DNA of 64,000 bases from Haliclona indistincta (Eukaryota > Porifera > Demospongiae > Haplosclerida > Chalinidae). The translations under genes and the position numbers were made by a program. Under the pieces are notes generated by a model, which searched no databases, had not been told where the DNA came from, and saw only the letters and a list, made by a program, of their open reading frames with translations. This document shows positions 1 through 64,000 of this stretch, piece by piece; the first letter of the stretch is position 1; each line of letters starts with the position of its first letter. Where the stretch lies: positions 1,272,764 to 1,336,763 of the forward strand of contig OZ024789.1 of the NCBI GenBank assembly GCA_964017065.1, given 5' to 3'.

Positions 1-579
1 AAACTAGAGAGCACGCACACAGCATACATTATATGATCTATTAAAGTTCAATCACAGAAAACAGTGGATCCTGACACCATTGAGACATAATAATGAAACA
101 AAACTATGTATTAAACCCACTATAATTTTGTCACAATGTGATAGTCTGATAGCCGCACACATGTCAAGGTGTCTAGAAGAGGACTAGTAAGATGTCCTCT
201 TTGTAATCTCAATTTTCACAATCAGGACTAGTTAGTCTAAGTGTCACCAATCTCTGACCACCATGGCTACCGTATTTCCTCTAAAGATTCGGCACCTCCT
301 ATTTTTCGGCACCTTGTCGCTGAAATGCGTAATAAACCTCCAAATTTCGGCAAGTGCTTTGGTTCTTTGTCAAAGTAAGCCAACAGCCCGACGCGAAAAG
401 TGCTGTACTTCATGGAAAAGAGCTGTAGACGCATTCTCGTTCAAAACACGTGCTCGTCGCCACACCTCCAATTATTCAGTGCTTCTGGAACTTCTGCCAC
501 AAAATTTATATTGGGCAAGCAAATCTGAAATTATATATTTTTGCACCGAATTTTTAGAATATATATCATGTCCACTCAC
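1..579. repeat. Intron 14 of LTA4H copy 1, duplicated at 16949-17390
   Basis: No exon is seen here. About the first 440 bases recur almost unchanged at 16949-17390. An open frame from 263 (starting MATVFPLKIR) is present in both copies but has no recognisable domain and lies inside intronic repeat sequence, so it is not called as a gene. Confidence 0.7.
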
Positions 580-969
580 CTCTTCCTTGAAGTGCTCGAG
601 GAAGAACTGTTTCCACTGTAGGCTATCAAACACACCATACTTGAACTGCTCAACATGAGCTCTCAAATACACCTTCATATCTGAACCATAGAAATGATCG
701 TATACATCATGGAAACAACATTGAACAACCGGATCACACTTATACAATACCACTACAGCTAGCTAGGATATGGGTACTGCTGTACTATCTTACTCTAGTG
801 AGCTAGTGGTACTCACTGACTGCACACGAGTCACAAACTAACAAGTGTCATTTCTATCTTCTTAAAGTTAATGAATATGAGTTGTTGAAGCCAACTCAAT
901 CAAATTCACTAATCGGCTCTTAAACAAAAACATTATTTATCTGAACATAGACACGAAACAGTTCCACTA

Positions 970-1278
970 GTGAGTATGACCCTATCATTATTAGCTCACT
1001 GTGAGTATGACCCTATCATTATTAGCTCACTGTGAGTATGACCCTATCATTATTAGCTCACTGTGAGTATGACCCTATCATTATTAGCCCACTGTGAGTA
1101 TGACCCTATCATTATTAGCTCACTGTGAGTATGACCCTATCATTATTAGCTCACTGTGAGTATGACCCTATCATTATTAGCTCACTGTGAGTATGACCCT
1201 ATCATTATTAGCTCACTGTGAGTATGACCCTATCATTATTAGCTCACTGTGAGTATGACCCTATCATTATTAGCTCAC
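970..1278. repeat. 31-bp minisatellite, 10 units, intron 13 of LTA4H copy 1
   Basis: Ten near-identical 31-bp units (GTGAGTATGACCCTATCATT and 11 further bases) start at 970 and repeat every 31 bases. They abut the donor of exon 13. On the gene strand each unit contains ACAGTGAGC, the same sequence as the exon 13 donor. The matching array in the intact gene is at 55023-55300. Confidence 0.95.
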
Positions 1279-1660
1279 TGTCTGGTCCTACTAGTGTCTC
1301 CAGCTGGTAGAGCAGTGCAAACCCTTTCTCATATGAGAAGGCATCATCAGGATCAAGACCAGCTAGATTAGGTATCATGGATGTAAAGTTATGGCATATG
1401 CTCTGGTCCAAACTGCACAACCTACAACACAATAGAGGAAGAAAGTGAACCAAGTGAAGTACAAAGTGAATGTAACATGAGATTTTCTAATAAAGCGTTT
1501 CTTCGGGTTATTTTGATTATTCTTTAGACGGGTCGAAATATTTAACCTATCAAACAGCTGAACAGATAACTGGTCATGGTTAATCAAGTTAAATCAACTA
1601 GCTATTTGATTATCAACAGTTGCTTACCGCTTCTTTGAGGTATTTCCATCCAACTAAGGA

Positions 1661-1966
<306 letters not shown>

Positions 1967-3107
1967 GGGAGGGAGAGTCAGCTAGGGAGAGAGGTAAGGA
2001 GAGAAACAGAGTTAGTGATGATGGCTGCAGTATTACCAATGTCTAATCCACTCACTCATTGCTTGAAGGTGTCTCTCCTTCTCTCCTCTCAGTGCTCCGA
2101 TGATCGGACTCTCAAGATAACGTGTGAATCCTTCATTCAACCCGCAACCACAGAGAGTACACTTATTACAGTAATAATGAGTAATAATGACAGGGTCAAC
2201 CCAGCAATATGTACAGTATACTAATAACAGAGTCTCATTCCAGAAGTTGATAGTGTAATCATACTGTTAATGACAGGGTCTATACCCAGCTAACATTGTG
2301 TATTACAGTAATGTACAATACTTACCAGAAGTGTTCCCATGTGCTGTTGGTAACCAGGTTACCAGTCCAGCTGTGAGATATCTCGTGAGCTATGACCTAG
2401 GAACAGCAATATGTAACACACAACACAAGACATAGCTTAGTCTGTCACACACAGCAAACCATATACACTGATCACAACAACTACAGTGGAGCCCCTCTGA
2501 GGCAGAGACCATCGGGACCAAAAAAAATCCATTATAGAGAGGGCGTCCTCTGGTCAGGGGTGTCCTCTAAGAGGGGTTCCATTGTATACAATCAAAAACA
2601 ACAAAAACTGAAAACATAGCTATTTTCGCACTTTTTTCAAGATGACCAATTCTGAAATTTTTGTAGGTAAAATTTGTCGCTAAATGTATGGGGACAACAT
2701 GAAAATTTTCACGCATGAAAGCACCCACAAAAAAAACGGAAAAATTTCTGTGAACTCATTTTAGTTCTGCTATAAAGTTGAGGAAGAATAAGACGGAGAA
2801 GGTGAAAGAACAGGCTCAGGGTGTGGGCCTAGGGCAGTCGAGAATATCACGTGATGTGTTTACGAGCCCCGCCTTCTATTAAGTTAATTACTAGGGGCAG
2901 CAGAGTGAGCATGATAGTTCGTGCACGAATTTTTCTATGTTTACAGAATAAAGCAAATCCAGCTAAAACAAAAGATTATACATGTAGCAACTGGACATGA
3001 TAATGGACAGAACATGTAACTAAGCATTATAATATAGCTCACTAGCTAGTAATGGATGGAACATGTAACTAAGCAGTATGTAGTGGAACATGTAACTAAG
3101 CAGTATG

Positions 3108-3785
3108 TAGGGTTGAACGATAAAACAAGATGGCGGCTACATACAATGTATTAGCGTTCAAACGCTGATATTTCGCCTGGTGATGAATTTTATACGACCA
3201 AAGACACTTAAATCTGCTATCTGGCGTTGCCCCATCTTACAGTGGCAAGGAGATCGCTCGAAATTGTTACTAAAGTGACGAACCTGAAAACGGTGAAAAT
3301 CGAGTTTCGTCATCTTCGTTTTCTTCTTTCTTCCACTCGCCTAGCACCTTTATGTGAGCAGTGCCGAGACCAAAACACCCACGAACAGTCGTGAAATTCT
3401 CCTGGCATGTGCCTTTTGAACTTAGTTTTTAGCGAAACGGCGATATAACTTCCGCGATTTCTCGATCGTGATCCATTGTCAGCTAAGTGTTAGACGCCAT
3501 TATTGTGATTGCGCAATACGCACGTGACCAAGCAGTGGTTAGCGCACGTGACCAAGCACTAGCTTGCCACGCCGTATGGATCACGGAGAACACATTATCT
3601 GTCTGGAGTCTTCGAAGAACGGAAAGCTATAGGATCACCATTCTGCACTTGCCAGATAATTATAACCGCCGTACAGGTTTACATGTATGTACGTAGTGTG
3701 GGCGGGGCTCGTATGCAATTCATGCATGCATGTATCCGTAGGCGAGCTGATAAGCATAACAATTATTTTTTGCTACAAGTTTAAA
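3108..3785 (+). repeat. R1 interspersed repeat, copy a
   Basis: Member of a family that also occurs at 29617-30020 (+), 36114-37255 (-) and 45366-45780 (+). The 5' part reads TAGGGTTGAACG, then AACAAGATGGCGGCTAC, which fits a YY1 site, then a conserved 250-bp body. A short TTTC/TTCC stretch sits at about 3325, the position where other copies carry long microsatellites. No open frame with a recognisable domain is seen. Confidence 0.85.
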
Positions 3786-3896
3786 ATTGTTAATAATAAA
3801 GAAAAGCCATCAACAACAGGAAACTAAACCAATGGTGGAAACAAAGATGGCTCAGCACGTGCGATGAACTGCACTGCACTAAAAAGGGACACAAAC

Positions 3897-4290
3897 AAGA
3901 AAATTAAAAAGATTTCTATCGAAATCAATAGGATGTAGGGTTGAGAAATCTACCACTGGTCCACAATGTAAACTAACAAGAAACAAGCATGGAATGGTAA
4001 CACGATTGACTTGCTAACAGACCATAGATCCCTACATCAGTGGCTGTACATAAGATCAATATTTTGTCACAAGCTGAACGCACATCTGGTGTCAGTCAAC
4101 AGCAACTATAGCTGTATTAGCTATAGTCAACCACAGCAGCCACTGATGTAGGGATCTATGGTCTGTTAGCAAGTCAATCGTGTTACCATTCCATGCTTGT
4201 TTCTTGTTAGTTTACATTGTGGACCAGTGGTAGATTTCACAACCCTACATCCTATTGATTTCGATAGAAATCTTTTTAATTTTCTTGTAA
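3897..4290. mobile_element. Fold-back element with ~150-bp arms
   Basis: The sequence from about 3897 (AATTAAAAAGATTTCTATCG) reappears inverted up to 4290, with a loop of about 95 bases near 4048-4140. The arms are nearly identical. It has no coding capacity and probably forms a hairpin. It is inserted in the 49-bp array. Confidence 0.85.
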
Positions 4291-4548
4291 TATAGCTCAC
4301 TAGCTAGTAATGGATGGAGCATGTAACTAAGCAGTATAATATAGCTCACTAGCTAGTAATGGATGGAACATGTAACTAAGCAGTATAATATAGCTCACTA
4401 GCTAGTAATGGATGGAACATGTAACTAAGCAGTATAATAATTATAGCTCACTAACTAGTAATGGATGGAACATGTAACTAAGCAGTATAATATAGGTCAC
4501 TAGTTAGTAATGGATGGAGCATATAACTAAGCAGTCTCACTAGCTAGT

Positions 4549-5501
4549 AGTAGAGTAAATTATCTATTTTCGGACGGCATGTATTTTCGGACAGTTTTTT
4601 GTACGAATTAAATCAGCGAAGGCGGCGTGCGTGGTGGCAACTTGTAGCCACTGAATAGTAACCCAGATTCTGTGAGTGACTGGTCTGTCGCTTCTACGAC
4701 CACGCTGGAATTCGCCTCCAAGTGACGTATTCGGAATAATGTATTATCGTACGATTGGACCTATTATCGGACAATCGTTCCTGTCCTCACAGCAACAGTG
4801 CAGCAACGCTTCATTTAGTGCTGCTAGCATACGCCTACCTATGTACTAACCGGTGGTGGACAGCAATATCCCTGAAAGCTTCTGGTCGTGGAGAAAGAGG
4901 CGGCAATGTGTGCGCATTTGGAGTGATCAATGATCGGACAATTTCCGTGTATTAATTGTATTTTATACTGTGCCTTATGTCATAAGAACACTGTACTAAC
5001 GTGAGCTGTATATAAACAGGGCCCAGACTCATTTATACACAGCTCATGTTAGTACAGTATTCTTATGCCATAAGGCACAGTATAAATGACAATTAATACA
5101 CGGAAATTGTCCGATCATTGATCACTCCAAATGCGCACACATTGCCGCCTCTTTCTCCACGACCAGAAGCTTTCAGGAATATTGCTGTCCACCACCGGTT
5201 AGTACATAGGTAGGCGTATGCTAGCAGCACTAAATGAAGCGTTGCTGCACTGTTGCTGTGAGGACAGAGACGATTGTCCGATAATAGGTCCAATCGTCCG
5301 ATAAAACATTATTCCGAATACGTCACTTCGAGGCGAATTCCAGCGTGGTCGTAGAAGCGACAGACCAGTCACTCACAGAATCTAGGTTACTATTCAGTGG
5401 CTACAAGTTGCCACCACGCACGCCGCCTTCGCTGTTTTAATTCGTACAAAAAAACTGTCCGAAAATACATGCCGTCCGAAAATTGATAATTTACTCTACT
5501 T
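4549..5501. mobile_element. ~950-bp near-perfect palindromic element
   Basis: Arms of about 465 bp mirror each other around position 5028, beginning GTAGAGTAAATTATC and ending GATAATTTACTCTAC. The two arms encode the same short mirror-image open frames, which are therefore not genes. The right end lies directly next to the donor of the 24-bp exon 9 (5504-5527), and the element supplies intron bases from +6 onward. The intact copy lacks the insertion. Confidence 0.9.
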
Positions 5502-5814
5502 ACATTGACAAGTGATCTGTCTCCAGCCTATGAGGATGATAGATGATTATTAACTCAACTAAGGTAGGTGTGTCCTCACCAGTAGTGTGGGTGTGGCAAA
5601 GGTGAGGTTAGGGTTCTCCATACCACCGAATGGGAAGGAGGGAGGTAGCACCAGGATATCATAGTGACCCCACAGATAAGGGACCAGCTATACTCTCAGC
5701 AACACACAACATGTCCTCCGTCTAACAAACAGAGAGAAGGACACAACGTACACACACAAGACACTCTGCTTGCTTACCCACTCGCTCAAATCGCTTGCTC
5801 ACTTGCTTACCCGC

Positions 5815-6244
5815 TCGCTCGCTCACTCACTCACTTACTCACTCACCCACCCACTCACTCACCCACCCACTCACTCACGCACCGACTCACTCAATCACTC
5901 ACTCACCCACCCACCCACTCAACCACCCACCCACTCACTCACTCACCCACTCACTCACTCACTCACTCACTCACTCACTCACCCACCCACTCACCCACTC
6001 ACTCACTCACTCACTCACCGACTCACTCACTCACTCACTCACTCACTCACTCCCTCACCTACTCACTCACTCACTCACTCACTCACTCCCTCACCTCAGA
6101 GAACCCCATCAATCCACTCACAGAAAGTGTAATACCTTACCTGAGCAAACTCATAAGCTGCTTGTTTTACCATCTCAGCCTCACACCACACATGAGAACG
6201 AGGTCCAACTTTCCTACAAGAAAAGAGGAAATTCCCACCAATTA

Positions 6245-6298
<54 letters not shown>
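5815..6298. repeat. (CTCA)n and (GT)n arrays in LTA4H introns 6 and 7
   Basis: Positions 5815-6095 are an irregular (CTCA)n array. On the gene strand it reads TGAG repeated, so it is a run of consensus donors GTGAGT. Positions 6247-6298 are a (GT)n run beside the donor of exon 6. Both have shorter counterparts in the intact gene (57045-57200 and 57350-57376). Confidence 0.9.
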
Positions 6299-6301
<3 letters not shown>

Positions 6302-6749
6302 CCGTGATTGTAGCGCCCCAACTACCAAAGCAGTGAGATACACTGGTATGGGAATCTATGAGAGAGAGACAGCGAACAACAGAGAAGATGGAATGTGATT
6401 GAGCGACTGACTAAGTGAGTGAAAATAGAATAGCTGTGTGCACATGCAGCTATTTGTATGATGCACCTTCTGTTCAAACTTAAAGACAGTCTTGTCAGCC
6501 GATGAGGGACAAGAATGGCTGCCACAACGAGCAGCACTCATCAGAGCTGTGAGTTCCTTGGGCACAGTAATCTGAGAAGAGATGAGTAAGTTAGTGAGAA
6601 GGTGAGTGATTCAATGAGCAAGCGATTAAGATAGCTGGCTCACTTCAGCAGTGTAAGTGCTCTTTATAGATGGCGTATCTTGACAAGGTAGAAGAGCACG
6701 TGCTAAAATAGCCTGCAGTGAGTGAGTGAGTGACTATACAGTACCTTGA

Positions 6750-7625
6750 GCTACTATAACTACCAGAGTAAGAGTATAGTACTACATTCACTAGTCACTA
6801 TAATTATTATGAGAGCTCTTAGTAATGACATATCTAGCAAAAGCTGATTATTTCAACATTGTCCAGGTTACTATGAACATGCATACCGTATAACCGGTAA
6901 TTTTCGACACCGAAATATTTCGTACGTTAAATTTTAGATAGGATTTAATTTTCGTAACGTTTTCGCCTTTCGAAGATTAAATCGCACAGAAATTAAAATT
7001 TGCCATAAAATTAACTATGACTAAAAGTAATTTTGACGCGCTTGACACACGGAGAGACGACGACTGTTTCTAGTTGCGTAAGAGGCTATCATGTTTATAG
7101 TTGGAGAAACACTTGCCTGCCGTCAGAAGTCTAGCTAGAAACGTTCAAGACCGTTACGCGTTGGCTGTGAAAAGAACCAGAGACTATTAATACGACGTAA
7201 CCGGGATAAGAAACTGTGACAACCTTGTGTCACTATGCGCGTTTCGCTTGTAATGACGTCATACTCGTGAGAAATGTATTACAGCATTCAGTGACCTGGT
7301 CAGGCGTCCGCCTGTAACGTGATGTACTAGCTTTCTTCGTTAACTTAAAACTGTGGTTGTGGACAAGTTACAGAGCTTAAAATTAATTATGATATTTACA
7401 CAATCCAATCATCCACCTAACTACAGATACTGTGAAAGCGAATACCGAGCCCACAGATTTTGTACGGTTGTGTTAGCAAAAGTGGGAGCTACTATAACTA
7501 CCAGAGTAAGAGTATAGTACTACATTCACTAGTCACTATAATTATTATGAGAGCTCATTAATAACATACACATATCTAGCGAAAGCTGATTATTTCAACA
7601 TTGTCTAGGTTACTATAAACATATT
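6750..7625. repeat. Duplicated intron segment bracketing inserted MITE-like sequence
   Basis: About 140 bases of intron 3 (6750-6890) recur at 7484-7625. The interval contains sequence foreign to the intact gene, including one end (7178-7260) that matches the terminus of the hAT-like element at 23545-24480 (CAGAGACTATTAATACGACG, then a block with CCGGGATAAGAAACTG). It is probably an insertion followed by local duplication. Confidence 0.7.
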
Positions 7626-7636
7626 CTGTAGGTACC

Positions 7637-7673
<37 letters not shown>

Positions 7674-7796
7674 ACCTGGCACTGTGTGAACAGGTAAGGG
7701 TGTTTCTTGCCAGCTGTCTGCTCTGGGTCTAGCCATTGTATAGCTCTACTGTTAGGAGAGGTCTGATAGTTGATGGTGACACAACCACATCACCTC

Positions 7797-7846
<50 letters not shown>

Positions 7847-8062
7847 AGGGAGGGAGGTAGGGAGGGTGGGAGAGGGAGGACAATGTAAGTGTAAGCTAGC
7901 TCACTTCTTCCAGTTCGTGTTACTCGGAGCCTGTATTACTAGTGCTGTACCCAGTGCAGCATGCTCCTTGTCGAGATGGAACCCAAGCGTCTCTCCCGTC
8001 CCCTCTATGGCGACACTACTCACTGTAAGGTCACGAGTATCCAGTACCTGCAGCACACACAC

Positions 8063-8102
<40 letters not shown>

Positions 8103-8432
8103 ATTGATCAGGCTACTATTTCACTCACTATCCGGTCCAGGTTGTCTGCCAGCACTCTCCCATGCAGTATCACTGCTCCTGTCAGTTTCTTGGTGGTGAA
8201 GTCAGCATCCAGGCTAAGGTGCCAGCTAGTGACGGCTACCTCGAGGCAGTTAGACAACGAACTAGGGTCAGCCATAGTTGCACTCAATGCCCACGTGAGT
8301 TTTGCCACGACTATAACCACATCCGAAGGCGGGGCTAGACTCGCACTGCAGTCTGCACCGTACCGAGGGTCTGCACCGTGACCGTACCGTACCCTCCGCC
8401 GGGCGACAGCACCTTCACCAGAGCCGTGAGGC

Positions 8433-8508
8433 GCTTGCCCAGTTGCCGGTCACCACTCAAACTTGCTGCAGAGAAGGCTCTTTTGACTCTCAAGGAGAAC
8501 ACGAGGTT
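8433..8508 (+). pseudogene. O-methyltransferase 5' stub
   Basis: About 75 bases match the N-terminal coding region of the O-methyltransferase at 59140 (residues SPLK-AAEKALLT). The stub lies 160 bases upstream of the LTA4H copy 1 start in the same head-to-head arrangement as the intact pair. It has no usable start and is cut off by the R2 repeat. Confidence 0.8.
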
Positions 8509-8540
8509 GGTTATGTTCCCAGTTGGGGCGTCTCCGCATA

Positions 8541-11710
<3,170 letters not shown>

Positions 11711-11717
11711 AAATTAA

Positions 11718-12004
11718 CAAGTAATAAAAACATTTTAACAAAAATGAAAGAGATTTAGGGTTGGTACATGTATCGAAAAAGTATGGAAACAAGATTTAAA
11801 ATTAAAAGTACTGTAACAATAGCAGTGTAATGTTACCTCCCTAAATTAACTGCTTTCGATAGTTGTGGTTAATTTAATAGGGAGGTAGCATTACACTGCT
11901 ATTGTTACAGTACTTTTAATTTTAAATCTTGTTTCCATACTTTTTCGATACATGTACCAACCCTAAATCTCTTTCATTTTTGTTAAAATGTTTTTATTAC
12001 TTGT
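11718..12004. mobile_element. Fold-back element, copy 1
   Basis: The left arm from 11718 (CAAGTAATAAAAACATTTTA) is mirrored to 12004 around a centre near 11860 (TTAACTGCTTTCGATAGTTG). It is about 287 bp. A relative of about 346 bp lies at 29256-29601, also directly after an R2 repeat. There is no coding capacity. Confidence 0.9.
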
Positions 12005-12166
12005 AAGACTTATAATGACGTGAATTACGACATTAACGAAGCAGCCAAGCTGAGATTCAGTACAAAAGTTGTAGACAGGTCCAAAAGAATAAAAACTCGA
12101 GTAAGGAGGACGTACGTACCCACTACTACCTCAGGTTAACCGGTAAAGAGACTTCTTGTTAGAATC

Positions 12167-12655
12167 ATGGCCTCGTCAAACCGGACAGTAGCTTGCCCGT
12201 CACCACTCAAACCTGCTCCAGAGAAGGCTCTTTTGACTCCCAAGGAGATGGAAACGGCCATTCCTGCACTCATGGCTCTAAGCCGGGCACACTTCACCTC
12301 TCAGTTCTTGTATACAGTGGTTGTCCTCGGTGCCATTGGTTCTGGAACGTTGTCTGTGGCCGAGATCGTCAGCTCTCTAGGGTGCCCTGTGAATGAAGAT
12401 CTACTGTTGAGACAGCTCCGAGTGGTTGCTGCTGAGGGAGTCCTGACAGAGACTGCTGGTGAGCGAGGAGAGTTCTTGTACAGCCTCACTGCCATGGGAA
12501 AATTGCTTCAGACAGGTGCCCCTCAACCTAGCCTTGCTTGTGGTGTTAAGCACTTGTGTGAGCCTCCGATGTGGGCTGCTTGGTCCAAGCTCCCAGAAGC
12601 AACATTTGCAGGAGGTGATGTGCCATTCCGTGCTTACTGTGGTAACGGTTGCTAG
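12167..12655 (+). pseudogene. O-methyltransferase copy 2, truncated
   Basis: Starts MASSNRTVACP and encodes the N-terminal dimerisation region of an ASMT/COMT-like SAM-dependent O-methyltransferase, about 88% identical by eye to 59140. It stays in frame through EATFAGGDVPFRA, including the junction where the full-length copy has lost one base. Similarity stops at about 12633 and the frame ends at 12655, before the SAM-binding and catalytic half. A palindromic element (12664-12815) follows. A short peptide could be made, but it would lack the catalytic domain. Confidence 0.9.
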
Positions 12656-12663
12656 CTATACTC

Positions 12664-12815
12664 TAAATCGGTTAGACACCTCAGCCAACGGGATCTACGC
12701 GGTAAAGAAACCCTCTCGTCGCCATAGAACCCTCGCGCTACGCGCTCGGGTTCTATGGCTTCCTCTCGGGTTTCTATACCGCGTAGATCCCTTGGCCTCG
12801 GTGTCTAACCTATAC
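12664..12815. repeat. Imperfect palindrome of ~150 bp
   Basis: GGTTAGACACCTCAGCCAAC at the left is mirrored by the right end up to GGTGTCTAACC, with a centre near 12738. It sits exactly where the O-methyltransferase copy breaks off and is likely a fold-back or MITE. Confidence 0.8.
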
Positions 12816-13828
12816 GTATACTTCAAGATTCACATTATAGTAAATAATGGTTAATAAGTTTTAACTCCCACACATAACATGCATTTTCACCACAAAATTC
12901 ACATCATTACATTATACTGAGAAGAGCACCCTTGATGTATTATAGTTCACTATAGGCAATATCAGATACATGTAGAGAAACTGTTTACTGGCCAGGGCTA
13001 GTAGGGAAGATGAGAATGTGACAATACAGAGTTGCAACTAATGTATAAACTAAAATAAACTTGTCCTTGTCGTGGAAATGAACAACGGAGTCTTTAATAT
13101 GGAGGTAACTATCATCATGTTTCTTGATCATGATGAGTAGAGACCATGATGGTGTTTGAACTGGGACATGAGCAATAGAAAACTGAATAAACCGCAAAGG
13201 TCAGTCTCTCTACCATAGGCTACAGCAGGATAGGCTGGATAGTTCATTACATTATCTATGGATCTAGTAATAACTTGTGGTATATCTAATCCTACAAGGG
13301 AATGATTTTAGGTAGTGTTTCTGTATCTTCAGCTGTTTGTCACAAAGCTGTACCGCAGTTTGCGTACACTTTGACAGCGGGGTGCCAAGCGCTAAGGGCT
13401 GAGCCGGCCAGTGATAGCCACGCCCTTTACAGTCGAATGGCTGACTCCAAGATTGGCACTCACTTGACCAACACTGTATTCTAAAACTTTGACTTGGTAT
13501 ATCGTTTGCCAGTGAAGATCGCTATCGTATGCTTTGGTTCTCGAGGGTTCATACGACATGGTAGACCAAAGCGCACTGCGGCGGCGCTATTGCGGCGCTG
13601 ACCGGCTCATCGGTTATTGCTTGGTAAGTTTTCAAAGTGTATGCAAACTGCGGTATCAACAAATAGTACTATAGAGGATGTTGAGGTAACAGAGTAGTCA
13701 TAGAAATTCAATGTTGGCACTAGAAATGGTTTGTCAATAGGAACGTTGAATATCAAGTGCATCACAGTGATTTTTCACAATAATGCATGTCTCCATTATG
13801 ATGAACTGGCTATGTATTATCATCTTAC
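12816..13828. other. Intergenic stretch with a 305-bp MITE (13351-13655)
   Basis: No gene seen. Bases 12818-13000 resemble 14817-15000, so they are duplicated flanking sequence. The MITE has inverted ends TACCGCAGTTTGCGTACACT and its complement at 13632-13655. Confidence 0.7.
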
Positions 13829-15398
13829 CAGCAACAGATCCTGATGGTCTATCAGTACCAGCTGCAGCTGAAGGGTCTGTGGGACAGTGAATGAGATATA
13901 ACACAAAGTAAACGACAAAGATATATTGTACCTACAGTGTTCCACACAAAGAGAGGGAATAATAATGTGTTTGACATTTTGCTTGATTTGTCTAGAATCA
14001 TTTGTCCTAGAGTTATGATTTATAATATAATTTTTATCCTCTATCCTTACTGAATTTTATGCTTTATATGGCTTCTTGTCAGATGACACACACATGACAG
14101 AAATTTGAAAGACAGGCAGCCATTTGGAAAAACACGTTAGGGAAAAAATCTCAGGGACTACTGGTAGTTAAGCTCTGTTAACAATACTGTTAGTATCCAA
14201 TACCGCGAAACTTTTGCCTTTCTCTACACGGATTGTAGGCACTCAACATCTTATCGCTGCATTGAAGCTTTCATCTAGGATGCTTATCTGTTGGCAGCGG
14301 GATTGGTCCCAATCAGTGCTACATCGGCAGCAGAGAGCAAAAGTTGACTGTTCACGACGAGCCTAACGTTAGGGACAGGAATTCCAGTTCTACAGGTAGT
14401 TAAGCTCTAAAACTTGATGACTGCAATGCTAAAACATTAATCATGAAAGTAGATCTCACCTAGCGTCTCTAGAAGCATATACAGCGAAAAGCGCGACTTC
14501 ACTCTGCAAGAGAGGAGGTTTTTGGCGTCCTAGCATTATTTCCCTCTCTTGTGTGGAACACTGTAATAGCAACAAAAAAAAACATAATTATTCTTGCAAA
14601 CAATTTTTAACCTGGAGAGTCCATCTGAACAGTTCTTCCCGCCCTCATTCCAGCACCAGCTGCTACTGCTGTATACAAAATAAAGTGAGTCATAGCAATA
14701 TTAGAGCTAGAGTGTAAAATCACCAAGAACTATCAGATTGCTCTGAACTAGAATGCACCATGTGCTACAATGCATTTTCACTTCTGTTAAAAAACCAGCA
14801 GATACTTGTAGATTACTTCAAGATTCACATTATAGTAAAGACTGGTGAATGACTGCCGACCACATGCATGTTGTAATACATATTTTTCGACAAAAATCTG
14901 CTGCATTACATTATAATACTGAGAACACTGCAGTTCACTAGACTGCTGTGATAGTTACTGGCTAGGACTAATAGAGCTTGCAACAACAGGTTCATGTATG
15001 AAGTGCACAAAGTAAACTATTATACAAAGCACTGTTTAGACAATTTAGGCACAAGTATACCTACCTCCTCTCCCAGTCACAGGTGGAACAGTTGCTATGA
15101 AATGTTCCTCCAATATCCTGACCTCCTCTATTAGACCAGCATGTTGTAGAGCAGTAATCAGTGTTCTCCAGGTCAGCGGTCTCTGGTCTTGCTCCCGGTT
15201 GCCTCCTCTCAACCATTCAGAAAACAAATAGTTGACTGGATTGTGATCAGTTTTTAAGTTTGCTATAGTGTGATGAGGGAAGCTCAATGCTATAGCCTGA
15301 TCGGTCACTTGTGGTTTCATCTGATCCATGATTCTGAAGGGAACAGTCTTTCCATCTTCACTAGTGTAGGACATGTACTGCAGCTCCTGGAGTGTTGG
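13829..15398 (-). CDS. Death-domain-like protein gene (partial)
   Basis: Three exons with compatible phases and GT-AG borders: 15065-15398, 14612-14668, 13829-13876. The first encodes a helical region ending in a Death-like fold (TWRTLITALQHAGL followed by EEVRILEEHF), the pattern of sponge Death domains. The next two encode an Ala/Gly/Ser/Pro-rich linker (AVAAGAGMRAGR, DPSAAAGTDRPSGSVA). The gene is open at both ends: no start methionine exon or stop codon was identified. Death domains mediate homotypic assembly in innate immune or apoptotic signalling; the partner here is unknown. Its upstream side abuts a relic LTA4H exon (15648-15796). Confidence 0.6.
13935..14562. mobile_element. Tc1/mariner-like MITE with TA target site
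   Basis: Ends CAGTGTTCCACACAA and its inverse TTGTGTGGAACACTG are flanked by TA on both sides, the Tc1/mariner target duplication. About 628 bp, no transposase. It is inserted in an intron of the Death-domain gene. Confidence 0.8.
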
Positions 15399-16145
15399 CT
15401 TGGAATTTGTAGCGAGTAATCACACACATGGTTGTCTCTGTGTGAGTTCAGCACAATTGATTTTAAAGTGAATATCAAAACTGGTTAGATAAAAAAAAAT
15501 TGTTACTAGGAGAGAGAAAAGAGAGCAAGGAAGGAAGAGAGGGAGGAAGGGAGGGAGGGAGAGATATATAGAGGGAGGAAGAGATAGAGGGAGAAGAGAT
15601 AGAGGGAGGAAGAGAGAGATAAATAGAGATGGAGATGGAGGGTTACTTTAGAGTGTAGTTGATTGAGGAACTCTTGTAGTTGGTCAGAGGACATGCCCTC
15701 CAGGTCACTAGCATTGAATCCTCCATCATCTTGGTGATAGCAGCTGACCATCGATCAGCTAGCTGGATACACCGGTCAGCTAGACTAGTATCATATCTAC
15801 AGCAAAGAGTACAAGCTATACATCACACACTCACTCTGTTGTCATACGTCATGCATAAAAATGATACTGCATGTATTGTACATGATAATTTCACATGCAT
15901 GCTAAAAAGCTTAATAATTATCAAGAAAATACCATATAGTAGGAAATTTTCGCAGAAGAAAGTTTTCACGAATTACAGGCTATTCACAAAAATATTATCC
16001 ACGAATGTCTTGTTTTTGTTGACAAAGATAGGGCAATAGCGCTGATTCGCGAAATTATTATTCACGAAAATTAATGCTCTATCTCGCGCATTTGTGAAAT
16101 TTTCTCCCACGAAAATTTTCTGCCATACGATATTGTGCACATGTT
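15399..16145 (-). pseudogene. LTA4H copy 2 relic: exon 16, GA-rich intron, adjacent MITE
   Basis: 15648-15796 matches LTA4H exon 16 (NASDLEGMSSDQLQEFLNQL) but has a net 10-bp deletion near 15750 that breaks the frame. To its left is a GA-rich tract like intron 16. To its right, 15929-16135 is a MITE with inverted ends containing GAAATTTTCGC. Exons 17-19 are missing from this copy. Confidence 0.8.
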
Positions 16146-16850
16146 CAATATAAAAGAAAAATAAAGTGGAACCAGGACTTCTAGCCCGCTAGCCCGAGAC
16201 TAGTAAAATTTAGCTTGGGCTAGTAAAATGTACAGGTTAGTAGCTACGTGTAGCCAAGCTGGCTAGAGATACTTGTAGACATATATACTGCAGAATTTGA
16301 GTAGAAGCAAGTTCATAAAAGCATAAAATTATTTCATTGGGCTAGTAGAAACTGTTTTGGGCTAGTTATAATCTAAGTTTACTAGTCCTGAGTGGAACCA
16401 TCAAATAAGTAGTGATTTGAAATGAACACTTTGTATGTCGAACAGACCCTAAATCAGTATACCTCCCTAATCATGACACTGCTCTATCGGTACACCTCTC
16501 TAATCCGGACACTGCTATGCTCTATCTGCATGCCTCTCTAATCAGGACACGGCTCTGCTCTATCGGTATACCTCTCTAATCACGGCACTGCTCTATCGGC
16601 ACACCTCTCTAATCAGGACACCGATATGCTCTATCTGTATACCTCTCTAATCAGGACACTGCTATGCTCTATCAGTATACCTCTCTAATCATGACACTGC
16701 TCTGCTCTATCAGTATACCTCTCTAATCATGACACTGCTCTGCTCTATCAGTATACCTCTCTAGTCATGACACTGCTCTGCTCTATCAGTATACCTCTCT
16801 AATCATGACACTTCTCTGCTCTATCAGTATACCTCTCTAATCAGGACACT
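16146..16850. repeat. GGGCTAGTA-rich repeat and ~38-bp minisatellite
   Basis: 16146-16400 is a repeat with recurring GGGCTAGTA. From about 16455 to 16850 some ten units of about 38 bp follow, each with TATACCTCTCTAATC then CACTGCTCTGCTCTATCAG. The unit comes from a dispersed element whose ends are also visible at 53410-53430 and 53790-53830. Confidence 0.85.
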
Positions 16851-17520
16851 AGAACCATAGAACCACATGTCCCAATCCACTACATCAAACACGCCATCAC
16901 TAGCCTGACAAGATCAAGATGAAAGAAGAAGAGAAGGGTTAATAACAAACTGGAGAGCACGCACACAGCATACATTATATGATCTATTAAAGTTCAATCA
17001 CAGAAAACAGTGGATCCTGACACCATTGAGACATAATAATGAAACAAAACTATGTATTAAACCCACTATAATTTTGTCACAATGTGATAGTCTGATAGCC
17101 GCACACATGTCAAGGTATCTAGTAGAGGACTAGTAAGATGTCCTCTTTGTAATCTCAATTTTCACAATCAGGACTAGTTAGTCTAAGTGTCACCAATCTC
17201 TGACCACCATGGCTACCGTATTTCCTCTAAAGATTCGGCACCTCCTATTTTTTGGCACGTTGTTGCTGAAATGCGTAATAAACCTCCAAATTTTGGCAAG
17301 CACTTTGGTTCTTTGTCAAAGTAAGCCAACAGCCCGACGCGAAAAGTGCTGTACTTCATGGAAAGGAGCTGTAGACGCATTTGAACGCATTTGAGTGAAT
17401 TTAGCCCGCACGCGGCCTTTCTCATCGATCCGGATCCAGCAGAGCTACCTCTGGTACAAAAACTGAGCCTTCGACGCTAAGAACCGGCCGCCAGCTTGAC
17501 CATAAAGATACTTCTAGTAG
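16851..17520 (-). pseudogene. LTA4H copy 2 relic: exon 15 fragment, intron 14, promoter piece
   Basis: 16853-16904 matches exon 15, with its 3' end replaced by the minisatellite. 16949-17390 equals intron 14 sequence at 1-440. 17395-17516 then matches the interval between the LTA4H and O-methyltransferase start codons (59027-59138) and stops about two bases before the methyltransferase ATG. Exons 1-14 are therefore deleted between the intron and the promoter. Confidence 0.85.
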
Positions 17521-18790
17521 GGTCCGCAATGAAAAAAACCGACTTCCATAAATCAAGCAGATACTCATATCAGTTCGTTTGGTGTATCAGTTCGTCAAGC
17601 AGATACTCATATCAGAACGCTTTCGTCTTCGCAGCAAAAAAATAAACAAATTAATATTGCGTGGGCGGGTCCGCAATAATTCTAATTAACATAATTTTTT
17701 TGTTTCGTTTTGAACCTTGTCATCGCGCGAAGAAGCTTTTCTTCCAGTACAGCCACGCATCTCGCTTGTGTGCAACTTTCAGCTCTTGTAGCGCCTTACA
17801 AAAGTTATGCTATTTGGGTTTGTGCAAGTTGTGTGAACCGAAGTGAGTGTTTTTATCCCCCAATATTGTGGTGTTTACAACTGCAGCAACCCTATATCGA
17901 GGGAATTGTAGCTTAGGTACCAATACATCTTCACACTAAATTTTTAAAAGTTTAGATGCTTCCTTCCATCTGGGCCAAAAATAGTATACCAATAATATCA
18001 ATAAAATTAATTGCCGCAATAGCACAAATAATAATACTTGTATCCCACCTCGTGGGCGTATCAAAGGCACCGCCAGGACAATATATTCCACCATACTGCC
18101 CCAACTGCAGGGCAATATGGAATATATTGCTGCCCTAGGGCAATATGGAATATATTGCCCGGGGCCACGATATATTGCCCTGGTGCAGATATTGTCTGAA
18201 GGAACAGACAATATCTGCGGAAAGGGCAAGTAGCCAAAAAAATTTTAAACGTGGTACAATAGCCCTACCGGAAGGTACAGAGCACTATTGCGTGCGCTTT
18301 ATATGCCGCTTAAGATTCCTTATGCTAGTGGGTCCATTGTGGTCTTTACTATAGCACGTGTGATACTAAACATAGCACAAGTGATACTAAAAACAGTACA
18401 ATGCACGTGGGTGGGATACAAACACGTTAAACAACGGTCCCTCGGGCAGTATGGAATATCCACTCGTGCAATCCAATTAGACCCCTCGGGCTCTAATTGG
18501 ATTGCCCTCGTGTATATTCCATACTGCCCTCGGACCGTTGTTTAACTAGTACTTGTACCATGGGAAGCCTTATTTTCAAAGGCACCGCCAGTGGTTATAC
18601 CATGGAAAGTCACATGATTTCCTGTGGAATAACTAGATATTCCACGGTTTATCATGTGATTTCCTGTGGTATATCTGGATATTCCACGGGAAGTCACATT
18701 AATAGTTATTGCTTCGTGTATTCATGATACACCACGGGTAGGCATGGTATAACATATACTTACAAAGAAATTGTTTTTTTTACAATAGGT
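17521..18790. repeat. Cluster of palindromic repeats, no gene
   Basis: Several imperfect hairpins lie side by side: 18075-18185 built on GGGCAATATGGAATATATTG, 18184-18225 (CAGATATTGTCTGAAGGAAC and complement), 18426-18550 (AAACAACGGTCC and complement), and 18555-18740 (TGATTTCCTGTGG and ATATTCCACGG repeats). A related TGATACACCAC-GGTAGGCATGGTATAAC block recurs at 44918-44947. Nothing coding is supported. Confidence 0.75.
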
Positions 18791-18800
18791 TGTCGTCATT

Positions 18801-19250
18801 TTGTATGCAATTAGTATACACGATTGCATGCTCATGATCTCTCTGATTGAGTGGAGAGTGCGAATTGGGCTGTTTATGCAGCTTGTACGTATCAGATTCA
18901 AAAGTTCTTACAAGACATCTTCACAGAAAATGCAAAGTGGTATTCCTCATCTTCTACTACTTGTTTCCATGATACTACTTCTAACATTTCTATCTGGTGA
19001 TATCCAACTAAATCCTGGTCCAATCAGTAGAAGTACATTTTAGTAATAATTTTATTATGCATAAAAACAATTTGCTGCTATAAATTATAGGTCACCATCA
19101 CCAGCTGCCTACATAATGGTGAACTCATTGATCTTCTATCGGCAGCTGAACAGCAACGAAGATCAATCAATTCCAGCATTCTCAGTGAAATCCTTGTAGC
19201 ACGCACATACTGCAACAGGACATGGATGCCTAAAATTAGAAACCAAACAG
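18801..19250 (+). CDS. Short exon with hydrophobic stretch and 2A-like motif (possible retroelement remnant)
   Basis: The frame 18801-19043 contains a hydrophobic segment (HLLLLVSMILLLTFLSG) directly followed by DIQLNPGP, one residue off the 2A consensus D-x-E-x-N-P-G-P. Such leader-plus-2A arrangements are known at the start of some animal non-LTR retrotransposons and sponge or echinoderm immune genes. A possible second exon (19092-19250) has acceptor and donor bases and an open frame (TITSCLHNGELIDLLSAAEQ). No reverse transcriptase follows. The family cannot be assigned. Confidence 0.4.
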
Positions 19251-19347
19251 GTACTATACACAATAAACATTGCATAATAAGATACATGTAAACCACAGTG
19301 ATGTGATGCATTTATGCACCACATATGTAATTGTGACAATAATAGCT

Positions 19348-20929
19348 ATTATGCCACGCGGTAGACGGGGCATATTTAGGGTTGAACGGAAAACAAGATG
19401 GCGGCTACACCTAGGCTAAATGCAATAATACACGTATATCTTGGCTGTTGACGACATTAGTGGTATTTAAACTATCTGGAGGCTATCCTAAGAGGTAAGC
19501 GCTTACAATGAGTCTACTAATAAAGACTATAAAAGCAGTTGCCAGGGGCATGACAAGATGGCATCACGCCTGGAGGCACTAAGTACGGCACGGCCATATC
19601 TTCGCCGTACGTGCGTTTCAAGCTAATCTAACGTTCTGAAGCTCCTTGCACGATTTGTGCGATTACAAAGAGACCTTTAGAAGCAAAAGAAACCAGGTCT
19701 AAGGTGGTAAACCAGAGTTCACGTGGTCACCCGTTTGTTCATCTTCTTTCTTCCTTCCTTCCTTCCTTCCTTCCTTCCTTCCTTCCTTCCTTCCTTCCTT
19801 CCTTCCTTCCTTCCTTCCTTCCTTCCTTCCTTCCTTCCTTCCTTCCTTCCTTCCTTCCTTCCTTCCTTCCTTCCTTCCTTCCTTCCTTCCTTCCTTCCTT
19901 CCTTCCTTCCTTCCTTCCTTCCTTCCTTCCTTCCTTCCTTCCTTCCTTCCTTCCTTCCTTCCTTCCTTCCTTCCTTCCTTCCTTCCTTCCTTCCTTCCTT
20001 CCTTCCTTCCTTCCTTCCTTCCTTCCTTCCTTCCTTCCTTCCTTCCTTCCTTCCTTCCTTCCTTCCTTCCTTCCTTCCTTCCTTCCTTCCTTCCTTCCTT
20101 CCTTCCTTCCTTCCTTCCTTCCTTCCTTCCTTCCTTCCTTCCTTCCTTCCTTCCTTCCTTCCTTCCTTCCTTCCTTCCTTCCTTCCTTCCTTCCTTCCTT
20201 CCTTCCTTCCTTCCTTCCTTCCTTCCTTCCTTCCTTCCTTCCTTCCTTCCTTCCTTCCTTCCTTCCTTCCTTCCTTCCTTCCTTCCTTCCTTCCTTCCTT
20301 CCTTCCTTCCTTCCTTCCTTCCTTCCTTCCTTCCTTCCTTCCTTCCTTCCTTCCTTCCTTCCTTCCTTCCTTCCTTCCTTCCTTCCTTCCTTCCTTCCTT
20401 CCTTCCTTCCTTCCTTCCTTCCTTCCTTCCTTCCTTCCTTCCTTCCTTCCTTCCTTCCTTCCTTCCTTCCTTCCTTCCTTCCTTCCTTCCTTCCTTCCTT
20501 CCTTCCTTCCTTCCTTCCTTCCTTCCTTCCTTCCTTCCTTCCTTCCTTCCTTCCTTCCTTCCTTCCTTCCTTCCTTCCTTCCTTCCTTCCTTCCTTCCTT
20601 CCTTCCTTCCTTCCTTCCTTCCTTCCTTCCTTCCTTCCTTCCTTCCTTCCTTCCTTCCTTCCTTCCTTCCTTCCTTCCTTTTCTTCAGAGAGTCTAGCAC
20701 AGACTGCACAGTAGTGAGCGGACCAAACGCAACTAAACGTACAAAGGAGCAACGCTACCTATGACCATCAGTGCACCTGATATCTATTTAGGCCTAAAAC
20801 ACTGGGAGAATCTAGTATTTCCAGAAAAAAACAGCGATTTTTGGTCCATAACAGACTCCATCCCATGCTTCTGCTTGAACTCCGTTACTAGGTTACGCCT
20901 ACTCGCGCACGCCCGTGTATGTAATTATT
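19348..20929 (+). repeat. R2 interspersed repeat, second copy (left part) with (TTCC)n
   Basis: Starts ATTATGCCACGCGGTAGACG and aligns with 8541 onward. At the position of the (TTTC)n in the first copy it carries a perfect (TTCC)n run at about 19750-20680, some 230 units. Its tail (20680-20929) continues, after the inserted Harbinger element, at 28959. Confidence 0.95.
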
Positions 20930-21158
20930 AGAGAGGTTTAGATTCACGTTTAATCGCGAACGGCAACGCCAAATTTTAGACCTGATCAGACCTGATTAGA
21001 CCTGATCAGACCTGATCAGACCTGATTAGACCTGATCAGAGTGACGTCACAATAGTATACGAAACAGTAGACGAGTACGAGTATGTGCACGCGCCATTAC
21101 GCAGTAGATCGTACGTTGCTGCATGCACTGACTGCTGCTCGTCGTGCTCGAGCGAGAG

Positions 21159-22474
21159 ATGGATTCTAGGACGAAGTAAGTAGCAAATGTTTGCTATAAC
21201 AGTTTTACATTCATGTAGACGACAGTTGAACGAGATCGTAGAATTAATAATCCAGGAGTCTATGGCCAGCGATTTGAGCGACTCTGATTCTAGTGAAGAC
21301 GAAGAGATGATTGCTGCTATCATGTTAGAACTCGCTCTAGCTCCAAAAGTGGCTCTAGGTCCTCGGCTAAATCTCGATGACTTATCGCCATTGGAATGCG
21401 AGCAGCTTTTCAGGTCAGTAATCAAAAACACGCGCAGAGCTCATAGATACCGTCCTGATTCAAAATAACTGTAGGTTTGAGAAAGAGGATATTCAACGAC
21501 TGTTCCAAGCGCTGGTTATTCGGCCTAGGTATGTATGTGAGCAGGGTACAACAGCTACTGGAATGGAGGCTCTCTTGATACTGCTGAGAAGATTGACTTA
21601 CCCAAACAGGCTAAGCGATCTAACCAAATTGTTTGGACGGTCAAAGACGGAGTCGAGCTAGTCTTATCTTTAATACTGTGAGCCTTTGTAATAATAATTA
21701 TTAAGGATTATGAGTACTTTGCTTTGGTGTAGATCCTTGATGATGTACATACCAGGCATAGTCACCTTCTCTCAAGTTTCGATCTTGTATGGCTCGACAA
21801 GCAGGCATTTGCTGCAGCTATTGAAGAGAGAGGAGCTCCACTATCTACATGCATAGGGTTTGTGGATGGTACAGTTAGACCAACTGCTCGACCAATCAGA
21901 CATCAGCGTATGTTATTCAATGGACACAAGAGAGTCCATTGCATAAAATTTCAGGTAATATAATGTGCTATTATTTTCATTTTTTAATTTTTATGTGTTA
22001 ATTCTGCAGTCTATCACTACTCCAAATGGTCTCATAGCACACTTATTTGGACCTGTAGAGGGACGAAGACACGATGCTTTCATATTGCGTGAGAGTCAGG
22101 TGCTGGACAAACTTCGACCAATGGTTCATCCTAATGGAGACCCTTATGTGATTTATGGCGATCCGGCATATGGGTTATCTCGCAATGTGATTTCTCCGTT
22201 CGGTCGCGGTCAACTGACCCAACCACAAATTGAGTTCAACAAATCCATGAGTGCCGTTCGTATAGCAGTCGAATGGAATTTTGGGAAGGTCACACAGTTG
22301 TTCGCTTTCCTGGATTTCAAGAAGAATTTAAAAATTCTCTTGCAACCTGTAGGCAAGTACTACTTCGTAGGAGTTCTCCTAGCTAACTGTCATACTTGTC
22401 TATACGGCTCTCAGACATCTAGCTATTTTAATGTACACCCACCAAGTTTAGAAATGTATTTGTCAAATACTTAA
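21159..22474 (+). pseudogene. Harbinger (HARBI1-like) DDE transposase, one frameshift
   Basis: Exons 21159-21175, about 21219-21411, 21475-21678, 21733-21954 and 22010-22474 have GT-AG borders. The frame shifts by one base near 21650, where an in-frame TAG follows if uncorrected. The DDE_4 catalytic core is readable: first Asp in GFVDGTVRP, second Asp in VIYGDPAYG, Glu in RIAVEWNFG. The N-terminus is acidic and Ser-rich. The transposase would cut the element ends together with the Myb/SANT partner encoded convergently just downstream. With one lesion it is probably recently inactivated, unless the frameshift is a sequencing error. Confidence 0.85.
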
Positions 22475-22496
22475 TTCAATAATATAATAATTATTG

Positions 22497-23398
22497 TTAA
22501 CATTTCTTCTTGATGACTTCAATTAGAGCCATACGCTCCTCTGAATCGAGTTTCAGCCGTTGGTTTCTCTCATCTTGCTCTGCTTGCCATTTTTTTCGTT
22601 GAAATTCCAATTCTAGTCTTCTTATCTCCAGTTCTTCTGCTTTTAGAGCTGCCTTCTTCTCAAACTGTAACGCAAAAACCTGTATGGTACTTTTTATAGT
22701 TCCTGCGTACACAGAAAGAATTAAAGGGGCATGCACTAAATCACATGTACTCTCACCTCTTGTTTTCTTCGGGCTATTTGGTTTTAAATTCTCCTGTTCA
22801 GCAAGCTGCAGTCTCTCTTCAACTTCATCTTCACCATCGTCACCATAGTATGTACTGTCGCCCAATACCGAAACATCTGGATCCCTTTCATTCGAACGTC
22901 TCTTTTCTATCATAAAATTATTATTGGTTAACACAATTAGCTACTTGTCTTCATACATACTTGATAATCTCTCCATCGCTGCCTTTCTCAGATTCTCTCT
23001 GGCCTCTTTTTCGATTTTCCTCTTCTCAATCGCTGCCAATTTCTCTGCTTCCTTGATTAGACAGCAATCTCTTTCATAAGAGACGATGTCTTCAAGAACC
23101 TCCATAAGTTCAGTTACTTCTTCCTCTGTTCCTGACCTAATAGAACAAAGCAATACAAAATACTGAATATATAGTATTAATTTTACCTTTTCAGAGATTT
23201 TCTGTCCTCTTGCTTGAATTTTTTCTTGAGCAAGTTAGTCCTATCTCTACAGCCTCTTCCCGTGAACTTGGTCTCACGGGAAAATCTTTCGTTGAGATCG
23301 TCTGCTATCTCTGTCCACTGCGCTAAACTCTCAGGTCGAATTTTAAAGACTTCCAAGCACAGCGCCGTGTCTTCTTCTAAAGTCCACCGAGATGGCAT
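22497..23398 (-). CDS. Harbinger Myb/SANT-like DNA-binding accessory protein
   Basis: Starts MPSRWTLEEDTALCLEVF, a Myb/SANT-like trihelix domain (about residues 1-70), followed by a charged coiled coil (EAEKLAAIEKRKIEKEAREN) and a second coiled coil near the C-terminus (LEIRRLELEFQRKKWQAEQ). Exons 23187-23398, 22961-23136 and 22497-22906; the last may contain a further intron at about 22695-22758 (GTGAGA to GCAG). Stop at 22497. PIF/Harbinger transposases need such a partner for nuclear import and end binding. No disabling change is seen. Confidence 0.85.
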
Positions 23399-23544
23399 GC
23401 TTGTACTAGCTTGAAAACTCGCGCGCTACAAGACTCGTCACCATACGTAGAACTGTTTCTAGAAACGTCAGAAACGTGGCCTCGAAGGCTTATCACGTGA
23501 CCTTGTGACGTCAGCGAGCCTCGTGGTATGGTGCATGGTGTCAT

Positions 23545-24480
23545 CAGAGATTATTAACACTACGTAACCGGGATAAGAAACTGTCAATCAAAATGTATTG
23601 CGCGGAGTGTACCCATGCGCGTTTCGCGTTTCGACCATGGTTTCGAAAATGACGCAAAGAATTTACGTAATAGAGTGTGCAGCTACTGACAGTTTTTCCA
23701 CTCTTACACTCATAGTTCTTTCCTTTTGTAACGAAAGGAGGCGTTTCTGCGTAGCTTTACCAAGTAACTCTAAAGTCGCCATGCACGTTCTTCGTCTGCA
23801 GTATGGTCAAGGGTGGATCTCAGACAAGGTAAACGGCCGAGTATGATGTAAAAACAGCTTGTAAACACATCCATGGCTTTGTGAGATGTGTTCTACTAGT
23901 TTTGTCTAGTGTACTATAAAGTTCTGGTAGTAGGTCATGTAAATATCATAATTTTGTGTCTGAATATTGCTTTTTGTGCTAGTTAGAGGCGTAGCAAGCT
24001 GTTTTTAGTACTGTTTTTGTGAACACATCCATGCAAAGTCTACGTATTTGGTACAAGTTTTAATGGTTTTTTATGCTACTTGGACTGTTAGTGTGTGTAA
24101 ATGTCATAGTTGTAATCTTCTACTTTTATGGTTTGCATGAGTAACGGCTAGCCTCACCGAGTGCTCTATCACGCAAGCATATTACATTCTGTACAGTGCG
24201 AAGGGCGAACGCCTGAAAAGAACAGGTAAAGGAAGACGAAGTACTTTCTCCGCACTCAAAACCACATTTTCGACTACTTTAGTTTTCTTTTTCAATTCTT
24301 GCATCGTTATAATCTCTCTCAGAAGCAGCCATGGTACTTGTCCCGTCGGCGGAGAGCACGTTGTAGTTACCATAACAACTGTAAGGTATAAACAAATTAC
24401 GTCATTACAAGCGAAACGCGCATAGTGACACAAGATTGTCACAGTTTCTTATCCCGGTTACGTAGTATTAATAATCTCTG
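23545..24480. mobile_element. hAT-like non-autonomous element (936 bp)
   Basis: Ends CAGAGATTATTAA and inverse, each followed inward by ACGTAACCGGGATAAGAAAC. The flanks carry the direct repeat GTGTCAT at 23538-23544 and 24481-24487. CAGNG-type ends and a 7-8 bp duplication suggest hAT. No transposase is present. It is inserted in the Harbinger element next to the RAG1-like transposon. A single end of a relative is at 7178. Confidence 0.8.
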
Positions 24481-24995
24481 GTGTCATGTCACGGCTGTTT
24501 TTGGCCAATTAAAACGTGGACATTTAGGCACGCCCCCGATAATTTCAAATACCCTTAGCAACGCATAGCATGCAACCAACTTCCGCTTCGTGTATGTATT
24601 GCGCTGTGCGCTTTCACGTGACTGTACTACGACAACGTGGACAAGACAAGCGCATAGGCCTGAATTTGCTTGTCCTTTTCTTACAAAGGGTGTGTGAATA
24701 GCTGAAAGTATGGCAGAGTTACGAAGTCAAAGCGTAGGTAAAGGATCCTACAACTGAAGATGATAGATCGCAAGATCCTACTCGATCCGAGACATCAGGG
24801 GCATACAGCGTCAAAGGTTAGTCAGTGTGCTGTTATGTTTTACTGAGTCGAAGCAGTAACCTTTTTTTTCCCCCGTGTTATGATCCTTTTATTACAGCAA
24901 TACTTAGTGTTATATACTGACGTATATGTATGTCAATAGCTGTCTGGATTTGCTTATGATTAAGAATAGAGTGGGTGTCCATTACTGGCAATATA

Positions 24996-27900
24996 CTATT
25001 CTTCCCTAGGTCTCTTTCTATACTGTTTGGGAGTTGGCTGCAGATCATTCAACCCAGGGGCTGACTCGATGTTGTGCTCATTGAACACGTATTGAAGCTT
25101 CTGCAGAGGGTTGGCGATACCATTGTAAACGCCCTCTAAGCGATTGATGTGAGCGTGAATGGACTCTGCTCCTTGTTCCCCCATGAGCCCTGCACCAATC
25201 TTCCACCTTCTCATCCACTCAATGACGTGGTCTTCTAGGATGTGCATTTTTGGTAAGATGGTAGCTGTTGGAAAGAGTTCACGATAGCTCTTCATGAATG
25301 TCTTGATGTCACTTTCTGTTTGTGAAAATTATTACATGTACTTGTCACATGATTATTGGCTTACCGAGGGTGTCAATGTCTTTATCAGAGACTACTCCTC
25401 CACTGTAGCCTTTATAGCAGCTGCTGTATTCCTTTAATATTCTCCTGAATGTCACTGTCACTGAGTCTGCTTCATGTGCTAGCATTGGGCAGTGTTTGTT
25501 GGCCACATCATGGATGCCAGAACAGATTATGTCAATGGATGGGTCCTAGATCATTGTCATTAGATATTTTGTGTTGCATTGTGTGATATTTTTACCTTCA
25601 GAAGTTTGTGCACGTGATTTCCTACAAACGTAGCACCATGATATGCCTGTCGCTCTACGTGCAGGGCTTTTAGGGAACACTCTAAGCTGCCCATGAATGG
25701 GCCATCATTTGGACATGCTTTTTGAAGATCCTTTTTAGCTGTTTCAATTTCTTTGCTCTGTGTGTAATAGCATGAGATAATAATTATTTCTACATGTCTT
25801 TGTGTTAACTGTTGTGTTGTTACCTTGCTTGTGTGTAGGTGCTCTGTATACTGCAACTCTTGCTGGAATTGACGCACTGTACTATTTTGCTCCGGCGCTG
25901 GTACTGAAACCATCAGGTATGTTACTACTTGCTTCAGTACTGAAGCCTTCTGTTCCAGTTGAGCTTTTTCTTCTTTAAGTTTTGCTAATCTCTGTGCAGT
26001 TGCAATATACTCATTATATGTTGTTCCTCCTACAGCTGTGCTATCAGTCAATGCCAGCTTCATATCGAGGTCTCGGCAGGCATCTTCAAGCAAATTAAAA
26101 AGTCGATTGAAAATTCCCAATGTTAGGTGGAGACCAGGGAAGCAAATCTATTTTGAGTAAGTTGGTTAATTTAAATTACTGTTTACTGAGCTTGTCTTAC
26201 GTGATCTAGTGGAATATCAAATAGAGGTTTTCTAATGGCATTATTAAACTCCTTTGCCACACGCAGGTTACCTCCGGACTCAGCAAACTTTGTGTAGTCC
26301 TCTTTGATGCTATCGAGAGTGCGAGAAGTGTGACGGCCTCTGGTTTCTAAAGGTATTTTGAGATCAGTACTACTGATGGTACACCAGAGGCAGTTATGCT
26401 TCCCTATACAGTTGATCAGTCATAATACTTGTTTGGATTGCAGAATAAAGATCTTACCACTTGCACCAGACAGGCCGTAGACAGCAGTGAGAAATTCATA
26501 GTCACCAGAGAAGAATAGCCTGATTGTCTTGTCTCTATGTATACATGTGTAGGTATGTTTAACAATGTGTATTGTACATAAACATGTACCTCCATTTCAT
26601 TCCCTGTATCTCCTTGATGTGTGTTTGATACTGCTCTAGTGCAGTGTGTAGGTTCACTATACTGTCACCTGCCTTGAATACAGCCACCAGTGTGGTATTT
26701 TTGATGGAGTTGGGATGTGTTGTGTTAACGACTTGGAGGTTTAGTTTAAAACTACCATGGCCTTTATCTCCGCCCAGTTTTATCCACACTTCCTCTGATG
26801 GAATTGCACCATCATGCCATGTCAATCTTCCTGGTGACCTGTGCATGATGGACTACATGACAATTTTATGCACTAATTTACAATTTACCCTTGATGTTGT
26901 GCTAGCCGGTCAGCTACTTTCGCAATTAGATTGGGGACATATACAAAGGGTGCTTCGCAAAACTTGTCAGGTTCTCCTTTACCAGATGAGAAAGCAAACG
27001 GTATCATCTCAGCATTCAAATTAGTGCCTCCTGTAGCCTCTTTTGCTAGTGATCTCTGCTTGTTTTCACTAGCTAGAGAAATGTTGAACACTTTTAGCCA
27101 TCTATAGTTGGTTAATAAATTTTTTAATTTTATTTCTAGTAAAAAAAGCTGCCCACCGTCTCAGCTTCCTTAGCTTGCTCCACGAAATTGATAATGACGA
27201 TTTGATGGCTAGAGCATGGTCCGTGGGTATGGTTAGGGGTAGGGCCTCCTTCAGCAACGCCTGTCTTTTCTCTTTCGGCAGTGCTCGTAATTCCTCTTCC
27301 AGGTCAAGGCTGATCATTCCTCTGATTTCACCGACCTTGCCTACTCTTCTCTTCAGGGTTTTTTTGGAGGCTTCTGCTGCAGTAACTCTCTGCCTTGACA
27401 CAGGCACAAGGCTGATTGGCTATTGGTGAAAAGATAAAATGTCATACTATCATTTTACTCAGTATTCCAGTACCTGTCCTTTAGTTGGAATCCTCACTAT
27501 GTTGTCACTACTCTCAGCCAAAAGTCTCCGAACCAAGTTCTCAGCTACTTTTTTTTCAACGGGCAGTGTAGGTGACTTGCTGGACTGGCTAAGTATGTCA
27601 TTGACTGATGTTGTGGTGATATAATGCTTAGTGCATCTGCTGCTTTCATGAGCATCATAATGTTCGGCTTTTGCTTGTCTCTTACAGCTTTTACAGCACA
27701 CTATCAAGCTTGACAGAACCTCTAGAACAGCAGCGTGCGGTACTCTGATAGTTGCTTTATCAAGCTCGTGCTGATGGCAGACTGGGCATGATGTGTCTTC
27801 ACTGACCTCTAGCCATTCTAGACAGCAAGATGCACAGACTAGTCTGTCACCGCCTAACTCCACTGGTTGGCTAACAACAGAGTAGCAAATAGGGCAGGTG

Positions 27901-28427
27901 AGATGGTTCAGCTGATTGTCACAGTAGTCATAGCAGCTTCTTGGCGAGTGAATCACTTCGGATGGAGCCAGTGTTTTTATCTGCTGGAACAGTGCAGTTG
28001 CACTGCTTTCATTAGGCCTGCCTCGGTTTTTGTTCATCTTTTTCTTTCCTGTAGGCCTAGCTGTAGTCTCAACATGCTTGCACACCTATTACAAACAATA
28101 TGAATGCATTATGTGTTTGTGATTTATCTTTCTACTCACAGTGCAGCCATCATCGGTGTGCTCTGTCCAGTTAAAAGGAGTGATGGAGTGCCTATACAGA
28201 ACCCCTTTGGACATAGCAGACTGTTTCCTTCGGGTAGCGGCACAACAAGAGTTGCAGAAGTGTGTTGGATGGATACTGGGAGAGTCTTCTTTTACCACTA
28301 GCCCAAAAGTGGTTTCTAATGCCTCCTGATAGCTCATACAACTATATTTTGGATTTCTCCTCCTTGACCTCTCTAATCTGCCTCCACACACTCTGCAGTG
28401 TGCACTTAGTTGGTGCACGTCTGCCAT
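24996..28427 (-). CDS. RAG1L: RAG1-like transposase, 963 residues, 11 exons
   Basis: Exons in transcript order: 28140-28427, 27474-28085, 27157-27419, 26889-27101, 26590-26838, 26458-26534, 26201-26403, 25824-26147, 25596-25757, 25365-25545, 24996-25315. All junctions are GT-AG and every phase matches, giving 2892 nt with no internal stop. Residues 10-100: RAG1-type N-terminal zinc region (C11-x2-C14, SIHPTHFCNSCC at 51-62, H90, C95-x2-C98). Residues 157-202: RING with six Cys, then a finger with C227/C230/H242/C247. Core: D483 in KLGGDKGHGS, D553 in FFSGDYEFL, C572-x2-C575, H882-x4-H887, E904/E908 in GEQGAES, matching the order of RAG1 D600, D708, C727/C730, H937/H942, E962. The start at 28427 was chosen because it opens the zinc region; an upstream exon is possible. 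Confidence 0.85.
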
Positions 28428-28881
28428 TCTCTTGCCTGCAATCAGCAAATTTGTGTGTTTTATAAGCGGTTGTATCATTTATTAGAAAAAAGGTTACTCT
28501 TCCATTTGTTTATCAATCTCTTTAGTAATGCTTACTTTAGCAGCAGGTCAATGGTATTCACTGAGATCTAAGTGCACTTCCGCTCAAGAGGCCCTTGAAG
28601 TAGCAAACCACAACTATTGTGATTGCAGCTGTGTTGTTCTTGTGTATGCGCAGTAGTGCGTGAATGGTGTTATCAGTGCGTACTACCGCTAGTATTAGTT
28701 GTAATGGTTGTATTAAGTGACTAATGGACGATTTTAAGTACCAAGGTAACTAAGTAGCGTACAGTAACAACCGCTAGACGCTGGTTGTTCTCGTGTGCGC
28801 ACGCGGCCCAGTTAAAGCGATACCGTAATAATTTTTAATTGATTTAATTATAGACTAAATGTCCACGAAAAAACAGCCGTG
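28428..28881 (-). promoter_or_regulatory. Upstream end of the RAG1-like element
   Basis: About 450 bases between the transposase start and the right terminus, with no open frame of note. This is where its promoter must lie. No TATA box stands out. Confidence 0.4.
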
Positions 28882-28958
28882 ATGTACAGTTGTGTGTAGT
28901 ACGTGTCGTCATTATTAGCGTTCAACGTTACCCGTCGACGTGAAATCTAAACCTCTCT

Positions 28959-29255
28959 ATTCTAATACGAGCGCACCTTAGTACAAATTGCTTGGTACGC
29001 GAGTGCTCAGGAGTGCTGTTGCCACTAGCAGTGTTCACAGCAGACAACGAGCAAATCGTCACTGATTTACCTGTCAGGCTTGGTAAGAAAGCTAGCTTAA
29101 GCTTAGCTAATGTTGCGTGGTACATGTCGCATGTAGTGCAGAGCCGATCAAGCTAGTGTAGCCTGTCACTCCGCAGTGGCCTGAATAGTTCTCTTTACAG
29201 TAACACTGTATTAGCATAAGTGCTAACTAAGTCATTAATAAAAAAAAGAAAATAA
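28959..29255 (+). repeat. R2 second copy, right part
   Basis: Resumes R2 sequence at ATTCTAATACGAGCGCACC, aligning with 11444-11710, after the Harbinger insertion. Confidence 0.9.
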
Positions 29256-29601
29256 ACAAGTAATAAAAACATTTTAACAAAAAATGCAAGAGATTTAGGG
29301 TTGGTACAAGTATCGAAAAAGTATGGAAACAAGATTGTGAACTTCTAGGTAAGTAAACAAGATTTAAAATAAAAAGGACTGTAACAATAGCAGTGTAATG
29401 CTACCTCCCTAAATTAACTGCTTTCTATAGTTGTAGTTAATTTAATAGGGAGGTAGCATTACACTGCTATTGTTACAGTCCTTTTTATTTTAAATCTTGT
29501 TTACTTACCTAGAAGTTCACAATCTTGTTTCCATACTTTTTCGATACTTGTACCAACCCTAAATCTAATTGAATTTTTTGTTAAAATGTTTTTATTACTT
29601 G
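29256..29601. mobile_element. Fold-back element, copy 2
   Basis: A near-perfect palindrome centred near 29428. Compared with copy 1 it contains an extra ~28 bp (GTGAACTTCTAGGTAAGTAA and 8 further bases) in the left arm and the exact complement in the right arm, so both arms changed together. Confidence 0.9.
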
Positions 29602-29616
29602 TACTATAATATTATT

Positions 29617-30020
29617 ATTAGGGAGGCACGGTAGTGACTCCCTATGTAGGGATGAACGAGAAAACAAGATGGCGGCTACATACAATGTATTAGCGTTCAA
29701 ACGCTGATATTTCGCCTGGTGATGAATTTTATACGTCCATAGACACTTAGATCTGCTATCTGGCGTTGCCCCATCTTACAGTAGCAAGGAGATTGCTCGA
29801 AATTGTTACTAAAGTGACGAACCTGGAAACGGTGAAAATCGACTTTCGTCATCTTCGTTTTCTTTCTTTCTTCAACTCGTCTAGCGCCTTAACACGAATA
29901 CTGTACTCAGCTAAACACCCACTAATAGTCATGAAATTCTTCTGGCATGTGCCTTTTGAACCTAGTTTTTAGCGAAATGAAAGTTTTATTCAAGCGGGCT
30001 TCACGATCACGAGCTGTAGG
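29617..30020 (+). repeat. R1 interspersed repeat, copy b
   Basis: Aligns with 3108-3480, starting GGGAGGCACGGTAGTGACTC. The microsatellite position (29858-29873) has only about four TTTC units. Confidence 0.85.
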
Positions 30021-30310
30021 TAGCAATGTGCATGATACCATTTAAAATGCGCACGTGATGTAACGTGAGCGCGCATATGTTGTCTTTGAGTGGCTTCCAC
30101 TTTTGCTGTCCGCTCTTGTGTTTCTCTGCTCTACCTGTCCGTGAGAGTCCGTCCATTTCAGAAGATTGCGACTGTTGATTCTACTTTTGCCACACCGAAG
30201 TTCGGATTTGCTTTTGGGTTCGTCGTCTCGTGTCTCGATCTGTCTGTCACTGAAGAAAGTTGTAAGTTCAATAATTATTTTGAAGAAGGTTAGTTCTGGT
30301 ATAGTAATCA

Positions 30311-30880
30311 TGCCTAGTAAAACACGTAGAAAACACACATATAATCAACAGCGTTATGGAGTGAATAGAGATAAAATACTAGCTGAGAGAAAGGAAGCGT
30401 ATGATACCAATTCTGAGTCTAAGAAAGCAGCATCTAAAATTGCTTCGAAGAAGGCTTATGAAAAGAATCGTCAGCTTAAGAAATTGGTGTCAAAGATTGC
30501 TGCAAAGCAAGCTTATGACAAAAACCCGGAGACTAAAAAACTGGCGTCAAAGATTGCTGCAAAGCAAGCTTATCACAAAAACCCGGAGACTAAAACACTG
30601 GCGTCAAAGATTGCTGCAAAGCAGGCTTATTTGAAAGATTCAACTGCCAAGAAAGTTGCTGCTTTGTCCAGGTACCATAGTAAATCAGATAAAATCAAAG
30701 CACAACGTAGGGCAAAGTACTGTAATAGTTCGCATCAGAAGAAAGTGTCATCACGTGTTTGGTATCTCAAAAACACGAAGGTTAAAACACAAGCTTGTAT
30801 GGCGTACTATGCTAAACGTAAAGAAATCATTTCCCACACTAGGAGAATCAAATACTATTTTGTCTCCTCCAAAATCTAGT
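30311..30880 (+). pseudogene. Helitron-associated N-terminal fragment with basic repeats
   Basis: Open frame starting MPSKTRRKHTYNQQRY with about seven repeats of a 17-residue Lys/Ala-rich unit (KNPETKKLASKIAAKQAY). Repeats of this type precede the zinc and helicase parts of invertebrate Helitron proteins as I recall them. The frame ends in non-homologous sequence at 30879, and the rest of the protein resumes only at 33538. An upstream in-frame extension to 30166 exists but looks non-coding. Confidence 0.6.
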
Positions 30881-31372
30881 GTAATAGTACAGCAAATAAG
30901 TGCAGAAATTTACATGATTGTGCTCTTCGATGATACAAGCATAGAATTTTGCATGCAGTTAGAGTATGACCTAATGGAATAAAATAGCTATAGGGACATC
31001 TCAGATTATTTCCGTGAATAAAAATAATGGGTATTTTAATTAACGAAAATTAATTTAATGGAATTCATTTAATTACAACAGTATAGTAAGATTTTGTACA
31101 TAATTCTTGTCAGAATATGTTTTAGTGTATGAGTGCACTTCTAGCTGCATATCAAAACAGGCATAGTAGCATGTTTACGCTTCACATCGACACCCCCAAA
31201 TATTAAAACATACAGTTTTAGAATCCCATGTGCTCTGCCACATGCTGGGACAGTAGCAAGACACAGATAAGATTCGTTCAAGTTATTATTGGTTTATAGT
31301 TGTCACAAATCTTATTAGTAAATCTTTCCTGAATCTTTCTGTACTTTAGTGCATTTAAGTAACAATGGATAA

Positions 31373-31650
31373 GACTCATAGAATGTTCAATGTGCACCAA
31401 CAAACGCAAGATATTCTGATAAGCCAGTGACTGACTGGACAGAATGTATCATCTGCCAGAAGGCAACAACAGAAGTGTTAAGATGGCCAGCAGAGTCTAA
31501 ACGTGGCACACAAGGAGCAGGATACCAGAATCATGCTGATCTTCTTCAGGGGTTTCATAAGGCTGGAGAGCTGCCAATAAGCTTAGATTTGTCTAGACTT
31601 GATGATGGAGGAGGCATTGATGCAACATCGCCACCTAAATTTAGGCTTCC
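31373..31650 (+). pseudogene. Fragment of a multicopy metazoan ORF (CIICQ family), 5' part
   Basis: TDWTECIICQKATTEVLRWP, followed by ESKRGTQGAGYQ and LDLSRLDDGGG, matches the start of a high-copy uncharacterised gene family I recall from cnidarians, molluscs and sponges. Homology stops at about 31625, where the palindrome cluster begins. The matching 3' part is at 32700-33240. Function unknown. Confidence 0.55.
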
Positions 31651-31880
31651 TACCATGCCTAAATTTAGGCTGTCTCAAGCAGCTTTGTCCAAATTTGGGC
31701 TAATATCAAGCACCCCACCTAAATTAAGGCAACTTTGCTGATGTTCAGACAACACCACCTAAATTTAGGTGCCATTGCTAAATTATTTTTGATGATTTTG
31801 AAAGAATTTGCAAACATCAACCACCTAAATTTAGGTGGCCTAAAATACTTTTTAAGTGGAGGCACCTAAATTTAGGTGGC
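31631..31880. repeat. Seven copies of a 14-18 bp palindrome
   Basis: CCACCTAAATTTAGGTGG or close variants at 31631-31646, 31657-31670, 31687-31700, 31715-31730, 31756-31771, 31821-31838 and 31863-31878, separated by unrelated sequence. The best copies are perfect palindromes. Spacing is irregular, so it is not a tandem array. Confidence 0.9.
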
Positions 31881-32091
31881 GAGAGTCAAACTTTATTTAA
31901 TTTCAAGAGCTTTCTTAGGCATTTGCTAAGGAATATCAATAAATTGGTTCAAATCTGCAAAAATAATTGGACAAAATAAAAAATAACGTGTTACAAGATG
32001 AACTCTTAAGAAAAGCATCAACCTTTGATGTTGACATTAATGTAGTTGCAAGATGAGCGACTTCTTGCCAAGCTAAGTGCGGGTAATCTAA

Positions 32092-32693
32092 AGGTGTGTC
32101 CACACTATGTAGTGAATGCGCATTCGATCCGGATCGAATGCGCATTGACTGCGTCCACACCTAATGCGCATTGGCTAATCCGGTTCGAATCCGGATTCAG
32201 CTCAATCCACCTCCAGAGGTGGTTTCGATCCGGATCGCGCAATTGCGCTTTGCGCATACGGCCAAAAACGAGGTGCGGTTTGCTCTATCATGTGACTTAT
32301 CGAGGCGGAGTTGCCTGCCAGTCTATCTACTTGCTACTAGTCTGCCAGACTGACGAATACTGGGCGCTTTTAGGTCCATACTGAACGCTGTTAGGCGAAT
32401 ACTGGGCGCTGTAGTATGCTTACGTTCGTCTTCCCCGTGCTCGTGCATGACGTTCGAGTGCACCTGAGAGCCATCCATAGAAAGAACAGTACAGCTAGTG
32501 CAGTTCGCGGTACCGCCATCCTGTGTTGGTATACGCGTGACTATCACGTGCAAACATGCATGTTGAAACCGCTTCGTCAGTAGTACTACTAGTAGTGTGG
32601 ACGCGATGAATGCGCATTGAATGCGATTTCGATTCGCATCGATCAATTCGGTTTGCAAACCGGTTCGAATCCAGTTCAGGTGTGGACACACCT
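32092..32693. mobile_element. Harbinger-type MITE (602 bp)
   Basis: Inverted ends AGGTGTGTCCACAC, flanked by the target duplication TAA (32089-32091, 32694-32696), a PIF/Harbinger-type site. The interior has several internal palindromes built on GATCCGGATC and GAATGCGCATT. No transposase. Confidence 0.85.
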
Positions 32694-32699
32694 TAATTG

Positions 32700-33243
32700 C
32701 ACAAGATGCTCAGTATCATTACCGTATCATTCTTTGGAGGCAGAGGAAATAAAACTGCATGGGAGGTTTGGAAAGTGTATACAGATGTCACCTCAGCATT
32801 TTGTGCTTTGGCTGCTAGACCAACACCGCAAACTATTGACACATGGATAGAGAGAGTTAAAAGATTTGTAGTTTTGCTTTATGACCGCACCAGTAGCCAG
32901 ATGTGTGTTAATAGTGCTAGAAAAGAACTATTTTACTCAAAAAGGAAGGACAATTGATGGACTGCCTCCAACAGAGGCTGCTCTTGTACAACACATTATG
33001 AGGGCTGCTTACCAAGCTGGTCACTGCTGGGGACAGACAATGGTTCCTCCACCAGAGCTGTCATCACCAAGTCAATGGGGTTGGAACGAAAGTACTGATG
33101 GAAATTGGTAAGTTAATTGGACTACTTTGCCAGAGGCTACACATGCTTGCAGAGAACTGATACGATGTGGCTGTAAGAAAGGATGTAGAGGCCGTTGCAA
33201 GTGTCAAAAAGCTGCTCTTGAGTGTACGCACTTTGTTTTTGTG
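32700..33243 (+). pseudogene. CIICQ-family ORF, 3' part
   Basis: Frames carry VSFFGGRGNKTAWEVWK, then LPPTEAALVQHIMRAAYQAGHCWG, then a Cys-rich end (CGCKKGCRGRCKC). These are recognisable as the distal part of the same multicopy family as 31373. The reading frame changes at about 32945, and the middle of the gene is deleted or replaced. It is a decayed copy. Confidence 0.6.
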
Positions 33244-33537
33244 GTGGACTATGTGGTGACTGTTGAACAACGTATAAATCAATTGTCTTGCTATGATTGT
33301 TAGAAAAAAATTCAAAATCAGTGTCAGAAAATAATTTTGGGCTATTTAAAACATTAATTATCACCAATTAAAACTGATTTTTTTCAAAATGCTCTATTTT
33401 TTTCCCAGGGAAAAAGCTAAGATGCCCCTATAGCTAAAAATATTCCTTGGCACACACTCTAACTACACACAAAATTTCATGCTTGTATCATCTAAGAGCA
33501 CAATCATTACACCTATATCTGCTGTACTATAAAGGAA

Positions 33538-35913
33538 ATGTACATCAATGAAGTAATGAGGGAATTACTAGCTAATCGTAAAGCAAGGACCGAGGTTATG
33601 AAAGCTTTTAAAGAGCAGCCTATACAAAAGCGATTGGCTACTAAAATCTCTTATCGTGTTGCATGTAGAATAGCAGCTCGTAGGCTGGTTAATGAAGCCT
33701 TAAAGAAGCGTAAGGAATATGCTGCTAAATTGATCAAATCTGCTAAAAGTATCAATGCAAAGAGTATCAAAAGCAGAGATGACTTTGGTGAAGGCATTCA
33801 TCGCAAAAAATCATGTGATCCATACTTCTATGAAGCATCGTATGTAAAGGATGATGATGATTCAGATGTGCCCGATCGTATTGATCCTTCCAGCCAGCCT
33901 CGTGATGAAATGCCGTGTACCAGTGATTGTAAGCCAATCACTGATGATGAAGTCAATGCAATTGTTAGACTAAAGAATGCCTTTACTCTTCCAATGCATG
34001 ACTTACGACAAGCATTACAATCATGTGATGACTGCCCAAATGAACGCCAAATGATGGGTCATTCTTTGGCATGTCATCAAACTGGTAGTATGTGTAATAG
34101 TGAGCTTCGTATTTTATGAGCAGCTTCAGCACATCATAAAGTACTGAGAACGTTTATGCGTCGAGTATATCGTGCAAAGGCAAATCACGAATCCCTTGTT
34201 GGCATTGATCGTGCCCTAGGCGAAGGTAATTTCAAGCATTTACTTTCTGCAACTGGGAAGAGCTTTGACGAGTTGTTAACAACTAATAATTTTGTTGATG
34301 AAGAAGGCTCCTCAATAAACAACTCGTTTTATAGAGTGCTCAACTTAGAAACCACCTTGCAGTTACAGCATGCTCTAGTCATATCCCAACTTGAGAAAGA
34401 GTGGAATGACGATGCTGAAAACATGTGTTGTAGCTGTCAATGTTTGTTTCAGAGAAAATCTGTCACAAAAGCCAACTTCTCAAAGCATTTTGATTCGGAC
34501 ATTGGGTCAGAGCTAGTAGACTATATACTGAAGCACACTCCTCCAGGCGAGGATGAAACACTCTATATGTGTAGCTACAGTAAACCCAAAATCAAAGCCG
34601 ATGTATTGCCACCGCGATGTGTTTTAAATGGTTTGGAAACTGTACCCATTCCATCTGAGCTTGATAAACTCGATGCCCTTAGCAAACAGTTCATTCAGCT
34701 TGCTAAATGCTTTCAGACAGTAGTTAGACTAGGCACGTACACCTGCAAAGTGCATGTGTACAACTCATTGAAAGCCTGCAAGGGTAGTGTGTTTTTTCTG
34801 CCTTTACCATTCAATAAAACGTGTGAAACGCTGTCCAATGTTGAAGGATCGGCAAAGTCTGGTGTTGCATCACCAGAATTGTACATACTAGTGAATGGTA
34901 AACCCACAAAAGCTAATGTTGTTTGGAGATCTCTGGTCAATATAGAACGTGTGAAAGCAGCTATAAGAAAGCTGAAAGAGATTCACAAACTTTATAAGTC
35001 AGTAGAAGCAGACAGCCTCGATGAAACTACACAAAAAGTAATTGAAGTGGCTAACAATGCAACCACTAATAAGGCTACTGCTGACGATATAGCTGGTTAT
35101 CAGTCCTATACTATTAGGTATTTAGATAATCAGATTCCAACTGTTTCTGACATAGACCAATACAAGTTGGTTAACTCTTTAGGGACTGAATTATTTTGAC
35201 GAAAATTCGACTTGCTCTAAACTGACAGTTTGTCTTGCATTTTCTACAACATGCAGTACGTCAGCTGTTCCAAACTAGCACTGTTGTTTCCTGGTATGTC
35301 AAAGTTTAAAACCATGTACTAAACTCTGAGTTGGCCACTCCCACTTCGGAACTGAAGCCGCTTAAGTGCTGCGACCTCGTCATTTTTCAGCCAATTTTGG
35401 TCTTCGTTTAGCCCTTGTGACTGATACAAAAACCTGGTGGTGTCCAGGTGAGCAAACAGCGTAGTTTAGACCATATTCCATGCCCAAGTATGCATTTCCG
35501 GGCATCCTGAAGCCTTAAAAATGCCAAAAGTGGCGAGGGGCTCCGCCCCTTCGAACCCCGGGTTAACGGGGGGACACCCCCCTTTAAAATTTCCCCCCAT
35601 GCTGTACGTTTTAGTGGGGAGGGCACGCCGAAAAACAGGTGGTTTTTTCAGGTAAAGTCATCTTTTGCAAATAAACTTCATTTGACCTTTGTAGAGCACT
35701 TTTTGCACTTTTTATGACGTCTAGAGTAGGTGGAGTCAATTATGGCGGCTAAAGCCGCTATAGGCCTTAAAGGGTTAATGTTACAGAAGCACCTATTCAC
35801 AGTAGATTGAAAGACTTGGATGTTATGTGCTTTCCTGTACTCTACCCAAACGGGCAATTTGGTGAGAATCATCCTCGCAACAAAGATATCACCTTGACCT
35901 TTAGCGAGTTTGT
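33538..35913 (+). pseudogene. Helitron Rep/helicase N-terminal half, interrupted
   Basis: One continuous frame from 33538 to 35174, broken only by a TGA at 34117-34119, contains a basic region, a C-x2-C zinc-like motif (MCCSCQCLFQRKSV) and a domain resembling DUF6570 (LPPRCVLNGLETVPIPSELD; YILVNGKPTKANVVWRSLV). A piggyBac-like MITE occupies 35175-35774. After it, in the same frame, comes EAPIHSRLKDLD, then FPVLYPNGQFGENHPR, the start of the Helitron-like N-terminal domain, which runs into the gap at 35914. The Rep nuclease and helicase motifs would lie in the gap and are not seen on the other side. Confidence 0.75.
35175..35774. mobile_element. piggyBac-like MITE at TTAA
   Basis: Ends CTCTTTAGGGACTG and (inverted) CCCTTTAAGGCC, flanked by TTAA at 35171-35174 and 35775-35778. 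No transposase. The host Helitron frame is continuous across the TTAA once the element is disregarded. Confidence 0.8.
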
Positions 35914-36113
35914 NNNNNNNNNNNNNNNNNNNNNNNNNNNNNNNNNNNNNNNNNNNNNNNNNNNNNNNNNNNNNNNNNNNNNNNNNNNNNNNNNNNNNNN
36001 NNNNNNNNNNNNNNNNNNNNNNNNNNNNNNNNNNNNNNNNNNNNNNNNNNNNNNNNNNNNNNNNNNNNNNNNNNNNNNNNNNNNNNNNNNNNNNNNNNNN
36101 NNNNNNNNNNNNN
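35914..36113. other. Assembly gap (200 N)
   Basis: Exactly 200 N; the true length is unknown. Helitron coding sequence enters from the left and an R1 repeat starts on the right. Confidence 1.
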
Positions 36114-37255
36114 GAACACTGTAGCAAAAAATAATTGTTATGCTATACTATCAGCTCGCCTACGCATGTATGCATGCAGTGCATACGACACTAGTTTGTT
36201 GACCTGTAGTACAGGCTGTACTGTACGGCGGTTATAATTTATATCTGGCAAGCGCAGAATGGTGATCCTATAGCTTGGCGTTCTTTGAAGACTCCAGACA
36301 GAAATTTGTTCTCCGTGAACTATACGGCGCGGAGATACTCAAGCTAGTGCTTGGTCACGTGCGCTAACCACTGCTTGGTCACGTGCGTATTGCGCAATCA
36401 CATTAATGGCGTCTAACACTTAGCTGACAATGGATCACGATCGAGAAATCGCAGAATTTATATCGCCGTTTCGCTAAAAACTAAGTTCAAAAGGCACATG
36501 CTAGGAGAATTTCACGACTGTTCGTGGGTGTTTTGGTCCTGGGACTGCTCATGTAAAGGTGCTAGGCGAGTGGAAGGAAGGAAGGAAGGAAGGAAGGAAG
36601 GAAGGAAGGAAGGAAGGAAGGAAGGAAGGAAGGAAGGAAGGAAGGAAGGAAGGAAGGAAGGAAGGAAGGAAGGAAGGAAGGAAGGAAGGAAGGAAGGAAG
36701 GAAGGAAGGAAGGAAGGAAGGAAGGAAGGAAGGAAGGAAGGAAGGAAGGAAGGAAGGAAGGAAGGAAGGAAGGAAGGAAGGAAGGAAGGAAGGAAGGAAG
36801 GAAGGAAGGAAGGAAGGAAGGAAGGAAGGAAGGAAGGAAGGAAGGAAGGAAGGAAGGAAGGAAGGAAGGAAGGAAGGAAGGAAGGAAGGAAGGAAGGAAG
36901 GAAGGAAGGAAGGAAGGAAGGAAGGAAGGAAGGAAGGAAGGAAGGAAGGAAGGAAGGAAGGAAGGAAGGAAGGAAGGAAGGAGAAGGAAGGAAGGAAGGA
37001 AGGAAGAAGAAAACTAAGATGACGAAACTCGGTTTTCACCGTTTCCAGGTTCGTCACTTTAGTAACAATTTCGAGCAATCTCCTTACTACTGTAAGATGG
37101 GGCAACGCCAGAGAGCAGATTTAGGTGTCTTTTGAGGTATGCAATTCATCACCAGGCGAAATATCAGCGTTTGAATGCTAATACATTGTATGTAGCCGCC
37201 ATCTTGTTTTCATGTTCAACCCTACATAGGGAGGCACTACCATGCCTCCCTAATA
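36114..37255 (-). repeat. R1 interspersed repeat, copy c, with (GGAA)n expansion
   Basis: Reverse-orientation R1. It ends at the right with GTAGGGTTGAACATG and the AAGATGGCGGC motif near 37196-37206. The microsatellite slot is expanded to a pure (GGAA)n run of about 100 units (36572-36981) plus a short impure end to 37006. Long Lys/Glu/Gly/Arg frames here are artefacts. Confidence 0.9.
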
Positions 37256-38995
37256 GAGTTATTGGAGACTGTAGAATTAATGGTGACTGTATGTTCGGAG
37301 CAGAGATGAAACAACCATGATGAGTCTGCTGGATGGTTGCATAGATTGCAGCAGAAGTTGGCATATGTGGGCCGAGCTAAGTGAAATATAATTCTTTGTA
37401 GTTGTTCTGTGCCTCTAGGGCCACGATCGAGCACTGTATCCCAGAGTTTACGCCAGGAGACAGAGTCAGCAATACGAGCAACCCGGTTTGCTGGGTGATT
37501 AACTGAATGTCCATTCAACATCAGGTTACATTCATCTTGACGAAGAATGTCAGCCTTACTTGTGGATATTAGAGCAAGAGCGTCATCAGGTAAGTGTAGA
37601 CACTGATTTACAAGTGAAACCCCGATGATAGATTCTAGCATCTTGCACTGCTGTATTAACCCTTTCGGGACTGAAATATTGTCAAAAGACAACAGCTCAT
37701 TAGTATTCATAATAATACAATTGCTAATGATATGCTAATGATATTCAGGCGGCTTCAAGTAGCGTGAAACCACCTGCTTTGTCGGCGCCAAGTCGGATCT
37801 TTTATCTTTACAAGCTTCCGGCGTCAGCGCTTTGAAGATCAAAGGGAAAACTGAGTGAACAACACTTTTTTTTTTTTTTTTTTTTTAAGGGAAACATCAG
37901 TACAGTATCATCTCTGTGTGCAGTGCTTGCTTGCGCCTAGCCGCGTAACAGCCATGGGTTGCGGGAAGCAAGCGCCAATGGTTAGTCCGTCGTAGACACT
38001 AAAATAGTGGACCAGAAGAGTCTAGTGACCAGCATGAGCTTCAAGCAACAACTACAAACCTCTGGTAGCTTTAGAAGCCTTGCCAGGCTTACACATGGCA
38101 GCATACAGCACTAAACTGACTAAAGAAGTAACACCAGATCATGGGTGATGCTGCAGACAGTGTGATCATGCCTAGAGTACTACAGGAGCGTGGTAGTGTT
38201 GCCACTAACCTAGTAGATGTCTCAGCAGAGAACCTTGGGGCTGTCAGTGAATGACATGCTGGTTTCAGCCGTCCAGGTGCTGTCTAGCGTTTCAAATGCA
38301 AGAAGGACTACAGGTGAATCGCTTGTCAGTAATTGTAAAGCAATTCAACACCTAAACTCGACTACAGAATCAGGCAAAGGTGGGTACAAAAGCACGCCAT
38401 TTTCTAACAGTACCAGCAGAAGAAACCACACCCACCGTAATAACCACACCCAGTTACGCCCTATCTACAGTGGCCACACCCTATCAACGTGGTTCGGCTG
38501 TCACACTGAAAGGGTCAAAGAAACATCGACAGGGTCGGCAATTGTGGCAGAAATAAACACTCTTGAGCTGATTGATTTGCTGTCACCAACCAATAATTTG
38601 GATAGGCATTTGATCTTGCACAAAAAAATACGATACATGATTGAGGGCAGAGAGAGGCATATCCTGATCACTGTGCCAGAAAACCATTTAGACAGTTTTA
38701 AAATTCTCCTCCCAATTTTCAGTTGAAAACGCTCTAGTAGCTGAATGGTGGAAGAGTCCAGTAACCATGTTTCACATCCATAAAAAAGGATGGGGAGCAC
38801 ACAGGATTCAAAAACACTGATGGCAGACAGCGGATTGAGATTCCCCTGAAAAGCTTGGATACTCCCGAAGGCGAAAAATGCCTTCCGTGCTTTGATGATA
38901 TTCTCCTGGACTAATCTAAGTGCTGATAGGTTGTGCGACCACCAAACACCCAAGCATTTGGCTGCTGGTAAGGTGGTACCGTAACCCTCGTGCAT
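37237..38995 (-). pseudogene. Non-LTR retrotransposon (LINE) RT C-terminal fragment, interrupted
   Basis: From 38995 leftward: CLGVWWSHNLS, ISVFESCVLPILFYGCETW, then IGRRILKLSKW, the end of a LINE reverse transcriptase. The frame reaches DVSL at 38515 and, after a piggyBac-like insertion, resumes at 37656 with IQQCKMLES, then SWRKLWDTVLDRGPRGT and a C-x2-C end (FCCNLCNHPADSSWLFHLC). The element is truncated at its 5' end near 38996. It is closest in my recollection to sponge non-LTR elements. Confidence 0.8.
37660..38514. mobile_element. piggyBac-like MITE (855 bp) in the LINE
   Basis: Ends CCCTTTCGGGACTG and (inverted) CCCTTTCAGTG, flanked by TTAA (37656-37659) and TCAA (38515-38518, presumably decayed TTAA). 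The LINE frame reads through if the insertion is ignored. It contains a 22-base poly-T at about 37866. Open frames inside look fortuitous. Confidence 0.75.
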
Positions 38996-39009
38996 GCGCC
39001 AAGGGTTAA

Positions 39010-39256
39010 TTAGAAATTGGAAAGATAGAAGATTCCACTGACTCTAATAACCTACTCCAACTTATCGAAGCTGCTGAAAGTAACGTACATGTATCAACAT
39101 TGCGACTCGCTAAATCAGACTATGATAGACTACCAGCACACACCCGCAGACAATATCAGCATCTTTTGTACCTCATTGAAGACGAAGATGAGAAAGATGA
39201 TATTGAGGAAGACAATGATAAGGTAGAAGACAATGATGATGAGGAAGATGTGTGAC
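39010..39256 (+). pseudogene. Orphan exon fragment with acidic C-terminus
   Basis: Open frame without a start: KIEDSTDSNNLLQLIEAAES, then YDRLPAHTRRQYQHLL, ending in a long Asp/Glu tail and a stop at 39256. The family is not recognised. It begins at a TTAA that ends the LINE debris, so the upstream part is missing. Confidence 0.4.
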
Positions 39257-39845
39257 AGTCGTTCATTTCTATCATTACCTTCATTATCCTCTGTTTCTTA
39301 TATTTTTTCCTTATATATCAGGAACACACTAACAACTTAGCATTTTTCTTATTTTTGTGATGCTTTGCATTGTGCCTTGTGCATAAAATTATTTTATAGA
39401 AAATAAGAACTATAATATTATATGCATGGTATTTACAAGTCCAACCAAGTCCCATCAAAAATGCATCTTTAGTTGTATATCAAAATGCACTCTTTTCAGA
39501 CACTTCCATGGATGCTTATATGTAGCAGACAAACATCTGTCTGTCAATCTTTCTTCTTCACACAAACTTGATTTTATCATGCATTCATCTTTTCCCAAAA
39601 CACTTGCGGTCTTCAAATTTGGTTTAAAAATTAATGTCTTAAAGATTGTTTTTCTCATTTCAAGCTGTTGTAGCTACGTACTCTCGAGAAAATAATATAA
39701 TATTATTGTGTTCTATATAACTGTGGTAGAGCGGCTTCATCTCACTAGTCTAGATCCTCATTCTCTCTTGATCACTCTAAACTGAACTATTCTGGAATAC
39801 TAATGAACACGTTATCGAGCAGTTTACAATCAGACAACATTTAAT
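39257..39845. other. Gene-free stretch, A+T-rich
   Basis: No exon, repeat or known element recognised. Short open frames on both strands lack domains. Confidence 0.5.
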
Positions 39846-40372
39846 TCCACATTGTACGATCAAGTACCCCTCGGCTCTATCAATTTATTAGCTGATAAAC
39901 ATGGCGGAGCACTTCTTGTGATACACCCACTATTCAACTCACAACTGCCAAATTCATATTGTACCATCATTACCATGAATCTTTATGGAGCAGTGATCTT
40001 CTCAGGAAACAGAGCAGGGCAAGGAGGGAATGATATGTATGGTGCTACACTGATGGATTGTGAGCACATTATATCACATGTAGCTGATATTCTAATGAAA
40101 CCTCATGGTACTTTGACACTCCTCTTATGAAACATCTTAATTTCAGTAACACTGACAGACTCTCCTCCATGTCCTTTGCATCATGCTCTGTTTCTGTGAC
40201 ACCACAACCAACTTACCATGCAGACTGCTCTGATAGGGCCCATCACATACAAACATATCCAGGACTAGAGATCAACACATCAATAGCAACAGTAGGATAC
40301 TATGGTGGTAAGTCCTGGTGTTGTGAAGGACACCACTCAACATGCAAGACCAGTTTGATACTATCTGATAGG
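39846..40372 (+). pseudogene. Inverted fragment of the beta-helix membrane gene
   Basis: Residues such as ADKHGGALLVIHPLF, VIFSGNRAGQGGNDMYGATL and TYPGLEINTSIATVGYYGG match the middle of the gene at 40551-44324 but lie on the opposite strand, with frameshifts and stops. It covers the segment equivalent to about 42300-42790 of that gene. Confidence 0.9.
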
Positions 40373-40550
40373 CACATAATAATAATTATTATTGAGACAA
40401 TGAAGAAATAAGAGTAAAATTAATTATAACAGAATACTAGTCTACTAGAATGTTTACAAGAACCTATAATAATAAAGAATACCAAAGAATGAGAATGCAT
40501 TATGTGCTGGTGTTTAAGGTAGAGTGCAATAGGAGGAGATGACAGTGAGT

Positions 40551-43500
40551 TCATGTTTCAAACAATAGTGGTTCTCTTGCTAACAGCACTGGAGAGGAAG
40601 GCTCATTCTCTTCATGAGGATGGGGAAACTCCAGTACAAACTGATGCTGTCCTCTACGTGAGCCATACACTATTGATGGTGGAGATCCTGGAGGAGATCT
40701 GTCTGTTTCCACTTGGATAATTGGTCTGTAGTCATCTGGTCTGTCTCTAAACCCTAGCCTTCTCTTCATCCTTTTAAGATCAAAGTCCCGCCAGATGTAC
40801 ATTACCATAGTAACAAGACAGACAACTAGTGACAAGCAAATGGACACAATGGTTGCTATTTGATAATCTAACTTGAGAAAATCTAAAAACAGAACAACAA
40901 TGCTTAACAGAATTGCGTTAAAAAGAAAATATGCCTCAAGTGCGCCAAGATATTTTTTTTTGTACACGCAATCTGTTAAAGACCACAGTACAAGAATACT
41001 AACAATGATGGCAGTGATAGAGACACTGATAATGGATGAAATAAAGGAAGATACCACAATGAGAGTTAGTCGTACCATCAGAGTCACTCCTGTCCAGAAT
41101 CGATACTTGTCTTTGTAAGGTCCTCCATAAGCATCCAACAGTGGCTTGAACCTTGCCACAGGATTCCACCTGTGCTGTGAGATACACTTGTGACTGTATC
41201 TTTCCAGCAGAGGAGCACACAACACTAAAACAGGATAAGCCAGTCCAATGACAAGGACACCACAGGAGAAGACTACCAGAATAAGGTGTTTACCTCTGCC
41301 ATACTCAATGTTCCCATCTACACTCCACACTGTCAGTATACTGTCATTGCATGGCAGCCGAGACCAAGAGAGAGCATTAGTAGCTGTGAGCACAATTTTT
41401 GTACACGGGATGAAAACTAATGTAGCTAGTGTTGGGACAGCACGAGAGCCACACAACCTGCAAAACCACACAGAGTAGCGACAGCCCATAATAATACCAC
41501 CCATGAGCAGGAACAGGTAAGCAGGAAAGACAAATTGTAGCCAAGTGTTCCAGTAGCCATCCAGTCCATCAAACAAGCACACTTCAATACCCAGGTCAAG
41601 GTTCAGCCATGAGATGAACTGGCTCACCACTGGAACTCTACCATTTGGAAAGAAAAAGGCTTCATTGAGCTTCACCACATTTGCATAGAAAAGTAGTCCA
41701 TTTATATTTCCGACAGAGACACTCAAGTTGAGGAACATCAACACAGCCACTAACACTATGCCAGCGAGGGCAAACACTGGCAACAAGAAAAGATACCAGT
41801 TAGAGCAAGTACCACAGTGGCTGGATCCCAGCATGACACTAAGGTGAGACTGGCATTGTCCACAAAGTATACCTGTTCTATTGGCCATACACTGACGATC
41901 AGGTGCCATGATGTCAAATGTGACTTCGGATTGATTGCAGTAGCCAAAATGACAATTTGTAGTACCTGTTATACACAGAGTGCTGTTGATGTAGCCAAAC
42001 CAACCGTTGCCTGATCTCATGAACTTGAAAGGTGTGGCTGACATATTGCATTGGACAATGCTATTATACAAAAATTGCTTACATTGACATTGTCCTTCGA
42101 TATCTGTGAAACCAATTGGACATTCTAAAATGTCCACTCCAATAGACACGCCCAAGTTTGGTAGTCTACCATCCACTCTGATATCAACCAGTGCTGTTGT
42201 TGAGGATGTTTTCTGCAGGAGAATGTGGAGCTGGAAACATTCAGTGGTTTCATTTTGTCCATAATATCGAACTAGTCTTGCATGTTGAGCAGTGACCTTC
42301 ACAACACCAGGACTTGTACCACCATAGTATCCTACTGTTGCTATTGATGTGTTGATCTCTAGTCCTGGATATGTTTGTATGTGATGGGTCCTGTCAGAGC
42401 AGTTTGGTAACTTGGTGGTGGTGTTACAGAAGCAGACCAGGATGGGGTCAGAGGACATGGAGGAGAGTCTGTCAGTATTAATGAAATGAAGATGTTTCAT
42501 AACAGGAGTGTCAAAGTACCATGAGGTTTCATTAGGAAGTCCTTCATGTGATAGAAAGCGCTCATGATCATCATAAGGTGCAAAACAACCCATTAGTGTA
42601 GCACCATACATATCACTCCCTCCTTGCCCTGCTCTGTTTCCTGAGAAGATCACTGAACTAGAAGCTTCATAAAGATTCATGGTACAATATGAATTTGGCG
42701 GTTGTGATTTGAATAGTGGCTGTATCACAAGAATTGCTCCGCCATGTTTATCAGCAGTGTTGTTGTACAGCAACAACTCACCATCGACTGCAATGTGGGC
42801 ATAGTTCATGAGTACAATACCAGCTCCCTGAGTGTTTATGTTGTTCTGTATCACATTGTGACCAATAAAATATAATCCTTGGGTGCTCTTAAAAATAACA
42901 ATTCCAGTCATGTTATTATCAGATATTAAACAGTTACTAATGATACCGCAATTACTTTGTGTATAATTCTTCCATACACATGTTAAATTAATGTCATTAC
43001 TTTGTTGAATCATGATAACTGACTGATTTCCTGAGTTGTTTGAGAATGTGCAATTATTGATAAGGTATGCTATGCCAGACACATGTAAAAGTGCTATCCC
43101 ACTTTGACTTCTTTCAATAATACAGTTGTCCATTTTCAATGATTGCATATTAATATTATTACCATCAACACTCACGCCACTTCCAATTTGCTTAGTAAGT
43201 CTCATTCTGGTGTTATTAAAACTGACTCTAGTGCAACAGCCCCTGATACTCACTCCATTCAATGACGGTGTTTCTGTGTGTGTGATAGTTGAGTTCAGTA
43301 TAGACAATGATGAGTCATGTGAGTTGGAGCTTTGGAAATAAATCTCACTAGCTTCATAACTTTCATTTTCCACCAAGTCTGTGTTCTCGATTGTGATTAC
43401 TACTCGAGTAGTGTCAACAGAGAAATACATGCCTCCTGTACGTTGATCAATAGCATGTCCATGAAAGAAAAGACAGTTGCTTATAGTAAGTGACACATAA

Positions 43501-44324
43501 CCACTATCAATCATCAATGCTCCCAAACCAGCTCCAGAATAATATACTGATGCTGAGTTATGTGAGAGCACCAGATGACTCAATAGTACTCTTACTGAAC
43601 CAAATCTAGATTCTGTGTTTAAGAATATACCTCCTCCACCTTGTAGAGTACAACAATTGGTCATATTGGAGTGTGATAGCTCTAGTGTGTAGCCTGTATT
43701 GCTGTACTGAGTATCATAGACAATGCTTACTCCAGCACCATATAGATACTCGTAGTCACTGATATCACACAATGCTGAATGATAGTAGGAGCAGTTGGTG
43801 ATGATGACATTGTCACTGTTATTGACAAATAGTCCATTTCCTGTCATGTGTTGTATTGAATTCTTGAGAAAGAAAAGATTCACGACATTATCAAAGTGCA
43901 TCACAGCTTGTCTTCCACAGTTGACTACTGTAAGACCTTCAACAGTGATGTTACGAGAGGCAGCAAAGTAGAACCCTCCTCTTCCTCTGGTGCAGTTGAT
44001 AATGGCAGTAGACTGCATCACAGTCTCTTCAGCTCCTGCTACCGGCCACTGACCTTGTCCCTTCAGAGTCAGGTTGTGTACATTACTGACATTTACAAGA
44101 TCCTCTCTGTTAAAGCTGTGTTCTCCTTCCAAGAAGATGATGGTGGTGTCAGAGGTGAAGTAGTGGTCAGGCTGGGAGATGTAGTAGGAGAGGTTGTGGC
44201 ATATCTGGTGTGGAGGACATGACTGCTCAGCATCATCAGCTGTGACATAGTAGACATTAGTGATTGTGAAAGCAGTAAGAGGTACAGCCAACAACAGCAG
44301 CAACACCAGTAGTGCAGCAGCCAT
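40551..44324 (-). CDS. Secreted-type beta-helix ectodomain with C-terminal multipass membrane domain
   Basis: Single exon, 1257 residues. Starts with a signal peptide (MAAALLVLLLLLAVPLTAF). Residues about 50-680 are parallel beta-helix (PbH1) repeats rich in N-glycosylation sequons and G-G-G/A-I turns. Residues about 750-840 are Cys-rich (GQCQCKQFL, CGQCQSHLSVMLGSSHCGTC). From about 843 there are roughly eight hydrophobic helices (YLFLLPVFALAGIVLVAVLM, FVFPAYLFLLMGGIIMGC, IATIVSICLSLVVCLVTMV) and a cytoplasmic Pro/Ser-rich tail of about 80 residues. This architecture belongs to a large sponge/cnidarian family of unknown function as I recall it; a surface receptor, adhesion or glycan-binding role is only inferred. 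The frame is intact. Confidence 0.9.
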   Translation of the reverse strand: MAAALLVLLLLLAVPLTAFTITNVYYVTADDAEQSCPPHQICHNLSYYISQPDHYFTSDTTIIFLEGEHSFNREDLVNVSNVHNLTLKGQGQWPVAGAEETVMQSTAIINCTRGRGGFYFAASRNITVEGLTVVNCGRQAVMHFDNVVNLFFLKNSIQHMTGNGLFVNNSDNVIITNCSYYHSALCDISDYEYLYGAGVSIVYDTQYSNTGYTLELSHSNMTNCCTLQGGGGIFLNTESRFGSVRVLLSHLVLSHNSASVYYSGAGLGALMIDSGYVSLTISNCLFFHGHAIDQRTGGMYFSVDTTRVVITIENTDLVENESYEASEIYFQSSNSHDSSLSILNSTITHTETPSLNGVSIRGCCTRVSFNNTRMRLTKQIGSGVSVDGNNINMQSLKMDNCIIERSQSGIALLHVSGIAYLINNCTFSNNSGNQSVIMIQQSNDINLTCVWKNYTQSNCGIISNCLISDNNMTGIVIFKSTQGLYFIGHNVIQNNINTQGAGIVLMNYAHIAVDGELLLYNNTADKHGGAILVIQPLFKSQPPNSYCTMNLYEASSSVIFSGNRAGQGGSDMYGATLMGCFAPYDDHERFLSHEGLPNETSWYFDTPVMKHLHFINTDRLSSMSSDPILVCFCNTTTKLPNCSDRTHHIQTYPGLEINTSIATVGYYGGTSPGVVKVTAQHARLVRYYGQNETTECFQLHILLQKTSSTTALVDIRVDGRLPNLGVSIGVDILECPIGFTDIEGQCQCKQFLYNSIVQCNMSATPFKFMRSGNGWFGYINSTLCITGTTNCHFGYCNQSEVTFDIMAPDRQCMANRTGILCGQCQSHLSVMLGSSHCGTCSNWYLFLLPVFALAGIVLVAVLMFLNLSVSVGNINGLLFYANVVKLNEAFFFPNGRVPVVSQFISWLNLDLGIEVCLFDGLDGYWNTWLQFVFPAYLFLLMGGIIMGCRYSVWFCRLCGSRAVPTLATLVFIPCTKIVLTATNALSWSRLPCNDSILTVWSVDGNIEYGRGKHLILVVFSCGVLVIGLAYPVLVLCAPLLERYSHKCISQHRWNPVARFKPLLDAYGGPYKDKYRFWTGVTLMVRLTLIVVSSFISSIISVSITAIIVSILVLWSLTDCVYKKKYLGALEAYFLFNAILLSIVVLFLDFLKLDYQIATIVSICLSLVVCLVTMVMYIWRDFDLKRMKRRLGFRDRPDDYRPIIQVETDRSPPGSPPSIVYGSRRGQHQFVLEFPHPHEENEPSSPVLLAREPLLFET

Positions 44325-44404
44325 CAGCTAGTTAGTAGTCCTGTACCATCAGAGCGTGGAATGCAGGTTGTCAATTGGGTCACAGTGAACACTGCATGAG
44401 AAAG

Positions 44405-44420
44405 GTTTCGCTTTTATATT
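44405..44420 (-). promoter_or_regulatory. TATA-like element upstream of the beta-helix gene
   Basis: On the gene strand CAATATAAAAGCGAAAC lies about 90 bases before the start codon at 44324, a plausible TATA box. No other core motif was judged. Confidence 0.4.
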
Positions 44421-45365
44421 GCTGGATTGCTCTCACAGAAGATATGATGCAAGTTTAAGTTGTAGCTTGTTTAAATGCACCATCTGTTGTTGACTGTACA
44501 ATATCAGTATAGCTACAACTTATCATGTTTTTCACACACAGGGGATGCAGTACATAATGGACAATGGATCCACCATAATGGATGGTGGTGGAATCACTCT
44601 AATTGAGACCCACACAGAGTGTCTAGTTAGATCTTGTAGCTATTATACATGGTGGATGCATTAGTGACTAATGCACAAACTTTTTTGGGATCACATGTGT
44701 AGTGTCTGGTTCCGTCCTGATTGTCATTGTTTTATTTTGTTCATGTCATGTAACTCATTGTGACTCACCCTGTGTATAAATTCACTGTAATGCTGTGTGC
44801 TTGTTGTGAGTTCAGATCCAAGATAGTTGTGGTTGTCACTGCCTGCGATAGCTAATACACTACAACATGCTGTGACTACAATAATTTTGGTGTTCTTATA
44901 TTAGAGGTGCCCACACGGTGATACACCACAGGTAGGCATGGTATAACTGACTTGTACCATGGCAACCACAGTGCCCACTGATGTCTGTAGGTTTCTATAG
45001 GATAAATAAGGGTGGCTTGCGCACCGCCGTTATGGTTTACTGGTGAGGTTGACTCACAACTCTCACCCCTTCCTATTTTGCTCTCTGGAAGGTAGATCAT
45101 TGCTGTCTGCTTAAGATCAAAATACTTGTTCAAGCTTTCCATTACTTTATGTTGATTGCTGTGATTGATAATAATTGTTATAAACACACACCACCCTCTT
45201 CTTCCTGAGTAGCAAACTGTCTGTGAAAGCATGTACAGCACTCATCTCAACAGCAAAGTTGTGTAGGCACTGTACTATATTGCAGCAAGAAGCTGGCTGG
45301 TTATCACAGCTTGGTAGGCGTTCATTTACACAGACTAATACGTGTTAGAAACCACAATAAACAAA
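44421..45365. other. Intergenic, no gene supported
   Basis: Contains a TGATACACCAC/GGTAGGCATGGTATAAC repeat piece at 44918-44947 shared with 18728-18752. A minus-strand frame of 121 residues at 44876-45241 has no recognised domain. Confidence 0.5.
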
Positions 45366-45780
45366 TTAGAATACCGTGCCTCCCTATATGTAGGGCTGAA
45401 CGGAAAAACAAGATGGCAGCTACATACAATGTATTAGCGTTCAAACGCTGATATTTCACCTGGAGATGAATTTTATACGTCTATAGACACTTAGATCTGC
45501 TCTCTGGCGTTGCCCCATCTTACAGTAGCAATGAGATGGCTCAAAATTGTTACTAAAGTGACGAACCGGGAAACGGTGAAAATCATGAGTTTCGTCATCT
45601 TAGTTGTCTTCTTTCTTTCTTCAACTCGCCTAGCGCCTTTACGCGAGCAGTGCCGAGACTAAAACACCCACGAACAGTCGTGAAATTCTCCTGGCAGGTG
45701 CCTTTTGAACCTTGTTTTTAGCGAAACGGCGATATACGTTCCGCGAGTTCTCGATCGTGATCCATTGACAGCTACAGTGC
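45366..45780 (+). repeat. R1 interspersed repeat, copy d
   Basis: Aligns with 3108-3480 and 29617-29975. It starts CCGTGCCTCCCTATATGTAG and has AACAAGATGGCAGCTAC (one change from the other copies). The microsatellite slot is unexpanded. Confidence 0.85.
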
Positions 45781-46469
45781 AACAAGGCATTAACTTCCAA
45801 AGTGTTAACTAACTGATTAATTTGTCATAACTTTTTTTGAGTTGTTTTTTTCACCGAAACCTTCAATAATACCTTTAGGGGGCTTTAGGCTTCACTAGAA
45901 GGTATTTTAAGAATTGTGATGTTTTGGTGTTCATGAATAATTAGCATTTTAATGGACGCTATAGAAAATAATAAAAATTGATTCTCCTCCTTTAGCATTG
46001 TTTGCATCAACTTACTAGCTATTTAATATGATTTAGGTAGGTATGTTTAAGACTTTTACAGAGCGATTTTAAAATTAAGTTCTCTATTTAATTAATTTGA
46101 CAAATTTTAACTTAAAGATTGACTAAGAGTGCAAATATCCGTTATGCATGTTAAGTTGTTTATCATGTATCTCATTAGGCAATTTTGTGTGCATGCATTA
46201 TTATTGCACCTATTTTCAGTTTTATGTGTCTCCTTTTACATTCTGAAATTGCGTCTGAACTGTTTGTAAGATTTTCTTTCCACCATCCAGGAAGAGTTTA
46301 CAACCACTTTATCAGACAGAAAATGTGAGTAATGCCGGATTAAGTGAGATCCATGCTCTGCTTGTGTCCTGTGTATGCATCACTGAGAGCTAGCACTGCA
46401 TAGTTCGCATGCATTCTCTTGCATATGCCAGATCATGTACTTTGATGTTTTTATTGTAGTGAGAAATAG
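45781..46469. other. Region upstream of the kinase
   Basis: A+T-rich. A possible 5' coding exon ends at about 46325 (EEFTTTLSDRK before GTGAGT), but a start codon cannot be fixed. Confidence 0.4.
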
Positions 46470-48203
46470 TCAAATACAGTCTTGAAGCAAGTAGGGAACG
46501 AGTGCAGCAGCTTAACGCCAAGCTTCAGCAGAAAGATCATGAGCACATGCTGCAGGTATCAAGTGTATAGTGTATACCTGCAGCTGTATAGTGTATACCT
46601 GCAGCTGTATAGTGTATACCTGCAGCAGGTATCAAGTGTTTAGATCCAGATACTACAGTTAGATCTACAGAAAAAAGTTGATGAAGGAAATGTACGGTTT
46701 CAAAAATTGCAAGATGACAAGCAAATAACTGCATGAGAAGCAGCTAGTGGGGACAGCAGAACAAACTAAGAAACTAGAGCTAGAAGGAGAAACACAGCAG
46801 AAGCAACTGTTTCAGCAATTTCAAAAGTTGCAAGAAGATTTTCAAGCAACCAAGAAGCAGCTATTAGAGCAGAATCAGAGGCTGAAGTTAGACAAAGAAG
46901 GAACAACGTGACCAGTCTCATGCTCAATGTCAAAAATTTAAAAGAAGTGAGAAGCAGCTAAGGGAAAAGGCAGAACAAGATTCGCAAGAATATGGTAAAT
47001 TATTGTGCGAAAAAGAGAATCTGCAGCTGCAGCTATCCAAACAAAGCAGTAATGCTGAACAAGTCATCGATCAGGTCACAAAGAAGTACCAGGAACTGAA
47101 AGAAGAGAATGACAGACTCCGGTTGCAGTCAGCCGTAGAAGATTCACAAAGTGGTGGTGATGATAGTACGCTTCAAGAACAGGTAAATGACTTAGATTAT
47201 ACATTGCTTATTATTTTCTTGCAAGCAGTTGTCATTATTGAAACAAGAGAATGAGCGTCTTGAAAAGAAACTTGAATCGGTCAATTTAACCAAGGATTGG
47301 TCACGTGAGGAGGCAACCAATCTCAGACAACAGGTACGTAATATCTAACAGGAAAGTTTGAGCTACTAGCTGATATTATTTTTGTTACAGCTCTCTGCTA
47401 TGAAATTAGCTGATGCTCGGGATGAGCAGCCCCACTGGTTAGTGAGAAGAGAGGAAGTGGAGCTAACCGAAGAGGTGATAGGCAAAGGAGGCTGGGGAGA
47501 AGTGAGAGTTGCCAAGTTTCGTGGGCTTCATGTCGCTGCCAAGTGTCTTTATCAAGATATTCGTTCTGACTACAACCTCAATCAATTCACTCATGAACTG
47601 GTGATGTCTGCTAGACTGCGACATCCAAATTTGCTTATGCTAATTGGTGCCACAAGAGAAGATGAGCCTTTAATTCTGACTGAACTAATGCCAACCAGTC
47701 TTCGCAAGGAACTGGATAAGAAAAAGTTGCCAAACAAGCAGATCGTTTCTGTTGCCCAAGATGTCGGACGTGCTCTACACTATTTACACCAGTGGAGGCC
47801 CTCTCCGATCATCCATCGTGACATCAGCAGTGCAAATGTGCTTCTTGAGCCACTCACTTCTAACGGCTGGAGAGCAAAAGTTTCAGACTTTGGATCAGCT
47901 AACTTTATGAATTGTACCTTTAAAACAGTTGGGCCTGGTAATCCAGCTTATTCTGCTCCTGAGGCGTGGTTCCCCGACCAACACTCTCCTAAAATGGACA
48001 TCTTTAGTTATGGTATGTTACTTGCCGAAGTGTGTCTTCGAGTGATTCCAGATGAGTGCAGTATAGAGAAGAGAGAAGCTCACATAAGACACATCAAGTG
48101 GGTAGCTATGGCCTCCCTTATAAGGTCCTGTACTAGTGAGTGTCCGGATGATCGCCCCAGCATGAGCGACAGGATTTTGGAACGACTTGGCAAGATGTAC
48201 TAA
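46470..48203 (+). pseudogene. Coiled-coil TKL-type protein kinase gene, two apparent frameshifts in the coiled coil
   Basis: Exons 46470-46555, 46650-47182, 47229-47333 and 47391-48203, start exon not found. The first three encode a long Gln/Glu/Lys coiled coil (QQLNAKLQQKDHEHMLQ; KKYQELKEENDRLRLQ). The last encodes a complete kinase domain: glycine loop GKGGWGEV, VAAK lysine, HRDISSANVLL catalytic loop, DFGSANF, SAPEAWF, and DRPSMSDRI at the end. HRD and DFG are intact, so the domain should be catalytically competent, Ser/Thr or dual specificity unknown. The exon 46650-47182 needs frame shifts near 46727 and 46905 to keep the coiled coil. They may be sequencing errors or decay; the kinase exon itself is open throughout. 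Confidence 0.8.
46556..46649. repeat. ~21-bp triplication at a kinase-gene donor
   Basis: CTGTATAGTGTATACCTGCAG is repeated three times, and the sequence CAGGTATCAAGTGT, i.e. the exon donor, occurs at both ends of the array (46553 and 46625). Confidence 0.85.
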
Positions 48204-48335
48204 AGTGATTCTTATAATGGTATAGCATGTGTTTTACTAATATTATCACCTGAACACAAGTATATACACAAATGAAAATTTTAGCGATGTGCTGTGCTTG
48301 CAAAGTAAGCAAGAAAACCTGACGCAAAGTATTAT

Positions 48336-48605
48336 GGTTCTATATAGTCTATTCCTTCCCTGCTGAGAGAGGAACAGTGTCACTGCTGGGAACACATTGG
48401 TCCAACCAGCTCTCAGACACACTCTCTGCCAGCTACAGTGAAACACATAAGATATGCTGACAATGCTTATAGAAAGCAAGATCATATAATGTAAACTTCC
48501 TGTCTGCTTCCTGTGCATAATTTTTCTAAAACTACACACTATATACTCAATCTAGCATTACAGTGACAACAACAACATGCACAAACACATTCTGTGAATA
48601 TGTCT
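48336..48605 (-). pseudogene. Stray copy of LTA4H exon 18 with intron flanks
   Basis: Bases 48350-48436 match exon 18 of the intact LTA4H (WQRVCLRAGWTNVFPAVTLF on the minus strand), and the following intron sequence to about 48605 also matches 51726-51880. The end of the exon has diverged (QQGRNRLYR in place of the QGRMKF motif). A short segmental duplication lying 3 kb from its source. Confidence 0.85.
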
Positions 48606-49172
48606 ATGCACATGTAGGAGTTTGTTTTGGTGTATTGATATTGTACAAGTCACAGATTCATTAATTGTCCATTGACGTACAGGATACAGTTATCAATACT
48701 TCTATGAAAATTAATGGTTAGTATAGTGTGTGCAGCCTGCAGCAAACCGAAAAACAGTTTTGAGTTCTTGACGGGTTATTATGCTAGAGCACTTGTGGGA
48801 GTTATAATTGTAAAGTTGATATTGTGCTTATTTTTATAGTACATGCAGTTTCAAAACAGGTATCACAATGATTAAAATCATTCTTTTTGGAACAAAAACA
48901 TTGTGATCTTTTAGTGATCATAATTACATTCCTTATTAGGAACTCAACAGCATTATAATGAATCACTATAGCAACTGCAGCAAAGGTGGTACCCAAATGC
49001 ACTAATCTGATTGGCAGTTTTACCAGATGCGCATAATAATTTATTGCATATTAAATAGCCTAAGCCTCATTCTCCATATAATAGCTACTTGTAGCTGCAT
49101 AAATAAGTTGAATTTGTATAAGTTAGCGCAATTATATCCTGATCGCTTTATGTGTCTTCATGTTGTTGCAAA
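48606..49172. other. Intergenic between kinase and Death-domain genes
   Basis: A+T-rich; no exon or repeat family recognised. Confidence 0.5.
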
Positions 49173-51136
49173 ATGGCTGAGAGTAAGTATATCATTATAA
49201 TATTTGTTATTTTCCAACTGATACTATACTAATATAGGCCTAGATACAGATACTCAAGCGACACCTTCAGTTAATCTGTTGGCACGGGAACTCAACAATG
49301 TGCACAACAGATGGTTTGAGCTTGGAACACTCCTTGCTGTATCATATACTCTGAACTGCAGGAAATAAAACAAAACAATCCTACTGCTGGTACAGGAGAA
49401 CTGATGATCCACATGTTAGACAAGTTACACAGATCCAACAGTCCCTGTTCTTGGATTAATATCATCGAAGCACTTAGAGTAATCAAGGAGACTAAACTAG
49501 CTGATGATCTGGAAGCAAAGTACATTATCACTGATGATCAGCTACACCCAGATTCTTCTGGTAAATTTAAATTGGTGTACTGTATAATTAACAATGAGAG
49601 AGGTGCGAAAATAAGTATGGCGTAAGTATTATGCATGCTCGCTACATTTCAGCAACTTGCTATAATAGTGCAGAACATAGTAAAAGTATGCTTGTGATAT
49701 ATGCATGAACGTACCCTGCAGCAAAAACGGAGTTTTCATCACAGAAACTGAATTTATTTGCTGCAGGGTTCACTCCCTTGGAGTGAACATAACGCTTTAG
49801 TTTTAGTGATTGCTCAAATGTACATTTTTTTAACAGACGAACATACAGCTGTGAGGTCTGCACAATCACTAGTTGACGAACAATTGCCACCAGGTAATGA
49901 TTGCACTGCATTTTAATCAAAACTTTGGTACAGATCCTGTTTTCACAGAATTTGACTTGACCAAGTACAATGAGCTGAAGGCTAGTTATGACCATATGCT
50001 GGGACTATTTAAACGACACCTCGAGAAATTGAATCTTGACGATGTCAAAGATTTTCTTAGTACAGTCATGGACGATGAGAGGTTCAAAAGCTGTTCCACA
50101 CCTGATGAGGTGACAGATCGACTAAGAAGTCAGATACATATGTATAGGATCTCACCAATACAGCATACTGTAGAAAAGTTTTCCGAACCTGATTTCGAAA
50201 TGCGTCAAGCTATTAAGTCGTACCAGAGAGAGAAGGATCAATTTCTCCATGGTACTCGTATTGTCAAATTTCAAGCTACTCTGCAACCAGCAGGTTTGCC
50301 AGAATGCATGTGCGAAGTTCAATTTATAGTCACTAAAGTGACGGCTCGTGAAAAGACAATGAAGGAGATTGATACCTTGGCTCAAGAATCATTGGGATCG
50401 TGCTACAATAAGCTATCTGAGATGATAAGGCATCCTAGTCTACAACATGAATCTGTTACCTGGACAATACCAAAGATTTATGCACTTGATATTATACTGT
50501 GGGCAATGGCACATTTAGCAGATCTGAAAGAGCATGGAGTGAAAGAGGTGATGGTGGGAAGGCTCAAGCTGAGTTCCTGTTTTCAAATGCAACATCAGGT
50601 TAGTAATTCATTAATTGACCTGCTAACTAGTTAACTATACAGGACCCAGCAGAGGACACTATTGACCAATCAGCTACATGTCGACGAAGGTGTCTTCAAT
50701 TGGAGAAGCAATTAGAAATGACGACAAAAATTCTAAAAGAGATTAGGCCTGATATAGACTTGACATATAGGAATGAATCACATGATCGGAAGCAGATGAG
50801 TGATACAAGAATTGGTTTGCTGAGAATGCCTGTCATAAACTTTCCAAGAATCAGCGTCAAGCGGTCAGATACAGAAGCGATTAATCTTCTACTTCAACAA
50901 TCTCCTTATTCTCAAGGAAAGGAAAAATCACCAGACATGGATTCACCTATCGCACCTCAAGACTACCATAAACTAAGAGAAGAGGTAACTTAACTTAATT
51001 TGCATTTATTGTCTATCATGGATATATTCAACCACAGATGAAAATTGTGATGGCAGAGAATAAGCAGCTCAAAAAGCACAACAAGAAATTGTCAGAGGAA
51101 GCCACAGAACAATATTATGACATGAGAAAAAATTAA
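49173..51136 (+). CDS. Death-domain protein gene with long C-terminal region
   Basis: Exons about 49173-49182, 49239-49621, 49837-49892, 49933-50598, 50643-50984 and 51039-51136 with GT-AG borders; the intron 49893-49932 is only 40 bp. The second exon encodes a Death domain (NLLARELNNVHNRWFELGTL, then ELQEIKQN and LADDLEAKY). A 2-bp TA duplication at about 49346 shifts its frame, so either one allele or assembly error breaks it or the copy is failing. The remaining exons, open and about 370 residues, include ALDIILWAMAHLADLKEHG and end in a coiled coil (KKHNKKLSEEATEQYYDMRK); I do not recognise that region. Probably an adaptor in sponge Death-fold signalling. Confidence 0.7.
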
Positions 51137-51444
51137 AGCGTTGCTATGTTTACTGATGTTTATCAGTTGAACTGTTGAGAACATATGCAGTCACAGCTAG
51201 TGACTACCGGGTATTATTAGCGATCACTTAAGTTAGCATTTTGTGATTGTAGACATTAATTTTTAGCGTATGCATGTACTAATTTTAGAGTTTGGCTGTT
51301 ATTTAATGAGATTCATGCTCTTAACAGTCATTAACAGTACTACGAAACCACAGCTATGTAGAATGAACTCATTTTAACTGAAATATGAATTCAAAAAATT
51401 ATTAAGCACTTATAATTATTATTATTATCTACATAAATGCAGTT

Positions 51445-58984
<7,540 letters not shown>

Positions 58985-59139
58985 TTTTAGTCCGTGTACA
59001 TGTACGTGTGCGCGTGCAAGTGAATTAGCCACGCCTTTCTCATCGATCCCAATCCAGCAGAGCTCCCTCTAGTACAAACACTGAGCCCTCGACACTAAGA
59101 ACCAGCCGCCAGCTTGACCATAAAGATACTTCTAGTAGT
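58985..59139. promoter_or_regulatory. Bidirectional promoter interval LTA4H / O-methyltransferase
   Basis: 155 bases separate the two start codons, so both transcripts must start within or near it. A copy of 59027-59138 survives at 17395-17516 and a rearranged one at 8276-8432. No TATA box stands out. Head-to-head spacing this short suggests shared control. Confidence 0.7.
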
Positions 59140-60257
59140 ATGGCCTCATCAAACCGGACTGTAGTTTGCCCGTCACCACTCAAACCTGCTGCAGAGAAGG
59201 CTCTTTTGACTCCCACGGAAATGGAAACGGCCATTCCTGCACTAATGGCTCTAAGCCAGGCACACTTCACCTCTCAGTGCTTGTATACAGTGGTTGTCCT
59301 CGGTGTGCCAGACGTCATTGGCTCTGGAACATTATCTGTGGCCGAGATCGTCAGCTCTCTAGGGTGCCCTGTGAATGAAGACCTACTGTTGAGACAGCTC
59401 CGAGTGGCTGCTGCCGAGGGAGTCCTGACAGAGACTGCTGGTGAACGGGGAGAGTTCATGTACAGCCTCACTGCCATGGGAAAATTGCTTCAGACAGGTG
59501 CCCCTCAACCGAGTATTGCTTGTGGTGTTAAGCACTGGTGTGAGCCTCCGATGTGGGCTGCTTGGTCCAAGCTCCCAGAAGCAACATTTCAGGAGGTGAT
59601 GTCCCATTCCGTGCAGCCAATGGGTTACAACTTTTTGATTACTACAAGGCCAACCCTGTTTCTGCCAAACCCTTTAACGAATTCATGGGTATATTTACAG
59701 GAATTGAGATTCCAGCCATAGTTAATGAGTATGACTGGACTCCTTTCAAAGGCAAGACTGTCTGTGACATAGGAGGGAGCTTTGGACCAACTATGACTGC
59801 CCTCAAGGCAAAATATCCAGATATTACAACACTGAGTTTTGATCTTCCTCAAGTCATCGATGCAATCAAAGATGCTCCTGAAGGAGTAGAGTTAGTGAAG
59901 GGAAATTTTTTCGAACACAATACTATCCCAAACTGTGACGTTGCATTCTTGAAGCACATCTTCCACGACTGGTCTGATGACGATTGTTCTAAAATCCTCT
60001 GTTCTCTTCACATGGCTCTTCCTGTGCATGCTAAGCTAGTTGTTGTTGATGCCATCATGCCAGGGGTGGGGCCTGACAATGCAACTACACTTACTCAAAA
60101 GCGTGTTAACACCTTCATGGGTGTGTTTGGAGGCAAAGAGCGAACCTTGGCAGAATGGGAGATACTCTTCTCTACAAATGGCTGGGCCATTGAAAATGTT
60201 ATCAATACAACTCAAGGTGGACCTTTGTGCTCATTGATAACTGCTGCTAAAATCTGA
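59140..60257 (+). pseudogene. ASMT/COMT-like SAM-dependent O-methyltransferase with a 1-bp frameshift
   Basis: N-terminal half 59140-59588: dimerisation/winged-helix domain (MASSNRTVVCP; VLTETAGERGEFMYSLTAMG). C-terminal half from 59588 in the next frame: SAM-binding motif VCDIGGSFGPTMTALKAKYP, acidic residue in LSFDLPQVID, catalytic-type histidine in HIFHDWSDDDC, and the usual end RTLAEWEILFSTNGW; stop at 60257. The break is one missing base after GCAACATTT at about 59588; the copy at 12605 has GCAACATTTGCAGG and is in frame. If this is a sequencing error, the gene encodes about 372 residues, normal for acetylserotonin/hydroxyindole-type O-methyltransferases; the substrate is unknown. Single exon. 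Confidence 0.85.
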
Positions 60258-60754
60258 AATAAGCCGTTAAAACTTACTTTGGTTATTAGTACAAGTACTT
60301 GAGAGGAGTATATTCAGTATAATAAGAAACTATAATTAATTTTTAGGAATTATGCATGACGGAAAACACATCAATTAATTATGGTATTTGAATGCTTCTT
60401 CCTATAACTATTATTGTGCAATAATAATAGTTGCAAGATCGTACTAGTCATACTGTGTGCAGAATTCCTCAGGGTAACCAAACACTGGAAACCACGGGTA
60501 AACACCTTTTTCTTCTATGGTGCACATGATTATTATACCTGGTAGACTCAAAACAGCAATGTCAACATTGTTGAGGTCAGGTTGACAGTATCACTATAAC
60601 AGAGATCGATCTTCAGAGCTACGGTCACACTCGTGTTAGTCAATAGAGACAAAATCTTGATATGATCATGGATCAATTCTATTAATAATAGTCAAATAAC
60701 CACAAAATTATGTTGTATAGGCTGAATGCTAATCTTGTCACGGTTTATTAGCTT
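60258..60754. other. Intergenic after the O-methyltransferase
   Basis: No gene or repeat recognised. Confidence 0.5.
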
Positions 60755-61748
60755 CATCATAGCAAAACGTTACAGCAACAAAACTTGATGTTTCGACCAC
60801 ATGGGCCGTCATCAAAAATAACTCAAGCGCTAGTACAGTGTAGAGAAAAAAAATTTAAAGAAAAGTTTTAGGAAAAGAAAGAAAATTTAAGATTATACTA
60901 GGTGTGTGTTTGTCCAAGCGTCACTAAGTAACAGACCACAATCTAAGTTACATGTTTGAGGTGTGTAAATATAGCTTCTAAAAACTCTTCTCTTGTTATA
61001 AATCTGTTCTACTACTATAGATTTCATCAGCTGCTTCCCGGCAATGTTGTCAACAAGATTCCATGTCATTTTAGCTATGCTGTATAGCGGGTAATTTTGG
61101 TGGGAGGAAACTTTGGCGAATTTGGCGAATTTGGCGAATCGTCAAACATTCACCAAAATAAAATTCACAAAATCTGCTTTTTCTATTACAGTAATACGTG
61201 AGACATGTACTTGACTCCAAAATTAAATTCGCCAAATGCAAAATCTGGGTCATTCACCAAAATTTTGATCCTACAAAATTACCCGCTATACGGTATAGGA
61301 GAAACTACACCAGAACACAAGAGAATACAAGAACACAAGTAATACAATATGCTGTTAGAGTATGTGATAGAAATAATGGTATTGCGGTACATACATGAGA
61401 CAGACAACACAGATCAGGTGGGGAAGCAGCTGAAATCTTGGAAGATGAACAGAATTGTAACAAGAGAAGAGTTTTGGAAGCTATTTGGATTAAGAACACA
61501 CCTCAAACATGTAACTTAGATTGTGGTTTGTTACTTAGTAACACATGGACAAACACACACCTAGTACATGTACAAGTTAATCTTATTCCCTTCTTTACCT
61601 TAAATTTTCTTTCTTTTCAAAATTTTTATTTAAAAATGTTTATTTTCTTATCTACGTACACTGTACATGCACACGTGCTTGAGTTAATTCTGAAGAAGGT
61701 CCATGTGGTCGAAACGTAATGTTTGTTGCTGTAGCATTTTGCTATGAT
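60755..61748. mobile_element. Long inverted repeat element with nested MITE
   Basis: 60755-60965 and 61498-61748 are inverted copies (GTTTGTCCAAGCGTCACTAA/TTACTTAGTAACACATGGAC region; TTTCGACCACATGG/CCATGTGGTCGAAA). Between them, 61078-61296 is a MITE with ends TATAGCGGGTAATTTTGG and inverse, containing three direct copies of TTTGGCGAA. Both outer arms contain a CUGANGA-like box plus GAAAC (61690-61715; minus 60815-60790), suggestive of hammerhead-type sequence. Confidence 0.7.
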
Positions 61749-62864
61749 GATGACCTCAAAGATTGTAAAATCTAAAAATGTCAGCTGCTGAAGGTTCAGA
61801 TGATTTTCAAATCTTTTAACACCAGATTCTTTATCACACCAGACAACAACTCTTTCAGGTGATGTATGTGCACAGTAGCTGAATACTGGTTAACACAGGT
61901 ATTCTCACTAGACTAAAGTATTAATGTTCCATGAAATCAGCAGAATGCAAGCAAGATGTTTGTGAGGACGTAAAATTTTAAAAGGTAAAAAAAACACAAG
62001 TAAAATTTGTATTAGGTTTAACAGCAGTGTTGTTTAGAGAACATACTTTCTAATCTTATCGATATTATACTAGTCAGTTTCAAGCTATGTAGGCGGCAGC
62101 TTTTTCCATCGGCTGTCAATGAGATGCTTCCAGGTACTGTTACTAGCTGATTGAAGCCATTAGCCATGTACTCAACACTTCATCAGCTAGTTTTCTTAGC
62201 TCAAATAATCCCTGCAACGGTCAGTTCAACATTCAAAATAAATTCTGCATAAAAAATTATAGCCTTTGATCGTTACTTCATCATCGAGAGATAAAAATAA
62301 TGATCTTTATGTTTTCATCATCTCATCTGGAGGAGTGGCTCCAATGAGGATCACCAGTGTTTGTTATGGTGATTTATCTATACAATGAACAATCACTCAA
62401 GTCATTTTCAATTGTTAAGATAATACTTGGAACCATAATTACCACCAGAACCGGATAAACAGCTGGGATGCAGAAGGATCACGTGTCAGCACAACGCTAT
62501 ATAGCTGTAAAAGCCTTTTACACCATGGATTACTATGTTTCAAATAATTATTTTTGAGTGTACCTATTCACGTCTACTGTACATCCAGTCCATTGCTGCT
62601 GTTCTTTAATCAGTGGAATCGAGGTACTAACAATTACCTCTTCTCTCAGCCACTGCTCGTGGGAAATTCTTTGCTGCAAAATGCTGCATGGTCTTGTACC
62701 CTGACCTCCTCTATTAGGAGGTCTTGCCTGGTACATGTTTGCTCATCAAGAGAGAGCTATAGATGTAAAAACGAGCTACATCTTCAAACAACTGTTACGT
62801 AGATTGAGACAAAAACTTGAAATCAATGAACTATGATTAGTCAATGTAAAAGAACACAAAGTTA
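61749..62864. other. Intergenic, no gene supported
   Basis: A+T-rich single-copy-looking sequence. Short frames near 62548-62802 on both strands have no domain. Confidence 0.5.
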
Positions 62865-63488
62865 CTAGTTCTTTCTGCTCTTGTCATGAATAGGTTCCCA
62901 GTCTACTCCATGTCTCTCTGCTAGTGGTACAGCTTTGTTTACTAGACCATAGCAGAATAGAGTTTCCACCACATCTTTCCATGTTAGTTTTGGTGACTGG
63001 TTGATCCACATACCCAGTATCTTCATGGTGGCTGTCTTTGCCTGCATGTGATGGTCACTAATTATTTGTTTACAGTTGGTGAAAAGATCATCATTGTTCA
63101 AACATCTACACAGAGTAAGTGGTTCGGTGATGTGTGCTATAGGAAACTCATCAAGAAGAGCCACTTCTGAAGTGACTTGCTGAACGATAGAGCCAGAGGA
63201 GGGATGAGTAGGTGGTGTGGCTGCTTGAAGTATAGTAACAACAGAGCTAGAGGAGGACTGAGTAGGAGGTGTAGCTGCTTGTAGTACAGTAACGATAGAG
63301 CTAGAGGAGGGCTGAGTAGGAGGTGTGGCTGTTTGTAGTAATATTGCAGTGAACAGCAAAATTATTGTGAAAGGTCATGTGCTTACCATGTTGGAAAACA
63401 TGTGATGAGCCCAGGAATGCCAGGACTATAGCAATGATGATACCTACTAGCACAGCAAGAAAAGCTGCTTTGAATGTGTTGGAAAATC
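62865..63488 (-). CDS. Single-pass membrane protein with Ser/Thr/Pro repeats and Death-like domain (5' end missing)
   Basis: Exons 63387-63488 and 62865-63328 join in phase. The first encodes a transmembrane helix (FLAVLVGIIIAIVLAFLG). The second begins with three imperfect 19-residue repeats (ATPPTQ-SSSS-VT-LQA), a mucin-like stalk, then a C-terminal Death-like domain (LTWKDVVETLFCYGLVNKAV) and stop at 62865. A start exon further right was not fixed; 63562-63786 has a frame beginning MSSWLPYVAGRP but no proven splice to it. If the Death fold is cytosolic, the stalk would be too, which is unusual. Confidence 0.65.
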
Positions 63489-63689
63489 CTAAAAATAGAT
63501 CAACAAAAAAAATAATTATAATAAATTTCTGATCAAATAAAAAAATACTTATTCACACAAGCTATTGCACAAAATTATGTGTTTCATACTCAAATTTTGT
63601 TAGAGGTGGGAAATACAAATAAATTAAACCATAGCATGAATAATTCTCTTTGATGTAACGAGCGTTAATGAATCGTGTACAGCCCGCAC

Positions 63690-63720
63690 GCGTTTCAAGA
63701 TGGCCGCCGCGTTCGAGAAT
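63690..63720 (-). promoter_or_regulatory. YY1-like site upstream of the membrane Death-domain gene
   Basis: TTTCAAGATGGCCGCCGCG at 63695-63713 fits the AAGATGGCNGC YY1 consensus often found just downstream of animal start sites. Its G+C content contrasts with the surrounding A+T-rich DNA. Confidence 0.4.
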
Positions 63721-64000
63721 CCACAAAGAAACAGCGCTCGGGCTGCTCTGCGGTCTTCCTGCGACGTAAGGTAGCCAGCTAGACATCAGGCAAGCAGCGC
63801 ACTATGGTTTAAAGTAGTTATATACCTCACAGTCGGTATATAACTACTATTTAGAGTGGGTAACAAGATATTTGTGGAACCACTAGCAATTTAAATAATG
63901 CATTTTTTGACTTTAGTGACTAACCGTAAAGTTTTTCCTCAAAATATTTCCTCTACATGCATGTTTTCCTCAAATAGAGAGGATATTCTGTATTTGTCTG
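63721..64000. other. End of window
   Basis: Contains a small palindrome (TAGTTATATACCTCACAGTC / GGTATATAACTACTA at about 63815-63850). No gene recognised. Confidence 0.5.

Follow-up and report, generated by a model that had tools for sequence, protein, structure and literature searches.

RAG1 is the enzyme that assembles antibody genes, and its origin is usually argued from the cores of Transib transposons and from bilaterian or cnidarian RAGL elements. The domain DUF1280 is that of the Chapaev transposases, which have been placed in one clade with RAG1 (PMC3985635; this and all further sources are cited for the excerpts of their text at hand). The hallmarks published for Chapaevs include CAC ends and a target-site duplication of 3-4 bp (PMC4079192), and the union of a Chapa domain with a RING is known in two of their subgroups, an ancient fusion having already been inferred (PMC4411706). 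The element described here occupies positions 24490-28881 (4,392 bp) of the window, i.e., of the whole 64,000-nucleotide stretch of DNA that was analysed. It has in common with the Chapa-RING Chapaevs (Kapitonov and Koonin 2015, PMC4411706) an animal host and the order N-terminal zinc domain, RING and DDE core, and it differs from them in its sponge host and in the unequally spaced inner boxes of its ends. We regard it with high confidence as an apparently autonomous member of the Chapa-RING subgroup, within the Chapaev group (CMC/CMCT clade) of cut-and-paste DNA transposons, and its host as a sponge.

With vertebrate RAG1 and ProtoRAG/RAGL the element shares the N-terminal zinc domain, the RING, the D-D-C2C-H4H-E order, CAC ends and the bipartite, unequal build of these ends, as well as, if its modelled relatives are a guide, the fold of the core. 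Its core belongs, however, to another sequence family, and it has no RAG2 partner. Its target-site duplication is of 4 bp, as opposed to 5 bp in ProtoRAG and Transib (for the latter, PMC8355894), and its spacers are of 12 and 1 bp, against 12/23 in the RSS and 27/31 in the bipartite and unequal ends of ProtoRAG (PMC8289069). Transib is described as having no RAG1 N-terminus or RING (PMC4411706, PMC7204232), whereas the window protein has both. N-RAG-TP of Aplysia, compared by description, has the same RAG1 N-terminal similarity, but is reported to be composed entirely of RAG1-N-terminal-like sequence (PMC8355894), whilst the window protein joins that part to a DDE core.

The element and its gene

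At the 3′-of-gene end lies the terminal inverted repeat CACGGCTGTTTTT (24490..24502, plus strand) and at the 5′-of-gene end its reverse complement (28869..28881, minus strand); the strict repeat is 13 bp long and starts with CAC, and the termini read 5′-CAC .. GTG-3′, as they do in Chapaevs. By flank reading, with no strand assigned, ATGT stands at 24486..24489 and again at 28882..28885, forming a perfect 4-bp target-site duplication, and the six copies of the flanking repeat that were examined have one unbroken ATGT where the window has ATGT-element-ATGT. This empty-site match extends over at least 74 bp on the right and just 11 bp on the left, because another repeat abuts on the left side; two further loci (L059 and L060) resemble both flanks but are without the 12 bp around the target. 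The insertion sits at the junction of two unlike genomic repeats (24240-24489 and 28886-28985), both of which recur in the genome, most of the listed copies being 92-100% identical over 85-120 bp.

The splice search found 11 exons, all on the minus strand, separated by 10 GT-AG introns of 49-66 nt and amounting to exactly 963 codons. Exon 1 (28140..28427, with the ATG at 28427) encodes the RAG1_imp_bd or Chapa-type N-terminal zinc domain, and exon 2 (27474..28085) the RING and then a zinc finger. Exon 3 (27157..27419) has a segment positioned like the nonamer-binding domain of RAG1, a likeness that we do not claim: the profile match is at E 0.012 with a probability of 3.5%, two other pairings gave nothing, and the pLDDT of the model is about 60-77 there. 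Exons 4 (26889..27101), 9 (25596..25757) and 10 (25365..25545) come from the splice search. D483 and the main part of the DUF1280 match fall in exon 5 (26590..26838), D553 in exon 6 (26458..26534), C572-x2-C575 in exon 7 (26201..26403), the LH motif (L641-H642) in exon 8 (25824..26147), where long paired helices are predicted in the relative P0017, and H882-x4-H887, E904 and E908 in exon 11 (24996..25315), which includes the stop codon.

Support for this gene model, independently of transcripts, comes from the pattern of divergence over codon positions, the splice sites and the stop-free exons of other loci. Compared with 18 genomic loci, several of them near-identical to one another, third positions diverge by 29-54%, first positions by 10.5-21% and second positions by 9-14%, third positions diverging more than second ones in 18 of the 18, and introns by 17-36% with many gaps. 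Over 10 representative loci, with 1 to 7 aligned per site, GT is found at every aligned donor and AG at every aligned acceptor of all 10 introns, alignment gaps aside. Searched exon by exon, nine of 14 loci (L020, L021, L025, L052, L054, L055, L056, L057 and L058, the first two being near copies) yield a stop-free match, complete or partial, to each of the 11 exons; stops occur in L024 and L053, and exons are missing in L009, L018, L051 and L053. The 454 bp before the start codon (28428-28881) diverge from other copies by 11-14%, which is less than the introns and, mostly, less than the other untranslated end (14-28%); this could reflect a promoter, binding sites or an intron in the 5′ UTR (there is a candidate acceptor just before the ATG). 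The gene fills 24996-28427 and, with frame length as the criterion, no RAG2-like gene was found elsewhere in the element, where no frame exceeds 80 codons.

Most of what the preliminary description had read from the letters is borne out by these results. It had claimed CAC-starting inverted ends, a perfect 4-bp target duplication, 11 exons in an unbroken 963-codon frame (the splice search gave the same, with splice sites conserved in other loci) and the absence of any disabling lesion, of which the 963 codons have none. The eight catalytic and zinc residues that it named (D483, D553, C572, C575, H882, H887, E904 and E908) all stand at their positions in that frame, in RAG1 order.

Elsewhere in the window lie a single long frame of 1,257 aa (40551-44324), which matches a right-handed beta-helix and in which hydrophobic segments can be made out by eye, a protein kinase domain (47382-48203), an O-methyltransferase domain (59140-60257) the upstream part of which is in an overlapping frame, and long simple-repeat tracts (8853-11299, 19699-20752 and 36498-37105), one of them containing a masked stretch.

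Affinities of the transposase

In Pfam the protein matches DUF1280 (PF06918, 4.3e-16, above the curated cut-off) and RAG1_imp_bd (2.4e-7, above cut-off), and its RING is under the cut-off (E 0.0013 and 0.0099) yet clear against RAG1 in the PDB. Residues 26-247 match mouse RAG1 in the PDB at 2.9e-12 in a single-sequence search, and with a seven-sequence profile of residues 3-251 the PDB RAG1 match is at 6.4e-30; judged by such similarity, the N-terminus and RING are true RAG1 homologues, in agreement with the preliminary description. The core, on the other hand, matched DUF1280, and the RAG1-core model is not among the Pfam models listed at E <=5, where the HMMER filters drop most above about 0.1; Transposase_21 (CACTA/EnSpm) and DUF1258 (Mirage) are unlisted within the same limits. 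When the core was searched by itself (residues 380-963; scoring covered the 7,989 candidates with most words in common), 43 proteins came up at E <=0.01, of which 41 have PF06918 and none the RAG1-core domain, the named sources being Ephydatia, Sycon, Lytechinus and Branchiostoma. As in Chapaev, D-D-E is accompanied by the motifs C(2)C, LH and H(4)H; all the Chapaev hallmarks in the text at hand of PMC4079192 are found in the element, and so is the feature of the Chapa-RING subgroup, a RAG1-type N-terminal zinc domain followed by a RING. The assignment to Chapaev rests on the DUF1280 match, the ends, the target duplication and the motifs, the tree mentioned below being one of database relatives only.

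RAG1 is also the best fold match for the predicted cores of two relatives that stand in for the window protein, P0017 of the freshwater sponge Ephydatia muelleri (43% identical over 550 core columns, the best core identity among relatives with a named source) and P0004 (30% overall). A RAG1 core fold is in this way predicted for the two relatives, and the DDE core of the window protein keeps the RAG1 residue order D-D-C2C-H4H-E. In a profile-profile comparison H882, H887 and E904 align with the zinc histidines and the last acid of RAG1, at E 3e-4 for a single comparison and a probability of only 38%. A link between the core and RAG1 by sequence only was considered and rejected: the PDB RAG1 matches of the single-sequence and profile searches are confined to residues 3-272, and the profile-profile alignment covers just 140 columns at the C-terminal end.

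Could the element then be a true RAG1-like transposon, of the RAGL or Transib clade, and represent a sponge branch of the RAG1 lineage? The homology of N-terminus and RING, the best fold match of the two relatives' cores and the alignment of H882, H887 and E904, with its 38% probability, would all agree with it, but the duplication is of 4 bp and not 5, the core matches DUF1280 with no RAG1-core Pfam model listed, the core search gave 41 of 43 proteins with PF06918 and none with the RAG1-core domain, and the element leaves no space for a RAG2-like gene, so that we consider it very improbable. The name of RAG1-like transposon, as first given, therefore fits the N-terminus, the RING, the residue order and the fold of two relatives, and is not supported in the Transib/RAGL sense. 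Lower still, and close to negligible, is the probability that such a transposon has here been domesticated as a host gene. Its open frame and coding pattern of divergence are what domestication would produce, but that pattern is equally explained by selection along a transposon lineage, the ends and duplication are intact with the gene inside them, and many other copies have the same ends.

DUF1280 relatives of Ephydatia muelleri and Sycon ciliatum are present in databases (e.g., P0001, P0004, P0015, P0017 and P0040), some of them bearing RAG1_imp_bd and P0004 also a RING; their deposited names (hypothetical or uncharacterized protein, ‘E3 ubiquitin-protein ligase NRDP1’) give no hint of a transposon. 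In the core tree the window protein groups with Ephydatia rows (support 83/82); the deepest fork has weak support (65/91), and the tree departs from the host phylogeny, with Lytechinus and Amphiura on the window's side and Branchiostoma on that of Sycon. As to the host itself, silicatein is a sponge protein, and a silicatein-like gene (L037, near 3514575 of C10 in G000) reads CGCSYAFSA, with serine at the position of the catalytic cysteine. It is one of 20 loci examined among the papain-type protease matches (at least 80) of the same genome, and its translation, approximate and hand-joined, matches silicatein alpha best in the PDB (3.7e-71, versus 2e-67 for digestive cathepsin L); the genome, at first called sponge-like, is very probably that of a sponge.

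The union of RAG1 parts in one transposon is not new, as it had already been reported for two Chapaev subgroups (PMC4411706), and sponge members were already deposited under non-transposon names. Apparently new are an anatomically complete example from a sponge, ends included, the modelling of its relatives onto RAG1 and the unequal spacing of the inner boxes; a term search of PMC7204232 found no mention of sponges or Chapaev.

Other copies and the unequal ends

The genome-wide search for further copies, suggested at the outset, listed 60 matches, and 14 two-ended copies, the window's included, were examined. Among the 40 of 60 candidates scored, the longest other match to the window copy is 76% over 2.5 kb, with shorter pieces at 86% or less, and no near-identical autonomous copy is among the matches listed. 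A perfect 4-bp duplication flanks 13 of the 14 two-ended copies, and equal 5-bp flanks none of them; L015 has no target duplication, that of L049 (ATAT) sits in an AT run, and those of L012 and L013 are not independent because they have the same flanks, in a duplicated locus. Seven non-autonomous sister copies (L015, L016, L019 and L047-L050) of 2,354-2,358 bp, with the middle of the gene missing, lie on six contigs, with a perfect target duplication in six of the seven. They are 69-84% identical to the window element over aligning parts and have 0-2 substitutions in 2,354 sites (one also has 4 gap columns), and therefore the family moved very recently. This supports a recently mobile sister subfamily, which would have been driven by some transposase in this genome; the earlier statement that the element may be recently active holds for that subfamily and is not shown for the window copy. 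Two full-length loci of other subfamilies, L055 (4,265 bp, flanks GTAT) and L057 (4,341 bp, flanks AAGC), have both ends and equal 4-bp flanks; they are the two of 17 loci that passed a scan taking equal-flank end pairs only. Several Chapaev subfamilies coexist in this one genome (L020-L025, L051-L058), most of their exons having about 30-90% identity with the window protein, and many of these loci have stop-free matched exons.

Each end of the element consists of the terminal repeat and a second 13-bp box, CGTGGACATTTAG, which is found at 24515..24527 (plus strand), beyond the stop codon and 12 bp inward from the terminal repeat (at offset 25), and at 28855..28867 (minus strand), before the start codon and 1 bp inside it (offset 14), the spacers differing by 11 bp. 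Offsets 25/14 recur in 14 of the 14 two-ended copies, most of which are near-identical and so not independent, with at most one mismatch, except for three at the 5′ end of L017. In L057 the offsets are 25 and 13, a difference of 12 bp, with four mismatches in each box. Elsewhere the box is at offset 25 in L026 and L020 (3 mismatches in the latter), 14 in L009, 16 in L018 and 24 in L056 (3 mismatches); it is absent from both ends of L055 and from the 5′ end of L024, and in L052, L054 and L058 its matches are chance-level, though at offset 25. A scan of the genome for the 12-bp-spacer end, with a pattern fitted to the same copies, hit 14 places (11 sharing one sequence), against 0 for the reversed control. 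A spacer difference of 11-12 bp corresponds to roughly one turn of the helix and is reminiscent of the 12/23 spacers of the RSS, with which it might share its purpose. Unequal inner boxes were not found described for Chapaev in the literature within scope (Repbase Reports and most subscription papers fall outside it), including the excerpts at hand of PMC4411706, PMC4079192, PMC12730594 and PMC3985635.

The window copy could already be a silent relic and its 12-versus-1 spacing a functionless quirk of the family, a reading compatible with the Chapaev explanation, to which we give a little less than an even chance. It would account for the lack of a near-identical autonomous copy among the matches listed, and for the absence of the box at both ends of the distant subfamily L055 and at the 5′ end of L024. 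The 963 codons are nevertheless without lesion, non-autonomous sister copies moved recently, L017 keeps both spacing and polarity, and L057, whose exons are 31-87% identical to those of the window, likewise keeps both, bar one base in the spacing and with 4 mismatches per box. The opposite and bolder reading is that unequal bipartite ends, differing by about a helical turn, do work in sponge Chapaevs and are recognized by a protein having all the RAG1 domains in order, and that 12/23-type logic is older than RAG2 and than the split of Chapaev from Transib/RAG, instead of having arisen with RAG; it is speculative and we think it rather unlikely.

Proposed mode of action and significance

As a Chapaev, the element would be moved by a transposase that binds both ends, recognizing in each the terminal CAC repeat together with the inner box. 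It would cut DNA at a D-D-E active site of RNase H type (D483, D553 and E904), kept in place by the zinc site C-x2-C/H-x4-H, and insert the element with a stagger of 4 bp. The RING might serve as ubiquitin ligase or dimer module, and the unequal spacing of the boxes could favour pairs made up of a left and a right end. Since the element encodes no RAG2 partner, the transposase would act alone; it is most likely a RAG2-free cut-and-paste enzyme.

These results extend the known resemblance of Chapaev and RAG1 to sponges. The presence in one sponge gene of the RAG1 N-terminus, the RING and a core that, in relatives, is predicted to fold like that of RAG1 supports a very early union of these parts in animals. 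Horizontal transfer, which is documented for Chapaev families (PMC4079192), may be the explanation instead of an early fusion. Either way, the open frames of this family, its mapped ends, its empty sites and its recent insertions would allow tests, outside the RAG/Transib lineage, of hairpin formation, of cutting without RAG2 and of whether unequal ends are needed.
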